Positions 1 to 64,000 of a stretch of DNA of 64,000 nt are shown in pieces. Source of the stretch: an uncultured Lachnospiraceae bacterium (GTDB taxonomy: Bacteria; Bacillota; Clostridia; Lachnospirales; Lachnospiraceae); NCBI GenBank assembly GCA_947591245.1, contig CANQCY010000001.1:1-64000 (forward strand), given 5' to 3'. Under the pieces are notes generated by a model. It did no database searches. It was not told the DNA's origin and was given only the letters and a program-made list of their open reading frames with translations. The position numbers and the translations under genes were made by a program. Positions within the stretch are counted from its first letter, which is position 1; each line of letters starts with the position of its first letter.

Positions 1-2
1 AA

Positions 3-1394
3 AAGATAGTGGGAAGGAAGCGTTCAATATCATTTAAAAATATAATGGGAGAGTCTTATAAACTAACGGCCGAGGATGTGCTGGATACATCGCAGGAGGC
101 GATGCAGGAAATCGTTGACAAGGTGGCGGATAAGATCGTCGAGCTCAACGGCGGGAAGTCTGTCAGTGCAGTGTTTGTCGTTGGCGGAGGCGGTAAGATG
201 CCCGGATTTACAGAGCGCATGGCAAGGAAGCTGGAGCTTGCGGAGAACCGGGTAGCGATCCGCGGTGCGGAAGTGCTGCAGCAGATTGACTTTTCCCAGA
301 CGGGCATCAAAAAGGATTCGACGCTTGTGACGCCGATCGGCATCTGCATGGAATATTATGAGCAGAAGAGCAATTTTATCCATGTACGGGTCAATGAGGA
401 ACGCGTAAAAATTTATGATAACGGTAACGCAACAGTTTTGGATGCGTGCATCCACGCGGGGTTTTCCCAAAGCAGCCTGTTCCCGTCACGCGGAAACGGC
501 TTTAAGTATACGGTAAATGGAGAGGAGAGAGAGGCGAAAGGCAGATCCGGCGAACCGGCGGAGGTTCGCCTGAATGGAATAGAGACGAGCCTGAATGAAT
601 TAATTAAGGAAGATGACTCCATTTTGATCCGCCCGGCGACGAGGGGAGAGGATGCATCCCTTGCGCTCGGCAGGATATCGGAGCTCAGGGAAGAGCTTCA
701 GTATACGCTGTTTGGGAAGACGGTTCTGTGTCCGAAACGCGCGGAGGTAAATGGTGAATTTCACTCACTGAATTATATGATCCGCGCAGGCGATCAGATC
801 GTAGTGCACGATTTCTATTCGGCGGCGCAGCTTTTGGAGTATATGGGACTGGAACAGGAGAAAAACCTCCTTGTGGACGGAAAAGAGACAGATAGCCGGG
901 CAATACTGAAGAATATGGCGGTCGTGGAACATATACCGGAGAAGCCGGCGGCAAAAACGGAATCTCCGAAACCGGAAGCCGCTCAAAATGCGGTTTCGGA
1001 TTTGGGTAATGCCAGCGATCCGCCGGGTGAAGATCCGCTTCTGGCACAGGTTAAGCCGCTGCCGTCATGGGCTGCCGACCTGCCGATCAGCAACCCGGCA
1101 GTCAGACCGGCGCCGGCCGGCGCTCCGGCATCCTCATCTTCACAGGGACAGTCGGTAATACCGCCTCGTCCGGGGAACGCCGCAGGGACGATCAATCTGG
1201 AGGTAAACGGAAAAACTGTGACGCTTCTGCCAAAAGAAAAGCATATGTTCGTAGACGTGTTTGACGTATACCCGTTTGACCTGACAAAGGCGGGCGGAAA
1301 ACGGATGGTGTGTAAGGTGAACGGCATGAAAGTGACTGATTTTACAACCCCGTTGCATGAAAATGACAAGGTTGATTTATATTGGGAACAATAA
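3..1394 (+). CDS. FtsA-like actin-fold ATPase, C-terminal part (5' end outside window)
   Basis: The frame is open to the left edge, so the visible 460-odd codons are the C-terminal part of a longer protein and the GTG at 9 is probably internal. The first ~75 residues match the end of an FtsA/MreB-type actin fold: an amphipathic helix followed by VVGGGGKMPGF, the adenosine-binding glycine loop. After it come what look like two or three beta-grasp-like segments (about residues 110-210 and 225-300), a Pro/Ala/Ser-rich linker (about 305-395) and a last small domain (about 395-461). FtsA-family proteins tether cytoskeletal or pilus machinery to the membrane. Classical FtsA lacks this long tail, so division FtsA, PilM-like and an uncharacterised clade all remain possible. 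The next gene starts 27 nt after the stop. Confidence 0.7.
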   Translation, partial: KIVGRKRSISFKNIMGESYKLTAEDVLDTSQEAMQEIVDKVADKIVELNGGKSVSAVFVVGGGGKMPGFTERMARKLELAENRVAIRGAEVLQQIDFSQTGIKKDSTLVTPIGICMEYYEQKSNFIHVRVNEERVKIYDNGNATVLDACIHAGFSQSSLFPSRGNGFKYTVNGEEREAKGRSGEPAEVRLNGIETSLNELIKEDDSILIRPATRGEDASLALGRISELREELQYTLFGKTVLCPKRAEVNGEFHSLNYMIRAGDQIVVHDFYSAAQLLEYMGLEQEKNLLVDGKETDSRAILKNMAVVEHIPEKPAAKTESPKPEAAQNAVSDLGNASDPPGEDPLLAQVKPLPSWAADLPISNPAVRPAPAGAPASSSSQGQSVIPPRPGNAAGTINLEVNGKTVTLLPKEKHMFVDVFDVYPFDLTKAGGKRMVCKVNGMKVTDFTTPLHENDKVDLYWEQ

Positions 1395-1421
1395 TTAGCG
1401 GCCAGTGAGGAGTATGTGCGA

Positions 1422-2231
1422 ATGAAGTTATACAGTATTGCGAGTGGGAGCAGCGGAAACAGCATATTTGTGGGTTCCGGCGAGGCGGATCGGGGTATTC
1501 TGATCGATGCGGGGATTAGCCGGAAGCGGATTGAAGAGGGACTGGCTCTTGAAAATATTTCATTTGAGAATATTGAGGGCATCTTTATCACGCATGAACA
1601 CTCTGATCATATCAGCGGGCTCGGACCGATACTGAGAAAATATAAGATATCGGTTTATGCTTCGGAAGGGACGATTTCTTACATACTGCAGAGCGGCAAA
1701 TGCGGAAAGGTGGATAAAGACCTGTTTCAGCGCGTGAAACCGGATGTACCTGTTTTTGTCGGAGGGATGGAGGTTACGCCGTTTTCAATCTCGCATGATG
1801 CGGCGGAACCGGTTTGCTATACGATCAAAAGCAGTGACGGCAAAGTGGCGGCAGCGACGGATATGGGAGAATATACAGAATATACCTTGTCGCATTTACA
1901 GGATTGCGACGGTATTCTTCTGGAAGCGAACCACGATATTAATATGCTTCAGGCGGGAAGCTACCCGTACCGCTTAAAGCTACGCATTCTCGGGAAGGAA
2001 GGGCATCTGTCAAACGATGCGTGCGGGCGGATGCTTCGCAGATTGATTCACTATAAGCTGCGCCATATTTTGCTCGGACACCTGAGTAAGGAAAATAATT
2101 ATCCGGAGCTTGCGTACGAAACCGTGAAATATGAGCTCGAACAGGAAACGGAGGGAAAATTCGGAGATGATATCGGATTGTTTCTCGGCGTGGCGGGGAG
2201 GATGGCTCCGACGTCTCCGATCGTGATCTGA
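1422..2231 (+). CDS. MBL-fold metallo-hydrolase, WalJ/YycJ type
   Basis: The start at ATG 1422 is preferred over the in-frame GTG at 1416 because GAGGAG at 1407-1412 lies nine bases upstream and the product then begins MKLYSIASGSSGNS, typical of this family. The metal-binding motif THEHSDH is at about residues 58-64, with later conserved pieces ISHDA, TDMG, EANHD and GHLS. The length of 269 residues is normal. WalJ/YycJ proteins are cytoplasmic nuclease-like MBL enzymes, sometimes found beside the WalRK two-component system. No walR or walK is visible here, so only the family is firm and the substrate is unknown. Confidence 0.88.
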   Translation: MKLYSIASGSSGNSIFVGSGEADRGILIDAGISRKRIEEGLALENISFENIEGIFITHEHSDHISGLGPILRKYKISVYASEGTISYILQSGKCGKVDKDLFQRVKPDVPVFVGGMEVTPFSISHDAAEPVCYTIKSSDGKVAAATDMGEYTEYTLSHLQDCDGILLEANHDINMLQAGSYPYRLKLRILGKEGHLSNDACGRMLRRLIHYKLRHILLGHLSKENNYPELAYETVKYELEQETEGKFGDDIGLFLGVAGRMAPTSPIVI

Positions 2232-2290
2232 CGCCAGGATCAAAAACCTTTTTATATTAAGTTCTGAATTGGAAAAATAGGAGATGGATG

Positions 2291-2563
2291 ATGAAAAAAA
2301 CGATTATTACTGTAGTGGGAAAGGACAGCGTGGGCATTATTGCAAAAGTGTGCACATATCTTTCTGAAAATGGAATTAACATACTTGATATTTCCCAGAC
2401 AATTGTAAACGGATATTTTAATATGATGATGATTGCGAATACGGAGCTGTCATCGAAAAAGTTTGTGGAAATTTCAGAAGAGCTAGAAGAACTCGGAAAA
2501 GAGATCCATTGCATTATCCGCATTCAGCGGGAAGAAATTTTTGATATGATGCACCGGATATAG
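2291..2563 (+). CDS. ACT domain protein (UPF0237 type)
   Basis: This is a 90-residue stand-alone ACT domain beginning MKKTIITVVGKDSVGIIAKV, with the beta-alpha-beta pattern and the GIIAKVCTYLSENGINILDI segment characteristic of amino-acid-sensing regulatory domains. ATG 2291 is favoured over ATG 2288 because TAGGAG at 2278-2283 is then seven bases away. The gene ends 24 nt before the PFL gene; this pairing is conserved in many Firmicutes, so the ACT protein probably acts with its neighbour. The ligand is unknown. Confidence 0.85.
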   Translation: MKKTIITVVGKDSVGIIAKVCTYLSENGINILDISQTIVNGYFNMMMIANTELSSKKFVEISEELEELGKEIHCIIRIQREEIFDMMHRI

Positions 2564-2587
2564 ATTGAAAAGGAAGGAAACCGGACA

Positions 2588-3952
2588 GTGATAAACATTA
2601 ATGAAGTCATTGAAACCAACAAAATGATTGACGAGGAGAATCTGGATGTGCGGACGATCACGATGGGGATCAGTTTGTTGGATTGTGCGGACAGCGATTT
2701 GAATAGGCTGTGTGAAAATATTTATAATAAAGTAACAGAGAAGGCAGGGCGTCTTGTGGCAGTTGGTGAGGAGATCAGCACAGAATACGGCATACCGATT
2801 GTGAATAAACGGATTTCGGTGACGCCGGCGGCGCTGATTGGCGGTTCGGCATGCCGGACGCCGCACGATTTTGTAGAGATTGCCAAAACGCTTGACCGCG
2901 CGGCAGACCGAGTAGGGGTTAATTTTATCGGCGGTTATACCGCTCTCGTTTCCAAGAAGATGACGGAGGCCGACCGGAATTTGATCCGTTCGATACCGGA
3001 AGCGCTTGCGTGCACGGAGCGGGTGTGCAGTTCCGTCAATGTCGGTTCAACGAAAACCGGGCTTGACATGGATGCGGTGCGCCTGATGGGGAAAGTGGTG
3101 AAAGAGACGGCGGTTCTCACGGCAGACAGGGATTCTCTTGGCTGTGCGAAGCTGGTTGTATTTTGCAATGCGCCGGATGACAATCCGTTTATGGCAGGGG
3201 CGTTTCATGGGGTTACGGAGGGAGACGTAATCATTAACGTAGGGGTCAGCGGTCCCGGAGTAGTAAAGACGGCGTTGGAGAGCGTGAGGGACGGCGATTT
3301 TGGAAAAGTGTGTGAAACAGTCAAGAAGACGGCATTCAAAATTACGAGAGTGGGCCAGCTTGTAGCCTATGAAGCGTCCAAACGCCTGGGCGTTCCGTTT
3401 GGGATCATTGACCTTTCCCTGGCGCCGACGCCGGCGGTGGGCGACAGTATCGCCGAGATTTTTGAAGTGCTCGGGATGGAACGGGCGGGGGCGCCGGGGA
3501 CGACGGCGGCGCTTGCGATGCTGAATGATCAGGTGAAGAAGGGGGGCGTTATGGCGTCCTCTTATGTCGGCGGTTTAAGCGGCGCGTTTATTCCCGTGAG
3601 CGAAGATCAGGGAATGATCGATGCAGTGGCAGAGGGGGCTCTTACGCTGGAAAAATTGGAGGCAATGACCTGCGTATGTTCCGTCGGCCTGGACATGATT
3701 GCAGTGCCGGGCGATACGAAGGAAACTACAATTGCCGGCATTATTGCAGATGAGATGGCGATCGGCATGGTCAATCAGAAAACGACAGCGGTCAGAATTA
3801 TTCCTGTTCAGGGAAAGAAAGTGGGAGACCGTGCGGAGTTCGGGGGACTTTTAGGATACGCGCCGATCATGCCGGTGAATGGGTTCAGCTGTGACGATTT
3901 CGTCAATCGAAAAGGGCGTATTCCGGCGCCAATCCATAGCTTTAAAAACTAA
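2588..3952 (+). CDS. PFL family protein (UPF0210/DUF711)
   Basis: The 454-residue product starts with GTG 2588, about ten bases after an AAGGAAGG site, and its N-terminus ([20 protein letters not shown]) matches the usual start of this family. Glycine-rich segments such as GVSGPGVV and GGLSGAF, and the overall length, fit UPF0210. The fold resembles pyruvate formate-lyase-like proteins, but no glycyl-radical motif is seen and the biochemical role is not established. Its partner is the ACT protein directly upstream, and the two form an evident operon. Assignment to family is strong; function is open. Confidence 0.88.
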
Positions 3953-3981
3953 GCAGGGGTTTTGCAGAAATGGAGATTGAT

Positions 3982-5436
3982 ATGTTAGAAAAAATAGATT
4001 ATAAAAAAATATTTTTCTATTTTGAACAAATATCAAATGTTCCGCGCGGTTCGTACCACAATGAAAAAATCAGCGGCTATCTGGCGGCGTTTGCGAAAGA
4101 ACATGATCTTTACTGCCGCGTGGATGGCGCGCGCAATGTAATTATAAAAAAATCCGGCCGGGGGAGCGGCGCCGGAAAGGACGCCGTTATGCTTCAAGGG
4201 CATATGGATATGGTCTGTGTGAGCAAAGACGGCGTCCATGATTTTTTGAATGAGGGCCTGCCGCTTCGGGTGGACGGAGATTATATATATTCGGAGGGGA
4301 CGACGCTAGGCGGTGATGATGGTATTGCGCTGGCGTATATTCTGGCGATATTGGACAGCGATGAATATGTGCATCCGCCGATTGAAGCGGTGTTTACGAC
4401 AGATGAGGAAGTGGGGATGTGCGGTGCGTCCGCCCTTGATACATCCGATCTGGAAGCAAAGATGCTGATCAATATCGACAATGAGGAAGAAGGGGTAATT
4501 CTTGTCAGCTGCGCCGGAGGAATATCAGCGGATGTCGAATTTGCCGGAGCGCACGTTGAACAGAAGGGAAGCCGGATCGAGGTGTCGGTGAGCGGACTGG
4601 CGGGCGGGCACTCCGGTACGGAGATCGGCAAACATCCGACAAACGCCTCCATCGTTCTGGGACGGCTGCTGGAGGCAGTTTATGAAAAATATCCGTTTTT
4701 AATCGTATCCTTTCAGGGCGGCAGTAAGGATAATGTGATCACGGATGAGGCGTCAGTGAAAATTTCCTGTACGCGTGACGCCGGCGAGCTTGCGGAAGCC
4801 ATAGCGGATGAAGCGCTAAAGGTGAGAAAGGAACTTGCGTCCGAGGAGCCGGGGCTGACAATCGTAGTCGGGGAGCCGGATAGCGGCGCGGATACCTGTT
4901 TCGACCAGACGCTGACCGAAACGGCGCTCGCATTTTTAAATCTCACGATCACAGGCGTTCAGGCGTATTCCGCAGATGTTCCGGGAATGGTCGAGAGCTC
5001 TCTCAATATGGGGGTGGCGGCAACCACGGATTCGGGAATGAGGATGGGCTTTGCCCTCAGGAGCCAGAAAGAGAGCTATAAGGAATATATGCTCCATAAA
5101 TTGCGTCTGACGGCAGAAAAGGCGGCAGGACCGGGAGTCAGTTTCACCGTGCAGACAAGGGGCGATTATCCGGCGTGGGACTATAAAAAGGATTCTGAAT
5201 TGCGGGAGTGTATGGTTGAGGAGTTTTGCAATTGCTTCGGGAGGAAGCCGCGGGTGGAAGGCGTGCATGCCGGGCTTGAGTGCGGCGTTTTGTCAAATAA
5301 AATGCCGGGGCTGGATATTGTTTCCTTCGGTCCCCAGATCTGTGATATTCATACGGTAAATGAGCGCATGAGCATTTCGTCAGCAAAAAATAATTTTGAT
5401 TATCTGTTGAAGGCGCTTGAAAGATTGGCTGAATAA
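3982..5436 (+). CDS. pepD: aminoacyl-histidine dipeptidase (M20 family)
   Basis: This is a cytosolic zinc dipeptidase of the PepD branch of M20. Metal-binding and catalytic segments are all visible: QGHMDMVC, LGGDDGIALAY, TTDEEVGMCGA, NIDNEEEG and the C-terminal FGPQICDIHTVNERM. ATG 3982 is preferred over ATG 3970 because GGAG at 3972-3975 sits six bases before it, giving 484 residues, a normal PepD length. The gene follows the PFL gene by about 30 nt and may be cotranscribed. It probably recycles Xaa-His and other dipeptides. Confidence 0.92.
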   Translation: MLEKIDYKKIFFYFEQISNVPRGSYHNEKISGYLAAFAKEHDLYCRVDGARNVIIKKSGRGSGAGKDAVMLQGHMDMVCVSKDGVHDFLNEGLPLRVDGDYIYSEGTTLGGDDGIALAYILAILDSDEYVHPPIEAVFTTDEEVGMCGASALDTSDLEAKMLINIDNEEEGVILVSCAGGISADVEFAGAHVEQKGSRIEVSVSGLAGGHSGTEIGKHPTNASIVLGRLLEAVYEKYPFLIVSFQGGSKDNVITDEASVKISCTRDAGELAEAIADEALKVRKELASEEPGLTIVVGEPDSGADTCFDQTLTETALAFLNLTITGVQAYSADVPGMVESSLNMGVAATTDSGMRMGFALRSQKESYKEYMLHKLRLTAEKAAGPGVSFTVQTRGDYPAWDYKKDSELRECMVEEFCNCFGRKPRVEGVHAGLECGVLSNKMPGLDIVSFGPQICDIHTVNERMSISSAKNNFDYLLKALERLAE

Positions 5437-5486
5437 GAAATATCACAAGTTATTTTTAACCGTTCTTAAAAGAAAAGGAGATTTGC

Positions 5487-6026
5487 ATGGATAAGTTTGA
5501 AATTATAAACAGAAAATTGGAGCATCATGGGGCGATCGTGGATTTTTACACGCTGGATGTAAAAGTTCCGAACGGAAATATTGCGAAATGGGATCATATT
5601 GATCACAAGGGCGCGGCGGCAGTCGTGCCGGTGGATGAAGACGGCAGGATATTGATGGTGCGCCAGTACCGCGGCGCGATCGATGATATCATGCTGGAGA
5701 TTCCGGCGGGCGGCAGAGACAGCGAAGATGAGGACTTCAAAATATGCGCGGTGCGTGAATTGGAGGAAGAAACGGGCTACCGCTCAGAGGAGATCCACCA
5801 CCTGATTGACGTCAATACGGCGGCGGCGTATACGAGTGAAAAAATAGCAGTTTATTATGCGGAAAATCTGATTCCGTCGAAACAGCTTCTGGATGAGAAT
5901 GAATATGTAGATATTGAACGGTATACAATAGAAGAAATCGAGGATATGATTTACTCCGGCGCGATCACGGATGCAAAGACGATCGCGGGCGTGCTTGCGT
6001 ACAAGGGATTGCGGAAAAACTCTTAA
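5487..6026 (+). CDS. Nudix hydrolase, ADP-ribose pyrophosphatase-like
   Basis: The 179-residue protein contains a complete Nudix box reading G-x5-E-x7-RELEEETGY at about residues 75-97, which supplies the metal-binding glutamates. An N-terminal beta-sheet region and the stretch ILMVRQYRGAIDD are typical of the ADP-ribose pyrophosphatase subgroup (NudF/YqkG), which cleaves ADP-ribose to AMP and ribose-5-phosphate. AAGGAG precedes ATG 5487. Substrate preference is inferred from family similarity only. Confidence 0.88.
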   Translation: MDKFEIINRKLEHHGAIVDFYTLDVKVPNGNIAKWDHIDHKGAAAVVPVDEDGRILMVRQYRGAIDDIMLEIPAGGRDSEDEDFKICAVRELEEETGYRSEEIHHLIDVNTAAAYTSEKIAVYYAENLIPSKQLLDENEYVDIERYTIEEIEDMIYSGAITDAKTIAGVLAYKGLRKNS

Positions 6027-6050
6027 TCTTATGCATGTCGGGAGGTACAT

Positions 6051-8087
6051 ATGAGATTTGAAAATGATAACGGAGCGTTAGTTTGTTATAATAATGGGGA
6101 GATTTTGAGAATTGAAGCATGGGGTAAAGATTCTTTCAGGGTCAGAAGCGCTATGCTTGTGAAATTCACAGGCGATGACCGGGCTCTGACGGAGATTCCT
6201 GCCAAAACCAATACAACGGTAAAGATCGAATCAGAAGACCATTGGGTTGGCGATGGAACAATTGACAAACGGGAAACGGCGTCCATAGTCAATGGCAGAA
6301 TAAAAGCGGTAGTCAATTTTGCCGGTGTTATTTCATTTTATAAGGACGATAAACTTATTCTCCGCGAATATTTCCGCATGTATGATGGAACTATTTCCAA
6401 GAGCAGCCGTTGTTTAAAGATTATGAATCGCGAGTGGAAGGGTATCATCGGCGGTACGGATTTTTCGTTGAATGTTAAGTTTGATCCGAATCCGGGTGAA
6501 AAAATATTCGGGATGGGGCAGTATCAGCAGAATTGTTTGGATTTAAAGGGATGCGTGCTTGAGCTGGCGCAGCGCAATTCCCAGATTTCCGTACCTTTTG
6601 CGCTGTCTTCATTGGGATATGGATTTTTATGGAACAATCCGGCTGTCGGCCGTGTGACTTTTGGTAATAATTATACAGAGTGGATAGCCGCATCAACCCG
6701 TGAAATGGATTATTACATTACGGTAGCCGACACGCCAAAAGCTATTATTGATAATTATACGATGGCTACCGGACATGCAGATATGTTTCCGGAAGACTTA
6801 ATGGGGCTTTGGCAGTGCAAACTCCGGTACAGGACCCAGGATGAGGCGCTGGCAGTTGCGCGCCGGTATCAAAAGGAAGGCATTCAGCTTGATCAGATCG
6901 TTATTGATTTCTTTCATTGGACCGTTCAGGGAGATTGGAAGTTTGATGAAAAATATTGGCCGGATCCGAAGGCGATGGCAGATGAGCTTCACAGTATGGG
7001 AATAAAGGTCATGGTTTCAGTTTGGCCGTCTGTTGACAGAAGGAGCGAGAATTTTTGGCCGATGATGGAAAGAGGACTGCTAATCCGGACGGAACGAGGC
7101 GCTGCCCAGACTTATGATTATCAGGGCGATTGTGTCGAGATTGACGCGTTTAATCCGGAAGCGCGCAAGTATGTGTGGGAGGTATGCAGGAAAAATTATT
7201 ATGACTTGGGAATAGACGGTTTCTGGCTGGATAATTCAGAACCGGATTTTGGCGTATATGATTTTGAAAATTACAGATACTGCGATGGGCCGGCGCTCCA
7301 GATCAGCAACCTGTATCCTCAGATGTACAGCCGTGCGTTTTATGATGAAATGAGCAAAGGGGAGAAGCCGGTTGTTAATTTGTTGAGGTGCGCTTGGGCC
7401 GGGTCTCAAAAATATGGCAATGTTGTCTGGTCGGGAGACGTTCCTTCCACCTTTGAAGCTTTCGGGGAACAGCTTCAGTGCGGTTTGAATATGGGGCTTG
7501 CGGGCATTCCGTGGTGGACTACGGATATCGGAGGATTTATGACAGATGATGTCAATGATCCGGACTTCAGACAGTTATTGATCAGATGGTATCAGTTTGC
7601 GGCATATAGTGCGGTTATGCGTATGCATGGCGATAGAGGGCCTTTCAATATTCCTCCCTTGGATGACCGCGACTGGGGCGGCGGATACCTTCACACGGGA
7701 CAGCCAAATGAATTATGGAGTTATGGTGAAGAAAATTACAAAATAAAGAAGAAGTATTATGACATTCGCATCAGTATGCATGATTATATTACGAAATTAT
7801 TTGAAGAGGCCCATACAAACGGTTCTCCTTTAATCCGCACCATGTTTTATGAATTTCCTGCTGATCCGAAGTGCTGGGAACTCAAGGATCAGTATATGTT
7901 CGGTGAGAAGTATTTGGTGGCGCCGATTCTTCAGCTAAACCAATTTGAACGAGAGGTATATCTTCCGGAAGGGACGTGGACTCTTACATCAACGGGCGGG
8001 AAATTCGATGGCGGACAGACGGTTGCAGTCAGCGCTCCTATAGAATATATGCCCGTATTTGAGAAGGATAGCAGCGCAATCAATTAG
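6051..8087 (+). CDS. glycoside hydrolase family 31, alpha-xylosidase/alpha-glucosidase-like
   Basis: This 678-residue GH31 enzyme has the N-terminal beta-sandwich, a TIM barrel and a C-terminal beta domain. The nucleophile lies in DGFWLDNSEPD (Asp394) and the acid/base in VWSGDVPSTFEAF (Asp463). It has no signal peptide, so it probably acts on imported oligosaccharides in the cytoplasm. The segment with the nucleophile resembles alpha-xylosidase-like GH31 members more than maltase types, but specificity cannot be fixed by eye. GGAGG lies six bases before ATG 6051. It is followed after 25 nt by a second GH31 gene of different sequence, so the two presumably work on one substrate class. No transporter or regulator is adjacent. 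Confidence 0.92.
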   Translation: MRFENDNGALVCYNNGEILRIEAWGKDSFRVRSAMLVKFTGDDRALTEIPAKTNTTVKIESEDHWVGDGTIDKRETASIVNGRIKAVVNFAGVISFYKDDKLILREYFRMYDGTISKSSRCLKIMNREWKGIIGGTDFSLNVKFDPNPGEKIFGMGQYQQNCLDLKGCVLELAQRNSQISVPFALSSLGYGFLWNNPAVGRVTFGNNYTEWIAASTREMDYYITVADTPKAIIDNYTMATGHADMFPEDLMGLWQCKLRYRTQDEALAVARRYQKEGIQLDQIVIDFFHWTVQGDWKFDEKYWPDPKAMADELHSMGIKVMVSVWPSVDRRSENFWPMMERGLLIRTERGAAQTYDYQGDCVEIDAFNPEARKYVWEVCRKNYYDLGIDGFWLDNSEPDFGVYDFENYRYCDGPALQISNLYPQMYSRAFYDEMSKGEKPVVNLLRCAWAGSQKYGNVVWSGDVPSTFEAFGEQLQCGLNMGLAGIPWWTTDIGGFMTDDVNDPDFRQLLIRWYQFAAYSAVMRMHGDRGPFNIPPLDDRDWGGGYLHTGQPNELWSYGEENYKIKKKYYDIRISMHDYITKLFEEAHTNGSPLIRTMFYEFPADPKCWELKDQYMFGEKYLVAPILQLNQFEREVYLPEGTWTLTSTGGKFDGGQTVAVSAPIEYMPVFEKDSSAIN

Positions 8088-8112
8088 GAAAGGATGGTTA
8101 ATAACCGCACTT

Positions 8113-10431
8113 ATGAAAGACGTATATACATTTGCACAGGACGGAAACATATTGCGCCTTGCATTCTATAATAAAAAGACTGTTCACGTTACATATAGTA
8201 CGCATGAAGATCCGGAGCTTTTAACTCTGACAGATTTCAGAGAAGAACCGGATGGGATATCAGTGTCGCAAATGACCGATAGCGGCAGCGAATATCTTGT
8301 TGACACGGGATATTTAAGGATTCGGATTGACAAGGCGACTCTGAATGCCGTGTATGAGGATGATTCCGCAAAACGGCTTTCAGGCGTGTATGACAGGGCA
8401 TTCCAGGAATATAATATTTACCGTACCAGGGGCGGCAGCATTGAAACCCGCGAAACGGCTGACGGAGTCAGAAGCAGTTCTACCGGCGGCGAATCGGAAT
8501 TTGTGCGCACATCGCATCATGCGCATATGGCTGTTGGCTTCACAGAGGATGAATCGCTTTTCGGGCTCGGCAGCCATGAAGAGGGTTTTGCGAGCCTGAA
8601 AGGACAATATGTCCCATTATATCAGGAAAATATGCGCATTGCTATCCCTGTTTTCGTTTCCACGAAAGGGTACGCGTATGTCTTTAACTGCGCCTCCCTT
8701 ATGACATTTGACGCTGTTGATGAGAAGCGCGGCAAAATATATTTTGATTCAGTGGACGCAATAGACTATTATTTTATTGCGGGGGACGGATTTGATGATA
8801 TCTGCGGCGAGCTTCATGCGCTCTCCGGGGCGGCGCCTCTTTTGCCGAAATGGGCTCTCGGATATGTACAATCAAAAGAAAGGTATGCATCTGCGGATGA
8901 GCTTATCGATGTGGCGTCCGAGTACAGGCGCCGGAAAATTCCTCTTGACTGCATCGTGCAGGACTGGATGTATTGGGGTGAGAATATGTGGGGAGACAAG
9001 CATTTCGATCTGTCACGCTATCCTGATCCTCAAAAAATGACAGAATCGCTCCACGAGAAAAATGTCCGCCTCATGATTTCAATATGGCCGAATATGAGCG
9101 GCGATTCGCCTGATAAAAAGGAATTTGAAGAAGCCGGTTTGCTGCTTGATGATGGTTCGGTATATAATGCCTTTTCCAAGGATGGGCGCGCGCTGTATGC
9201 CAGGCAGGCATTTGACAATTTGTTCTCATACGGGGTTGACGGATGGTGGTGTGATTCCTCCGAACCGTATGATGCCGTATGGGGAGGCGCCGAGCGTCCG
9301 CCGCTGAAGGAGCGTATGGAAAAATCGGTAGGAGAATTTAAGAAATATTTGGACGACAGCGTTATCAATGCATATTCGCTCATGCACTCTAAGGGGATCT
9401 ATGAGGAGCAGCGGAAACGTACGGATAAGCGCGTTCTGAATCTCACGCGTTCGGGCTTCATTGGCCAGCACCGTTATGGGACGGTCGTATGGTCGGGAGA
9501 TGTGTCAGCGACATGGGAGACGCTGCGCCGTCATGTGCATATCGCGCAAAATTATATCGCCAGCGGCGAGGCATACTGGAACTCGGATATTGGCGCGTTC
9601 TTCGTCAAAGGCGGTCATGAATGGTTCAGAGCGGGAGATTATGATGATGGCGTTGACAATTTCGGATACAGAGAGCTTTATACGCGTTGGCTGCAATTTG
9701 CAGGCTTTACGCCGCTCATGCGATCTCATGGCACGGACGCTCCCCGCGAGATCTGGAGATTCGGCGAGATGGGTACAATGTTTTATGATGCGATAGAGGC
9801 AGCTATACGGCTAAGATACAAACTTATCCCATACTTCTATTCCGTGCATGCCGCCGTCACATTCAGAGGCGAAATGCCGATCCGTCCTCTGGCGCTCGAA
9901 TTCCCGAATGACGAAGGATCGCATCTTCACACGAATGAATATATGTATGGACATGAGCTCCTGATATGTCCCATTACAAAACCAATGTATTATGACACGG
10001 ACGGAAAAGAGATGAGAGGGAGCAATAGAACTGTTGAAATATACCTGCCTCCGTGCGGATGGTATGATCTCTACACAGAGCGATACTATGAGGGCGGCAG
10101 AACCATCACAATGGATATTGATCTTGGCAATATTCCTGTTTTCGTTCGGGCAGGCTCAATCATTCCCACGTCGGACGTTATGCAGTCTGCAAGCGAGATA
10201 CCGGATGCTCCGTATGAAGTTATCGTTTTTGGCGGCGAGGACGGTTCTTTCATGCTCTATGAGGATGCCGGAGACGGTTATGGATATGAAAACGGCGAAT
10301 TCGCCATGACAAGCATCTCATATGACGAGACATCCCATAAGATATCCGAGAAAGTATCAGGGTGGGAAACATTCAAGCATCCGCTGCGGTATCGTATCGT
10401 CAGCAAACGCCAAACCATCCGTCTGGCTTGA
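8113..10431 (+). CDS. glycoside hydrolase family 31, second member of the tandem pair
   Basis: A full GH31 barrel is present: IPLDCIVQDWMYWG for the substrate-binding strand, GVDGWWCDSSEP with nucleophile Asp381, and VVWSGDVSATWETL with acid/base Asp463. The product of about 772 residues lacks a signal peptide. ATG 8113 is the first convincing start; the in-frame TTG 8059 would overlap the previous gene. The AGGAAAGG at 8086-8093 is unusually far (about 19 nt) from this ATG, so the exact start is the least certain part of the call. The sequence clearly differs from the upstream GH31, so this is not a recent duplication. Confidence 0.9.
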   Translation: MKDVYTFAQDGNILRLAFYNKKTVHVTYSTHEDPELLTLTDFREEPDGISVSQMTDSGSEYLVDTGYLRIRIDKATLNAVYEDDSAKRLSGVYDRAFQEYNIYRTRGGSIETRETADGVRSSSTGGESEFVRTSHHAHMAVGFTEDESLFGLGSHEEGFASLKGQYVPLYQENMRIAIPVFVSTKGYAYVFNCASLMTFDAVDEKRGKIYFDSVDAIDYYFIAGDGFDDICGELHALSGAAPLLPKWALGYVQSKERYASADELIDVASEYRRRKIPLDCIVQDWMYWGENMWGDKHFDLSRYPDPQKMTESLHEKNVRLMISIWPNMSGDSPDKKEFEEAGLLLDDGSVYNAFSKDGRALYARQAFDNLFSYGVDGWWCDSSEPYDAVWGGAERPPLKERMEKSVGEFKKYLDDSVINAYSLMHSKGIYEEQRKRTDKRVLNLTRSGFIGQHRYGTVVWSGDVSATWETLRRHVHIAQNYIASGEAYWNSDIGAFFVKGGHEWFRAGDYDDGVDNFGYRELYTRWLQFAGFTPLMRSHGTDAPREIWRFGEMGTMFYDAIEAAIRLRYKLIPYFYSVHAAVTFRGEMPIRPLALEFPNDEGSHLHTNEYMYGHELLICPITKPMYYDTDGKEMRGSNRTVEIYLPPCGWYDLYTERYYEGGRTITMDIDLGNIPVFVRAGSIIPTSDVMQSASEIPDAPYEVIVFGGEDGSFMLYEDAGDGYGYENGEFAMTSISYDETSHKISEKVSGWETFKHPLRYRIVSKRQTIRLA

Positions 10432-10611
10432 ATCTACGATAGAAAGAATGTTTCTTTTCGGACATGGCACGGCGCACGCAGCCTGAGCCCGCAGCAGTTG
10501 AAGCGAGGAAAAAGAAGCAGAGCGCTAGCTCCGTCAAAGTAAATAGTGCAATAAATTTTCTAGAGTAGAATGTATTTCTGCAAAATGGCAAGGAGAAATT
10601 AAGATGAAAAA

Positions 10612-11250
10612 ATGTTTTCTTTGTTATTGATTTGTTGTATGCTTACATTGACTGCATGTGGCGTGTCAGAAGGCGTGAATGGCGAGCAACGCGCTGCTTC
10701 GCTGGAAACATCAGCGCCGGCGCCCAAGGCTGAGAAAGTAGTCTGGTGGGAAAAGATAGAAAATTTAGGATTGAGGGAAAAAAGCAGTATCCGGTTGGAG
10801 TCTGATGAGGATAATTTGGAATTAAAAATGATGATCGACCAGTGTGTGGTGGATTTAAGCCAGGAATCTCTTCAACATAATAATTATAACCTTACCAAAC
10901 TATTGAAAAAAGATTGGGATAGGGACGGAGTCATGGAGGTTTTTTTGCTGTTTTACGGAGGTTCAGGGGGAAGTTTTCAAGATTTCCGTATGATTAAATT
11001 TGATGGGCAGAAATGGAGAGCAATTCCCATGGACTGGGATAGTGAGGAAGGATTTCAAGTTGATGTGAAGCCGCTGGGGAATAGTTCTGTGCAGATTAAT
11101 ATTAAAGATATCGGATATGAAAAAATAGTACAGGTATCGGGCAATGCCTACTTGAAAAGAGAGGGAGAGAAAGCAAACGCAGATTCGGGATATCGCTTTT
11201 TCGGCCTGGTCCTTACGAACGCAGCCTATCCTGCAGATCAGACAGGATAG
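10612..11250 (+). CDS. putative lipoprotein with possible poly-A frameshift at its start
   Basis: From ATG 10612 the product begins MFSLLLICCMLTLTACG, a hydrophobic signal ending in the lipobox LTAC, followed by about 190 residues of secreted protein of unknown function with an acidic Asp-rich segment near 11000. The good ribosome site AGGAG (10590-10594) however fits ATG 10604, whose frame stops after eight codons. One extra A in the run of six after ATG 10604 would give MKKMFSLLL, an ideal lipoprotein signal. Either the gene is slightly broken, the run is variable, or ATG 10612 is used with a distant ribosome site. No relative was recognised. Confidence 0.6.
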   Translation: MFSLLLICCMLTLTACGVSEGVNGEQRAASLETSAPAPKAEKVVWWEKIENLGLREKSSIRLESDEDNLELKMMIDQCVVDLSQESLQHNNYNLTKLLKKDWDRDGVMEVFLLFYGGSGGSFQDFRMIKFDGQKWRAIPMDWDSEEGFQVDVKPLGNSSVQINIKDIGYEKIVQVSGNAYLKREGEKANADSGYRFFGLVLTNAAYPADQTG

Positions 11251-11252
11251 GC
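11224..11252 (+). terminator. probable intrinsic terminator
   Basis: A perfect 10-bp stem GCCTATCCTG / CAGGATAGGC with a nine-base loop spans the end of the lipoprotein gene and is followed by a T-rich tract (ATTTTGTT, then CTTTTTC). The tail is imperfect, so efficiency may be moderate. Confidence 0.5.
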
Positions 11253-11356
11253 ATTTTGTTGTGCGCTTTTTCTTTCTCTTTTGGAGAAAGGCAAGCAACG
11301 CTATAATTAAGTGTCGGGAGGCTGCTTCTACGCTTAGCGCCTTCCTTTGCGTAGAT

Positions 11357-11385
11357 TTGACACTGGGGCTGAAAATCGGTATAAT
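11357..11385 (+). promoter_or_regulatory. sigma-A promoter for the aldo/keto reductase gene
   Basis: TTGACA at 11357-11362 and TATAAT at 11380-11385 are separated by exactly 17 bases. This is a full consensus promoter about 65 bp before the downstream start codon. Confidence 0.85.
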
Positions 11386-11450
11386 GGAAATCAATCATTT
11401 TACGCAATTTCCATGCGTGAATCCGTGGACAAGAGAAGGGGGAATCGAGT

Positions 11451-12608
11451 ATGGCTTATTTGGGCGAAGAGATTAAGAAACTGGGGTTTGGCCTGATGCG
11501 CCTTCCGCAGAAGGACGGCGCGACGGATATCGAACAGACGAAAGAAATGGTAGATCTGTTTATGGACGCCGGATTTACGTACTTCGATACGGCGTGGGCG
11601 TATGCCGGCAGCGAGGATGCGATCCGTCAGGCGCTGGTAGAGCGCTATCCGCGCGAGTCGTTCCAGCTGGCGACAAAAAATGCCGCATGGATTGACTGCA
11701 AGACGAGGGAGGAGGCCCTTGAGCAGTTTGAGGTGTCGCTAAAGAGGACGGGGGCGGGATATTTTGACTTTTATCTGCTGCACAATCTGGGGGAGGCGAG
11801 GACGAAAGTATTCGATGAATTTCATATGTGGGATTGGATTCAGGAGCAGAAACAGGCGGGGCTGATTAAGCATATGGGATTTTCATTCCACTCCACGCCG
11901 GAGGAGCTCGATGAAATACTGACGGCGCACCCGGAGATGGAATTTGTCCAGCTCCAGATCAACTATGCGGATTGGGACAATCCGGCTGTCCAGTCCCGCC
12001 GCTGCTATGAGACGGCGAGGGCGCATGGGAAGCCGGTGATCATTATGGAACCGGTGAAGGGCGGCATGCTGGCGAACCCGCCGGAGCCGGTCCGCAAAGT
12101 ATTTGAGGAGGCAGATCCTGAGGCGTCATGCGCTTCTTTTGCTTTGCGTTTTGCGGCCAACCTGGACGGCGTGATTACGGTCTTGTCCGGCATGAGCGAT
12201 GTAGGGCAGATGAAGGATAATCTGAACTGCCTGAAGTCATTCCATAAAATGTCAGAGGAGGAGATGGCGGCGCTGAACAGGGCGCAGGAAGCGCTTGCTT
12301 CGATTCCGCTCATCCCTTGTACCTCCTGTAATTACTGCGCAAAGGTGTGCCCGAACAATATTGGCATTTCCGGCACCTTTACAGCGATGAATTATTATAC
12401 GCTTTATGGAAAAGAGCCGGCGCTCAAGCAAATGGAGTGGCTGGTGGACGGCCATAAGTCGAAACATGCCGACCAGTGCATAAAATGCGGAAAATGCGAA
12501 GCGGCCTGCCCGCAGCATATCGCGATCCGGGAGGAGCTTGAAAAGGCGTCACAGGCGCTTCTTGGCGACAAGCCGTCCGAAAATAGAGATAGCGGAGGAA
12601 ATAAATAG
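11451..12608 (+). CDS. aldo/keto reductase with C-terminal ferredoxin-like domain
   Basis: The first ~280 residues form an aldo/keto reductase barrel (LGFGLMRLP, FDTAWAYAGSE, FYLLHNLGEA, HMGFSFHS). The C-terminus carries two four-cysteine clusters, CTSCNYCAKVCP near residue 289 and CIKCGKCEAACP near 343, which should each bind a [4Fe-4S] cluster. Such fusions are common in anaerobes and are presumed oxidoreductases, but physiological substrates are unknown. The product is 385 residues, the usual length. A consensus promoter lies upstream, and the next gene starts on the last base of this stop codon. Confidence 0.9.
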   Translation: MAYLGEEIKKLGFGLMRLPQKDGATDIEQTKEMVDLFMDAGFTYFDTAWAYAGSEDAIRQALVERYPRESFQLATKNAAWIDCKTREEALEQFEVSLKRTGAGYFDFYLLHNLGEARTKVFDEFHMWDWIQEQKQAGLIKHMGFSFHSTPEELDEILTAHPEMEFVQLQINYADWDNPAVQSRRCYETARAHGKPVIIMEPVKGGMLANPPEPVRKVFEEADPEASCASFALRFAANLDGVITVLSGMSDVGQMKDNLNCLKSFHKMSEEEMAALNRAQEALASIPLIPCTSCNYCAKVCPNNIGISGTFTAMNYYTLYGKEPALKQMEWLVDGHKSKHADQCIKCGKCEAACPQHIAIREELEKASQALLGDKPSENRDSGGNK

Positions 12609-14374
12609 TGAGGATAAATATAAAAAGGCAAAAAGCGCTGTCGTGGCTCATGGGGGCGTCCCTTGTCCTTGGGCTGGCGGCGCCCGGGGCGGCGAAAATG
12701 CACGCGGAGGCTTCGGGGCCGTTACGGATATCGGAGAGCTATGGATTGAGCGCCCCGTCCACAGGAAGCGACGGAACGGAGACATGGGACTGCGTCTGGT
12801 TCGGGCGCTACTGGCAAGGCGATACGAACGGGGATGGGAAAGCGGATAAAAATGATGAAAAGCAGCCGATTAAATGGCGGGTGCTCTCCGTCGACGGCGA
12901 CGACGCTTTCTTGCTCGCCGACCAGAACCTGGATATGGGGAAATACAATGAAGCGTATAAGAAAGAAATGGCATGGGAGTTTTGCACGATGCGGAGCTGG
13001 CTGAACGGCCTTGGCCCGTCATCCAATCTTGAAGGGAAAGATTATCAGGACAACAGTTTTCTGGAAGACGCCTTTACCGGTTGGGAGCAGCCGGCAATCC
13101 GAACTACAAAAGTAGTAAACGAAGGGAATCCGGAAACGGAAGCAGAGGGGGGAAGCGATACCAATGACAAAATATATCTGCTGTCCATCGCAGAGGTACA
13201 GAACCCGGCATACGGGTTTGCAAACAATGGATATGAAACAAAAACACGGGAAGCCGCAAATACCGCATATGTGGCGGACAGCGGCAAGACAGACAGTATT
13301 TTCCCGATACCTTCCGCAGGAAAAAACGACCGCTGGTGGCTTCGGTCTCCGGGAGATAATCTGCAGTGTGCGTCTGTCGTCGCTTCGGATGGGTACGTAT
13401 TGTATTCGGGTTCTTATGTGATGGCGTCCGGCATAGCTGTGCGTCCGGCCTTGCATTTAGACCTGTCTTCGGTTCAGTGGTGTCTGGCCGGCACGGTAAG
13501 CTCAGCCGGAGAAGTAAATGAAATACCGCCGGAGAAGAGGCCGATTCCGACGCCGACGCCGGAGCCAAGCCTTGCACCCGAGGAAAGCGCTGAGCCGGAG
13601 GAAACCGCTGAGCCGGAAGCGAGCTCCATGCCCGAGGGAAGCGCTATGCCGGGAGAAAGCCGCGCGCCAGAAGCAAGCCATGCGCCGGAGTCAGAGAAAA
13701 GTACCGCGCCCGAGGGAAGCTCTGCGCCGGAAGCAAGCTCCGAACCAGAAGCAAGCCTCGCGCCCGAGGAAACCGCTGAGCCGGAAGCGAGCCCCGCGCC
13801 CGAGGGAAGCGCTATGCCGGGAGAAAGCCGCGCGCCAGAAGCAAGCCATGCGCCGGAGCCAGAAGCAAGTACAGCGCCGGGGCAAAGCCCGCAGGTAAGC
13901 GGATCGCCGATACCGCCGGGAAATACTGCTGTGCCGGTTCCCAGCCATCCAGCGGAAAATAAGCCATCCCAGGCGCCATTTGTGCCAGGCGCTGCTGAGA
14001 CGCCCGTACCGGAGCCGACGAACCTGACGCCGATGCTGACGCCAGGCGGAGGCGAGATGGGGGCGGAAGCGCAGACGGCAAATGGAAAACCGGGACGGGT
14101 CAAGGGATTTGCCGTGAAAAAGAAAGGACGGAGCGCCCGGATGTCGTGGAAAAAAGCCGCCGGCGTTTCAGGATACCAGATCCGTTTCGGTACATCAAGG
14201 AAGTTTAAGAAAAAGAACCACGTACTCAAATACAAGCGGGTCAAAAAAAATAAAGCGGTGGTAAAAGGCCTGAAGAGGAAGCGAACGTATTATTTTTGCG
14301 CGCGGGCGTACCGCTTGGAAAGCGGGAAGAAAATATGGGGCAGATGGAGTAAAGTCCGAAAATTACGAGTATAG
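12608..14374 (+). CDS. secreted DUF6273-like protein with Pro/Glu repeat stalk and fibronectin III-like end
   Basis: GTG 12608 overlaps the preceding stop by one base and has GGAGG eight bases upstream, so translation is probably coupled. A signal peptide covers residues 1 to about 35. A globular domain follows (about 55-290) with WDCVWFGRYWQG, WRVLSVDGD, WWLRSPG and VRPALHL, the pattern of DUF6273-like domains. Residues about 300-480 are a low-complexity stalk of PE(A/G)S-type units, and about 490-588 is a basic fibronectin III-like domain. No LPxTG or other anchor is seen. The protein is presumably exported or wall-associated; function is unknown. Confidence 0.72.
   Translation: MRINIKRQKALSWLMGASLVLGLAAPGAAKMHAEASGPLRISESYGLSAPSTGSDGTETWDCVWFGRYWQGDTNGDGKADKNDEKQPIKWRVLSVDGDDAFLLADQNLDMGKYNEAYKKEMAWEFCTMRSWLNGLGPSSNLEGKDYQDNSFLEDAFTGWEQPAIRTTKVVNEGNPETEAEGGSDTNDKIYLLSIAEVQNPAYGFANNGYETKTREAANTAYVADSGKTDSIFPIPSAGKNDRWWLRSPGDNLQCASVVASDGYVLYSGSYVMASGIAVRPALHLDLSSVQWCLAGTVSSAGEVNEIPPEKRPIPTPTPEPSLAPEESAEPEETAEPEASSMPEGSAMPGESRAPEASHAPESEKSTAPEGSSAPEASSEPEASLAPEETAEPEASPAPEGSAMPGESRAPEASHAPEPEASTAPGQSPQVSGSPIPPGNTAVPVPSHPAENKPSQAPFVPGAAETPVPEPTNLTPMLTPGGGEMGAEAQTANGKPGRVKGFAVKKKGRSARMSWKKAAGVSGYQIRFGTSRKFKKKNHVLKYKRVKKNKAVVKGLKRKRTYYFCARAYRLESGKKIWGRWSKVRKLRV
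13601..13858 (+). repeat. direct repeat of about 90 bp in the Pro/Glu stalk
   Basis: Copies at about 13601-13690 and 13769-13858 are offset by 168 bp and nearly identical, encoding ETAEPEAS...ESRAPEASHAPE twice. The whole 13550-13890 stretch is built of shorter GAGCCGGAAGC-like units, so length variation between strains is likely. Confidence 0.8.
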
Positions 14375-14754
14375 GGAAATTTATGAGAAAAACTGTTGGT
14401 TTTTTAGCTTTATTTCCGGGTCGGAGCATGGGCGGCCGCGCGCATTAACTTCCGAGGAAAAGGAGCAGGCATATGAAGATAACGCCGGCCGCATTGAATA
14501 CGAAAGGGATTTTGGTTTGGCGAAAAGGCGTTATGGTCTCGGCAGGAGAATGTGACAGAAGCGCTCAAAGCAGACGATCAAATATATGTTTAACGAAATG
14601 CCCGTGATCGGCGCGACTGCTGATGACGGGCATTTACTTTACTCTTTTGGCTCGTTGGAGTAAAGATCTTGTCAGTTGAATAAAAAGAGTATCGGTTCCT
14701 TGAGGTATAATGATTTCAAGACAAAAAAATAAAACCGAAAGGAGACCAATACTC
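14375..14754. other. gene-free stretch at the island's left edge
   Basis: No convincing gene is seen. The tract holds a 10-bp stem AAATGCCCGT / ACGGGCATTT at 14596-14605 and 14626-14635 with a 20-base loop, a possible terminator with a weak T-rich tail. It also holds a TATAAT at 14706-14711 and an imperfect inverted repeat, GAGTATCGGTTCCT at 14687-14700 against AGGAGACCAATACTC at 14740-14754, which overlaps the ribosome site of the following short frame. Confidence 0.45.
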
Positions 14755-14874
14755 ATGGATATTATAACACTGATCAAGGGACTTGTCACTGGATTATTGG
14801 ATGGGGTTTGCGCCAACGGATACTTGACGCAAACCAACATAGAAAAAATGCTAGAAATGACAGGCTGTTTTTGA
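14755..14874 (+). pseudogene. 39-codon N-terminal gene remnant
   Basis: ATG 14755 has a good ribosome site (AAAGGAG at 14737-14743) and reads MDIITLIKGLVTGLLDG... for 39 codons before TGA. The full upstream signals on such a short product suggest the start of a gene whose body was lost; the sequence then changes into the middle of a helicase gene. I do not recognise the family. Confidence 0.4.
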
Positions 14875-14895
14875 TATACTATATTTTGGAAGATT

Positions 14896-15987
14896 GTGCT
14901 GAAAGGGTCGTGCCCTGTGATTATAAATATACAAGATTTGGTTACGCAGGAAAAGTATCCGTTTTCTACGGCGGAGCTGCGGGAAGAATTATCCCATACG
15001 CTTTGGCTTCTGAATCGTGTCAGCAGTGTAAAGGCCTTAGCAAAACTGTTAAAGGAAGATGAAGTGTTTCAGGAATATCATGTTGTACTGGCTGCAGGGG
15101 ACGGAAAACTAAATCCGGAGGAAGAATGCAACAATGCATACAATAAGGTGAAGACAGCGATTGCGCAATATGATAAAACGATTACGCTTAGCGTCGGTCA
15201 GCTTACGGTTGGTGTGACGGTTCCGGAATGGAGCGGCGTGCTGATGCTTTGCAATATGAAAAGTCCGTCTTCTTATATGCAAGCGGCATTTCGGGCACAG
15301 AATCCCTGTATCCTGACTAGAAATGGGCAGAGGTACCGCAAAGAGACAGCATATATTTTTGATTTTGATCCGGCAAGAACACTTATCATTTTGGATGAAT
15401 TTGCAAATAACCTGTCCTCGCAGACTGTAGGTGGCTGCGGAACCGGCGATGAAAGAAAAGAAAATATCAAACGCCTGCTTAACTTTTTTCCAGTATTAGG
15501 AGAAGATGAAGAAGGAACCATGATAGAATTGGATGCGGCGGCTGTCCTTTCTATTCCGAGAAAAATAAAGAGCCAGGAAGTGGTGAGAAGGGGATTTTTA
15601 TCTAACTTCCTGTTCCAGAATATCAGCAATGTATTTGGCGCGCCAAACGTAGTCAAAGAAATTGTGGAAAAATTAACGCCCGCTCATGAAGAAACAAGAA
15701 AAAATAAGCAAGATGCGCTAGAGGATATTTCTAATATAACGCTAGACAAAAATGGAGAGGTTGAAATTCCCAAAGAAGTTGTAATTGGGACAACACAGAA
15801 TCTGTTTGGCGAGAAAGTATATGAACAGTTTGCCGAAGAAATTCAGCCGCAGGTAGACAGCCTGGCAGAAAGCGATTCCTATGAATTGGACAAGCAGGTG
15901 GAAACTTTGGTCAATACTGTGAAAGAGAATATCATACAGAATATTTTCCCGTACCATTCCCAGTTTTATCATGGCTTATGGAGATGA
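14896..15987 (+). pseudogene. helicase part of a decayed restriction-modification protein
   Basis: The visible residues carry the second RecA-like half of a superfamily-2 helicase: ITLSVGQLTVGVTVPEW and MQAAFRAQNP at about residues 96-137 correspond to motifs V and VI. Motifs I to IV, including Walker A, are missing from the 5' side. After about codon 350 the frame breaks. The correct continuation, reading TIPSFIMAYGDENLT, is in another frame that begins near 15945, so a deletion with frameshift has joined the helicase to the methyltransferase portion. It is a remnant of a large helicase-methyltransferase protein and is unlikely to act. Confidence 0.75.
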
Positions 15988-16585
15988 GAACCTGACGCTG
16001 GCTAATTTTGACGATTATACCGAAGATGATGTGTTTCTTGAGGTGACAGGGATTACAGAGGAAGATTTCCGTTTTCTGCGGGATGGCGGAGAATATGAGA
16101 ATCCGGAAAGCGGAGAAACGGAATATTTTGATGAGTCTCTGGAAGAAGATATTTTCGATTACATACCGCCGCAGAAGACGAACCAGATTTTTACTCCGAA
16201 ATGGGTTGTCACAAAAATGGTGGATCAGTTGGAGGAAAATAATCCAGGCTGTTTTGACGATCCAAACAAAACATTTGCCGACCTCTATATGAAATCAGGT
16301 CTTTACATTACGGAGATTGTAAAGCGACTGTATTGCAGTGAAGCAATCAAATCCGCATATCCGGATGATAAAGAGCGTATCCGGCATATCCTGCAAAAAC
16401 AGGTGTATGGAATGGCGCCAACCCGAATTATCTATCTGATTGCCACAAATTATATTCTGGGATTTGATGAAGACTTGAAAGAGGAAACACATAATTTTGT
16501 GGAGGCAGATGCAGCGGGGGCGGCGAAAGAAGGGCAGCTGGAGGAATTGGTGGAACAGTGTTTTTGGGAAAATGCAATGTTGTAG
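15971..16585 (+). pseudogene. adenine methyltransferase part of the same decayed protein
   Basis: This frame continues the previous fragment after its frameshift. It holds NQIFTPKWVVTKMVD (about residues 71-85, motif X-like) and FADLYMKSGLY (about 102-112, corresponding to the AdoMet-binding motif I). The protein stops soon after, before any NPPY catalytic motif, so the C-terminal half is missing. A short in-frame-looking tail ending near 16647 may be a further scrap. I treat 14896-16585 as one dead gene of a Type I/III-like or ISP-like system. Confidence 0.72.
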
Positions 16586-16678
16586 ATGGGAAGATGCAAT
16601 ACATAAAATATCCGGATTGTAATGAAAAAGCGGATTTAGAAAATTGATTTTAGTTATACAAGAGGGCAAAAATCTTTC

Positions 16679-16707
16679 TTGTCAACCATGCAGGCGCATA
16701 TTATAAT
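16679..16707 (+). promoter_or_regulatory. promoter of the Rpn-type pseudogene
   Basis: TTGTCA at 16679-16684 and TATAAT at 16702-16707 have a 17-base spacer, 25 bp before ATG 16733. Confidence 0.7.
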
Positions 16708-16732
16708 GCAGATAAAGAAAAGAGGAAATGCT

Positions 16733-17193
16733 ATGATAGAGAAGGCTTTTGAGGAACTGCAAATCAAGGACGATTTTATGTTTAGCGTTATCATGAGAAA
16801 TCCCCAATTTTGCAAACCATTTTGGAACGGGCGCTTGGAATAAAGATATCCCATATTGAATATCCGAAATCGCAGGAGACGATTGACATATCGGCAGATG
16901 CTAAAAGCGTCCGTCTTGATATTTATGTAGAAGATGGAAACAATACAGTATACAATATTGAAATGCAGACAACGGAGAATAAGAATCTTCCAAAGAGAAC
17001 AAGATATTATCAGGGTATGATTGATTTGAATATCCTGGAAAAGGGAGAAAACTACAAGGATTTGAAACGAAGCTTTGTTATTTTTGTCTGTACGTTTGAT
17101 TTATTTGGTGAAGGGCGCAAAACGTCCAGTGGACGTTTGTTCTGCGCGGACCGGAACGGAGTGGAGAGAAGCATCTTAAAATCGTATAGATGA
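16733..17193 (+). pseudogene. PD-(D/E)XK (Rpn/transposase-like) nuclease, frameshifted and truncated
   Basis: ATG 16733 with AGAGGAAAT reads MIEKAFEELQIKDDFMF up to ...NPQFCKP, then loses frame. One missing T in the run at about 16817 would restore ...PFLERALGIKI, which continues in the next frame. The catalytic pattern is visible as RLDIYVE followed by NIEMQ, the D and E-x-Q of Rpn-family nucleases. At about 17115 the normal sequence ends and a palindromic repeat supplies the last codons. Family members are about twice this length, so the gene is broken at two places. Confidence 0.75.
17115..17147. repeat. palindromic REP-like element
   Basis: A perfect inverted repeat AAACGTCCA-G-TGGACGTTT (17120-17138) is flanked by GCGC on both sides and followed by a G/C-rich tail. 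It replaces the C-terminal part of the Rpn-like gene. Only one copy was noticed in this window. Confidence 0.5.
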
Positions 17194-17321
17194 GGCGAGT
17201 TTGCGTTGGACATTGTAACGATAGACAATGTTTTGACAGATAATCTCTATAATGATTTTGGCATAATGGAAATATATGCAAAATAAAGTAAATATCATTA
17301 TGAAGAAGGGGGCGTAGAACG

Positions 17322-18848
17322 GTGGCAGACGACAGAATCTATATAGCGATCGACCTGAAATCATTTTACGCTTCTGTGGAGTGCCGGGAGAGAAACCGTG
17401 ATCCATTGACTACAAATCTTGTGGTGGCAGACAAGAGCCGGACGGAGAAAACGATCTGTCTCGCCGTTTCACCCTCGCTCAAGTCCTATGGAATACCCGG
17501 ACGTCCCCGGCTCTTTGAGGTGGTACAAAAGGTAAATGAAGCAAACAATGCCCGCAAATGGAAAGTTCCGGGTGGAGTATTTTCCGGAACATCCGATGAT
17601 AGCGAGGCATTGAAGGCAAATCCGGCGCTGGCGATCGATTATATCGTTGCCCCTCCCCGCATGGCTTACTATATGGAATACAGCACAAGAATTTATAATA
17701 TTTATCTTAAATACATCGCACCAGAGGATATTCACATCTACTCCATAGATGAGGTGTTTATGGATGTGACGCACTATCTTTCCGCTTACAGGATGACTGC
17801 GAGAGAGCTTGCAATGACAATCATACAGGATGTTTTGGATTCGACCGGAATAACCGCTACGGCGGGGATCGGCACCAATCTGTATCTTTGCAAGATTGCG
17901 ATGGATATAGTGGCGAAGCGCATCCAGCCAGACAAGAATGGAGTAAGGATCGCCAAGCTTGACGAGGCGTCCTACCGGAGATTGCTGTGGAGCCACAGGC
18001 CTCTTACTGATTTTTGGCGGGTTGGGCGCGGATATGCGAAGAAATTGGAGGAACATGGACTTTACACAATGGGAGATATTGCGAGATGCTCCATTGGAAA
18101 GTCAAATGAATATCACAACGAGGAACTTTTGTATAAACTTTTTGGTATCAATGCCGAGCTGCTGATCGATCATGCATGGGGGTATGAGCCTTGCACGATA
18201 GAGCAGATCAAAGCCTATAAGCCTGAAACAAACAGCGCATGCTCCGGTCAGGTGCTGAATAGTCCATACGATTTTGATAAAGCAAAGCTGGTTGTGAAAG
18301 AAATGACGGATCTCATGGCGCTTGACTTGGTGGATAAAAGGCTTGTGACCGACCAGATCGTGCTGACGATAGGGTATGATGTTAAAAATTTGTCCGATCC
18401 GGAACGAAGCAAAAACTACAGGGGAGCTGTCGCAACTGACCGATACGGCCGTAAAGTTCCAAAACACGCTCACGGAACTACAAACCTGAAAAAGCAGACG
18501 TCTTCTGCGAAAATGATTGTCGATGCGGTGATGGAGCTGTATGATAAAATCGTGGATAAAAACCTGCTTGTCAGGCGGATTAGCATTACTGCCAATAAGC
18601 TTGTGGATGAGTCCAGTGTAAAACGGATGGGTCAATATCAGCAGCTTGAATTATTTACTGACTATGAGGCTTTGGAGCAGAAACAAGCGGAAGAGGAAGC
18701 GTTGTTACAACGGGAGAGGCGCATGCAGAACGCCATGCTTGACATTAAAAAGAAATTTGGGAAAAATGCCATTCTAAAAGGAATGAACCTTCAGGAGGGA
18801 GCGACGGCGAGAGAGCGCAATGCGCAGATTGGCGGGCATAAGGCATAG
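17322..18848 (+). CDS. Y-family DNA polymerase (UmuC/ImpB-like)
   Basis: Translesion polymerase of about 508 residues, starting at GTG 17322 behind an AAGGGGGC site. The catalytic metal ligands are in YIAIDLKSFYASVEC (about residues 6-20) and IYSIDEVFMDVT (about 139-150), and the thumb helix-hairpin-helix and little-finger regions follow. The length and the paired YolD-like gene 24 nt downstream match the UvrX/UmuC-type genes often carried on mobile elements of Firmicutes. It should be recruited to stalled forks for error-prone synthesis. It is the largest intact gene in an otherwise decayed island. Confidence 0.92.
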   Translation: MADDRIYIAIDLKSFYASVECRERNRDPLTTNLVVADKSRTEKTICLAVSPSLKSYGIPGRPRLFEVVQKVNEANNARKWKVPGGVFSGTSDDSEALKANPALAIDYIVAPPRMAYYMEYSTRIYNIYLKYIAPEDIHIYSIDEVFMDVTHYLSAYRMTARELAMTIIQDVLDSTGITATAGIGTNLYLCKIAMDIVAKRIQPDKNGVRIAKLDEASYRRLLWSHRPLTDFWRVGRGYAKKLEEHGLYTMGDIARCSIGKSNEYHNEELLYKLFGINAELLIDHAWGYEPCTIEQIKAYKPETNSACSGQVLNSPYDFDKAKLVVKEMTDLMALDLVDKRLVTDQIVLTIGYDVKNLSDPERSKNYRGAVATDRYGRKVPKHAHGTTNLKKQTSSAKMIVDAVMELYDKIVDKNLLVRRISITANKLVDESSVKRMGQYQQLELFTDYEALEQKQAEEEALLQRERRMQNAMLDIKKKFGKNAILKGMNLQEGATARERNAQIGGHKA

Positions 18849-18872
18849 TAGTCGAGATTGGAGGGACAGCTT

Positions 18873-19304
18873 ATGTTTAAAAATGCGAATGATCACGAAT
18901 ATGACGATATCATCAATCTGCCAAATCCGACTTCTAAGACGCACCTGCGCATGCCGCTTTACAATCGTGCGGCTCAGTTTTCTCCGTTCGCCGCTCTTAC
19001 CGGACATGAAGCCGCCGTGAAAGAAGAAGCCCGGCTGACGGAAGAAAAAAAGGAACTTGGTGAAGACGAGATAGCACGGCTCAATGAGAAACTGAACGTC
19101 ATTATCAAGAATATCGGTACAGAGAAGATGGTTACAATAACTTACTTTGTGCCAGATGACAGAAAATCCGGTGGATCATATGTTTCTTGTTCCGGTATTG
19201 TAAAGAGAATTGATGAATATGAACATACGATTGTTTTGACGGATCAAACAGTGATACCAATAGCGCAGATCAGCAGAATAGAGGGTGAAATGTTTGTTAA
19301 CTGA
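18873..19304 (+). CDS. YolD-like protein
   Basis: ATG 18873 is chosen because GGAGGG (18860-18865) lies seven bases upstream; the in-frame TTG 18858 overlaps that site. The product of 143 residues has YNRAAQFSPFAALTGHE, the hallmark of the YolD-like family, then a charged helix and a C-terminal beta-rich part ending in IPIAQISRIEGE. YolD-like proteins habitually sit beside Y-family polymerases and are thought to act with them, though the mechanism is unsettled. Confidence 0.88.
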   Translation: MFKNANDHEYDDIINLPNPTSKTHLRMPLYNRAAQFSPFAALTGHEAAVKEEARLTEEKKELGEDEIARLNEKLNVIIKNIGTEKMVTITYFVPDDRKSGGSYVSCSGIVKRIDEYEHTIVLTDQTVIPIAQISRIEGEMFVN

Positions 19305-19351
19305 ATAATTAAATCCTGAAGGACAGGGTTGATTGCTACGAAATTGCAAAA

Positions 19352-19558
19352 ATGCCCCAATCGCCTATTCAAATCAATTATTATGCATATATTGACGCAA
19401 TTCGCATAGCTGCAGATAAAAGGGAGAAAAATTGGGAGATATTATATGAATCACCCGGGTGTTTTCGCGCAGGGATACAAATTGAAAAGTCTATGAAAAT
19501 TGCCAAGTTACAATTTGTAATGGAGGAATACGATGAATATAAAATGGGATGCAAATAA
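19352..19558 (+). CDS. short hypothetical frame, possibly a remnant
   Basis: A 68-residue frame beginning MPQSPIQINYYAYIDAIRIA overlaps the next gene's start by 26 nt. No clear ribosome site precedes it. The last part looks like upstream sequence of the methyltransferase rather than protein. I recognise no family. Confidence 0.25.
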   Translation: MPQSPIQINYYAYIDAIRIAADKREKNWEILYESPGCFRAGIQIEKSMKIAKLQFVMEEYDEYKMGCK

Positions 19559-20052
19559 GTATACGGAGGATTTTTCCTTTGTTCACCAATATGGGAATAG
19601 CGTTATTGAGTTGATTGACGCCGACAAGGGCAGTTCCATATTGGATTTGGGGTGCGGCAACGGCGCATTAACAAAAGCATTACAAGATAAAGGCTATTTA
19701 GTTACAGGTATGGACGCATCCAAAGAACTTTTAGATATAGCAAAAGAAAAATATCCGGACATTGATTTTATGCAAGGAGACGCTGCCGACTTTACGCTCC
19801 CCAAACTGGCCGACGTTGTATTTTCCAACGCAGTGTTTCATTGGATTGGCAAGGATAAACAACAGAATATGCTCAAATGCGTATATAATGTTCTGAATAA
19901 GAATGGCCAGTTCGTTTTCGATTGTTAAAATGGAGCAAGAGAAAGCAGAAATTGCGGATAAAGCGGTAGAGGCGCTGCGAAATGATTTGCTTATGAATGG
20001 AAAATGGCATGCCGATTATGTCAGAATCAGAATGAAGGCTGTCCGTTTATAA
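19533..20052 (+). pseudogene. class I SAM-dependent methyltransferase with internal deletion
   Basis: From ATG 19533 (TGGAGGAA upstream) the frame encodes the AdoMet-binding half: SSILDLGCGNGALTKAL, VTGMDASKELL, DFMQGDAADF and VVFSNAVFHWI. It stops at 19928 just after GQFVFDC, where related small-molecule methyltransferases continue for about 110 residues. Immediately downstream, in another frame, 19930-20052 reads ...EALRNDLLMNGKWHADYVRIR, which looks like the normal C-terminus of the same family. An internal deletion with frameshift explains both pieces. Confidence 0.7.
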
Positions 20053-20241
20053 AATAAAATTCAAACTTTTATGCCATTAGCTAAAAACTTAATAATGTCA
20101 AACTTGTAGATGAATTGTATGATTTACTGCTGAAATTTAAATAGCGTCTGTTTTGGATGAAAAAGGCGCTGAAATTCTTTGATTTTACTGTCAAAAAACC
20201 AGACTTTGTAAATTTACCAAAGGCAGTTCGGGCGAAATAGA
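20053..20241. other. gene scraps at the island's right edge
   Basis: Two short frames without starts of their own are visible, one ending KLVDELYDLLLKFK at about 20139 and one reading MKKALKFFDFTVKKPDF up to about 20240. Both look like C-terminal leftovers of unrelated genes. Nothing functional is supported. Confidence 0.3.
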
Positions 20242-21612
20242 TCAATCTGATTTTTGGCTTGCCGCCTTTCCATCTATCTCCCGAAAGAAGGAAAATACGA
20301 ATGGTACGGTTATGATGAAGGTAGCGATGTCGGATGCGGTCTGGGAGATCTGAATGCCCAGAAGCCCGAAAACGTTTGATAGGATGACGATAAACGGAAT
20401 GAAGCAAAGACCGCTGCGCAGGGCGGATAAAAACGTCGCCCGTCCGTTGGAACCGACGCTTTGGAACATCATGTTTCCGCATACGGTCAGCGGGATGAAA
20501 AAGAGTGAAATGAGCTGTGCGCGGAGCGCCAGCGTGCCGATTTCGATAACGGCAGGGTCATTGCGGAACAGTCCGATCAGGTGGGAGGATAAAAACATTC
20601 CCACGATAGCAAACAGGCCGAGGAGGGTTTCGCCCGCCATTGTCGTAAACCAGAAGCTTTTCTTGACTCTTTTATATTTTTCCGCGCCATAATTAAAAGC
20701 ACATACCGGCTGGAAGCCCTGTCCCAGGCCGAGACCGACGGCGAACACGAAAAAGCAGATCCGATTGACGATGGACATAGCGGATACAGCGGCGTCACCG
20801 CCGTAAACTCCTGCATATTTATTCAGAACTATTGTGGATATGCTGTTCAATCCCTGACGCATCATGCTTGGGAAGCCTGTTTTCGCAATATTCATGATTT
20901 CTTTGTAACGCCATGAGCATTTCCGAAAAGACAAATGAGTCTGCGTCTTTCCCGATAAAAACATATAAAGCAAAAGAAAGAATCCGATGGTTTGGGAAAT
21001 TGCGGTGGAAATCCCGGCGCCTTCGATGCCCATTCCGAGTTTTACCATCAAAATCCAGTCGCCGAAAATATTTAGGATGCCGCCTGCGGTCAGCCCTACC
21101 ATAGCGAATAGCGCCCGGCCTTCATACCGCAAAATATTGTTCAGGACGCAGCTTGCCGTCATGACCGGTGCTGCGAGAAGGATAAAGGAACTGTAAGTTC
21201 TGGCGTAGGGAAGTATCGTCTCCGTGCTGCCGAGAAGCCTCATGAGCGGATTGATAAAAAGGAATCCAAAGGTTAGGATGGCCGTTCCGGCGATGAGCGA
21301 GCAGGCAAAACTGGTCGATGCCGTGACAGATGCGTGCTCCAGTTTTTTCTGTCCCAGTTTTCGCGCGATGATGCTTCCGGCGCCGTGCCCGAACATAAAG
21401 CCGAACGCCTGAATGATCGCCATGAGACCGAAAACGACGCCGGTCGCCCCGCTGGCGCTTGTACCGGCTTTGCCTACGAAAAATGTATCGGTCATATTGT
21501 AAAAACTCGTAACGAGCATGCTGATCGTCGTCGGGACGCCCAGCGAAAGGATAAGTTTGTGGATGGGCGTCTCGGTCATCTTTATATAGTGTTGTGCTGT
21601 GGATTCTTTCAT
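20242..21612 (-). CDS. MATE family efflux transporter
   Basis: The 456-residue product has about twelve membrane helices in two homologous halves and begins with the family pattern PIHKLILSLGVPTTISMLV followed by YNMTDTFFVGK. MATE pumps export drugs or cationic metabolites using a sodium or proton gradient. The minus-strand start at 21612 has a GAGG-containing site. The gene is alone on its strand and has its own promoter in the divergent region. The substrate is unknown. Confidence 0.92.
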   Translation of the reverse strand: MKESTAQHYIKMTETPIHKLILSLGVPTTISMLVTSFYNMTDTFFVGKAGTSASGATGVVFGLMAIIQAFGFMFGHGAGSIIARKLGQKKLEHASVTASTSFACSLIAGTAILTFGFLFINPLMRLLGSTETILPYARTYSSFILLAAPVMTASCVLNNILRYEGRALFAMVGLTAGGILNIFGDWILMVKLGMGIEGAGISTAISQTIGFFLLLYMFLSGKTQTHLSFRKCSWRYKEIMNIAKTGFPSMMRQGLNSISTIVLNKYAGVYGGDAAVSAMSIVNRICFFVFAVGLGLGQGFQPVCAFNYGAEKYKRVKKSFWFTTMAGETLLGLFAIVGMFLSSHLIGLFRNDPAVIEIGTLALRAQLISLFFIPLTVCGNMMFQSVGSNGRATFLSALRSGLCFIPFIVILSNVFGLLGIQISQTASDIATFIITVPFVFSFFREIDGKAASQKSD

Positions 21613-21659
21613 TGTTCCAGCGCCTCTTTTCTGTGTTGTTATTGTAAATATCCATATCT

Positions 21660-21688
21660 ATATTATCATGAATTTTGCAATTTAACAA
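21660..21688 (-). promoter_or_regulatory. promoter of the MATE gene
   Basis: On the minus strand TTGTTA (21688-21683) and TAATAT (21665-21660) are 17 bases apart, about 48 bp before the start codon. Confidence 0.55.
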
Positions 21689-21757
21689 CTGCATAACCCC
21701 ACATTATTTTTGCTGGGCGCATGTGGCGGCGATGCCAGACCGCATCAGAGTTAGGAC

Positions 21758-21785
21758 TTGACAACCTCCGATTATTCAATATACT
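21758..21785 (+). promoter_or_regulatory. promoter of the sugar dehydratase gene
   Basis: TTGACA at 21758-21763 and TATACT at 21780-21785 with a 16-base spacer lie 26 bp before ATG 21812. Confidence 0.65.
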
Positions 21786-21811
21786 TATAATAAGATGATT
21801 GGGAGGTGCCT

Positions 21812-23788
21812 ATGTTTTACTTAAAAAAATATGTAGAAAGCGGGAGGGCTTCGAGGTTATACCGGGTACTGCTCGTTATCTGGGACGCCCTGTGTATCAA
21901 CTTCTGTTCTTTTGCGGCTTTATTTATCCGGTATGAGATGAATTGGAGCCGTTTTATAAAAAGCGGAATTACAGCGGACTATCCGCAAGGTTACGTGACG
22001 ACTTTAAATGAGATGATCGTGGTAAATACGCTTATCACGCTAATTATTTTTGCGTTGTTCCGGCTGTACAACAGCGTGTGGCGTTACGCCAGCCTGCGTG
22101 AAGTGTTGGGGATTGCGGCGGCTTGCGGATTGTCGGCAGTTGTGCATTTCCTGACGATCTTCGGTACATACCGCAGGCTTCCGCGTTCTTATTTTGTCAT
22201 TTATCTCCTTCTTTTGTTCATTATGACGATGGGAGTGCGTTTTTCTTACCGGATTGTGCGGCTGCTATATAATGAAAATGTACATGGGACGGGAATGCGC
22301 AATACGATGGTGATCGGCGCCGGCGAGTCGGGCAATATGGTTATAAAAGAGCTGAAAATGAGCAACAAGCTTGACAGTAATATTTGCTGCATCATTGACG
22401 ATAATAAATCCAAACAGAATACATTTATCAACGGCGTAAAGGTGATCGGGGGAAGGGAGCGCATACTGGATGCGGCAAGATATTACGGGATTAATGAAAT
22501 CATCGTCGCTATGCCCAGCGCATCCAGGAAAGAAGTTAAGGAAATCCTTGAGATCTGCCAGCAGACGGGCGCGGAGCTGAAAATACTGCCGGGAATTTAC
22601 CAGTTTGTAACCGGAGAGGCAGCGGTGGAAAAACTGCGTTCGGTACAGATTGAGGATCTGCTTGGACGCGAGCCGGTGGAGACGGATCTGGAATCCGTTA
22701 CGAGTTATGTGAAAAATAAGGTCGTTCTCGTTACGGGGGGCGGCGGCTCCATTGGAAGCGAGCTGTGCAGGCAGATTGCGGCGAGGAAGCCGAAAATACT
22801 GATTATCTTTGATATATACGAAAATAATGCCTATGATATCCAGCAGGAATTAAAGGCGGAGTATCCGCATATGCACTTGGAGGTGCTGATCGGTTCTGTG
22901 CGGAACACGCGCCGGGTGGATGAAATATTTGCGCAGTATCATCCGGACATTGTTTATCATGCGGCGGCGCACAAGCATGTTCCGCTGATGGAAGACAGTC
23001 CGAATGAGGCGATCAAAAATAATGTATTCGGAACATACAAGACGGCGCTTGCCGCAGATAAATACGGAACGAGGAAGTTTGTGCTTATTTCTACTGACAA
23101 GGCGGTAAATCCAACCAATATTATGGGGGCGTCAAAGCGGCTCTGCGAGATGATCGTGCAGGGATTGAACCGCCATTCATCTACGGAATTTGTAGCGGTC
23201 CGCTTCGGGAATGTACTGGGCAGTAACGGAAGCGTGATTCCGTTGTTTAAAAAGCAGATTGAGGCCGGCGGTCCGGTTACGGTTACGGATAAAAGAATTA
23301 TCCGATATTTTATGACAATTCCGGAAGCGGTCGCCCTTGTGCTGCAGGCGGGGGCGTTTGCAAAGGGCGGTGAAATTTTTGTGCTTGATATGGGAGAGCC
23401 GGTTAAAATCGATGATCTGGCGAGAAATCTGATCAAGCTTTCAGGCTATGTTCCGGATGAGGATATCCGGATCGAGTACACGGGGCTTCGTCCGGGTGAA
23501 AAACTGTACGAAGAAATGCTCATGGATGAAGAGGGGCTGACCGAGACGGATAATAAACGGATTCATATCGGCAGGCCAATCGAGTTTGACGAGGTGATAT
23601 TTTTCGACTATCTGGAAAAGCTATATGAAAGCGCGTACAACGAAGCGCCCAATATCCGCGAGCGAGTAGCGGAAATGGTCGATACCTATACGATTCGCGA
23701 AGAGGATCGTCTGAGGGGAAGGAAGGTTTTAGGCGATAAGTTTTCAGATTTTTATGAGTCCAGCAAAAAGTTTGGACTGCGCGATTAG
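21812..23788 (+). CDS. membrane-bound nucleotide-sugar epimerase/dehydratase (CapD/PglF-like)
   Basis: ATG 21812, five bases after GGGAGG, is the likely start; the in-frame GTG 21806 overlaps that site. Four N-terminal membrane helices (about residues 15-155) precede a CoA-binding-like Rossmann domain (about 165-280, TMVIGAGESGNMV) and a catalytic SDR domain (about 290-590) with VLVTGGGGSIGSELC for NAD(P) binding. The segment STDKAVNPTNIMGASK takes the place of the usual YxxxK. Such proteins make 4-keto-6-deoxy sugars at the membrane for capsule, wall polymer or protein glycosylation. A CDP-glycerol transferase follows. Confidence 0.9.
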   Translation: MFYLKKYVESGRASRLYRVLLVIWDALCINFCSFAALFIRYEMNWSRFIKSGITADYPQGYVTTLNEMIVVNTLITLIIFALFRLYNSVWRYASLREVLGIAAACGLSAVVHFLTIFGTYRRLPRSYFVIYLLLLFIMTMGVRFSYRIVRLLYNENVHGTGMRNTMVIGAGESGNMVIKELKMSNKLDSNICCIIDDNKSKQNTFINGVKVIGGRERILDAARYYGINEIIVAMPSASRKEVKEILEICQQTGAELKILPGIYQFVTGEAAVEKLRSVQIEDLLGREPVETDLESVTSYVKNKVVLVTGGGGSIGSELCRQIAARKPKILIIFDIYENNAYDIQQELKAEYPHMHLEVLIGSVRNTRRVDEIFAQYHPDIVYHAAAHKHVPLMEDSPNEAIKNNVFGTYKTALAADKYGTRKFVLISTDKAVNPTNIMGASKRLCEMIVQGLNRHSSTEFVAVRFGNVLGSNGSVIPLFKKQIEAGGPVTVTDKRIIRYFMTIPEAVALVLQAGAFAKGGEIFVLDMGEPVKIDDLARNLIKLSGYVPDEDIRIEYTGLRPGEKLYEEMLMDEEGLTETDNKRIHIGRPIEFDEVIFFDYLEKLYESAYNEAPNIRERVAEMVDTYTIREEDRLRGRKVLGDKFSDFYESSKKFGLRD

Positions 23789-23840
23789 TTGCTGATCTGG
23801 TGCATGTTCGAATTGGAATCGATGCAGAAATGGAGGCTGT

Positions 23841-25001
23841 ATGATCATAAAAAAAATATTGCTGGCTGTGATGCGGCTTTTTCCGCTCAGGCGCATTCTT
23901 GTGTTTGAGAGCCATCCGGACTTTTCGGATAATTCTCTGGCGCTATATGAAGAGATGATCCGGCGGGGCGTCAACAAGCGCTACCGCATTTATTGGATTC
24001 GCACGTTTCACACGGAAGAGGAAGGCGAGCCGCCGCTTCCTGAAAACGTTGCTACGGTGCAAAAGGAGCCGCATACGTTTTGGGAATCAGTAAAACGGGC
24101 ATATGTGCTGAATTGCTGCCGTTGCATCATTGACTGCAATTCATTTGTTTATAAAAGAAGAAAGAATCAGGTGAGGATTCATCTCGGACATGGGATGCCG
24201 ATTAAGATTGATTTGGAATACAGCCGCAAATTCGGGGACTGTGATAAATATGTGGTGCAGTCGGAATTTTGGAAGAAAATTTATACGGAAAAAATATTGG
24301 TGCCCGAAGACGTCCTCTGTTATGATGGATATCCGAGGAATGATGTGCTTGTGAAGCCCGTTCAAAATAAAGCGTGGCGGGCGTCGGTCCATGCGTTCCG
24401 CAAGGTTTTGATCTGGATGCCTACGTACCGGCAGCACAGGTATAACACGGATCGGGTAATGAGAACGGAGTATCCGTACGGCATGCCGACGGTGCATAAT
24501 TCAGGCGAATTGGAGCGTCTGGAGGAAGCTTTGGAACGGGGAAATGTCCTCTTGCTGTTTCGCCCGCATCCTGTTCAGGATTTGTCTGTCTTTGAACGAT
24601 ATGCTTTTTCTCATATACAGATTGCCGACGACGATTATCTCAGGAAATTCGACATGGCATTGTATGAGCTTCTCGGCAATACGGATGGCCTGATTACGGA
24701 TTATTCTTCCGTTTATTTTGATTATTTGCTGACAGGCCGTCCGGTCGCTCTGACGATTGAAGACATCCGTTCATATTTTGAATATTTTACCCCGGCGTTT
24801 TCAGATTATAAAGAATACATCAAAGGATATTACGTGGAGAGCTTCGAACAGCTTCTTGCGTTTTTGGAAGCGATGGCGGCGGGCGTAGATACGTGCCGTT
24901 TCGCGAGGGAGATGGCAAAAAAGATGTTCCATAAGGATACGGACGGTACGTCCGCCCGCAGGATCGCAGATCTGCTTGCAGATGAATATGGGATTTGCTG
25001 A
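23841..25001 (+). CDS. CDP-glycerol glycerophosphotransferase family protein
   Basis: The 386-residue protein resembles the catalytic region of TagF/TagB-type enzymes, with HLGHGMPIKID, SEFWKKIYTEKI, DGYPRNDVL, LLFRPHP and LITDYSSVYFDYLLTGRP, including the conserved histidines. These transfer glycerol phosphate from CDP-glycerol onto teichoic-acid-like wall polymers. It is shorter than full TagF because no extra N-terminal membrane-targeting domain is present. GGAGG precedes ATG 23841. Its position behind a sugar dehydratase supports a role in surface polymer synthesis. Confidence 0.88.
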   Translation: MIIKKILLAVMRLFPLRRILVFESHPDFSDNSLALYEEMIRRGVNKRYRIYWIRTFHTEEEGEPPLPENVATVQKEPHTFWESVKRAYVLNCCRCIIDCNSFVYKRRKNQVRIHLGHGMPIKIDLEYSRKFGDCDKYVVQSEFWKKIYTEKILVPEDVLCYDGYPRNDVLVKPVQNKAWRASVHAFRKVLIWMPTYRQHRYNTDRVMRTEYPYGMPTVHNSGELERLEEALERGNVLLLFRPHPVQDLSVFERYAFSHIQIADDDYLRKFDMALYELLGNTDGLITDYSSVYFDYLLTGRPVALTIEDIRSYFEYFTPAFSDYKEYIKGYYVESFEQLLAFLEAMAAGVDTCRFAREMAKKMFHKDTDGTSARRIADLLADEYGIC

Positions 25002-25063
25002 GCATGCCGCGGGGGGATTTCGCATACTTTTAAGTAAGCGAAAATAAATTCAGGGTTTGCAGT

Positions 25064-26197
25064 ATGGAAATTTATGTTGTACAGAACGGCGATACCGTAG
25101 ATGGGATTGGCACCATGTTTTCAGTGTCCCCGGAGAGCGTTATATGGAATAATCAGCTTGTCTATCCATATGAGCTGGCGGTCGGGCAGGCTCTCCTGGT
25201 CGGTGAGTTTGACGGGACAGCTGCTCCGGAGCGGCGAAAGGCGGGCGGATACGCGTATACGTATATCAGCCGGTGGGTATTGGAGCAGACGCTGCCGTTT
25301 TTAAACCGGCTGTTTGTATTTTCTTATGGATTTACAACCAGCGGCGATATCATCGACCCGCCGAGGGACGATTCATGGATGATCCGGATGAGTTTGGAGC
25401 AGCGGGTCATTCCGATCCTGACGCTTACGCCGTTAGGACAGGATGGAAAATTTAATAATAATCTGATTCATGAGGTTATCATAAACGAGACCGTGACGGA
25501 TCGCCTGCTTATGAACCTTGTCTCACTGATGCAGGAAAAAGGATATGGGGGAATTGATATTGATTTTGAGTATATTCTTGCCGGGGACAGGGATTTTTTT
25601 ACGTCATTTGTGCAGCGGACAGTGGAAATTATGCATTCTTATGGCTTCACCGTTTCCGTGGCGCTGGCGCCGAAGACGTCTGCCGACCAGAAAGGATTGC
25701 TGTATGAGGGGAAAGATTATGCCGCGATCGGAGCTGCGGCGGATGAGGCGCTTTTGATGACGTATGAATGGGGATACAAATACGGTCCGCCCATGGCGGT
25801 CGCACCCCTCAATATGGTAAGGCGGGTGGTCGAGTATGCGGTCTCGGAAATTGACAATTCCAAAATCAATCTCGGAATTGCCAATTACGGGTACGACTGG
25901 CCGCTTCCCTTTGTGCGGGGGGAAACGGCTGCGAAGACGATCGGAAACATTGAGGCGGTCCGGATTGCGATTCAGTACGGAGCGCAGATCCGATTCGACG
26001 AACTTTCCCGATCGCCCTATTTTAATTATACGGATGAAGAGGGAACGGAACATGTGGTCTGGTATGAGGACGCGCGGAGCCTGCAGGGGAAATACGGCCT
26101 TATGGATGAATACCGGCTCAACGGAATTGGCGTATGGCAGATCATGCGCTGGTACCGGGCTATGTGGCTGCTGTTTTTTTCCGGACGGGAAGGATGA
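25064..26197 (+). CDS. LysM plus GH18 domain protein (YaaH/SleL-like)
   Basis: One LysM repeat (about residues 1-48, with YVVQNGDTVDGIG and NNQLVYP) precedes a GH18 barrel (about 65-370). The catalytic motif appears as GGIDIDFEYI near residue 165. The arrangement matches spore cortex-lytic N-acetylglucosaminidases such as SleL/YaaH, which attack peptidoglycan during germination. No signal peptide is visible, which is also usual for that family since the protein is packaged in the spore. The bound substrate is inferred. Confidence 0.85.
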   Translation: MEIYVVQNGDTVDGIGTMFSVSPESVIWNNQLVYPYELAVGQALLVGEFDGTAAPERRKAGGYAYTYISRWVLEQTLPFLNRLFVFSYGFTTSGDIIDPPRDDSWMIRMSLEQRVIPILTLTPLGQDGKFNNNLIHEVIINETVTDRLLMNLVSLMQEKGYGGIDIDFEYILAGDRDFFTSFVQRTVEIMHSYGFTVSVALAPKTSADQKGLLYEGKDYAAIGAAADEALLMTYEWGYKYGPPMAVAPLNMVRRVVEYAVSEIDNSKINLGIANYGYDWPLPFVRGETAAKTIGNIEAVRIAIQYGAQIRFDELSRSPYFNYTDEEGTEHVVWYEDARSLQGKYGLMDEYRLNGIGVWQIMRWYRAMWLLFFSGREG

Positions 26198-26236
26198 GGG
26201 CGGTCTGATATTCACAAAAAGTTCACAAATGTGTCA

Positions 26237-26265
26237 TTGATAATTATTTCACGGTGTTATATCAT
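26237..26265 (+). promoter_or_regulatory. candidate promoter of the RND transporter gene
   Basis: TTGATA at 26237-26242 and TATCAT at 26260-26265 are 17 bases apart. Two TTCACAAA copies (about 26213 and 26222) lie just upstream and could be regulator contacts. Confidence 0.45.
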
Positions 26266-26310
26266 GATATACAAAAAGCAGTGATGCAGCAATTTAGGAG
26301 GAAATGAACG

Positions 26311-29300
26311 GTGTTATCAAAATTAAGCGTAAAAAAGCCATATACGGTATTGGTTGCAGTTGTACTCATTCTAGTTCTCGGCTATTTGTCATTTCGCAGT
26401 ATGAGTACCGATCTTCTGCCGGATATGGAGTTTCCGTATGCGGTCGTTATGACTACATACCCCGGCGCGAGTCCGGAGGAGGTAGAGTCGGCTGTTACAA
26501 AGCCGGTTGAACAGGCGATGGCAAGCATTACCAACATGAAGGAAGTATCCTCTGTATCAAATGCAAACGTATCGATTGTCATATTGGAATTTAATGATAA
26601 CACGGATATGAATACGGCGACGATCGACATGAGAGAGAGTCTGGATATGGTGTCTGCCCAGTGGGACGATGCGATTGGAAGCCCGACGATTATGAAAATC
26701 AATCCGGATATGATGCCGATTATGGTGGCGGCGTTGGATTATGACGAGATCGGCCGCGTGGAGGTGACAAACCGCGCCAAAGCGGATATTATACCGGAGC
26801 TGGAGAGTGTGGAGGGAGTGGCGTCTGTCAATACCTCGGGCGAGGTGGAAAAGAAGGTCGAGGTCATCATACAGCAGGATAAGCTCGACAAGATGAATCA
26901 GAAAGTGAAGGATGCGGTAGAGGGCAAGCTGGATGACGCAAAGGAGGAAATAACCAAAAATAAAGATAAGATAAAGGACGGAAAAGAGGAGCTGAGCCAG
27001 AAGCAGGAAGACGCCGCAGGTCAGCTTGCCGAGGGCGAGGCGAAACTGGCAAAATCTTCCAAGAAAATGGAGAAAACGCTGGAGACGTTGAATAAGAACC
27101 TAAAGACACTGAAATCCAAAGAAAAGACGCTGGCGGATTCGGAAAAGAAAATGAACGAGGGTCAAGTAGAGATAAAGGCGCAGAAAGTCAAAGTCGAATC
27201 GACGATTAAGACTCTGAAAGAAGCAAAATCAGGATTAGAGCAGCTGAAAACCGGACTTGACGGACTGAACGCGCAGAAAAAGGCGATCGAGGGTCAGGTC
27301 GCCGCCTATGGGGAGTCGGCGCAGCTCAGATTGCAGCTGGAGGCGGTTGAGGCTCAGATCAAGGTAATTCAGTCCAAACTGTCAGAGCAGGGAATGACGG
27401 AAGCGGATCTCGACGGAAAGCTTGTGGAGGCGGAGCAGGGATTAGCTCAGGCACAGGCGGGATTAAAGGAGATTAAAAATCAGGAAACAAAGCTGAAAAA
27501 GGGAAAGAAAGAGCTGGAGAAAGGGAAAAAACAGATTGCGGCGGGGAAAAAGCAGTTGGCAAACGCAATACAGAAATTGAAAAAAGGCCAGCTGTCCGTT
27601 GAAGAGGCAACACAGGAACTCAGCAAGCAGAAAGTGTTGTCGGCGATCAAACTCAGCGTGGCGGAATCCGAGGTGTTAAGCGGCGAGAGCAAACTAAAGG
27701 AAGCGGAAAAAACACTGGAAGATACGCAGAAAACGACAAAAGAAAATACGGATCTGGAAAATATTATTACGAAGAGCATGGTAGAGGGCGTTCTGACGGC
27801 GGAAAACTTCGATATGCCCGCGGGCTATATCACGGATGACGATGCGTCCTATCTCGTAAAAGTCGGAGAAAAGTTGGAGTCGGACGAAGACATAGGAGAC
27901 CTCGTCATCTGCGACATGGATCTGGATGGACTGGATCCGATCCGGCTGTCCGACGTTGCAGACGTGGCAGTCACGGATAATTCGGAGGATGTGTATGTAC
28001 TTGTCAACGGAAATCCGGCCGTTGCCGTCACGATGGAGAAAGCGACCGGATATTCGACAGGAGATGTGACAGACCGGCTTGTTGAACGGTTTGAATCGCT
28101 TGAAAAAGAAAATGAGGGGCTCCACATCAGCGTACTGATGAATCAGGGAGTATATATTGATCTTGTCGTGGATTCTGTCGTACAGAACCTGCTGATTGGA
28201 GGACTTCTGTCCATTGTTATCCTGTTTTTGTTCCTGTGGGATATAAGGCCGACGATTATTGTCGCCTGTTCGATTCCGCTCAGCGTGGTTACGGCGGTCG
28301 TGCTTATGTACTTCAGCGGGGTAACTCTGAATATTATTTCCCTTTCCGGACTGGCGCTTGGGGTCGGGATGCTTGTGGATAACTCGGTCGTCGTTATAGA
28401 GAATGTATTCCGTCTCCGCAACGAAGAGGGATACGGCATAAAAGAGGCGGCGGTGGAAGGCGCCAGACAGGTGGCGGGGGCGATATTGGCTTCGACGCTT
28501 ACGACGATCTGTGTATTTGCGCCGATCATTTTCACCGAGGGTATCACGAGGCAGCTGTTTGTCGATCTTGCGCTGACGCTTGCCTATTCCCTGCTGGCGA
28601 GCCTTGTTGTCAGCCTGACGCTTGTGCCGGCGATGTCGCAGGGAATGCTGAAAAGGACAAAAGAGCAGAAGGAGACAGTGATCGGGAAGATCAAGAGGGC
28701 TTACGGAAAGGCTCTTGCCGCTCTGCTTCGGAAGAAAGCGCTGGTTTTGATTGGCTCGCTGATGCTGCTGATCGCATTTGCCGCGTTGGCGGCTTCAAGG
28801 GGAACGGCATTTATGCCGGAGATGGAGAGCACCCAGATGACGCTGACGCTCTCGGCGCCGGAAGATAAGGAGATATCGGACAAAGAGCTGCAGGATATGT
28901 CCACAGAGGCGGTAAACCGCATGATGGAGATTGACGGGATAGAGACGATCGGCGCCTTGTCGGGCGGAAGCGGAGTCATGGCATCCATGTCCGGTGCGGG
29001 CAACGATGCGGTTTCCATGTATATTTTACTGGATGAGGAAACGAAACGCACCAATGCTGAGATTAAGAAGGAAATCGAGGAGAAAACGAAGGACATTCAA
29101 TGCGAGATTGAAGTGAATTCTTCCGCAATGGATATGAGCGCCCTGTATGGATCGGGCATTTCGATTGAGATCAAGGGAAAAGACCTCGATAAGCTGCAGT
29201 CGCTTTCGGAAGAGCTGATTGCAAAAATTGAGAATGTGAACGGCGTGACAGAGGTGTCAAACGGTTTGGAAGAGGACAGCCAGGAATTCCGCATCACCGT

Positions 29301-30237
29301 CGATAAGGCAAAAGCGATGCGGTACTCGCTTACGGTCGCGCAGGTGTTCCAGAAAATTAATGAAAAGATTAAGGAAGCGTCTTCAGCGACGACAGTATCT
29401 ACGGATACAGACGAACTGAGCGTGTATGTAAAGGACGATAAGGATACTTCGATCGATCGCTCGGATTTAAAGAAAATGAAAATTGAATATACCGATACGA
29501 TGACGCAGAAAAAGAAGAAAGTGAAACTTAGCAAGATTGCAGATTTCAGCATGGCGAACTCGCCGCTTTCGATTAACCGGAGAAGCCAGAGCCGATATAT
29601 GACGGTTTCCGCTGAGATCGGCGAAGGCCATAATATCGGTATTGTCAGCAATGACATAAAAGCGGCTCTGAAGGGATATGAGCTTCCGGCCGGTTACAGC
29701 ATGGAATTTACCGGTGAGGATCAGACGATCAATGAGTCGATGGGGCAGGTAGCGCTCATGTTCGTGGTCGGCGTGCTATTTATGTACCTGATCATGGTGG
29801 CGCAGTTTCAGTCGTTATTGTCGCCCTTTATTATCCTGTTTACCATCCCGCTTGCATTTACGGGCGGATTTATGGGACTGTGGATTTCTGGAAGCGAGAT
29901 CAGCGTCATTGCGATGATTGGCTTTGTCATGTTGTCCGGTATTATTGTCAATAACGGCATCGTGCTTGTGGATTATATTAACCAGCTCAGAATACAGGGT
30001 ATGGAAAAATATGAGGCGATCGTGGAAGCCGGAGTGACGAGGCTCCGTCCGATTCTTATGACGGCGCTGACGACGGTTCTCGGTTTGGTTCCGATGGTGC
30101 TGAGCAGCGACAGCGGCTCAGATATGGTTCGGCCGATGGCGATCGTGACGATAGGGGGACTCGTATACGGCACGCTTTTGACTCTGTTTGTTGTGCCTTG
30201 TATCTATGCAGTGCTGAACCACAGAAAATATAAATGA
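26311..30237 (+). CDS. RND superfamily transporter (HAE1/AcrB-like) with a long coiled-coil insert
   Basis: Starting at GTG 26311 behind AGGAGG, the 1308-residue protein opens with a membrane helix and DLLPDMEFPYAVVMTTYPGASPEEVE, the signature of HAE1-type RND pumps. The two six-helix bundles lie at about 620-800 and 1130-1300, with LGLALGVGMLVDNSVVVIENV in helix IV. Unusually, residues about 190-485 in the first extracytoplasmic loop are a Lys/Glu-rich coiled coil of repeated KL..AE..L heptads, absent from AcrB. No membrane-fusion partner or TolC-like gene is adjacent. The pump may export lipophilic compounds or lipids; the substrate is unknown. Confidence 0.9.
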   Translation: MLSKLSVKKPYTVLVAVVLILVLGYLSFRSMSTDLLPDMEFPYAVVMTTYPGASPEEVESAVTKPVEQAMASITNMKEVSSVSNANVSIVILEFNDNTDMNTATIDMRESLDMVSAQWDDAIGSPTIMKINPDMMPIMVAALDYDEIGRVEVTNRAKADIIPELESVEGVASVNTSGEVEKKVEVIIQQDKLDKMNQKVKDAVEGKLDDAKEEITKNKDKIKDGKEELSQKQEDAAGQLAEGEAKLAKSSKKMEKTLETLNKNLKTLKSKEKTLADSEKKMNEGQVEIKAQKVKVESTIKTLKEAKSGLEQLKTGLDGLNAQKKAIEGQVAAYGESAQLRLQLEAVEAQIKVIQSKLSEQGMTEADLDGKLVEAEQGLAQAQAGLKEIKNQETKLKKGKKELEKGKKQIAAGKKQLANAIQKLKKGQLSVEEATQELSKQKVLSAIKLSVAESEVLSGESKLKEAEKTLEDTQKTTKENTDLENIITKSMVEGVLTAENFDMPAGYITDDDASYLVKVGEKLESDEDIGDLVICDMDLDGLDPIRLSDVADVAVTDNSEDVYVLVNGNPAVAVTMEKATGYSTGDVTDRLVERFESLEKENEGLHISVLMNQGVYIDLVVDSVVQNLLIGGLLSIVILFLFLWDIRPTIIVACSIPLSVVTAVVLMYFSGVTLNIISLSGLALGVGMLVDNSVVVIENVFRLRNEEGYGIKEAAVEGARQVAGAILASTLTTICVFAPIIFTEGITRQLFVDLALTLAYSLLASLVVSLTLVPAMSQGMLKRTKEQKETVIGKIKRAYGKALAALLRKKALVLIGSLMLLIAFAALAASRGTAFMPEMESTQMTLTLSAPEDKEISDKELQDMSTEAVNRMMEIDGIETIGALSGGSGVMASMSGAGNDAVSMYILLDEETKRTNAEIKKEIEEKTKDIQCEIEVNSSAMDMSALYGSGISIEIKGKDLDKLQSLSEELIAKIENVNGVTEVSNGLEEDSQEFRITVDKAKAMRYSLTVAQVFQKINEKIKEASSATTVSTDTDELSVYVKDDKDTSIDRSDLKKMKIEYTDTMTQKKKKVKLSKIADFSMANSPLSINRRSQSRYMTVSAEIGEGHNIGIVSNDIKAALKGYELPAGYSMEFTGEDQTINESMGQVALMFVVGVLFMYLIMVAQFQSLLSPFIILFTIPLAFTGGFMGLWISGSEISVIAMIGFVMLSGIIVNNGIVLVDYINQLRIQGMEKYEAIVEAGVTRLRPILMTALTTVLGLVPMVLSSDSGSDMVRPMAIVTIGGLVYGTLLTLFVVPCIYAVLNHRKYK

Positions 30238-30263
30238 TTGCAGCGGAAAGAGGGAAAAATTTT

Positions 30264-31076
30264 ATGAATGCACCGATTGGTGTTTTTGATTCCGGCGTGG
30301 GCGGACTCACTGTGATGAGAGAGATTATGAGACAGCTTCCCGGGGAAAATCTCGTGTATTTTGGCGATACGGCGAGAGTTCCCTACGGAAGCAAGTCGAA
30401 GAGCATTGTTTTGCGCTATAGCCGGCAGATTGTGCGTTTTTTGCAGACAAAGCGGGTTAAGGCGATCGTGATCGCCTGTAATACGGCGAGCGCGCTCGCC
30501 CTTGACGAAATCCGGAAGGAAATCGACATTCCGATCATCGGCGTGGTCGAGCCGGGGGCGGTCATGGCGGCAGACACGACGAAAACGAATAATATCGGGG
30601 TTATCGGTACGGACAGTACGATAAAGAGCGGGATATATAATAAGTGCCTGCACAGGATCAATCCGGAGATTACCGTTGTGAGCAAGGCGTGCCCGCTATT
30701 TGTGCCTCTTGTGGAGGAGGGGCTGTGGGAGGATCGCGTGACGGAGGATATTGTAGGACGGTATCTGCATGAACTCAAGGAATACGATATTGATGCGCTC
30801 GTTCTCGGATGCACCCATTATCCCTTGCTCCGGCGGATGATCGGCCGGGAGATGGGGGAGGGAGTGAAACTCGTAAATCCGGCATATGAGACGGCGAAAT
30901 CGCTGAAAGCTCTTTTGACGGAGAAAAATCTGCTGAACGTAAGCGGTATAGATGTCGTTGAACCCACATATGATTATTATGTCAGCGACGGCGTGGAAAA
31001 ATTCACCTCTTTTGCAGAGGATGTTTTGTCCTGCCATGTGGGAAAGGCGGATATAGTCAATATTGAATCGTATTAA
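30264..31076 (+). CDS. murI: glutamate racemase
   Basis: Converts L- to D-glutamate for peptidoglycan synthesis in the cytoplasm. Both catalytic cysteines are visible, in IACNTASALAL and LGCTHYPLL, and the N-terminus APIGVFDSGVGGLTV is diagnostic. ATG 30264 is preferred over ATG 30234 because GAGGG lies about ten bases before it and the product then starts MNAPIGVFDSG. The length of 270 residues is usual. The gene lies 26 nt after the RND gene and overlaps the next gene, so it belongs to an operon. Confidence 0.95.
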   Translation: MNAPIGVFDSGVGGLTVMREIMRQLPGENLVYFGDTARVPYGSKSKSIVLRYSRQIVRFLQTKRVKAIVIACNTASALALDEIRKEIDIPIIGVVEPGAVMAADTTKTNNIGVIGTDSTIKSGIYNKCLHRINPEITVVSKACPLFVPLVEEGLWEDRVTEDIVGRYLHELKEYDIDALVLGCTHYPLLRRMIGREMGEGVKLVNPAYETAKSLKALLTEKNLLNVSGIDVVEPTYDYYVSDGVEKFTSFAEDVLSCHVGKADIVNIESY

Positions 31077-31851
31077 AAAATGGATGCTTATTGTACTTTT
31101 GTTTATTACAGTACCAGTCGAGACGGGCTGGATCCTGAACGGCGTATGCGCAGACAGAGCGGCGCCGCTTGAAGAGGATGCGGAAGTGTTCCGGTGTTTT
31201 GATATCGGAGCGGATGAACTGAAAGAAATGGAGCCGTTTTCCGCGCGAAAATACCGAACGCTGGCAAGGCGGCTCTTATATGGAAAAGATCATGTGCCTA
31301 TCGCTTTTTCCGTCCAGCTCGATAAGGAGATCGTCGATGGATACGCAGATGCGTTTGCTACCGTTTTAAGCGACGCCAGCTGTTTTCCTGTCGCCTTTGA
31401 CGGCGTAAACGGAGAGACGTTTTCTTATGAAAATTCGTGGGGGACAGCCAGAAATTACGGCGGGAACCGACGGCATGAAGGCGTCGATATCATGACGTCC
31501 AACAACGAGCCGGGATATTTTCCGGCAGTCAGCATATGCGACGGCGTAGTCGAGAAAATGGGCTGGCTTGAGCTTGGCGGTTACCGGATTGGAATACGGA
31601 GCGAGCACGGCATGTATGCATACTATGCCCATTTGGATTCCTACCGCAAAGGGTTGAAAACAGGGGACGCCGTGCGCGCGGGCGAGACGGTTGGGTACGT
31701 CGGAAATACGGGGTATGGCGAGGAGGGCACGAAAGGCAAATTTGACGTGCATCTTCATTTCGGCATGTATATTGATATCGCCGGGGAGGAAACGAGCATT
31801 AATCCGTATGGGATATTACGATACTTGGAGGGAAGCGTGGATAGGCGGTGA
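31063..31851 (+). CDS. secreted M23 metallopeptidase
   Basis: The frame overlaps the end of murI by 14 nt and uses TTG 31063, giving MNRIKKWMLIVLLFITV, a positively charged start plus hydrophobic signal. A start at ATG 31081 would lose the charges. The LytM/M23 zinc motif is present as RRHEGVDIM (about residue 140), HLD and DVHLHFGMY (about 225-233). The enzyme should cut peptidoglycan cross-bridges outside the membrane. Translation is probably coupled to murI. Confidence 0.82.
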   Translation: MNRIKKWMLIVLLFITVPVETGWILNGVCADRAAPLEEDAEVFRCFDIGADELKEMEPFSARKYRTLARRLLYGKDHVPIAFSVQLDKEIVDGYADAFATVLSDASCFPVAFDGVNGETFSYENSWGTARNYGGNRRHEGVDIMTSNNEPGYFPAVSICDGVVEKMGWLELGGYRIGIRSEHGMYAYYAHLDSYRKGLKTGDAVRAGETVGYVGNTGYGEEGTKGKFDVHLHFGMYIDIAGEETSINPYGILRYLEGSVDRR

Positions 31852-31931
31852 AATCGCCTGCTCACGCCGGAAGAATCGCAGAGCGGTTCTTTGCTATTGG
31901 CGCAAAAGGCGCGCGCGAATGGAGGATGAAA

Positions 31932-32552
31932 ATGGACGGGAAAACAAACCGGATGGATCGGTGGCGCGGGATAAAATGCGAACCGGATTATATAAGAAAG
32001 CAAAAGATTTTTCAAAGCTGCGTGCTTTTGGCTTTCATCGCGGCGGCCGTGGGACTTTTTCTCATTGGCTTTCTGATTACGAAAACGAGGGCTAATATTT
32101 TCACGGTGCTTGCGATTCTGACGGCGCTTCCCGCAGCGAAGAGGGTGATCGCCCTTGTAGTAATGCTGCCTCGCCGGTCGGTGGAGAGGGAGCGCTATGA
32201 CCGGATGAAAAGTGCGGTCTCGCCGGACGAGGCGCTCTTGACCGACTATGTATTTACTTCCGCAGATAAGGTGATGAGTTTGGATTTTGTCATAATCGGG
32301 GGGCAGACGGTGACAGGAGTCTGTCCGGGCGGACATGCTGCGGACTCCGCAGCGGGAAAGAGGGAAAGGGAGTATATGCTGGATTATCTGAGTAAGGTTG
32401 TACATGAGGCTGCGCCCGAATACCGCATACGGCTGGAGGAAACGGATGAAAAGTTTTATGAGCGGCATGCCGGAATCGGCGGAAAAGAGAATCCGGGAAC
32501 AGACGAGGAGAGGGATGAAGTTGTAAAACGTTTGAAAATACTTGCCGTATAA
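31932..32552 (+). CDS. hypothetical protein with two membrane helices
   Basis: ATG 31932 is chosen because GGAGG (31921-31925) is six bases upstream. The 206-residue product has a basic N-terminus, two hydrophobic helices (about residues 30-55 and 60-80), then a soluble C-terminal domain of about 120 residues ending in LKILAV. No family was recognised. It stands between the M23 peptidase and a pseudouridine synthase in a tightly spaced operon. Confidence 0.6.
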   Translation: MDGKTNRMDRWRGIKCEPDYIRKQKIFQSCVLLAFIAAAVGLFLIGFLITKTRANIFTVLAILTALPAAKRVIALVVMLPRRSVERERYDRMKSAVSPDEALLTDYVFTSADKVMSLDFVIIGGQTVTGVCPGGHAADSAAGKREREYMLDYLSKVVHEAAPEYRIRLEETDEKFYERHAGIGGKENPGTDEERDEVVKRLKILAV

Positions 32553-32580
32553 CGTCAGGTTTTTGGGAGAAAATGCGCCG

Positions 32581-33543
32581 ATGAGGGAAATAACAATAGG
32601 AAAAAACCAGGGCGGCCAGCGCCTCGATAAATTTTTGGCGAAATATATGAAACATGCGCCGAAAAGCTTTTTATATAAAATGCTTCGAAAAAAAAATATC
32701 AAATTGAACGGAAAGCGGGCGGAGGGCAATGAAAAACTGGCGGATGGGGACGTTGTGACGCTCTATCTCTCGGAGGAAACGATCGAAAAATTTACTGCCC
32801 GTCCCGCTGCGGTCCGGCCGGAGGCATTGGAGGCGTTTCCGCTTGATATCATTTATGAAAATGAGCACATCGCCCTCATCAATAAGCCGGCCGGGATTTT
32901 GTCGCAAAAGGCAAGAGCGGATGATATCAGCCTTGTGGAACAGTTTGTACAGTATGCAGGCAAAGAGGCGGCCGATGGATTTACGCCCGGCATTTGCAAC
33001 CGCCTTGACCGGAATACGAGCGGTATCGTCATAGCGGGGAAGACGCTTGCCGGCCTCCAGAAGATGTCGGAACTGCTGCGAGACAGGCGGATTGCAAAAT
33101 ATTATCTGGCAGTCGTAAAGGGCGAAATGACGCAAAAGGCGGTTATTTCAGGATATTTAAAAAAGAACTGCAAAACAAATAAGGCGGAATTGTATCCGGA
33201 TAAGGCGCCGGACAGCTCTTATATCCGGACCGGCTACGAGCCGATTTGCAGCGACGGGGCATATACGCTGCTGCGCGTGAGGCTCTTTACCGGAAAGACG
33301 CATCAGATACGAAGCCATTTGAGCAGTATAGCCCATCCGATCGCAGGGGATGCAAAATACGGCGGGCGGGTGCGGGGCGGCATGCTGAAGCGGCAGCTGC
33401 TGCATGCATATGAAATCGAATTTCCGGTACTCTCAGAACCGTTCGCGGATTTGAGCAAAAAAAGATTCCGGGCTGAAATCCCGGCGGATTTTTATAAAGA
33501 AAAATTTGCAGCAAGATTAATAGAAAGGATGAGTGAACGATGA
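32581..33543 (+). CDS. RluA-family pseudouridine synthase
   Basis: An N-terminal S4 RNA-binding domain (LDKFLAKYMKHAPKSFLYKML) is followed by the RluA catalytic domain. The catalytic aspartate is in CNRLDRNTSGIV, where the usual HRLD is CNRLD, a variant found in some Firmicute members. Later motifs GKTHQIR and HPIAGDAKYGG are typical. It isomerises uridines in rRNA or tRNA. The start ATG 32581 has GGGAG about eleven bases upstream, and the stop overlaps the next start as ATGA. Confidence 0.9.
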   Translation: MREITIGKNQGGQRLDKFLAKYMKHAPKSFLYKMLRKKNIKLNGKRAEGNEKLADGDVVTLYLSEETIEKFTARPAAVRPEALEAFPLDIIYENEHIALINKPAGILSQKARADDISLVEQFVQYAGKEAADGFTPGICNRLDRNTSGIVIAGKTLAGLQKMSELLRDRRIAKYYLAVVKGEMTQKAVISGYLKKNCKTNKAELYPDKAPDSSYIRTGYEPICSDGAYTLLRVRLFTGKTHQIRSHLSSIAHPIAGDAKYGGRVRGGMLKRQLLHAYEIEFPVLSEPFADLSKKRFRAEIPADFYKEKFAARLIERMSER

Positions 33544-34091
33544 AACAGGCAGTGATGTTATTTGCAACCGGATTTGAGGAAGTGGAGGCGCTGATGGCCG
33601 TGGATATTTTGCGGAGAGGCGGGGTGGAGGTCAAACTTGCCTCCATCACGGAAGATATGGCCGTGTGCGGCTCGCACGGGATTCAGGTGGGGATGGATAC
33701 GACTCTTGTACAGACAGAGTTAAAGGAGATGGATGCGATACTGCTTCCGGGCGGGATGCCGGGGACGCTGAATCTGGGAAAGGATGAGGCGGTGTGCCGC
33801 GCATTGAAACAGATGAACGAAGCGGGGAAAATCGTGGGAGCGATCTGCGCGGCCCCTTCTGTTCTCGGAGCATGCGGGATATTGGAGGGCAGGCGGGCGA
33901 CCTGTTATCCGGGTTTTGAGGACAAGCTGACAGGCGCGGAATTTGTGGATGAGATGGCGGTGGCGGATGGGAACGTCGTCACGAGCCGGGGGCTTGGAAC
34001 CGCGATGGAATTTGGATTTATGCTTTTAAGTATTCTCGAATCGCAGGAAAAATCCGATGAAATAAGGCGTTCTATTGTTTTCCCATATTAA
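33540..34091 (+). CDS. DJ-1/PfpI family protein
   Basis: The 183-residue protein starts at ATG 33540, overlapping the previous stop by four bases. The nucleophile elbow with its cysteine is seen in GAICAAPSVLG, the metal-free acidic residue in FEEVEALMAVDILRR, and the end in TSRGLGTAMEFG. The DJ-1/YajL/ThiJ branch has been assigned deglycase, chaperone or glyoxalase activity, but which applies here is unclear. Confidence 0.9.
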   Translation: MKQAVMLFATGFEEVEALMAVDILRRGGVEVKLASITEDMAVCGSHGIQVGMDTTLVQTELKEMDAILLPGGMPGTLNLGKDEAVCRALKQMNEAGKIVGAICAAPSVLGACGILEGRRATCYPGFEDKLTGAEFVDEMAVADGNVVTSRGLGTAMEFGFMLLSILESQEKSDEIRRSIVFPY

Positions 34092-34106
34092 TCCGCCAAA
34101 AAAATG

Positions 34107-34135
34107 TTGCATTGAAGCAATTATTGTGCTATAAT
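34107..34135 (+). promoter_or_regulatory. promoter of the Big2 surface protein gene
   Basis: TTGCAT at 34107-34112 and TATAAT at 34130-34135 with a 17-base spacer lie 43 bp before ATG 34178. Confidence 0.75.
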
Positions 34136-34177
34136 GTCGTACGCAGTAAAAAAAAAAAGAAAAGGAGGAACTTTTTT

Positions 34178-36394
34178 ATGAGAAAAAGGTTCGCAAGCAA
34201 AGTGTTAGCCGGAACCTTATCATTGGCAATGGTACTTGGACTCGGAGTTACAACGACTTCGAACACAGCGTCAGCAGCCAAGGTGAAAGTAAAAAAAGTC
34301 ACTGTTACTTCACCGTCGGGTAAAACGGCTTACGTAGCTAAAGGGAAAAAGATCAGTTTGAAGGCGACTGTAAAAGCAACGCCAAACAAAAAAGCAAATA
34401 AAGGCGTAACTTATAAGTCGGCAAACAGCAAAGTTGCTTCCGTAAACAAAAAGGGACAGGTAAAAGGCGTAAGCGTCGGAAAGACAAAAATCACCGTAAC
34501 CTCCGCAAAAAATAAAGCGAAAAAAGCGACGATCAAAGTTGTAGTACAGAAAATAGCCGCAAAGAAAGTGAAATTAAGCGTATCCAAGCTTACGCTGGCA
34601 GTCGGCAAAACGAAGAAGCTGAAAGCGACGGTAACGCCGAAGAAGGCAAGCAAGAAGATCGAGTGGACGTCATCGAAAAAGAAGGTGGCTACGGTCAGCT
34701 CAGCAGGCGTTGTAAAAGGAAAGAAAGCCGGTACTGCTACGATCACGGCGAAGGCAGCAGATGGAAGCGGCAAGAAAGCAACCTGTAAAGTAACGGTAGG
34801 TAATGGAATTAAGAGCATCAAAGTGCCGCACTCCTATATAGTGACAGTTTCTCTGAACAAGGCAAAAGCAAATTTGGCAGTAAAAGACTTCAAAGTGCAG
34901 ACAAAGTCGGTTCAGAGCAGAAAATATGCGACTACAAATGAGATTGAAAAGGTTCGCACGCAGGATGGCGGAAAGACCTATGATCTGATTCTTGATGATA
35001 GCATTTATGAGGATTCCTACGTGAAGGTTACTCTCGGCAAAAATTCTTTAGAGACTTTTGTAGAGAAGATTGCGGACTATGGTTATGGCGAAAATCCGAT
35101 TGAGCGCGTGCAAGGTACTCAGGGCAAATCCTACTCATCCAATTGGTACATTTACGGATGCGATACAGTGGGAGCGATCAAGTATTCGGTGACCGGGCTT
35201 CCGGCCGGACTGAAGGCATACGTATCGAAGGACAAGACGTCTGTCAATATCAGAGGCGTATTTACAAACGTAGAAAATGGGACGACAGCTACGCTGACCG
35301 GCGTGGATGAGAAGGGCAAGACTGTTAAGAAGAGTTATGTGTTCTATGTAGGAAATAAGAAGACGATTACCGGAAATGTTCTGAGCAGAACCGTTCTCTC
35401 TTTTGTACCGGATAATCCGGAGACAAAGGCAGATGAGGAGACAGGATATAATTTCCTTGCTCACCGCGACGATATTGTCGAAAACTGGGCATGCATCTCG
35501 GGCGGTTCCGGTAGCTATGAGTATTCCGTTAGCGGACTTCCGGCGGTTGTAGATACGATGACTGTGGAGGGAAGGGTTTCCTCTACTGTGAAAGATGAGT
35601 ATGGCGATTCTAAGGAGATGGCGATTACTGCCGGAACCTACAATGCGGTTCTTACGGTTAGGGATGAGTACGATCCGACGCTTTCCGCACAGTTCCCATT
35701 CACCATCACCGTGACAGACGGCGTGACAGTGAGCGGTTCTGTAAAAGATGCGGCAGGGACTCCGGTCAAGTATGCTTCCGTATATGGCGCTACCAAGATG
35801 GATGCGTATGGATTCCGCAATGAACTGAGCTCTGAAACAAAGAATGATGGAACGTATGCTACCAGAGTTATTCCTGGCAATTACTACACATCTGTCGGCG
35901 GCTACAATGATTCAGTCGGTTATGATCTGAGCGTCGGAAATAACTTTGCCGCAGCTTCTGTAAAGGATTTTGCGCTGCCGACGTATAAGGTGAGCTTTAC
36001 GACAACGATCGCAGGAGCAGTTGCGTATACTACAGGCTCTACTCCGTACTTTGTCGATCAAGATGGGCGTACTTACGCGCTGAACTATGATCGGGATGAT
36101 TATACGCTGTATGCATATCTGAGAGCGGGTTCCTATGAGATGCAGCCGGCGGTTGGCCAGATTGGCAGCGACGTGCTTGCAGATATTGGTTATAACAATA
36201 CAATCTATGCTTATACTAAAGTATCAACAGAGCCATATAAAGATGGCGTGAAGACCGGCGTGTCTTATTCGGATCGCGTTGGCGAGCGCGCTTGGCAGGT
36301 ATCCTGCGCGCCGTTTACGGTAGCAGGAGCTGCAAGCATCCAGCTGACTGGCGCAATGCTTCCGGAAGGTGCAAGCACTGGTTATGATTGGTAA
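34178..36394 (+). CDS. secreted protein with Big2 Ig-like domains
   Basis: ATG 34178 has GGAGG nine bases upstream and begins an exported protein: signal residues 1 to about 33 (ending SNTASAA). Two lysine-rich Big2 domains follow (about 35-125 and 130-210), with the GxAxITV-type ends GKTKITVTSA and AGTATITAKA. Later Ig-like segments and a carboxypeptidase-regulatory-like domain (about 515-590, VSGSVKDAAGTPVKYASV) complete it. No LPxTG, SLH or transmembrane anchor is visible, so retention may rely on the very basic N-terminal part. It has its own promoter and a strong terminator, suggesting an abundant single-gene product. Confidence 0.82.
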   Translation: MRKRFASKVLAGTLSLAMVLGLGVTTTSNTASAAKVKVKKVTVTSPSGKTAYVAKGKKISLKATVKATPNKKANKGVTYKSANSKVASVNKKGQVKGVSVGKTKITVTSAKNKAKKATIKVVVQKIAAKKVKLSVSKLTLAVGKTKKLKATVTPKKASKKIEWTSSKKKVATVSSAGVVKGKKAGTATITAKAADGSGKKATCKVTVGNGIKSIKVPHSYIVTVSLNKAKANLAVKDFKVQTKSVQSRKYATTNEIEKVRTQDGGKTYDLILDDSIYEDSYVKVTLGKNSLETFVEKIADYGYGENPIERVQGTQGKSYSSNWYIYGCDTVGAIKYSVTGLPAGLKAYVSKDKTSVNIRGVFTNVENGTTATLTGVDEKGKTVKKSYVFYVGNKKTITGNVLSRTVLSFVPDNPETKADEETGYNFLAHRDDIVENWACISGGSGSYEYSVSGLPAVVDTMTVEGRVSSTVKDEYGDSKEMAITAGTYNAVLTVRDEYDPTLSAQFPFTITVTDGVTVSGSVKDAAGTPVKYASVYGATKMDAYGFRNELSSETKNDGTYATRVIPGNYYTSVGGYNDSVGYDLSVGNNFAAASVKDFALPTYKVSFTTTIAGAVAYTTGSTPYFVDQDGRTYALNYDRDDYTLYAYLRAGSYEMQPAVGQIGSDVLADIGYNNTIYAYTKVSTEPYKDGVKTGVSYSDRVGERAWQVSCAPFTVAGAASIQLTGAMLPEGASTGYDW

Positions 36395-36441
36395 TGGGAT
36401 GAATAAAGTTCTCCGTATCACGGCATAACGAAGAATGTTTC

Positions 36442-36479
36442 AAAGGATCTTGGCGGGAATGTCCGCCGGGATCCTTTTT
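36442..36479 (+). terminator. strong intrinsic terminator
   Basis: AAAGGATC (36442-36449) pairs with GATCCTTT (36470-36477), with an inner GGCGG/CCGCC stem, and the run TTTTT follows. It ends the Big2 protein gene. Confidence 0.88.
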
Positions 36480-36482
36480 CAG

Positions 36483-36511
36483 TTGCAAAAAACACAATCT
36501 TTTGTTATGAT
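36483..36511 (+). promoter_or_regulatory. promoter of the DUF5662-like gene
   Basis: TTGCAA at 36483-36488 and TATGAT at 36506-36511 are 17 bases apart, immediately after the preceding terminator. Confidence 0.7.
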
Positions 36512-36544
36512 AAAGAATAGATTTGAAGAGAAATGAGGGGAAGC

Positions 36545-37069
36545 ATGAAACCTTGGAAACATTTTAGCACCATTACAAGACACCGGCATCAGGTTATAAG
36601 AAATTGTTTTTATGCCGGGATTTTTTGGCAGGGACTGCGACATGATCTGTCTAAATATTCCCCGACGGAGTTTATACCGGGGGCAAAATATTACCAGGGA
36701 AACCGAAGCCCGAATGCCGAGGAGCGGGAGACGATCGGTTATTCTGCAGCGTGGCTGCACCATCAGGGAAGGAATAAACACCATTTTGAGTACTGGCAGG
36801 ATTATAACCCGCAAACCCGGATGAGGGAAGCGGTGAAAATGCCGCTGCGGTACGTGAAAGAGATGTTCTGTGACAGGGTGGCGGCGAGTAAGATATATTA
36901 TGGCAAATCGTATACGGAGGATATGCCGCTGACCTATTATGAGAAGGGAAAGCATTGCCGCATCATACATCCGGAAACGGCGGAGCTTCTCGAGCGTTTG
37001 CTCAGGATGCTGAAGGAAAAGGGAGAGAAGGAAACTTTCCGTTATATAAAAGGTTTAAAACAATATTAA
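36545..37069 (+). CDS. DUF5662-like protein
   Basis: The product of 174 residues is rich in His, Tyr and Arg and begins MKPWKHFSTITRHRHQVIRN. Segments QGLRHDLSKYSPTEF and AAWLHHQGRNKHHFEYW repeat the His/Asp spacing of DUF5662 proteins, possibly a metal site like that of HD-type hydrolases. ATG 36545 follows GAGGGG by four bases; ATG 36533 is an alternative. No function is established. cysK follows 13 nt later. Confidence 0.7.
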   Translation: MKPWKHFSTITRHRHQVIRNCFYAGIFWQGLRHDLSKYSPTEFIPGAKYYQGNRSPNAEERETIGYSAAWLHHQGRNKHHFEYWQDYNPQTRMREAVKMPLRYVKEMFCDRVAASKIYYGKSYTEDMPLTYYEKGKHCRIIHPETAELLERLLRMLKEKGEKETFRYIKGLKQY

Positions 37070-37082
37070 GCTGGAGGACGCG

Positions 37083-37985
37083 ATGATAGAAAATGTAGTT
37101 GATTTAATAGGAAATACTCCGCTCGTAAGTTTGCGGCAGACAACCGGTCTGCCTATTTATGCAAAAGCGGAATTTTTAAATCCCGGCGGCAGCATCAAAG
37201 ACCGGGTGGCAAAAAATATGATTGAACAGGCGGAAAAAAATGGCGAATTGAAGCCCGGTATGACAATTATTGAGCCGACAAGCGGCAATACCGGGATTGG
37301 CATTTCTTTAGTCGGAGTCCGAAAGGGTTACCGGGTCATTATCGTAATGCCGGAAAATATGAGCGAGGAGAGAAAAAAAATCATATGCGCGCTTGGGGCG
37401 GAGCTCGTCCTGACGCCGCCGGAGGAGAGTATCGGCGGTTCCGTAAAAAAAGCGGAAGAGCTGGCGCGGGAAATCGGGGAGTGCTTTATACCGCAGCAGT
37501 TTAAGAATCCGAACAATCCCGATATCCATTACCGGCAGACGGCGTCAGAGATCTACGAGCAGATGGATGGAAAGATAGATATATTTGTTTCCGGACTTGG
37601 CAGCGGCGGTACGCTGCAGGGGATCGGGAAGTATTTAAAGGAAAAGGATCCCGGCATTAAAATCGTGGCGGTGGAACCGAAAAATGTCTCGGCGCTGCTG
37701 GGTCATGAACCGGGACTGCACAGCATTCAGGGAATCGGAGACGGATTTATACCGGATGTGCTTGATACATCGCTGATCGATGATATTGTGGAGGTGTCGG
37801 ATGAGGATGCGATCCGGACGACGAGAGAGCTGGCGGGCGTTCAGGGACTTCTGTGCGGCACTTCGTCCGGCGCCAATGTATGGGCATGCAGGAAAATGGC
37901 GGAAAAGTATGGAGATGATAAGAGAATTGCGACCGTGCTTGCAGACCGAATCGAGAGATATTTCAGTACCGGACTTCTTGGATGA
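37083..37985 (+). CDS. cysK: cysteine synthase A
   Basis: PLP-dependent O-acetylserine sulfhydrylase making cysteine from O-acetylserine and sulfide. The PLP lysine is Lys39 in NPGGSIKDRVAKNM; EPTSGNTGIGIS binds the substrate and GSGGTLQGIG the phosphate. GGAGG precedes ATG 37083. At 300 residues it is a normal length, though the usual DTGERY near the C-terminus reads DRIERY. It is cotranscribed with the DUF5662-like gene. Confidence 0.93.
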   Translation: MIENVVDLIGNTPLVSLRQTTGLPIYAKAEFLNPGGSIKDRVAKNMIEQAEKNGELKPGMTIIEPTSGNTGIGISLVGVRKGYRVIIVMPENMSEERKKIICALGAELVLTPPEESIGGSVKKAEELAREIGECFIPQQFKNPNNPDIHYRQTASEIYEQMDGKIDIFVSGLGSGGTLQGIGKYLKEKDPGIKIVAVEPKNVSALLGHEPGLHSIQGIGDGFIPDVLDTSLIDDIVEVSDEDAIRTTRELAGVQGLLCGTSSGANVWACRKMAEKYGDDKRIATVLADRIERYFSTGLLG

Positions 37986-38089
37986 TTTCCTTTTTTTGGA
38001 TGCTTTTTTGCGACGCGTTGCCATATGTTTGTATATTTTTCAGGTATGATAAGGAAAGTGATAATACTTGTAGAAGAGAGGAAAAGGAT

Positions 38090-39418
38090 ATGAAAGTCAG
38101 AAAGATCTCGTATATTGTGTTTTTAGCGTTTGCTGTAGCGTTGTTTTTCGCGGCGGATAGCGGGGTTACGGTGAACGGTCAGGTGAAGCAGGCGCAGACG
38201 CCGGAAACAGCGGTTTCGGACGATTCCGGGGAAGTCCGCGCGGTCTGGGTCTCTTTCTATGAATATAAGGGAGCCGGGCTGAAAAACAAATCTGAGAGCG
38301 TTTTCCGCACGAATGCGGACAAAATGTTCCGGCGCATCAGGGACAATGGCTGTAATACCGTTTATTTTCATGTGCGTGCGTTTGACGACGCCATATGGCT
38401 GTCGGACAATTTTGAATTTAGTAAATATATGGGAAAAAATAAACCGGAATATGACCCGCTGGCGATACTCATCGAGGCGGCGCACAAGTATGGCCTGTCA
38501 TTTCATGCGTGGATGAATCCATACCGGATTACACAGAGCAAGGTCTACGACCCGTCGAAGCGATCCACAAACAGTCGGATTTTGCTGGCGGTGAGGGAAG
38601 TGATTGACAATTATCCGGTTGACGGCATACATTTTGACGATTATTTCTATCCGTCAAAAGGGCACAAACAGTATAAAAAATATGCATCGCTCTCCGCTGG
38701 GCAGAAAATGTCATATACGAATGCAATGGTGAAGTCGGTGTATAATACTGTTAAGGAAAAGTCATCCGCGCTGAAATTCGGCATCAGCCCGGCGGGAAAT
38801 GTTGATTATTGTACGTCGATTGGCGCGGACGTTAGGACGTGGATGAGCAAGACCGGATATGTAGATTATATCGTACCGCAGATATACTGGTCCAACGAGT
38901 ACAAAATCGGCAAAAGCAAAACCAGGATGTTTGACCAGCGTCTGAGCCAATGGAAGAAGCTGAATACGGCAAATATACCGATGTATATCGGGCTTGGCCT
39001 GTATCGGGGCGGTATGAAGGACAGCGCCGATCTCGGATGGCGCAAAAGTTCAAAAGTTATTGCCAGCCAGATCAGTAAGACAAGGCGAAGCGCTAAGGTT
39101 TCGGGGTATTCGCTTTTCAGTTATGAAAGCCTGTATAAAAAGACTTGCCGTAAAGAAGTAAAAAACATGCTGTCGCGCATTTCTGCCGTCGCGATTTCCG
39201 GCGGAAAGCAAAGCATAAAGGCTGGCGAGACGCTCGCTTTAAAGGCTTCGGCGTGCCCGCTCCGTCTGGGAAAGGCCATTACATGGACATCGTCTGATAA
39301 ATCAGTGGCTTCGGTTTCTTCAAATGGAGTGGTAAAGGCAAAATCGGCGGGGACAGTGACGATATATGCTTCATGGAAGAACAGGAAGGCGGCGCTGCAG
39401 ATTCAAGTGGTTTCGTAA
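38090..39418 (+). CDS. secreted DUF187-type (GHL10) glycoside hydrolase with Big2 domain
   Basis: ATG 38090 behind AGAGGAAAAGG starts a signal peptide (about residues 1-30). The main domain (about 45-355) has EVRAVWVSFYEY, YFHVRAFDDAIW, HAWMNPYRI, DGIHFDDYFYP and YVDYIVPQIYWSN, matching the YngK/DigH group of GHL10 proteins, some of which cleave denuded peptidoglycan glycans. A C-terminal Big2 domain (about 360-442, ITWTSSDKSVASV) probably binds the wall. Upstream in-frame codons reach 37982 but overlap cysK and are not used. Confidence 0.86.
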   Translation: MKVRKISYIVFLAFAVALFFAADSGVTVNGQVKQAQTPETAVSDDSGEVRAVWVSFYEYKGAGLKNKSESVFRTNADKMFRRIRDNGCNTVYFHVRAFDDAIWLSDNFEFSKYMGKNKPEYDPLAILIEAAHKYGLSFHAWMNPYRITQSKVYDPSKRSTNSRILLAVREVIDNYPVDGIHFDDYFYPSKGHKQYKKYASLSAGQKMSYTNAMVKSVYNTVKEKSSALKFGISPAGNVDYCTSIGADVRTWMSKTGYVDYIVPQIYWSNEYKIGKSKTRMFDQRLSQWKKLNTANIPMYIGLGLYRGGMKDSADLGWRKSSKVIASQISKTRRSAKVSGYSLFSYESLYKKTCRKEVKNMLSRISAVAISGGKQSIKAGETLALKASACPLRLGKAITWTSSDKSVASVSSNGVVKAKSAGTVTIYASWKNRKAALQIQVVS

Positions 39419-39451
39419 CGGTTCCCAGGCGGAAAAGGAGGATGGAAGCAA

Positions 39452-40129
39452 ATGGCGGTGATCTTGATTGCGATTGGGCTGCTTTTTACCGGAATTGACA
39501 TATACGGCACATTCGGATTTTATTATCCGGAATTTCATGTGGCCGGACGTGTCGGCAGCCATGAGCTGAGCGAGTCGATTCAAGAATACACGGTGGAAAA
39601 TATTTTGGGTAATCAGGTTCAGGTTGATTATCTGCTTGATGCGGTCGGATGCATTTTCATCCTGATCGGCGTCTGTATGCTTATTAAGCACAATAAGCAG
39701 TTTATCCTCAGCATGCCGTTTGTCTTTTTGACGGCGGCGGCTTCTGTTTTGCTGCGGCTCAGCGGTTTTCTCGTGCAGGGACCGGAGATGGTTGTCTGGA
39801 TATTGGTTCTGTATTTTCTGCTCGCATTTTTTGAGCTGCTCATGGAATATTTCGTCGTGTACTGTGCGGCGGGGGCGACGGATGTTCTTGTCAACCGGGC
39901 GTCTAATACGAGAATGCTTTTTGGCTGGTGGGTTACGGCATTTTGCCGGGTATTTATGGTGTTTCTTACGTTTGTCGGGCACTTTGGCGTGGCGAAATGG
40001 TATGAGGCAGTCCAAGTTCTGGCGGCGGTTTTTTATCTGTATCATCTGATCCGGGCGAGAAAGTATGTGGGACAGAGCGAGCCCTTAAAGATCGGGAAGA
40101 GAAGAAAGCGCGACAAAAATAGGGAGTGA
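39452..40129 (+). CDS. hypothetical polytopic membrane protein
   Basis: The 225-residue product has about five or six hydrophobic helices (near residues 2-25, 60-80, 85-108, 115-140, 150-175 and 185-200) and a basic C-terminal tail GKRRKRDKNRE. A GGAGGATGGA-type site precedes ATG 39452. No family was recognised. It lies between the GHL10 gene and the Tad-like operon and may belong with either. Confidence 0.6.
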   Translation: MAVILIAIGLLFTGIDIYGTFGFYYPEFHVAGRVGSHELSESIQEYTVENILGNQVQVDYLLDAVGCIFILIGVCMLIKHNKQFILSMPFVFLTAAASVLLRLSGFLVQGPEMVVWILVLYFLLAFFELLMEYFVVYCAAGATDVLVNRASNTRMLFGWWVTAFCRVFMVFLTFVGHFGVAKWYEAVQVLAAVFYLYHLIRARKYVGQSEPLKIGKRRKRDKNRE

Positions 40130-40196
40130 TCATTTATATACTCATTTATGTAATATGATACAAAAATTTTCATTAACTTTTGTGGATTTGTGACAA

Positions 40197-40225
40197 TTTA
40201 CAAATCTGCAAAAGGGTGATATGAT
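40197..40225 (+). promoter_or_regulatory. promoter of the Tad-like operon
   Basis: TTTACA at 40197-40202 and TATGAT at 40220-40225 have a 17-base spacer. Transcription would begin near 40232, after the ATG at 40221, which makes that ATG unusable and supports the TTG start at 40269. Confidence 0.7.
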
Positions 40226-40268
40226 AATTTCATTCCACCGAAAAAATGAAAAGGGGGGCATCGACAGA

Positions 40269-41180
40269 TTGAAAATTGCTTTTTGGAGCAATTCACCGGG
40301 GAAGTCAGGAGTTACAGGAAATCTATCCTGTATCAGTATAGTATCGGCCATGTACCAGCCGTCTGAGATGGTACTATTCGAGAATCATGTAAGCATCAAC
40401 AATCTAGGCAGTACGTTTCTAAATCAAAATTCCTATGACAGATTGCAGGAGAAAAATTCATATTTTGTAGAAAATGGGCTGGGGAGGATTTTAGGTTATT
40501 GTGATATGGGAAGCCTGGTAAATTCGGGTATGATATACCGATCGTGTCTTTCCATATTTAATCAGAGAGTGTTTTATCTGCCGGTCGGCGGCATGAATCA
40601 GGATCTGATGGAATACCGGTTAAAAAGGCATGCGGGAGCGGTTATGAATTTATTGCAGAAAGTGTATCCCGAAGTCTGTATTGATATATCTTCATCATCT
40701 TTGGAAAGTTCAAGAAAATTCTTAAAAGAAGCGGATCTGGTTGTGGTCAATCTTTGCCAGAACAATCAGCAGCTCTCTCATTTTTTCCGAAATTTTTCAG
40801 AAATTCAAGAAAAAGCTTTTTATGTGATAGGGAATTATGATCCGAAATCAGAGATTACAAAACATGACATAGTGAAACGATTTGGATTGCCGGGATATGC
40901 CGTGGGTACTATTCCGTATAACCGGAGATTTGCAGACGCGCTTACGAAAGGCGGGCTCATTCCTTTCTTGCTGCGGCATTACGACTGCGGGAAGGAAAAT
41001 GTAAACTATGACTTTATAAGCGCGGTAAAAGAGACAGTAAGCCTGTTTGGACAGGCAAAGGAAACAGTGAAACACAAGCTGGGACAGGAGGAGAAAGGCG
41101 GCGTAAGGGATGAGGGGAAAGAGAAAACTGATATGGACAGGGCTGGCGGTTCTGTTTTTCGCGGCGGCGATACGATATGA
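40269..41180 (+). CDS. TadZ/CpaE-like deviant P-loop protein
   Basis: TTG 40269 is preferred over ATG 40221 because AAGGGGGG (40251-40258) lies ten bases upstream, the promoter's start site lies after 40221, and the product then begins MKIAFWSNSPGKSGVTGNLS. That stretch is a variant of the MinD/ParA deviant Walker A loop. Later segments VCIDISSSS and ADLVVVNLCQN occupy the positions of switch II and the nucleotide-specificity strand. The divergent loop resembles the atypical TadZ proteins that place Tad pilus machines at a cell site. Its C-terminal 70 bases overlap the next gene. Confidence 0.6.
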   Translation: MKIAFWSNSPGKSGVTGNLSCISIVSAMYQPSEMVLFENHVSINNLGSTFLNQNSYDRLQEKNSYFVENGLGRILGYCDMGSLVNSGMIYRSCLSIFNQRVFYLPVGGMNQDLMEYRLKRHAGAVMNLLQKVYPEVCIDISSSSLESSRKFLKEADLVVVNLCQNNQQLSHFFRNFSEIQEKAFYVIGNYDPKSEITKHDIVKRFGLPGYAVGTIPYNRRFADALTKGGLIPFLLRHYDCGKENVNYDFISAVKETVSLFGQAKETVKHKLGQEEKGGVRDEGKEKTDMDRAGGSVFRGGDTI

Positions 41181-43740
41181 GCCGGCTGCGCCGGGCAAAG
41201 CGTCGCTGGCAGCAGCGGGAAAAAATGCGGGTACTCAGAGGGAGCTGGAACAGGCGTTAGAGGCGCCAGGGCAGGCGACGGTTCGCCTGCGGTCAGACAT
41301 TACCGTCAGTAAATGCCTGAAAGTCAAAGGGAGCAAGGTGCTAGACGGCGGAGGAAAATACCGGATTCGGAGAAAGTCTGCGTCCGGCGGTACGTATAAG
41401 GGAACCTTGTTTCAGATGCAGGGCAGCATGTTTAAGCTTAAGGACGTGACGGTGAGCGGAAGCGGGAAAAGCGTTTCTGTGAGCGGCGATATCAACGGAA
41501 AGCTGATCGAGATCGATTCGGGAACGGTAGTATTGGCGTCCGGGGCAAAGCTGACTGCCAATTATAACGCGTCCACCCTGACAGATGGCGGCGGCGGAAT
41601 CACAGTGCACGCTGGTGGAACGGCAGTGATGAAGGAAGGAAGCGCCATTCGGGACAATCTCACGATAACGGGGGGAAGCGGCGTCCGGGTCGAAGCGGGC
41701 GGCATGTTTATTATGGAAGGTGGAACCATAGCAGATAATGCCGTACTCGGTCAAAGAAGAGATACCGGCTTTGACGGAAGGGGCGGTGCGATACATAATC
41801 GGGGAATTGCGATTATTCAGGGCGGAACGATTGCGGAAAATGCGGCGGCTGGATATGAAACAGCCGGAGAAAGCTATGGCGGCTATGGCGGTGCAATTTA
41901 TAACCAGAGTACGCTTACGGTTACGGGCGGAACGATAAAAAACAATAAAGCTACGGCTGCCGGCGGTGCGGTTTATACGAATGAGAGCGGAACGGTCAGT
42001 ATGGAAGGCGGGAAAATCTGCAATAATTCTTCTCCGGGAAAGCGCGGCGGCGGTATTTATATTTCCGCAGCTTCGGCGTTTTGTATGGATGGCGGAACGA
42101 TTAGCGACAACATGGCGGAAGATGGCACGCAGATTTTTCTGTCAAGCACTTCATCCGGCACATTTACAATCCGGGACGGTACAGTGAGCGGGGGCGGAGA
42201 CGTCATTTATAATAACGGCGGAACGGTGTCTGTCATGGGCGGCTCGGTCAGAAGCCGGGAGTGCGCCCTGAAGACGAAAGGAAGCAGCGAGATCCGTGGC
42301 GGCGTTGTGCTGGGCGGCACATATGGCGTGAAATACGGAGGCGGCAATTTGTCCGTATCAGGAAAGCCGCATATCAATTCGGTATATCTTGCAGAAGGCC
42401 GGGTGATTCATGCGGATCGGAACGCCGGCTTTGATGTGCCGTGCGAATTGCGTCCGGCGCTTTATGACGAGGGAGTAAAGCTCGTGCACATCTCTTCCGG
42501 GCAGAAGGCGGAGGATGTGCGGAAATCCTTTTCCCTGAAAAAGAAAGGGCGGTTTATTTTGGAAACCCTCGACGACGGGCTGTATATCGAAAGGGAAAAA
42601 TACCGCGTTGTATTTGACGCGAATGGCGGTCAGGGGAATATGGATGAACAATGGGTATATGTAAATAAGGAGACGGCGCTGCGTGGGTGTACGTTCTGGA
42701 GAGAGGGTTACGCTTTTGTCGGATGGGCGACAAGCCGGACAGTGGTGAAAAAGCCGGAGGATATCATGTATCAGGAGAGGCAGCCGATAAAAAATCTGGC
42801 AGCTCACGGGAAGACGGTGCGGCTGTTTGCGCTGTGGGTGAAACGCCCTATTCTGACAAGCGAACATGACGGCCTTGTCTTTTATGAGGGCGAGCATGTG
42901 AACCGGGAGATTTTACTGCATGGGATGCGGGCGGCGGATGAGTGCGACGGAGACATCTCGGGGCAGATTGAGATCGCCAAAATTATTTTGCCGGACTCAT
43001 CAGAACGCATATTGCCGGATAAGCTTTCCACAAATAAAGCAGGGCTGGGGAAGGGTGAGATCATATATATGGTCACGGATTCTTTTGGTATAAGCGCTGA
43101 GTATCGGCAGATGTATGAGGTGGCGCCAAATAAAGAGCCGGAGCTCCGTGTGCGGGATCGGTATTTTTTTACGGGGGAGTACCCCGGCAGTTTAGATAGG
43201 CAGGCAGAGCGGGATATATTGTCTGATATATGCGTCAAAGATGATGTAGAGACAGAACGGCAGATGGAAACGAACAGGACGGTATTATGGGGAGGACTGA
43301 ATATAAGCAGGGAAGGGGAGTATAAAGTTACGGTCCGGGTGAAGGATCAGTACGGACACCGCTTTTATATGCAGGAGGGAGAAGAAAGGCAGTACGGATC
43401 AGGAAAAGTTTGCGAGAAGACGTTTATGGTGTATGTGGTAAATAAGGATAATGAGGATGCGCGGACGGGAAAGGACGGATTTGTGCGGTTTATAAGCGAA
43501 GAATACACGTATACGCTTCCGGACAATTCGATTTGGCGCACAGAGCCATATGCGAATGAGCTGAGCGACTCATTTCACAAAAGTGAAGACGAATACGAAG
43601 AGGTATGGAGCATTTCCGGTGAGGATAAAAAGAAGATAAAAGCGTTTGCCGGAGAAATGAGCGATCCTTTTTCGCAGGAGGCAAATGATTTGTTTTTAGA
43701 AAAATTTTCTTATCTGAGAGAAGAAAGGCAAGGTGGTTAA
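41110..43740 (+). CDS. large beta-helix surface protein with InlB-type repeat
   Basis: The 876-residue protein starts at ATG 41110 inside the preceding gene, with a signal peptide (about residues 1-35). Residues about 45-450 are parallel beta-helix repeats rich in GGTI..N and GGAIYN motifs, like polymorphic outer membrane and pectate-lyase-fold adhesins. An InlB B-repeat-like unit follows (about 498-580, VVFDANGGQGNMDEQW, FVGWATS), then cadherin/HYR-like beta domains (about 585-780). The C-terminus lacks LPxTG, SLH or a membrane helix. Its place inside a Tad-like operon suggests it is carried or exported by that machine. Confidence 0.7.
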   Translation: MRGKRKLIWTGLAVLFFAAAIRYEPAAPGKASLAAAGKNAGTQRELEQALEAPGQATVRLRSDITVSKCLKVKGSKVLDGGGKYRIRRKSASGGTYKGTLFQMQGSMFKLKDVTVSGSGKSVSVSGDINGKLIEIDSGTVVLASGAKLTANYNASTLTDGGGGITVHAGGTAVMKEGSAIRDNLTITGGSGVRVEAGGMFIMEGGTIADNAVLGQRRDTGFDGRGGAIHNRGIAIIQGGTIAENAAAGYETAGESYGGYGGAIYNQSTLTVTGGTIKNNKATAAGGAVYTNESGTVSMEGGKICNNSSPGKRGGGIYISAASAFCMDGGTISDNMAEDGTQIFLSSTSSGTFTIRDGTVSGGGDVIYNNGGTVSVMGGSVRSRECALKTKGSSEIRGGVVLGGTYGVKYGGGNLSVSGKPHINSVYLAEGRVIHADRNAGFDVPCELRPALYDEGVKLVHISSGQKAEDVRKSFSLKKKGRFILETLDDGLYIEREKYRVVFDANGGQGNMDEQWVYVNKETALRGCTFWREGYAFVGWATSRTVVKKPEDIMYQERQPIKNLAAHGKTVRLFALWVKRPILTSEHDGLVFYEGEHVNREILLHGMRAADECDGDISGQIEIAKIILPDSSERILPDKLSTNKAGLGKGEIIYMVTDSFGISAEYRQMYEVAPNKEPELRVRDRYFFTGEYPGSLDRQAERDILSDICVKDDVETERQMETNRTVLWGGLNISREGEYKVTVRVKDQYGHRFYMQEGEERQYGSGKVCEKTFMVYVVNKDNEDARTGKDGFVRFISEEYTYTLPDNSIWRTEPYANELSDSFHKSEDEYEEVWSISGEDKKKIKAFAGEMSDPFSQEANDLFLEKFSYLREERQGG

Positions 43741-43741
43741 T

Positions 43742-43930
43742 TTGACGGAATTTTTGCAGGAATATGGAAAAATTATAGTGGCAGTATTGGTTGTTCTGGC
43801 TCTGGTGGCGATCGTCCTTCTGTTTCGCGAACCGATCACAGAAATGTTTACGGGGTTATTCCGCAGTTTTTTTGCCAGCATGGGGGAGGAATCCGGGCTG
43901 ACGCTGCCGGAATTTAAGGGAGAGAAGTGA
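43742..43930 (+). CDS. pilin-like small membrane protein 1
   Basis: With TTG 43742 as start (AGGTGG five to six bases upstream) the 62-residue product begins MTEFLQEYGKIIVAVLV; an alternative GTG at 43733 adds three residues. One hydrophobic helix spans about residues 11-30, then an amphipathic segment and a hydrophilic end ...LPEFKGEK. Glu7-Tyr8-Gly9 recur in three other small proteins of this operon. The Glu-Tyr-Gly plus helix resembles the mature N-terminus of Flp pilins, but no cleavable leader is present. Confidence 0.6.
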   Translation: MTEFLQEYGKIIVAVLVVLALVAIVLLFREPITEMFTGLFRSFFASMGEESGLTLPEFKGEK

Positions 43931-43931
43931 G

Positions 43932-45020
43932 ATGGAGCAGTTTGAAAAAAAGTATTTGCTTAAGAGGCAGGATTACGGTTTGCTGTATCCTTATATCGTG
44001 TCAGAAGATGTAACGGATATTAATTGGAATGGAAGGCAGCTGTGGATCGACGATTTGAAAAAGGGAAGGTATCTGGCGGGGGAAGTGCTGACGGAAGAGT
44101 TTGTGGAGCGTTTTGCCTCTCTGATTTCCAGCGTGGTGAGCCTGTCGTTTAACAAGGTAAATCCGGTCCTAGAGGCGGAGACGGAAGAGCTTCGTATCAG
44201 TATCGTGCATGGCTGCGTGACAAGCGCCGGGATTACGATTTCCTTGAGAAAGATACCGGCTGTCAGACGGCTGAGCCGGGACAAAATGATTGCGGAAGGA
44301 TACTGCGGCAGCCAGGTGGCTGAATTTCTGGAAAATTGCATCCGCGTTCATTTAAATATTGCCATATGCGGTATGCCGGGAGCGGGAAAAACGGAGCTTT
44401 TAAAATATCTTACTACATTCATTCCGGATTCGGAACGGGTGATTACGATTGAAGATACGCTGGAAATCCATTATGGAAAAATCAATCCGAATAAAGACTG
44501 CGTGGAGATGAAGGTGGCGGAAAATTTCACATATACGGCGGCGATTAAGGCGTGCCTGCGCCAGCTGCCGCGGTGGATTATTTTGTCTGAAGCGAGATCC
44601 GAAGAGGTCAGATATTTGCTGGAATCGCTCAGCACGGGAACATACGGGCTGACAACGCTGCATACGGATGATGTCAGGAATATTCCGGATCGCATCAAGA
44701 ACATGGCTGGCGGTACGATGGACGCCGGGCGGATTTTAAATGACGCCTACCGTTTTATCAATATCGGAATTTTAGTTAAGAACACGGCGGGGGCGCACGG
44801 AAAGATCACAAGGCGAATCGAACAGATCTGCGCGTTTGACCGGAGCGGGGATAATTATCTGAAAAGCGAAAACAGGATGACTATTCTCGTGGATCAAGGT
44901 GAGCTTACAGGGGAGACGCTGCCCAAAAACTTGTGCCGGCGCTTTGCGGAAAGCGGCATTTCGTCCGTTTTTCTGCCGCGCGGCAGTACGGTTTTTGGCA
45001 AAAAAGCGGGAGATTATTAG
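43932..45020 (+). CDS. TadA/CpaF-type secretion ATPase
   Basis: This 362-residue T2SS/T4P-superfamily ATPase shows Walker A GMPGAGKT at residues 147-154, the Asp box ITIEDTLEIHY near 173, Walker B WIILSEARSEE near 215 and the His box GLTTLHTDD near 237. The consensus GE(V/A)RG before the second glutamate is SEARS here. The N-terminal domain is short. It should power assembly of a filament or secretion of a substrate from the cytoplasmic face. It starts one base after the pilin-like gene's stop, with AAGGGAG upstream. Confidence 0.9.
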   Translation: MEQFEKKYLLKRQDYGLLYPYIVSEDVTDINWNGRQLWIDDLKKGRYLAGEVLTEEFVERFASLISSVVSLSFNKVNPVLEAETEELRISIVHGCVTSAGITISLRKIPAVRRLSRDKMIAEGYCGSQVAEFLENCIRVHLNIAICGMPGAGKTELLKYLTTFIPDSERVITIEDTLEIHYGKINPNKDCVEMKVAENFTYTAAIKACLRQLPRWIILSEARSEEVRYLLESLSTGTYGLTTLHTDDVRNIPDRIKNMAGGTMDAGRILNDAYRFINIGILVKNTAGAHGKITRRIEQICAFDRSGDNYLKSENRMTILVDQGELTGETLPKNLCRRFAESGISSVFLPRGSTVFGKKAGDY

Positions 45021-45038
45021 AGAGGAATGGAGGAAAAT

Positions 45039-46355
45039 ATGAATAGGGTGAAACGGTCAGGGATGTATTTGGTTCTTCTTTTGCCTGTGTTTTTTTTGAC
45101 GCAGGTTTACGGACTGGGCAGGATATTTGCCATTCCCCTGTTTGCCGGATTTTGTCTGGCATTTAGAAAGCTTAAAAAGTACCGGGCGATGGATCGGGAA
45201 TATGAGGATATTTATTTGCAGGTCACGACATATCTTGAGCAGCTCGTCTGTTCATATCGGAGGCTTGGGCATGCGGGGAAGGCGCTGGAGGACTGCCGAA
45301 TTCTCTTTGATGAGGACAGCCGTATGGGGAATGCGATCGGAAGGGCAAGACATATTCTTTTGACTGGCGAGGGCGTTTTGGACGGCAATATATTATCTGC
45401 TGCGTTTGCTGAGCTGGAAATGCAGTTCGACAGCAGGAGGATGAGGATTATCCACCGCTTTATCTGTAATAGCGAAAGAACGGGAGCGGAGAGCGAGCGA
45501 TCCGCGGATATCCTGCTGGAGGATCTGGAGCTGTGGAAGAACCGGACGAAAATATATCAGAACAGAAAACGGTTTATAAAAATCGAGTGCGGCATCGCTA
45601 CGGCGCTCTCCCTTATGCTCTGCTACGTATCCAAGCTTTTGACGCCGCAGCAGATGGGATTTGATCTTTCGGACAGTTTGCTTTACCAGATCTCGACAGC
45701 GGGCGTTTTTCTTCTGTTTTTGTTTATCTTTGTCACGATATACAGAAAGATGTCAGGAAGCTGGCTTGACGGACGGGAGGAGTCGGAAGGAGCAGAGAGG
45801 GCGCGGAATGAACGGCTGTACCGTATCATAAGCGGAGAAAAAACGAAGGCTTCGGCGCTTACCCGCCATATGGCGAAAAGGATACTGGAGAGATACGTCA
45901 GGAACGAATTTCCGTACTGGCTTTTGCTCGTGACATTATATCTGCAGTCGGAGAGCAGCTATCAGGCGCTCCGCTATTCGATCGGAGAGACGGACGGGGC
46001 GTTCCGGATGGAATTGGAGCGTATGGTTGGGGAAATATACGATTTGCCCAGAAGTTTGGAGCCGTATCTTGGTTTTTTCGATGTTTTATCGATACCGGAG
46101 GTGCAGTCCGGAATGAAGATACTTTATTCCGTCAATGCCAACGGATATGAGGAATCGAAAAAGCAGCTGGATTTTCTTGTGGCGCAGAATAATCGGCTTA
46201 TGGATAAGAATGAGAGCTATCACCACTCCAATCTGATGGCGGGGATGTCTCTGCTCAAGCAGCTGCCAATGGTCGTCTCATGTTTTAAACTGCTGATCGA
46301 TCTGGTGAATTTGCTGGCGATTACGATGGGAAGCTTTCAGAATATGAATTTGTGA
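45039..46355 (+). CDS. TadB/TadC-like (GspF-type) inner-membrane platform protein
   Basis: ATG 45039 has GGAGG five bases upstream, better placed than for ATG 45027. The 438-residue protein has an N-terminal hydrophobic pair of helices, a soluble helical region (about 60-180), two membrane helices (about 190-245), another soluble part and a last hydrophobic stretch near 415-438. The helix-bundle, membrane, helix-bundle layout fits TadB/TadC or GspF proteins, although sequence motifs are weak. Only one such gene is present, whereas classical Tad loci have both tadB and tadC. Confidence 0.7.
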   Translation: MNRVKRSGMYLVLLLPVFFLTQVYGLGRIFAIPLFAGFCLAFRKLKKYRAMDREYEDIYLQVTTYLEQLVCSYRRLGHAGKALEDCRILFDEDSRMGNAIGRARHILLTGEGVLDGNILSAAFAELEMQFDSRRMRIIHRFICNSERTGAESERSADILLEDLELWKNRTKIYQNRKRFIKIECGIATALSLMLCYVSKLLTPQQMGFDLSDSLLYQISTAGVFLLFLFIFVTIYRKMSGSWLDGREESEGAERARNERLYRIISGEKTKASALTRHMAKRILERYVRNEFPYWLLLVTLYLQSESSYQALRYSIGETDGAFRMELERMVGEIYDLPRSLEPYLGFFDVLSIPEVQSGMKILYSVNANGYEESKKQLDFLVAQNNRLMDKNESYHHSNLMAGMSLLKQLPMVVSCFKLLIDLVNLLAITMGSFQNMNL

Positions 46356-46378
46356 CGGGTTGTCTGAATGGAGGGAGT

Positions 46379-46468
46379 ATGGAAGAGTTTGTGGAGGAAT
46401 TTGGAGAGGTGCTGGTAACGGTATTATTCGGCATGATAATCCTCTCAGTATTCGCACGTTTTTTGTAA
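46379..46468 (+). CDS. pilin-like micropeptide 2 (29 residues)
   Basis: ATG 46379 follows GGAGGG and encodes a 29-residue peptide beginning MEEFVEEFGEVLVTVLFG and ending ARFL. It is one acidic head with Glu7-Phe8-Gly9 and one hydrophobic helix, nothing more. The same head pattern in neighbouring proteins and the good ribosome site argue that it is translated. Confidence 0.55.
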   Translation: MEEFVEEFGEVLVTVLFGMIILSVFARFL

Positions 46469-46538
46469 ATAAGAGAGATTGAATTATGCGCAATAAAGCA
46501 AAGGCGGACGCAGTTCGCCTTGCAGAAATGAGGGAAAA

Positions 46539-46679
46539 ATGAATGAATTGATTCGGGAGTACGGAAAAACCGTTTTGTACGCAATAACGGGCGCGCTTGC
46601 CGTAGGACTGTTAGTTTATGCGTGTACGTGCATAGCGGCGTATATGGAATTTTTTGCAGACCGGCTTATGGGGGGATGA
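46539..46679 (+). CDS. pilin-like small protein 3 (46 residues)
   Basis: ATG 46539, behind GAGGG, encodes MNELIREYGKTVLYAITGA, then a hydrophobic helix to about residue 34 and a short tail ending DRLMGG. Glu7-Tyr8-Gly9 match the other small proteins of the operon. The next gene begins four bases after its stop codon. Confidence 0.58.
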   Translation: MNELIREYGKTVLYAITGALAVGLLVYACTCIAAYMEFFADRLMGG

Positions 46680-46682
46680 GAA

Positions 46683-47090
46683 GTGAGATTGTTTATTTAT
46701 GAATACGGGAATGTATTATTGGGCGTTTTGTTTGCGGCGCTTATTCTGACTGTTGTGTTTTCCGGCTTTATGAAAAAATGGCAGGAGTTTGGCGGCGTAG
46801 GCGACAGCGTCAAGACGGATTTTCTGACAGACGAGGAAAAGCGCATGCCGCCGTTGCTGAAGGCATGTGATTTCAAAATCCGCGAAGGGGATCCGCTGAA
46901 TGCAAAAGAGCATGTGTCGGCGTCCGATTTTGACGGGCGCGATATATCCGACCGGATTCAGATGAAATGCGTGAGAGAGAAGCCGGGGCTTTTGCGGTAT
47001 GAGCTGCAGGTGGAGAGTCCGGTGACAGGCAAGGTGGCGCGAGGGAGGATGACTGTCTTGATTGACTGCCCTGCGGGAGGTGGAGTTTGA
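46683..47090 (+). CDS. pilin-like protein 4 with soluble domain
   Basis: GTG 46683 (GGGGGA upstream) starts a 135-residue protein opening MRLFIYEYGNVLLGVLFAA, the same Glu7-Tyr8-Gly9 head and helix as its small neighbours. Residues about 35-135 form a charged soluble domain without recognised relatives. The architecture of one N-terminal helix with a globular end is that of a minor pilin or pseudopilin. Confidence 0.6.
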   Translation: MRLFIYEYGNVLLGVLFAALILTVVFSGFMKKWQEFGGVGDSVKTDFLTDEEKRMPPLLKACDFKIREGDPLNAKEHVSASDFDGRDISDRIQMKCVREKPGLLRYELQVESPVTGKVARGRMTVLIDCPAGGGV

Positions 47091-47417
47091 ATGAGAGTCA
47101 TTATAGAACATTTTATTACATTTTTGCTGCTGCTTATTTTTATATGGATCGGCATTGCCTATATTATCCAGAATGTACTGTATTCCAGTGCGAGAGAGTT
47201 CCACGGCGCTGTTGTAACACAGCTGGAAAACAGCTATTTTGATGAGGCGGTGATGGAGGATTGCAGACGGAAAGCGGAGCGGGCGGGATATGATCTGGAC
47301 ATTCGGATTTATGGAAGCGGAAACGAAAAAGATGCCAAAGTATCCCTCGTGTTCCGGTATGTTATTCCGCTTTGCGGCATTGAAAAAACTTATGAAATAG
47401 AGGGCTATTCGAGATGA
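47091..47417 (+). CDS. single-pass membrane protein, possible TadE-like pseudopilin
   Basis: ATG 47091 directly abuts the previous stop codon. The 108 residues begin MRVIIEHFITFLLLLIFIW, with one hydrophobic helix (about 8-29) and a soluble region ending in IPLCGIEKTYEIEGYSR. The head has Glu6 and Phe8 rather than the exact Glu-Tyr-Gly pattern. Position and topology suggest a TadE/TadF counterpart, but sequence similarity is too weak to assert it. Confidence 0.55.
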   Translation: MRVIIEHFITFLLLLIFIWIGIAYIIQNVLYSSAREFHGAVVTQLENSYFDEAVMEDCRRKAERAGYDLDIRIYGSGNEKDAKVSLVFRYVIPLCGIEKTYEIEGYSR

Positions 47418-47806
47418 AATCAATTGTATTATCGGCGATATGCATTAGTGCGGTGCTGCTTGTTCTGGCAATCCAATCCAAAATAAACGGAATGGCATAC
47501 TGCTCCCATGAATTGGAAGAGGCGTTGTCCGTTTCGGTGTCGCAGACGCTTAAGGAAGTATTAGAACAGGACAGCTATGGAATTCATGAAAAAAATGAGT
47601 TTATCGCTGCTTTTTTACAGGCTTTAGTTATGAGAACAAATTCGGATGCGGATATGAAAGTGTCGGTGATTTCAGCGGACATGGAAAAGGGATTGTTAGA
47701 TATAGAGGTGAGGGAGCGGTTATCGGGAGAAAAAGAATCGGCTCTCCCGGAAAAAGATCGCGAGATCGTCGTCAGGAGAACCGTTATTTACGCAAAAGAA
47801 AAGTAA
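47414..47806 (+). CDS. single-pass membrane protein at the operon's end
   Basis: The start overlaps the previous stop as ATGA. The 130-residue protein has one N-terminal helix (about 3-22, MKSIVLSAICISAVLLVLA) and a soluble domain of about 105 residues ending RRTVIYAKEK. It resembles pseudopilins in topology only, and no family was recognised. A hairpin terminator follows. Confidence 0.55.
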   Translation: MKSIVLSAICISAVLLVLAIQSKINGMAYCSHELEEALSVSVSQTLKEVLEQDSYGIHEKNEFIAAFLQALVMRTNSDADMKVSVISADMEKGLLDIEVRERLSGEKESALPEKDREIVVRRTVIYAKEK

Positions 47807-47873
47807 GGATATTCCTGTGCTTTTACAAGACTATCTAAAGCGTGCCATGCCAACTTCGCCGGCTATGGAACCA

Positions 47874-47908
47874 GAGCAGTCTCGCGAAGCGCGACGCTCG
47901 GGGTTTTT
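47874..47908 (+). terminator. intrinsic terminator of the Tad-like operon
   Basis: GAGC (47874-47877) and TCGCG (47882-47886) pair with CGCGA (47890-47894) and GCTC (47896-47899), followed by GGGG and TTTTT. It lies just before the convergent CNNM gene's stop. Confidence 0.65.
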
Positions 47909-47923
47909 GAAAACGCTGTCTGC

Positions 47924-49231
47924 TTATTGATCCGGATTTTCTTCGTCCGGCTTGGTCTTTTTTATGTGGACATGTACTTTGTCGATGCGATTTTTTTCTG
48001 TTTCCAATACGGTATAAACGGCGTAGTCGTCTTCAGCGTGTTCCCCCGGAGAGGGAAAATGTTCTAAAAGCTTTATGACGTGCCCGGAGATCGAATCGTA
48101 TTCGTCGGATTCGATCGGGAGCAGCAGACGTTCGTTTACGTCATCAAGAGGGGTGGAGCCGAGCAGGATAAATTCATTTTCAGAAATATGCTGAATTTCA
48201 TCTTCCTCGTCCTCATCATATTCGTCGCGAATTTCGCCTACGATCTCTTCCACGAGGTCTTCCATCGTGATCAGACCGGAAAGCGCGCCGTATTCATCCA
48301 AAACGATGGTCATGGGAATGGAGTCCTTTCGCATTTCCATAAACAGTTCGGATACATTTTTGTACTCATAGGTGACATGAGCGGTTCGGATCAGTTCCCT
48401 TAAGTCGAATTCATTTTTGTCGCCGTTGTAAAAAACGAAATCTTTCAAATTTATGATGCCGACAATGTTGTCAATTGTTTCATCATAGACCGGCATACGG
48501 GCAAATTTATTTTCGGTGAACAGAGAGAGCAGTTCGTCATAGGAGATGGACAGTTCCACCATACATATGTCAAGACGGGGAATCATAACGTCCTTGGCGA
48601 TTGAGTCGCCGAAATCCACGATATTTGTGATCATTTTCCGTTCTTCGCTCTCAATTACGCCTTCCTCATGGCTGACGTCTACGAAAGTGCGGAGCTCGTC
48701 CTCTGTAATGGCGTTGTTTTGACGGGTTGTATCCACCCGCATCACAAACAGCATAAAGGCGACGATCTTGTCAATGATAAAAATGATGGGTGTCAGCAGC
48801 TTTGTCAAAAACAGGATCGGCCGGCTGAATACAAGGGACAGCTTTTCCGCATTGATTGTCGCTGCTGTCTTCGGGGTTATCTCGCCGAAGATCAGGATGA
48901 GAAGCGTTAGAACACCGGTAGCAATGCCGGCGCCGAGGCTCGCGTTTTCTTCCAGTCCCATTCGCCTGCATACTGTAAACGCAAAGGAAGTCGAAAGCGA
49001 AGAGGCGGAAAGGTTCACGATGTTGTTGCAGATCAAAATGCAGCTCAGCATCTTCGACTGTTCTTCAAAAAGCTTGAGCACTCTGGCGGCAGCCTTGTTT
49101 TTATCTTCTGCCAGCGCGCGTATTTTCAGCCTGTTTACCGTAGTAAGCGCTGTTTCGGCAGATGAGAAAAATGCTGATAATAATAGTAACACAAAAATAA
49201 TCAAAATACTAATCGCGTCACCGGGATCCAA
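47924..49231 (-). CDS. CNNM/CBS/CorC-domain membrane protein (hemolysin C-like family)
   Basis: The product has an N-terminal CNNM domain with about three to four membrane helices (starting LLLSAFFSSAETALTTVNRLK), two CBS domains (about residues 205-330, with KDVMIPRLDICMVE and VVLDEYGALSGLITMEDLVEEIVG) and a C-terminal CorC_HlyC domain. Such proteins are linked to magnesium or other cation export. GGAG at 49243-49240 fits TTG 49231 better than GTG 49240, giving 435 residues. The gene is convergent with the Tad-like operon. Confidence 0.9.
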   Translation of the reverse strand: MDPGDAISILIIFVLLLLSAFFSSAETALTTVNRLKIRALAEDKNKAAARVLKLFEEQSKMLSCILICNNIVNLSASSLSTSFAFTVCRRMGLEENASLGAGIATGVLTLLILIFGEITPKTAATINAEKLSLVFSRPILFLTKLLTPIIFIIDKIVAFMLFVMRVDTTRQNNAITEDELRTFVDVSHEEGVIESEERKMITNIVDFGDSIAKDVMIPRLDICMVELSISYDELLSLFTENKFARMPVYDETIDNIVGIINLKDFVFYNGDKNEFDLRELIRTAHVTYEYKNVSELFMEMRKDSIPMTIVLDEYGALSGLITMEDLVEEIVGEIRDEYDEDEEDEIQHISENEFILLGSTPLDDVNERLLLPIESDEYDSISGHVIKLLEHFPSPGEHAEDDYAVYTVLETEKNRIDKVHVHIKKTKPDEENPDQ

Positions 49232-49299
49232 AAAAATCACTCCAATCGTAAATGTAAAAATTTGATACCATTGTATTTTATATTTATATATTTGTCAAC

Positions 49300-50910
49300 T
49301 TAGCTTAATGCCTGACGTTTTCTGGCCATTTCATCGCTGTCCAGATATTCGTCGTAGGTTGTGACTTTGTCGATCATGCCGTTTGGCGTAAATTCGATGA
49401 TTCTGTTCGCAATGGTCTGGATAAACTGATGATCCTGCGATGTAAAGAGCACGACGCCGGGGAATTTAATCAGTCCGTTATTTACGGACGTAATAGATTC
49501 CATGTCCAGATGGTTGGTCGGTTCGTCCATAATCAGTGCGTTGGCGCCGAGCATCATCATTTTGGAAAGCATGACCCGAACTTTTTCGCCACCGGAGAGG
49601 ACGTTCACCTTCTTTAAGCCGTCGTCGCCCGAGAACAGCATTCGTCCGAGAAAACCGCGTACATAGGTGACGTCTTTTTCAGGAGAATACGGCATAAGCC
49701 AGTCCACAATTGTATCCGTACCCGAAAAATCCTTTGTGTTGTCTTTCGGGAAATACGCCTGGCTGGTTGTAATGCCCCATTTATAATCCCCCTCGTCCGG
49801 CTCCATCTCGCCCGCAAGTATCTGGAAAAGAGTGGTTGCAGCGATCCCGTATGAACCGACAAAGGCGATTTTATCATCATGTCCGACTGTGAAGGAAACA
49901 TTGTCAAGCACTTTTTCCCCGTCAATTGTTTTGGACAGGCTCGTCACGGTCAGTACCTCATTGCCGATCTCGCGATTTGGCTTGAAATCGACATACGGAT
50001 ATTTTCGGCTCGATGGGCGCAGCGTATCCAGTTCGATTTTTTCAAGGGCGCGCTTACGGGAGGTTGCCTGCTTTGACTTGGAGGCATTTGCGCTGAAACG
50101 CTGGATAAATTCCTGAAGCTCTTTGATCTTTTCTTCCTTCTTTTTGTTGGCTTCCTTCATCTGTTTGATCATAAGCTGGCTTGACTCGTACCAGAAGTCG
50201 TAGTTTCCGGCGTATAACTGCATTTTTGCGTAGTCAATGTCAACGGTATGGGTGCATACTTTGTTCAGGAAATATCGGTCGTGGGATACGACAATGATCG
50301 TATTGTCAAAATCAATCAGAAAGTTTTCCAGCCAGCGGATGGCGTCGAGATCCAAATGGTTGGTCGGCTCATCCAGGAGCAGGATGTCGGGATTTCCAAA
50401 CAGCGCCCTCGCCAAAAGAACCTTGACCTTTTCGTTTGCCGGAAGCTCGCGCATCAGCTTGTCATGCAGTCCGGCGTCAATATTCAGTCCGTTCAGAAGC
50501 GTTGCGGCGTCGGATTCGGCCTCCCATCCGTTCATAGTAGCAAACTCCGCTTCCAGTTCGCTCGCCCGGATGCCGTCTTCCTCTGTGAAATCCTCTTTGG
50601 CATAAATCGCGTCTTTTTCTTTCATAATATCATAAAGACGCTGATTTCCCATGATGACAGTATCTAAGACAATATTATCATCATATTTGAAGTGGTCCTG
50701 CTCAAGAACGGACAGACGTTGGCCCGGAGTCAGGATGATCTCGCCCTGAGTCGGTTCCAACTCTCCGGAAAGGATTTTCAGGAAAGTGGATTTGCCGGCG
50801 CCGTTCGCGCCGATAATGCCGTAGCAGTTGCCCTCCGTAAATTTTATATTTACCTCTTCAAAAAGCGCCTTTTTGCCAAAACGCAGAGTTACATTACTTG
50901 CCTGTATCAT
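49300..50910 (-). CDS. ABC-F family ATPase (YbiT/Uup-like)
   Basis: Two nucleotide-binding domains without membrane helices are seen, with IGANGAGKSTFLKIL and LLLDEPTNHLDLDAIRWLENF in the first half and LIMDEPTNHLDMESI in the second. The second Walker A is degenerate: it reads VGSYGIAATTLFQ instead of GxxGxGKST. The linker between the halves (about 230-320) is the ribosome-contacting region of ABC-F proteins. MIQASNVTLRF, from ATG 50910, is the typical start, so upstream in-frame codons are not counted. ABC-F proteins act on ribosomes in translation or antibiotic protection. Confidence 0.9.
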   Translation of the reverse strand: MIQASNVTLRFGKKALFEEVNIKFTEGNCYGIIGANGAGKSTFLKILSGELEPTQGEIILTPGQRLSVLEQDHFKYDDNIVLDTVIMGNQRLYDIMKEKDAIYAKEDFTEEDGIRASELEAEFATMNGWEAESDAATLLNGLNIDAGLHDKLMRELPANEKVKVLLARALFGNPDILLLDEPTNHLDLDAIRWLENFLIDFDNTIIVVSHDRYFLNKVCTHTVDIDYAKMQLYAGNYDFWYESSQLMIKQMKEANKKKEEKIKELQEFIQRFSANASKSKQATSRKRALEKIELDTLRPSSRKYPYVDFKPNREIGNEVLTVTSLSKTIDGEKVLDNVSFTVGHDDKIAFVGSYGIAATTLFQILAGEMEPDEGDYKWGITTSQAYFPKDNTKDFSGTDTIVDWLMPYSPEKDVTYVRGFLGRMLFSGDDGLKKVNVLSGGEKVRVMLSKMMMLGANALIMDEPTNHLDMESITSVNNGLIKFPGVVLFTSQDHQFIQTIANRIIEFTPNGMIDKVTTYDEYLDSDEMARKRQALS

Positions 50911-50970
50911 TTTGTTTTCATTCCTTACTATTGTATTTAGGTTGACCGGGAACCTATACCCGCTGCCGTT

Positions 50971-50986
50971 TTGCGACATGTCGCAA
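50971..50986. promoter_or_regulatory. perfect 16-bp palindrome before the ABC-F gene
   Basis: TTGCGACATGTCGCAA is its own reverse complement. It lies in the 258-bp divergent region, 61 bp upstream of the ABC-F start. It could be an operator or, in the ABC-F leader RNA, a small hairpin. Confidence 0.5.
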
Positions 50987-51090
50987 TGCACATATATTTA
51001 CTATTTTACTATAAAAATGGGATTTTGCAAGCGTTTTTTTAAGTTTTTGCACGTTGCCGGGTTTGGTTTTAAAATTCACGTTTTTGTATC

Positions 51091-51119
51091 TTGTGATTGT
51101 AAAACAGATATGCTACAAT
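51091..51119 (+). promoter_or_regulatory. promoter of the GH13-like gene
   Basis: TTGTGA at 51091-51096 and TACAAT at 51114-51119 have a 17-base spacer and lie 50 bp before ATG 51169. Confidence 0.65.
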
Positions 51120-51168
51120 GAAGTGTAGTAGAAAATATTTACAAACTCATATTAAGGATGACAGATAG

Positions 51169-52989
51169 ATGAAGACATTAGAAAATGGACGTTTTTCGAT
51201 AAAATGCGGAACGAACATGAGGGAAGGCGTTTTTGCATCGGAAACAGGGGACAAAGCGGAGATTACGGTCTGGTGCAGAGACGCCGCCGTCTGTAAGCTT
51301 TGTCTTTACTGTGGGAAAAAACTTTTGTATAAGATCCCGATGAATTCCATGGAAGCGAAGGGTGCGGCGGACTTGTTCAGCCTGCGTATCGAAGGAGACG
51401 GACTGACAGATTTTCTCGGCCGGTGCGAATATGTCTTTGAGGCGGATAAGCGTGTGGTGAATGATCCTTATATGCGGGCGACGGCGGGAAGAAATTGGTT
51501 TGGGCGGAAAAACGCGCGCCTGCGGGGACGGTTTTGTTTTGACCGGTTTGACTGGGGCGGGGAGAAGAGAAAGAGCATTTCGTATGAAGACATGATTATA
51601 TATCAGTGCCATCTGCGCGGGTATACGAAACACAGCAGTTCAAAGGTCAAGCATCCCGGCACGTTTGCGGGATTTGCTGAAAAGATCAGCTATCTTAAGA
51701 AGCTGGGCGTGAATACGGTACTCTTTCTTCCTATTTATGATTTTAACGAACAGATGGGGGCGCATGAGAAAAAAATAAATTATTGGGGATATACGGGCGA
51801 CGCCTGCTATTTTGCGCCCAAGGCCTCCTATGCCTCCAATGCGGAACGGGCGGGCGCGGAATTGAAAGAATTGATAAAGAAAATGCATAAAAACGGCATG
51901 AATCTCCTGCTGGACATGCATTTCGACGGCAAATCGCCGGAGTTTATCGTAAGATGCCTTAAATATTATGCATCGGAATATCACGTGGACGGTTTCATGG
52001 TCAATACGGATGTGGTGAATAAGATGTGGATTGACGAGGATCCGGTGCTGCGCCGGTGCAAATTTCTCGGAAGCAACTGGAATGGCGCCGGTATGGTACA
52101 GGGGCAGAAAAAGTTTGGCCAGTTTAACGACGCCTTTCTTACGGTGGCAAGACGTTTCCTGAAAAGCGACGAGGGGCAGGCTTCCGACTTCTTCCGCCTG
52201 TTTACGGAGGATGAGCGGGAAAAGGGCATCGTTCATTATATTACGCAGAAAAACGGATTTACATTGCGGGATCTGGTATCCTATGACGTGAAGCACAACG
52301 AAGCGAATGGGGAGCGCAATTTAGACGGCACCGAGTATAATTACAGCTGGAACTGCGGTCAGGAGGGAAACAGCCGAAAGAGGGCTGTCAATGCCATGCG
52401 GCTGCAGCAGATGAAAAATGCGTTCTGCATGCTGCTTCTGGGTCCCGCCACCCCGATGATTTTAGCGGGGGACGAATTCGGCCGTACGCAGAAGGGGAAT
52501 AATAATGCATATTGCCAGGATAATGCAACAACGTGGATCGATTGGAATCTTCTTGAAAAAAATAAAAATATTTTTTCGTTTACAAAAATGCTGATCGAAT
52601 TTCGCAAAAAATGCCCGCTGTATAAAAGAAGCGGGACATTGAGCGGGATAGATACTTTGGGAGCCGGCGCTCCCGGAGTGTCGGGACATGGAATCGAGCC
52701 GTGGGTGGCAAATTTTTCTTATTACAGCCGCGAGGTAGGCGTGCTGTTCTACGGTACATATTATGGCGGTAAATCCTTGTATATCGTATTTAATTTCCAC
52801 TGGGATCCCCATGAATTTTATTTGCCGGCCGTAGATGGCGCAAAAACATGGAAAGTCGTGGTTGATACCGGTCTGGCGGAGGGCGGCCAGGCGAAACGGG
52901 GGCTTAAGAAGTATGTCGTATCGCCGAGAACAATAGTTGTCTTTGAGGGTGAGGAGCCGGAAGAGGCGCAAAGCTTTTCTAAGGCATGA
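51169..52989 (+). CDS. GH13 isoamylase/GlgX-like protein lacking catalytic residues
   Basis: The 606-residue protein has the fold of glycogen-debranching GH13 enzymes: an N-terminal beta domain, a barrel, and the conserved KHNEANGERNLDGTEYNYSW and ILAGDEFGRTQKGNNNAYCQD. Yet the catalytic regions are altered. GFRFDLA is GFMVNTD (nucleophile position Asn279), AEPWD is GSNWN (acid/base position Ser302) and TAHDGF is TQKNGF (third carboxylate position Asn362), and the DVVxNH region is LLDMHFDG. It should therefore not hydrolyse alpha-glucans in the usual way. It may be a glucan-binding or regulatory pseudoenzyme. The frame is full-length with its own promoter. Confidence 0.85.
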   Translation: MKTLENGRFSIKCGTNMREGVFASETGDKAEITVWCRDAAVCKLCLYCGKKLLYKIPMNSMEAKGAADLFSLRIEGDGLTDFLGRCEYVFEADKRVVNDPYMRATAGRNWFGRKNARLRGRFCFDRFDWGGEKRKSISYEDMIIYQCHLRGYTKHSSSKVKHPGTFAGFAEKISYLKKLGVNTVLFLPIYDFNEQMGAHEKKINYWGYTGDACYFAPKASYASNAERAGAELKELIKKMHKNGMNLLLDMHFDGKSPEFIVRCLKYYASEYHVDGFMVNTDVVNKMWIDEDPVLRRCKFLGSNWNGAGMVQGQKKFGQFNDAFLTVARRFLKSDEGQASDFFRLFTEDEREKGIVHYITQKNGFTLRDLVSYDVKHNEANGERNLDGTEYNYSWNCGQEGNSRKRAVNAMRLQQMKNAFCMLLLGPATPMILAGDEFGRTQKGNNNAYCQDNATTWIDWNLLEKNKNIFSFTKMLIEFRKKCPLYKRSGTLSGIDTLGAGAPGVSGHGIEPWVANFSYYSREVGVLFYGTYYGGKSLYIVFNFHWDPHEFYLPAVDGAKTWKVVVDTGLAEGGQAKRGLKKYVVSPRTIVVFEGEEPEEAQSFSKA

Positions 52990-53008
52990 AAAGCCATGCC
53001 TTAGAAAA
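52975..53008. terminator. long inverted repeat at a convergent gene boundary
   Basis: TTTTCTAAGGCATG (52975-52988) pairs perfectly with CATGCCTTAGAAAA (52995-53008) around a six-base loop. It overlaps the GH13-like stop codon and precedes the end of the minus-strand cysteine-rich gene. No separate T-run follows, but a bidirectional terminator role is likely. Confidence 0.55.
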
Positions 53009-53042
53009 ACGAATGATGCGCCTTCACAGCCTGCGAAAGCTG

Positions 53043-53234
53043 CTAAAAGTTATGCTCCGCTACGATCGGGTCATAAAGATCCAGTTTGCAGTGTTCGTCA
53101 GAGGCAAAATGCTTGCAGGTTTTGCAGGAAACATTTACAGAGCCGGTTTTATTTGTGCATTGGCAGCAATCTTTTGCCGCATAGGCGCTGCAGTTTTTGG
53201 CTACATTTTTGTAAGTCGAATCATTTGTTCTCAT
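53043..53234 (-). CDS. small cysteine-rich protein
   Basis: ATG 53234 has AAGGAG about seven bases upstream on the minus strand, so the longer frame to 53282 is not used. The 63-residue product contains eight cysteines, including NCSAYAAKDCCQC and VSCKTCKHFASDEHCK, in a spacing that suggests metal or Fe-S binding. It ends LDLYDPIVAEHNF. No function is known to me. Confidence 0.65.
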   Translation of the reverse strand: MRTNDSTYKNVAKNCSAYAAKDCCQCTNKTGSVNVSCKTCKHFASDEHCKLDLYDPIVAEHNF

Positions 53235-53338
53235 AGTCTTTCTCCTTTCATTCAGCCGTTTTTGCTGAGTTGTAGTTGCCACCTTTTTATTATTTGCAGT
53301 TGCGGGCGCATTATTCTGACTAAAAGAGGATGAAATGG

Positions 53339-53791
53339 ATGAAATTATTTAAAATAGAAGATGTAAAAGGATTTATGGAACTTCTTTTTTTGAAGGAAAT
53401 TTTTGACGGATTTTGTCTCGGAAGCATGAAGATTAGGACGATGGTTGCGATCAGCGTCCAGGGAAACCTGATTTTGGACTGGCTTGACAGCGAACAGAGG
53501 GAGCTGTACAAAAAAGCGGAGTATGTGCCGTGGAAATTGTTTCGTCCTACGGCGTTTGCCATGATCCGAGGAAAGCAGCCGCCGGAATCCATGCGAATTT
53601 ATTTTGTGCATCAATTGGAAAACGGCGATTGCGGCGGGCTCCGAGTGCAGTATGAAAAAGACGGGCTCGTTTGCATGAGCTCTTATACGCCGGCTCACTT
53701 TTCAATGGATAGGAGCGGAGAACAGATGTGGGACGAAAAGTGCGCAGACTTTTTCCGGAAAAACGGAATTGTTAGCGCTCCTTTTGAATGA
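53339..53791 (+). CDS. DUF5721-like hypothetical protein
   Basis: ATG 53339 is favoured over ATG 53330 because AGAGG at 53325-53329 is nine bases before it. The 150-residue product starts MKLFKIEDVKGFMELLFLKE and continues with a beta-rich domain, resembling DUF5721 proteins of Lachnospiraceae. The function is unknown. The 3' end overlaps the CIRCE-like operator of htpG. Confidence 0.62.
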   Translation: MKLFKIEDVKGFMELLFLKEIFDGFCLGSMKIRTMVAISVQGNLILDWLDSEQRELYKKAEYVPWKLFRPTAFAMIRGKQPPESMRIYFVHQLENGDCGGLRVQYEKDGLVCMSSYTPAHFSMDRSGEQMWDEKCADFFRKNGIVSAPFE

Positions 53792-53798
53792 GCGCTAA
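53772..53798. promoter_or_regulatory. CIRCE-like operator upstream of htpG
   Basis: TTAGCGCTC (53772-53780), nine bases, then GAGCGCTAA (53790-53798) form a perfect inverted repeat. The HrcA target CIRCE is TTAGCACTC-N9-GAGTGCTAA, so each arm differs at one base, and the two changes compensate. It ends eight bases before the -35 box. Confidence 0.75.
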
Positions 53799-53805
53799 AA
53801 AGTTC

Positions 53806-53834
53806 TTGACAAGGAGTCATTTCTGTACTAAGAT
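53806..53834 (+). promoter_or_regulatory. htpG promoter
   Basis: TTGACA at 53806-53811 and TAAGAT at 53829-53834 are separated by 17 bases, directly downstream of the CIRCE-like repeat. Confidence 0.78.
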
Positions 53835-53882
53835 AGGTTTTAGATTAAATTTCTAAAACTTTTAATAGGAGAGTGGTGCGAA

Positions 53883-55928
53883 ATGGAAAAGGAACAGGGC
53901 AGTTTGGCGATTGATTCGGAAAATATATTTCCGATTATTAAGAAATGGCTCTATTCAGACCATGATATTTTTATCAGGGAGCTGGTGAGCAACGGCTGCG
54001 ATGCGATTACGAAACTGAAAAAACTGGATATGATGAGCGAGGTATCACTTCCTGATGATTATAAGCAGAAAATTGAAGTGTTTGTCAACGCGGAAGAAAA
54101 GACGATCCGGTTTGTGGACAACGGGCTTGGGATGACGGCGGACGAAGTGAAGGAATACATTAATCAGATCGCCTTTTCCGGCGCTACTGATTTTTTGGAA
54201 AAATATAAGGACAAATCCAGTGAGGATCAGATCATCGGGCATTTTGGACTCGGTTTTTATTCGGCGTTTATGGTTGCGGACATGGTAGAGATTAATACGA
54301 AGTCGTATAAGGAAGATGCGCCCGCAGTTCACTGGGAATCCGAGTGCGGAACAGAATTCGAGATGGGAGACGGCAGCAGGGATGAGGTCGGAACCGAGAT
54401 TATTCTCCATCTGAATGAAGACAGCTATGAATTTTCAAATGAATACCGCGTGCGTGAAGTGCTCCAAAAATATTGTTCGTTTATGCCGGTTGAAATTTTT
54501 CTTACAAATGAGAATGCGGAGCCGCAATACGAGACGATTCCGAGCGACGAGGTCACGGAAGAGGATACTGTGATCGAAGAGATCGTGGAAGAGCCGAAAA
54601 AGGAGGACAAGGACGGAGAGGATCAAGCGGAGGAGAAGGAACCGGTCAAAAAGACGAAGATCCTGAAACGTCCGGTGTCATTGAGCGATACGGCGCCGCT
54701 CTGGACGAAACATCCGAACGAGTGCTCGGAGGAAGACTACAAAACCTTTTTCCGTAAAGTATTTCAGGATTACAAGGAGCCGTTGTTCTGGATCCACCTG
54801 AACATGGATTACCCGTTTAATCTCAAAGGGATTCTGTATTTCCCGAAGGTAAATCTGGAATATGAGAATGCCGAGGGAGTCATTAAGCTCTATAACAATC
54901 AGGTGTTTATTGCAGATAATATAAAAGAAGTGATTCCGGAGTTTTTACTGCTGTTGAAGGGTGTGATTGATTGTCCGGACCTGCCGCTTAATGTGTCGAG
55001 AAGCGCGCTTCAGAACGACGGATTTGTGACAAAGATTTCGGATTACATCACGAAAAAAGTGGCGGATAAACTGAGCGGAATGTGCAAGACCGATCGTGAA
55101 AATTATGAGAAATATTGGGACGACATCAGCCCGTTTATCAAGTACGGATGCCTGAAAGACCAGAAATTCCAGGAAAAGATGAAGGATTTCATCCTATTTA
55201 AGGATCTGGATGATAAATACATGACGATGAAAGAGTATCTGGATACGGTGGAAAAACCGGAGCCGGAAGCAGAAGTTGTGGAGTCGGGCGAGGAATCAAA
55301 AGAGGATGAACCGCAGGAGCCGCCGAAGACGACGATCTATTATGTCACCGATGTGCAGCAGCAGAGCCAGTATATCAACCTGTTCCGCGAGCAGGAGATG
55401 AATGCGTTTGTTCTGACTCACTCGATTGACCAGCCGTTTATCTCATCGCTTGAGGCGGGAGATGATAATGTCAGATTCCAGCGGATTGACGCGGAAGTGA
55501 CGGATGACTTTAAAGAAGAGGCGTCGGAGGATGAACTGAAAGAGCAGACGGACGTTCTCTCCGAACTGTTTAAGAAAGCGTTAGGGAAGGAAAATCTGGA
55601 GGTCAAGGTCGAAAAGCTGAAAAATGAAAAAATTTCTTCCATGATTACGGTTTCAGAGGAAACAAGACGAATGCAGGATATGATGAAGATGTATGCGGTA
55701 AACGGTATGGGACCGATGGGCGATTTCGGCGGCGAGACGCTTGTGCTGAACGCAAACAATACTCTGGTTCAGTATCTTGTGGCGAACAAAGAGGGCGAGA
55801 ATGCCGAGCTGTTCTGCAAACAGCTTTATGACCTTGCAATGATCAGCAATAAGCCTCTCGCGCCGGAGGCAATGACGGAATTTATTGAGAGAAGCAATGA
55901 GATCATGGAGCTGCTTTCCGGTAAATAA
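53883..55928 (+). CDS. htpG: Hsp90-family chaperone HtpG
   Basis: The N-terminal GHKL ATPase has IRELVSNGCDAITKL, VDNGLGMTADEV and GHFGLGFYSAFMV. The middle domain carries the catalytic-loop segment PLNVSRSALQND, and a C-terminal dimerisation domain follows. At 681 residues it is longer than E. coli HtpG. The extra length is largely an acidic/lysine linker between the N and middle domains (about residues 222-256) and a second acidic insert (about 457-482). Such a charged N-M linker is usual in eukaryotic Hsp90 and absent from classical HtpG. The gene is monocistronic behind a CIRCE-like site, so heat-shock control by HrcA is likely. Confidence 0.93.
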   Translation: MEKEQGSLAIDSENIFPIIKKWLYSDHDIFIRELVSNGCDAITKLKKLDMMSEVSLPDDYKQKIEVFVNAEEKTIRFVDNGLGMTADEVKEYINQIAFSGATDFLEKYKDKSSEDQIIGHFGLGFYSAFMVADMVEINTKSYKEDAPAVHWESECGTEFEMGDGSRDEVGTEIILHLNEDSYEFSNEYRVREVLQKYCSFMPVEIFLTNENAEPQYETIPSDEVTEEDTVIEEIVEEPKKEDKDGEDQAEEKEPVKKTKILKRPVSLSDTAPLWTKHPNECSEEDYKTFFRKVFQDYKEPLFWIHLNMDYPFNLKGILYFPKVNLEYENAEGVIKLYNNQVFIADNIKEVIPEFLLLLKGVIDCPDLPLNVSRSALQNDGFVTKISDYITKKVADKLSGMCKTDRENYEKYWDDISPFIKYGCLKDQKFQEKMKDFILFKDLDDKYMTMKEYLDTVEKPEPEAEVVESGEESKEDEPQEPPKTTIYYVTDVQQQSQYINLFREQEMNAFVLTHSIDQPFISSLEAGDDNVRFQRIDAEVTDDFKEEASEDELKEQTDVLSELFKKALGKENLEVKVEKLKNEKISSMITVSEETRRMQDMMKMYAVNGMGPMGDFGGETLVLNANNTLVQYLVANKEGENAELFCKQLYDLAMISNKPLAPEAMTEFIERSNEIMELLSGK

Positions 55929-55964
55929 CCGCGGCTTACAATTTATATGAGACGCAGCGCGGCT

Positions 55965-55993
55965 GCCCTGCCGGTAAAACCGTCCGGCAGGGC
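55965..55993 (+). terminator. probable htpG terminator hairpin
   Basis: GCCCTGCCGG (55965-55974) and CCGGCAGGGC (55984-55993) form a perfect 10-bp stem with a nine-base loop. There is no T-run directly after it, so it may only stabilise the transcript's end. Confidence 0.5.
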
Positions 55994-56080
55994 GGGCGAT
56001 TCAAAAGCCGTTAAAATGCTCCTTGTCGGCATGTCTGTCATTAAAAAAACAATCGCTTTTTAAAAATTCTAAAAAAAGAC

Positions 56081-56109
56081 TTTACAAATGAAAGAAAGTC
56101 GGGTATAAT
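56081..56109 (+). promoter_or_regulatory. tRNA promoter
   Basis: TTTACA at 56081-56086 and TATAAT at 56104-56109 with 17 bases between lie 19 bp before the tRNA. Confidence 0.8.
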
Positions 56110-56128
56110 ATTCGAGGTTGATGAGTTT

Positions 56129-56201
56129 GCTTCGATAGCTCAGTTGGTAGAGCACTTCACTCGTAATGAAGGGGTCGAGGGTTCAAGTCCCTTTCGAAGC
56201 T
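56129..56201 (+). tRNA. tRNA-Thr (anticodon CGU)
   Basis: The acceptor stem GCTTCGA pairs with TCGAAGC, the D arm is AGCTCAGTTGGTAGAGC, and the anticodon stem CTTCA/TGAAG encloses CTCGTAA with anticodon CGT, reading codon ACG. The T arm contains GGTTCAAGTCC. The discriminator is T, and no CCA is encoded. Confidence 0.92.
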
Positions 56202-56218
56202 TAATGGAGGCAACGCGT

Positions 56219-56256
56219 AAAACACTGCGGATTCGTATCTTCTGCAGTGTTTTTTG
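56219..56256 (+). terminator. intrinsic terminator after tRNA-Thr
   Basis: AAAACACTGC (56219-56228) pairs with GCAGTGTTTT (56244-56253) around a 15-base loop, and further Ts follow. Confidence 0.8.
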
Positions 56257-56329
56257 TTTCTGTTTCGGGATCATTTTAATGATTTGGCTCAAGGCTGTTT
56301 TATACTGTAGGCTTTTTTGCACGGATTTC

Positions 56330-56358
56330 TTGACAAACTATATAAGATACTGTAAAAT
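56330..56358 (+). promoter_or_regulatory. promoter of the fatty-acid gene cluster
   Basis: TTGACA at 56330-56335 and TAAAAT at 56353-56358 have a 17-base spacer. A leader of about 150 bases separates it from acpP and contains the perfect palindrome GTTCGCGCGAAC at 56435-56446. Confidence 0.75.
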
Positions 56359-56367
56359 ACTGAATAA

Positions 56368-56381
56368 CTCAAGTAGTTGAG
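56368..56381. promoter_or_regulatory. operator-like palindrome near the fab transcription start
   Basis: CTCAA-GTAG-TTGAG begins ten bases after the -10 box, over the expected start of transcription. The place and symmetry suit a MarR-type repressor such as FabT, but the sequence does not exactly match boxes I know. Confidence 0.45.
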
Positions 56382-56514
56382 AATATTTGTAAAAAATATC
56401 CGATTCGCGGTTTTGTCCTACATAATGGGGCTGGGTTCGCGCGAACAGCGTGTACGCGGCTTTGGGTGTATACCTTGAATAACCGCTGGCCGGAAGAAAA
56501 AAGGAGAAATAATC

Positions 56515-56745
56515 ATGTTGGAAAAAATGCAGGAACTTATCGCAGATCAGTTGAGTGTGGATGCGGACAGCATCACGGAGGCTTCTTCATTCAAGGACGA
56601 TCTGGGGGCGGACTCGTTAGACCTTTATGAGCTGATTATGGCTCTGGAAGAAGAGTATGATGTAGAGATCCCTACAGATGATTTGGAAAGTATTAATACT
56701 GTAGGCGATGTAATTAATTTCTTGAAGGAAAAAGGCGTAGAATAA
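56515..56745 (+). CDS. acpP: acyl carrier protein
   Basis: The 76-residue acidic protein carries the growing acyl chain in type II fatty-acid synthesis on phosphopantetheine attached to the serine of [17 protein letters not shown] precedes ATG 56515. It heads a cluster with fabD, fabG, fabF and fabZ, behind an inducible-looking promoter. Confidence 0.96.
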
Positions 56746-56850
56746 TTGCATCATATTGTAATTTACTAAATTTGTAAAAAAGTGTGGCTGCTGACCGCTG
56801 TCGGCAGCCATCCTTTCAATTTGATTTTGAAGGGCTTAAGGAGGAAAAGC

Positions 56851-57786
56851 ATGGGCAGAATCGCATTTGTATTTCCGGGTCAGGGAGCGCAAAAAGTCGG
56901 CATGGGAAAAGAATTTTATGATAGTTCTCCGATTTCAAAAGAGATATTTGACAAAGCCAGCGATGCGGTAGGGCTTGATCTGAAGGCGCTGTGTTTTGAG
57001 GAAAATGACAATATAAACATAACGGAGTATACGCAGGTGGCGCTTCTTACAACGAGCGTCGCGATCATGGAAGAGCTGCGGGACAGGGGGATTCATCCTG
57101 ATGTGGCCGGCGGGCTTAGCCTCGGTGAATACTGTGCCTTGGTGGCAGCGAATTCTATGAGCTACATAGATGCGGCGAAAGCCGTGAGAAAGCGTGGGAT
57201 TTTTATGCAGGAGGAGGTGCCTGCGGGCGTTGGCGGCATGGCGGCGGTCATGGGGCTGGACGCAGGACGGATTGAGGCGGCAATCGCAGACGTGGCGGAG
57301 GTTCAGGTGGCAAATTATAATTGCCCGGGGCAGATCGTAATATCGGGAAAGAAAGAAGCCGTCGAAGAAGGCGCCGCTAAGTGTAAAGAAGCGGGCGCCA
57401 AGAGGACGGTCATGCTGAATGTGAGCGGACCGTTCCACTCGGATTTGCTGAAAGGAGCCGGAACCAAGCTCGAACAGGTGCTGAATGAAATCGATTTTAA
57501 GAAGCCGGAGATTCCTTATGCGGCGAATGTAACTGCCGGTTACGTGACGGAGGCAGAGGATATCAAACCGCTTCTTGTAAGGCAGGTATCAACTTCTGTC
57601 CGCTGGCAGCAGTCGGTTGAGATGATGGCGGCGGACGGCGTGGATACGTTTGTTGAATTGGGACCGGGACGCACGCTTGCCGGATTTAATAAGAAGATAG
57701 GAAAAGCGATCGGCAGGGAATTGACGACGTACAGCGTGGGAACGCTGGAGGAAATGGATGCCGTCGTTAAAACGTTAGGGAAATAA
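56851..57786 (+). CDS. fabD: malonyl-CoA:ACP transacylase
   Basis: Transfers malonyl groups from CoA to ACP. FVFPGQGAQKVGMG lies at the N-terminus and the catalytic serine in GGLSLGEYCAL; the active-site histidine is in VSGPFHSDLL. ATG 56851 has AAGGAGG upstream, so the longer in-frame extension from 56782 is excluded. The 311-residue length is normal. Confidence 0.95.
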   Translation: MGRIAFVFPGQGAQKVGMGKEFYDSSPISKEIFDKASDAVGLDLKALCFEENDNINITEYTQVALLTTSVAIMEELRDRGIHPDVAGGLSLGEYCALVAANSMSYIDAAKAVRKRGIFMQEEVPAGVGGMAAVMGLDAGRIEAAIADVAEVQVANYNCPGQIVISGKKEAVEEGAAKCKEAGAKRTVMLNVSGPFHSDLLKGAGTKLEQVLNEIDFKKPEIPYAANVTAGYVTEAEDIKPLLVRQVSTSVRWQQSVEMMAADGVDTFVELGPGRTLAGFNKKIGKAIGRELTTYSVGTLEEMDAVVKTLGK

Positions 57787-57808
57787 AGAAGGAAAGGTTA
57801 GGTTTTTT

Positions 57809-58552
57809 ATGTTATTGGAAGAGAAAATTGCAGTCGTGACAGGCGCCGCAAGAGGCATCGGAAGGGGTATTGCGCTCGCACTCGCGCGGGAAGGGGCGAT
57901 GGTCGTCGTAAATTATAACGGCTCCGCAGACCGGGCGGCCGAAGCGGTCGGCGAGATTGAGGCAAATGGCGGAAAAGCAGTGGCAATACAGTGCGATATC
58001 AGCGATTTTGAGGCGGCAAAGGATTTTTATACGGCGGTTGTGAAAGAATACGGAAAAATTGATATTCTGGTTAATAATGCTGGAATTACGAAAGATAACC
58101 TCGTGATGAGGATGTCGGAGGAAGAGTTCCAGAGCGTTATCCAGACTAATCTTGCAGGTACGTTTCACGGCGTCCGGTTTGTGAGCCGTTTTATGATGAA
58201 ACAGCGGTACGGACGCATTATCAACATTGCTTCGGTATCCGGCGTGATCGGAAATATGGGACAGGCAAATTATTCAGCATCCAAAGCGGGCGTGATCGGC
58301 CTGACAAAGGCGGCGGCGAAGGAGCTTGCATCCAGAAACATAACGGTAAATGCCGTTGCGCCGGGCTTTGTTGAGACGGAAATGACGGATGTGCTGTCTG
58401 ATTCGGTGAAAGAGGCGGCGGTTGCTTCAATTCCCCTCGGAAGATTTGGCAAGGTAGAGGATATCGCAGAGGCAGTAGTCTTTCTGGCGTCGGACCGTGC
58501 GAAATATATAACAGGGCAGGTACTGTGTGTTGACGGCGGTATTGCTATGTAG
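57809..58552 (+). CDS. fabG: 3-oxoacyl-ACP reductase
   Basis: NADPH-dependent SDR of 247 residues. TGAARGIGRGIA binds the cofactor, NNAGIT is conserved, and the catalytic Ser-Tyr-Lys are in NIASVSGVIG and ANYSASKAG. It reduces beta-ketoacyl-ACP in chain elongation. The gene lies 22 nt after fabD. Confidence 0.95.
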   Translation: MLLEEKIAVVTGAARGIGRGIALALAREGAMVVVNYNGSADRAAEAVGEIEANGGKAVAIQCDISDFEAAKDFYTAVVKEYGKIDILVNNAGITKDNLVMRMSEEEFQSVIQTNLAGTFHGVRFVSRFMMKQRYGRIINIASVSGVIGNMGQANYSASKAGVIGLTKAAAKELASRNITVNAVAPGFVETEMTDVLSDSVKEAAVASIPLGRFGKVEDIAEAVVFLASDRAKYITGQVLCVDGGIAM

Positions 58553-58597
58553 ATTTTGGCCCTGGCATTATAGATGTTATATTAGGAGGATATTTTG

Positions 58598-59836
58598 ATG
58601 AGCAGACGAGTAGTCATAACCGGTATGGGGGCGATCACTCCAATCGGAAATACGGTAGATGAATTCTGGAGTAATGCAAAAAAAGGAGAGGTCGGCATAG
58701 GGCCGATTACGCAAATCGATACGACAGAGTATAAGGCGAAGCTTGCCGCCGAGGTAAAGGATTTTGACCCAAAGGAATATATGGACCCGAAATCGGTAAG
58801 GCGTATGGAGCGGTTTGCACAGTTTGCGGTAGCTGCGGCGAAGCAGGCGCTGGAAGACAGCGGCATCAATATGGAAGAAGAGGATCCGTTTATGGTGGGA
58901 ACCTGTGTGGGATGCGGAATCGGAAGCCTGCAGTGTATGCAGAGAGAGTATAAGAAGCTTCTGGATAAAGGCCCAAACCGTGTGGGGCCGTTGATGATCC
59001 CGTCGCTTATATCGAATATGGCTGCGGGAAATATTGCAATACAGCTTGGATTAAAAGGGAAAAATATCAATATCGTGACGGCATGCGCAACGGGAAACCA
59101 TAATATCGGCGAGGGCTACCGTTCTGTGCAGTACGGCGAAGCGGACGTTATGGTTGCCGGAGGAGCGGAGGCTGCGATTACCGAACTCGGCGTGGCTGGG
59201 TTTACCAATATGACGGCATTATCATTGTCAACAGACCCGAAAAAAGCATCCATTCCGTTTGATATAAATCGAAGCGGATTTGTCATGGGCGAAGGCGCCG
59301 GAATCATTGTTCTTGAGGAATTGGAACACGCCAAAAAGCGCGGGGCAAAAATATACGCTGAAGTGATCGGCTACGGAGCGACAAATGATGCGTACCATAT
59401 TACGTCTCCGCTTGAAGATGGGAGCGGGGCAGCGAAGGCGATGGAATTTGCGATCCGGGATGCGGGCATCCGTCCGGAAGAGATTGATTATATCAACGCT
59501 CATGGAACGAGCACGCATTTCAACGATTTATTTGAGACGAGGGCCATTAAGCTTGCGATGGGAGACGCCGCATACCAATGTAAAATCAGCTCCACAAAAT
59601 CATTGGTAGGCCACCTGCTCGGCGCTGCCGGAGGCGTGGAAACGATTACATGCGTGAAGTCGATTGACGATCATTTTGTACACGTCAATGCCGGACTGAC
59701 AGATCAGGATCCGGAATGCGATCTGGATTGTGTCAAAGGCGAGGGAATCGAGATGGATGTCAATATTGCCCTTTCCAATTCTCTGGGATTCGGCGGCCAC
59801 AATGCGACTTTGATTTTTAGGGCATATAATGAATAA
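58598..59836 (+). CDS. fabF: beta-ketoacyl-ACP synthase II
   Basis: Condensing enzyme with the catalytic triad Cys-His-His visible in VTACATGNHNIG, NAHGTSTHFND and KSLVGHLLGAAGG. ATG 58598 follows AGGAGGA by seven bases; the in-frame TTG 58595 is discounted. It elongates acyl-ACP with malonyl-ACP. No fabH (initiation synthase) is next to it, so chain initiation must be encoded elsewhere. Confidence 0.95.
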   Translation: MSRRVVITGMGAITPIGNTVDEFWSNAKKGEVGIGPITQIDTTEYKAKLAAEVKDFDPKEYMDPKSVRRMERFAQFAVAAAKQALEDSGINMEEEDPFMVGTCVGCGIGSLQCMQREYKKLLDKGPNRVGPLMIPSLISNMAAGNIAIQLGLKGKNINIVTACATGNHNIGEGYRSVQYGEADVMVAGGAEAAITELGVAGFTNMTALSLSTDPKKASIPFDINRSGFVMGEGAGIIVLEELEHAKKRGAKIYAEVIGYGATNDAYHITSPLEDGSGAAKAMEFAIRDAGIRPEEIDYINAHGTSTHFNDLFETRAIKLAMGDAAYQCKISSTKSLVGHLLGAAGGVETITCVKSIDDHFVHVNAGLTDQDPECDLDCVKGEGIEMDVNIALSNSLGFGGHNATLIFRAYNE

Positions 59837-59851
59837 ACCGGAGGAGAACAT

Positions 59852-60277
59852 ATGTTGTTAGATGTTAATGCGATAAAGGAAATTATTCCGCACCGATATC
59901 CGTTTTTGCTTGTGGACTGTATAGAAGAAATGGAGCCGGGGGTGAAAGCGGTCGGTTATAAGAATGTTACGGTAAACGAACCGTTTTTCCAGGGACATTT
60001 TCCGGAAAAGCCCGTAATGCCGGGGGTTCTCATTGTGGAGGCTCTTGCGCAGGTGGGCGCGGTCGCGGTATTGAGCATGGAAGAAAATAAAGGCAAGATT
60101 GCGCTTTTTGGCGGTATCGATAAGGCGAAGTTCCGCAGGCAGGTAGCGCCGGGCGACAGATTGAAGCTGGAGACGGAAATCATCAAGTGCAAAGGCCCAA
60201 TGGGACTTGGAAAAGCTGTTGCTACGGTAGATGGAAATGTGGCGTGTACGGCGGAGATCAAGTTTATGATTGGATGA
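59852..60277 (+). CDS. fabZ: 3-hydroxyacyl-ACP dehydratase
   Basis: The 141-residue hot-dog-fold enzyme has [12 protein letters not shown] with the catalytic histidine and [14 protein letters not shown] with the catalytic glutamate. It dehydrates beta-hydroxyacyl-ACP to the trans-2-enoyl form. It is the last fab gene visible; an enoyl reductase and the acetyl-CoA carboxylase genes, often in this cluster in relatives, are absent here. Confidence 0.95.
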
Positions 60278-60300
60278 GTATTTTTGAAAGGACAACGATT

Positions 60301-61689
60301 ATGGAAAAGACAATGGACAAAATAATAGCGCTTGCGAAAGGGCGCGGATTTATCTATCCGGGTTCGGAAATCTACGGCGGGCTTGCAAATACATGGGACT
60401 ACGGAAATCTCGGCGTGGAGCTGAAAAATAATGTGAAAAAGGCATGGTGGCAGAAGTTTATTCAGGAAAATAAATACAATGTCGGCGTGGATTGTGCGAT
60501 TTTGATGAATCCGCAGACATGGGTGGCGTCCGGTCATCTCGGCGGATTTTCCGATCCGCTGATGGACTGCAGGGAGTGCCATGAGCGTTTTCGCGCCGAC
60601 CAGCTGATTGAAAACTTTGCGGAGGAAAAAGGCATTGCGCTGGACGGTTCTGTGGATGGATGGGACAATGCGAAGATGGAGCGGTTTATTCAGGAAAAAG
60701 AGGTTCCGTGTCCGACGTGCGGAAAGCGCAACTTTACCGGAATCCGTCAATTCAACCTGATGTTTAAGACGTTCCAGGGCGTCACTGAGGATGCGAAAAA
60801 TACGGTGTATCTCCGCCCGGAGACAGCGCAGGGTATTTTTGTGAATTTCAAAAATGTTCAGCGGACTTCCCGTAAAAAGGTGCCGTTTGGCATCGGACAG
60901 ATCGGAAAATCGTTCAGAAATGAGATTACGCCCGGCAATTTTACATTCCGTACCCGTGAATTCGAGCAGATGGAATTGGAATTTTTCTGTGTGCCGGACA
61001 CGGATCTTGAGTGGTTTGCGTATTGGAAAGAATTTTGCATCAACTGGCTCCAGTCATTGGGAATAAAAGAGGATGAGATGCGCGTGCGCGACCACGACAA
61101 GGAAGAGCTTTCCTTCTACAGCAAGGCGACGAGCGATATTGAGTTCTTGTTCCCATTCGGATGGGGCGAGCTGTGGGGAATCGCCGACCGCACCGATTAT
61201 GACCTGACGCGGCATCAGGATACGTCGGGCGAGGATATGAGTTATTTTGATGATGAGAAAAAGGAAAAGTATATACCTTATGTGATTGAGCCTTCCCTCG
61301 GCGCTGACCGCGTGACGCTGGCGTTTCTTTGCAGCGCATACGATGAGGAAGAGCTGGATGGCGGCGACATGCGTACCGTCCTGCATTTTCATCCTGCGCT
61401 GGCGCCGGTTAAGATCGGAGTTCTCCCGCTTTCTAAAAAATTAAATGAGGGCGCAGAGAAAGTGTATGAGGAGCTCAGCAGCCTCTATAACTGTGAGTAC
61501 GACGACCGCGGAAACATCGGCAAACGCTACCGCCGCCAGGACGAGATCGGTACGCCGTTCTGCGTCACATATGATTTTGATTCGGAAGAGGACGGCATGG
61601 TGACAGTCCGCGACCGTGATACGATGGGGCAGGAGAGGGTGAAAATTGCGGAATTAAAGGATTATTTTGCAGAAAAATATAAGTTTTAA
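60301..61689 (+). CDS. glyS: glycyl-tRNA synthetase, dimeric class II type
   Basis: The 462-residue product has a class II catalytic core: [20 protein letters not shown] near the start, motif 2 around [25 protein letters not shown], motif 3 in [14 protein letters not shown], and an anticodon-binding C-terminal domain. ATG 60301 (AAAGGA upstream) gives the normal start. It begins 23 nt after fabZ. The single-chain form is typical of Firmicutes and archaea rather than the alpha2beta2 type. No T-box leader is seen. Confidence 0.95.
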
Positions 61690-61716
61690 CGGAGATAAAT
61701 AATTCTGAAAAAGCGC

Positions 61717-61745
61717 TTGCAATTAGCAGCCCGATGTGATAGTAT
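61717..61745 (+). promoter_or_regulatory. promoter of the ABC exporter leader
   Basis: TTGCAA at 61717-61722 and TAGTAT at 61740-61745 with a 17-base spacer lie about 370 bp before the transporter start. Confidence 0.65.
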
Positions 61746-61788
61746 TATTAGGCAATAAAAAATAATGATCAGAAGGGAGGCGGACAAT

Positions 61789-61884
61789 ATGATAACGACA
61801 AGAATTACAGTCATCAAACATTTTTATCAGACGCAGATGTTTATTGGGAATCGTGTTGTCCGCCCCTTTGTTTACCCCTTTTAA
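61789..61884 (+). CDS. 31-residue leader peptide
   Basis: ATG 61789 follows GGGAGG by eight bases, one of the best ribosome sites in the window, yet encodes only MITTRITVIKHFYQTQM... ending VVRPFVYPF. It is followed by an intrinsic terminator and then the ABC exporter. The layout resembles leader peptides of ribosome-mediated attenuators such as that of B. subtilis bmrCD. The peptide itself probably has no function other than sensing translation. Confidence 0.6.
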   Translation: MITTRITVIKHFYQTQMFIGNRVVRPFVYPF

Positions 61885-61937
61885 AAGCATGTATGTTTTT
61901 AAAGGCTCTAAATCGATCAGGATAAGTGGCAATGACA

Positions 61938-61978
61938 GCAGGATTTCTGTAACAGATGCAGAAACCTGCCGTTTTTTT
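61938..61978 (+). terminator. attenuator terminator in the exporter leader
   Basis: GCAGG and TTTCTG (61938-61949, one bulged A) pair with CAGAAA and CCTGC (61959-61969) around a nine-base loop, and seven Ts follow at 61972-61978. It lies 54 bases after the leader peptide's stop and 138 before the exporter gene. Confidence 0.8.
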
Positions 61979-62115
61979 AGGAAAGCCGCGCTTATCTCCC
62001 ATATACCATTATTTTTGACGGACTTTGGGAAATATGCCCGGATGCGGCATGCGCGGGCAAGCAAATATATAAGAAATAGTAATGACGATAGATGGAGGGG
62101 AAAAGGAGGGTATCA

Positions 62116-64000
62116 ATGAAGGAAAATCGATTGCCGCCTCGTGCTCTTGCGCTTTTGAAGCCGGCCGGAATAACGAAGGACGATATTTTGGACGTCTGTC
62201 CGATGGATTTGTCCGATCAGTGTGAATATATAAGCGGGTATTTGTTTTTAACTGCAGATCAGCTCGGTATTGTGACAAGCGAGCCGATCGGAAACAGGGT
62301 CCGTTATTTTCGCGGTACAAAGACGAAGGATCTCGCCTACGGCGAAGACACGCTGGAGTACGCGTTCCGGCTCATACCGCTTGCGGAAACGGAGCGGATG
62401 AAGATTGAGCGCATGGTGGCGACAAACCGCATTACGCTTCTGCATAATGGGACTCCGGTTCAGGTGGGGGCAATGACGAATCTGTATTTGGAGCAGATGA
62501 ATTTATTTTTGAAAAGCTATCGGAAATTGAAAAAGTATCCTGATGCTGCGGAGCAGATTGAGACGGCGCAGGAAAATGCGGAACAGGAGGCAGAGTATTG
62601 TCCGGTGTGCGGTACGATGTATCCGGATCCGAAGCGGAAAATCTGTCCCAAATGCATGAATAAACGATCCATCTTTTTTCGGACGCTCGGATATTTTTTC
62701 CGTTATAAGTGGAAGTTTTTAACGCTGTTTGCATGTTATTTTGCTGCGGCGGGTTTGAATCTTGTATGGCCGTATTTGAACGGTACGATTTTATATGACC
62801 GGATTCTCCGCAAGGACGACGGATTTCTCAGGCAGTTTGGAGTCGGCGGAGAATATGCGCTGGCGCTGCTTCTGCTTGTCTGCATCATGGTGTTTTCAAA
62901 GGTCGTCCAACAGGGCGTCCAGCTTCTGCAGGGAACGCTGATGGCGCAAATTGTGGCAGCGACGATCCGCGATATGAAGCAGGATGTATTTTCGTCTATG
63001 GGAAATCTTTCGATTAATTTTTTTACGAGCAAGAAGACGGGAAGCCTGATGACAAGGGTGCTCAGCGATGCCGACCGCGTTACGGACTTTTTCCTGGATG
63101 GATTTCCGTACATCTTTGTCCATGGGTTTACGATTATTGCAACGTTTACGGTGATGTTCCGCCTAAACTGGCGGATGGCTCTTGTGGCATGTATTTTGCT
63201 GCCGCTTCTCGTTATTATGAGCGTGAAGCTGAAACCCAAACTGTGGAGCCTGTTTGGCAGAAGGCATCGCGCCGAGAGGACGGTAAACAGCCGTGTCAAT
63301 GACAATCTGACCGGAGCGAGAGTGGTGAAATCGTTTGGGCAGCAGGAACAGGAAAATGCCCGCTTTGAGGGCCCGAACGAAAATTTGAGGGATGCGGAAG
63401 TCAGAATTGTGAAATACAATAACCGTTTTACGATTTTATATAATTTCGTACAGGAAGTTTCCAATATATGGGTATGGATACTGGGCGTTTTTCTGCTTAT
63501 GAGGACAGAAAGCATCGAACTCGGCGTATTAATCACATTTGTGGGCTATGTGGCGCAGCTGAACGGTCCGATGAATTTCTTTTCCTTTGTATTTCATATG
63601 TGGACGAACAGCATCAATGCGGCGCAGCGGATGTTTGAGATCATGGACGCCATACCGGACATACAGGAGGCGCCTAATCCTGTACATATTCCGAAACCGC
63701 ACGGTGAAATCCGGCTGGATCATGTGACGTTTGGCTATGACGTCAATAAGCCGGTTTTAAAAGATATCAGCCTTCATGTGAAAGAGGGGGAGATGCTTGG
63801 GATCGTCGGGCGTTCCGGCGCTGGAAAGACGACGTTGGTCAATCTGATCTCGCGTCTGTATGATACGAATGAGGGAAATATTTATCTCGACGATTACAAT
63901 GTGAAGGAGATCGCATTTCATGACCTTCGCAGAAATGTGGCAATGGTATCGCAGGATACGTATATTTTTATGGGAACGGTGGCGGAAAATATTGCTTACG
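62116..64000 (+). CDS. ABC exporter (fused membrane and ATPase domains) with zinc-ribbon N-terminus, 3' end outside window
   Basis: ATG 62116 has GGAGGG five bases upstream, and the frame is open to the right edge (628 codons seen). Residues 1 to about 155 form an unusual PH-like or regulatory region. A zinc ribbon follows with Cys162, Cys165, Cys177 and Cys180 (YCPVCGTMYP, KICPKCMNK). A six-helix exporter domain (about 195-510) and an ATPase domain with Walker A IVGRSGAGKTTLVNL (about 561-575) complete the visible part. The type resembles multidrug or lipid exporters. The cysteine motif and N-terminal region are not part of ordinary ABC exporters. Control by attenuation is likely. Confidence 0.85.
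   Translation, partial: MKENRLPPRALALLKPAGITKDDILDVCPMDLSDQCEYISGYLFLTADQLGIVTSEPIGNRVRYFRGTKTKDLAYGEDTLEYAFRLIPLAETERMKIERMVATNRITLLHNGTPVQVGAMTNLYLEQMNLFLKSYRKLKKYPDAAEQIETAQENAEQEAEYCPVCGTMYPDPKRKICPKCMNKRSIFFRTLGYFFRYKWKFLTLFACYFAAAGLNLVWPYLNGTILYDRILRKDDGFLRQFGVGGEYALALLLLVCIMVFSKVVQQGVQLLQGTLMAQIVAATIRDMKQDVFSSMGNLSINFFTSKKTGSLMTRVLSDADRVTDFFLDGFPYIFVHGFTIIATFTVMFRLNWRMALVACILLPLLVIMSVKLKPKLWSLFGRRHRAERTVNSRVNDNLTGARVVKSFGQQEQENARFEGPNENLRDAEVRIVKYNNRFTILYNFVQEVSNIWVWILGVFLLMRTESIELGVLITFVGYVAQLNGPMNFFSFVFHMWTNSINAAQRMFEIMDAIPDIQEAPNPVHIPKPHGEIRLDHVTFGYDVNKPVLKDISLHVKEGEMLGIVGRSGAGKTTLVNLISRLYDTNEGNIYLDDYNVKEIAFHDLRRNVAMVSQDTYIFMGTVAENIAY

Follow-up and report, generated by a model that had tools for sequence, protein, structure and literature searches.

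What kind of machine does a tightly packed run of ten genes encode in an uncultured Lachnospiraceae bacterium, and how close is it to a Tad pilus? We analyzed a stretch of 64,000 nucleotides from one contig of this organism, referred to below as the window. The run occupies positions 40269–47806 of the + strand and consists of a gene for a TadZ-like protein, a gene for a large protein, S1, an ATPase gene, a platform gene and S2 to S6. A first-pass annotation, made from the letters alone, had read the region as a compact Tad-like operon. All genes that it named are present and nearly contiguous or overlapping, with intergenic spacings between -71 and +70 nt. It had also claimed six small single-helix products, and exactly six were found (62, 29, 46, 135, 108 and 130 aa for S1 to S6). 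The features are as follows.

40197..40225, + strand: promoter-like site, TTTACA-17-TATGAT with TG before the second hexamer, then a conserved ATTCCAC block
40269..41180, + strand: TadZ-like protein, 303 aa, TTG start; MinD/ParA-type with a deviant P-loop, SNSPGKSGVTGN, by eye
41110..43740, + strand: large secreted surface protein, beta-helix-like by eye, with one List_Bact repeat and a C-terminal TAIL
43393..43719, + strand: TAIL, the C-terminal module of about 110 residues of the large protein, common to the large surface proteins of these operons
43742..43930, + strand: S1, Flp-like small protein, 62 aa, MTEFLQEYGK...; TTG start most likely, alternative GTG at 43733
43932..45020, + strand: CpaF/TadA-type secretion ATPase, 362 aa, from PF00437, HHalign and tree
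45027..46355, + strand: single membrane platform, 442 aa, N-terminal half TadB-like by profile comparison
46379..46468, + strand: S2, single-helix protein, 29 aa, MEEFVEEFGE...
46539..46679, + strand: S3, single-helix protein, 46 aa, MNELIREYGK...
46683..47090, + strand: S4, 135 aa, MRLFIYEYGN..., a helix and a C-terminal domain without a Pfam match
47091..47417, + strand: S5, 108 aa, a helix and a small conserved domain
47414..47806, + strand: S6, 130 aa, of a family related to DUF5411
47874..47905, + strand: possible terminator hairpin, with a fold at about 47874–47899, then a T run, GGGGTTTTTG

The operon had been described as bracketed by a promoter and a terminal hairpin, and this was borne out in part. 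The stretch with the second hexamer and the ATTCCAC block is kept 5′ of 12 of the 13 copies of the TadZ-like gene (that of L116 differs), which supports a real control region. On the other side, promoter-like matches in the region are not above chance, with 13 found against 11.2 ± 3.5 in shuffled sequences. Positions 47806–47925 fold no better than shuffles (z = -0.90) and the hairpin does not appear in the output of the terminator scan; as a terminator it is plausible but unremarkable. The block (C)CATTCCACC lies after the second promoter hexamer, at 40220–40245, and in the same place in L015 and others, 5′ of the TadZ-like gene; it is a possible control element. The ATG at 40221 falls inside the promoter-like site. 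In 10 of 12 homologues an in-frame stop lies just 5′ of the equivalent of the TTG at 40269, and a purine-rich ribosome site precedes it. Therefore, TTG 40269 is more likely than ATG 40221 to be the start of the first gene. For the survey of related loci described below, gene starts were chosen by our own start-choice script, with ad hoc hydrophobicity cut-offs.

The ATPase carries the T2SSE domain PF00437 in Pfam. When its profile was compared by HHalign with eight canonical Tad families, canonical TadA was the counterpart with 99.6% probability, the canonical row having been removed from the profile. A PDB search with the 13-row profile (A1), one row of which is a canonical TadA, returned CpaF as the best match (3.8e-64), about 72 bits above VirB11. 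We then placed 50 of the 52 ATPases of the system at hand, leaving out two shorter than 295 aa, in a tree of 70 sequences that contained no VirB11. They form one clade (support 0.94) that is sister to all 10 canonical TadA sequences (0.999) and lies apart from PilB, PilT and a PilT-like family. Thus, the claim of a TadA/CpaF-type ATPase is upheld by profile comparison and tree, although in NCBIfam the highest score goes to VirB11 (121.6 bits), with TrbB ranking after it; the TadA-family model reaches 104.6 bits, and neither VirB11 nor this model passes its cut-off.

The platform is encoded by one gene, where a Tad system has both TadB and TadC. The first-pass annotation had called it TadB/C-like, and this was right as to the single gene and the N-terminal half, which aligns with canonical TadB in HHalign (55%, E = 1.2e-4). 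The C-terminal half showed no link to TadC (2.2%), and the two halves gave no convincing alignment with each other (1.7%). In the alignment of 36 of the 52 platforms at hand (A8), T2SSF was the only family that matched several members (5 of 36, best E = 1.2e-4); the window's own member did not match it. A PDB search with the platform profile returned nothing useful.

The TadZ identity of the first gene product was not supported. Its profile, from an alignment with rows picked by hand (A12), has no similarity to canonical TadZ of related genomes (0.1% in HHalign) and found nothing useful in the PDB; the protein matches BcsQ with an E-value of only 0.0014. Of the 51 loci, 13 have a recognizable copy of the gene, which marks it as an accessory of one clade.

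To see whether the genes belong together, we surveyed the gene order in other genomes. A scan with the ATPase identified 11 relatives, assigned to Lachnospiraceae, Roseburia, Eubacterium, Eubacteriaceae and uncultured Clostridia. By tblastn, 10 of them keep the gene order of the window for the TadZ-like gene (cut in one of them), the genes of the large protein, ATPase and platform, S5 and S6, and the eleventh, L025, has a core in another order. Because these six genes occur together in 10 relatives, the gene set is not a product of chance. The tblastn comparison detected S3 in L015 alone; for S1 it gave L015 and a weak match in L025. Forty further loci brought the survey to 51, over which the usual core consists of ATPase, platform, S2, S3, S4, S5, S6 and a large secreted protein. 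The small proteins are thus conserved with the ATPase across genomes, as the first-pass annotation had expected of a real machine, and the ATPase groups next to TadA rather than with DNA-uptake systems.

The platform profile A2 matches 52 of 396 sampled Lachnospiraceae genomes, in 42 of 280 genera. A class-wide search with the platform profile A8 matched 5 of 393 genomes, namely the window's own, a congener, L135, L136 and L137. L135 and L136 come from genomes of other families in the class, carry the full core and both have prepilin peptidase (A24) matches; L137 (genome G689) was rejected as a case, being an ordinary Tad locus. The L136 operon (6301–10800, reverse strand, genome G685) is collinear with those of L098, L099 and L120, which come from two Lachnospiraceae genera, at 77–78% DNA identity over about 4.3–4.4 kb. 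Such identity across families suggests horizontal transfer.

S1 to S4 share an N-terminus, M-x5-E-[YF]-G counted from the start codon, with a membrane helix directly after it. A wider form of this signature, M-x5-[EDQK]-[YFH]-[GAS] followed by a helix in a protein of at least 28 aa, picks out exactly four open reading frames on both strands of the 64-kb window, and these are S1 to S4. Over the 51 loci, counted on the operon strand with alternative starts included, 131 such frames occur in 263 kb of operon sequence and 6 in 511 kb of flanking sequence. Collapsed by stop codon, the signature proteins number 134, from 45 of the 51 loci and the window (46 operons), or about three recognised per operon; counts at their residues 7–9 are conditional on the motif by which they were collected.

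Among the small proteins, a sequence relation to Flp was found for S1 only. Compared by HHalign with local canonical families, S1 matches Flp (84.6%, E = 6.9e-6) and the seven other canonical Tad families at 0.4% or less. It matches Pfam PF16982 with an E-value of 5.2e-05, below the curated cut-off. Of the 33 S1 sequences, 7 match PF16982 when E-values up to 1 are admitted, and none of these matches reaches that cut-off. On single S1 sequences the best Flp-family values are 1.1e-5 for Flp1_like and 0.01 for Flp_Fap, and unrelated membrane families match nearly as well (for example FAM210A/B, best 0.0029). The S1 profile (A6) has 33 rows, made up of 29 motif matches, the window's sequence and three sequences added by eye. 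Among 177,635 PDB sequences, its top two matches are the Tad pilins 8u1k (E = 0.034) and 8u2b (0.21), which are weak and not significant alone. Taken together, these comparisons make S1 Flp-like by sequence. In 31 of the 51 loci S1 was recognised 5′ of the ATPase, 29 times by script and twice by eye. Nine of the ten whole-operon relatives (L016–L024) have no S1 at this place and keep the rest of the operon; S1 may therefore not be the main subunit in every operon.

S4, S5 and S6 were also tried as canonical Tad parts by profile comparison, and no link was found; against TadE and TadF, the S5 and S6 profiles reached at most 2.3%. Those profiles were built from 31 S5 (A9) and 25 S6 sequences (A10), taken from the 49 of each recognised in the loci plus the window's. 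Seven of the 25 S6 members match PF17424 (DUF5411), which the window's S6 does not, and three of the 25 carry List_Bact repeats. In L094 (2342–5107, reverse strand) an S6-like protein of 921 aa looks as if a subunit and an adhesin had been fused.

The large protein varies from operon to operon. By Pfam, List_Bact repeats occur in that of the window and of L108, and Beta_helix (PF13229) together with ChW in those of L097 and L102; the window's protein has no match to PF13229. What the large proteins have in common is the TAIL, about 110 residues with the pattern RFIxxEY...SxW...WxF..., found in 36 of the 51 loci, some of the others ending inside the large-protein gene, and in the window, always on one protein per locus. 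Among the 396 sampled genomes, 46 carry a TAIL, at one to three matches per genome. They include 44 of the 52 platform-positive genomes and 2 of the 344 platform-negative ones (Fisher p = 1e-47). Because the rows of the TAIL profile (A11, picked by hand) are proteins linked to operons, the count among the positives is inflated, but the near absence in the other genomes does not stem from this. The two exceptions, with no platform at E 0.01, are G305, where the TAIL lies on a 4.5-kb contig fragment, and G373, where it belongs to a protein of 992 aa and the 16 kb examined contain no recognizable gene of the operon. A PDB search with the TAIL profile gave nothing useful. Stand-alone TAIL genes at L141 3588–6803 and L142 2150–5911 share the same housekeeping neighborhood in two genomes of one genus, both operon-positive.

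In genome G267 neither S6 nor TAIL was found in the operon, but an S6–TAIL pair, with modest matches of 27–29 bits, lies on the same contig at a distance of 1.26 Mb. Because of this pair and of the TAIL proteins encoded away from the operon, we regard the TAIL as an address for the machine and S6 as its likely partner; the TAIL probably docks on the machine via S6. By eye, the N-terminus of the large protein carries an export-type sequence of its own, so that the protein need not be exported by this machine, and its C-terminal module suggests docking instead. Of the two functions first proposed, assembly of a filament or export of the beta-helix protein, we favor the former.

We propose, with a probability of about 0.55, that the operon encodes a Tad-derived surface-filament machine that displays large TAIL-tagged adhesins and is probably built from leaderless subunits. 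The CpaF-like ATPase would drive the one membrane platform, and the platform would stack the tiny Flp-like subunits into a filament, short and thin, that crosses the single membrane. Where present, S1 would probably be the main subunit and S2 to S4 minor ones, with S4 to S6 outermost and exposing their small outer domains. The large protein would be exported by its own signal sequence (Sec) and would dock through the TAIL, probably via S6. The filament could thereby carry a beta-helix, InlB-like or other adhesin and may serve attachment in the gut.

The word leaderless needs closer argument, since the removal of a leader by a dedicated peptidase is what defines the subunits of type IV filaments (PMC10191384). 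The canonical site, [GA]-x4-E with hydrophobic residues after it, is present in 5 of the 134 signature proteins, compared with 9 of 9 canonical Flps. It is found in none of 31 S5, 25 S6 and 12 S4 sequences, and in 6 of 9 TadE and 5 of 9 TadF, some of which have misplaced starts. The E-Y of unprocessed S1 stands at residues 7–8, and the two available pilin registers place it differently. In the register of the solved Tad pilins, EYG at residues 7–9 of S1 falls on EYG 5–7 of the mature pilin, so that it is the mature motif with just Met and one residue ahead. Because EYG equals the mature E5-Y6-G with two extra residues in this register, S1 to S4 are probably made without a cleavable leader. In the register of PF16982 and of the HHalign alignment to local Flp, the N-terminus of S1 lies on the Flp leader, with G9 at or next to the cleavage site and, in the PF16982 register, at the canonical -1 position. 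We ourselves read EYG first as the mature Flp motif and then as a degenerate leader, and there is support for both registers.

The second register leads to the closest competitor, the same machine with ordinary processing. Residues 1–9 (MKxFxEEYG) would be a very short class III leader, cut after G9 in trans by the peptidase of the cell's canonical Tad or T4a system, with just the Glu at +5 lost. We take this possibility seriously while rating it somewhat below even odds. Residue 9 fits well, being G or A in 126 of the 134 signature proteins and G in 121, the best-kept residue of this motif-selected set; leaders are described as having Gly or Ala as their last residue without exception, whereas Glu5 is frequent and not universal (PMC10191384). 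The new N-terminus, residue 10, fits less well, since 44 of the 134 have a charged residue there and 6 a proline, and the solved-pilin register makes EYG a mature motif rather than the end of a leader. As claimed at the outset, there is no prepilin peptidase in the window; the three A24 matches of its own genome sit on other contigs. All 51 other platform-positive family genomes have A24 somewhere, and the MSH systems provide a published case of loci without a peptidase of their own (PMC6668835). However, 394 of the 396 family genomes have A24 and the two without it are not platform-positive, so co-occurrence, which we tried as a measure of A24 dependence, gave no discrimination and cannot decide the matter. 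A24 and platform share a contig in only 5 of the 51 positives, more than 800 kb apart, a distance that holds within contigs only, many of the genomes being fragmented. Four positives have a single A24; in three of them a T2SSE gene with a score like that of canonical TadA (186–198 bits) is no more than about 6 kb away, and in the fourth, G180, the A24 is on a contig of 6.6 kb. The window's own genome has what appears to be a conventional Tad locus split between L011 665–4089 and L012 544–4501, with A24 on both and a gene that looks flagellin-like by eye next to it (L011 5054–6472).

Two further readings concern function rather than processing. In one, the subunits form a short type II-like pseudopilus that acts as a secretion piston, with TAIL proteins exported or released through the thick wall and the TAIL as secretion signal. 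An address tag of that kind would also track the platform across genomes and occur on proteins encoded elsewhere, as the TAIL does. Miller et al. (2022; PMC9523054) labelled the operon secretion-related, and such small subunits could perhaps form only a short filament. We nevertheless judge the piston unlikely. A secretion signal sits uneasily with a single TAIL protein per locus and one to three per genome; the surface-type List_Bact repeats in 3 of 25 S6 fit display better than export; and Sec already exports the large protein in a single-membrane cell. The other reading, a DNA-uptake or conjugation apparatus, draws on the NCBIfam ranking of the ATPase, with VirB11 and then TrbB in front. 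We consider it highly improbable, because the ATPase clade is sister to TadA in the tree without VirB11, CpaF outscores VirB11 in the PDB search with a profile that has one canonical TadA row, and the other nine products have no relaxase or DNA-channel match in Pfam or NCBIfam.

Our preferred reading, the adhesin-displaying filament, can now be set against known systems. With the Tad/Flp pilus (TadA, B, C, V, Z, Flp, TadE/F) the operon shares a TadA-type ATPase, a TadB-like platform half, dense packing and a small Flp-like subunit whose helix is preceded by an E-Y motif. It departs from that pilus in its single platform gene and in the lack of a peptidase gene within the operon, of a profile match to TadZ or TadE/F and of an RcpC-type match in Pfam. 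Further differences are the presence of several tiny paralogous subunits, the near absence of canonical leader sites and an ATPase clade of its own. We do not file it as a Tad system, because a second platform protein, TadZ and TadE/F were looked for and none was recognised. A generic filament system is described by Denise et al. (2019; PMC6668835) as requiring an ATPase, a platform and a major pilin. Here the ATPase is clear, the platform match is weak (T2SSF in 5 of 36) and the pilin is Flp-like with a putative leader. The MSH pilus, treated in the same work, resembles the present system in its locus without a prepilin peptidase, but belongs to the T4aP/T2SS side of the superfamily, whereas the present ATPase goes with TadA (PMC6668835). 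Imam et al. (2011; PMC3244431) describe Gram-positive tad-like loci with no product bearing a prepilin signal motif. Those loci keep tadV, tadZ and rcpC, none of which was recognised in this operon by the profile searches, and the likeness to them is one of description.

The operon itself was almost certainly predicted before. Miller et al. (2022; PMC9523054), as far as the available text shows, predicted a secretion-related operon, as yet uncharacterised, that occurs in Roseburia, Ruminococcus and Eubacterium and comprises eight to nine genes, among them a CpaF ATPase, a PilC/GspF-type membrane protein, a DUF5411 protein and an InlB-like large protein. We equate the two because S6 relatives match DUF5411. 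In the same text those authors found no significant pilus resemblance in the other genes, gave them no role and proposed no mechanism. New in relation to that part of their report are the Flp-like S1, the shared EYG signature, the rarity of prepilin sites, and the TAIL module with its co-occurrence. The titles and abstract openings on leaderless pilins and on Tad pili of Lachnospiraceae that we retrieved did not concern this machine.

More broadly, and tentatively, at somewhat below even odds, we suggest that the operon represents a branch of the type IV filament superfamily, widespread in gut bacteria, with leaderless pilins that has dispensed with the prepilin peptidase, fused its platform and made its adhesins interchangeable by means of a C-terminal docking tag. 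If this is true, the leader-cutting step can be bypassed or radically relaxed, which would explain why leader-based pilin finders could miss such systems. Gut commensals would also gain a named surface organelle, and the TAIL would allow its adhesins to be listed from any genome.

The relatives contain another compact set, in which a T2SSF-type platform and a PilT-like ATPase accompany three to four small single-helix proteins, at L143 3056–6703, L144 3279–7108, L145 3054–6822 (reverse strand) and L146 2795–6561. By eye, its small proteins have no clear G-x4-E prepilin site. In Pfam, the L143 set matches T2SSF, DUF4860 and T2SSE.
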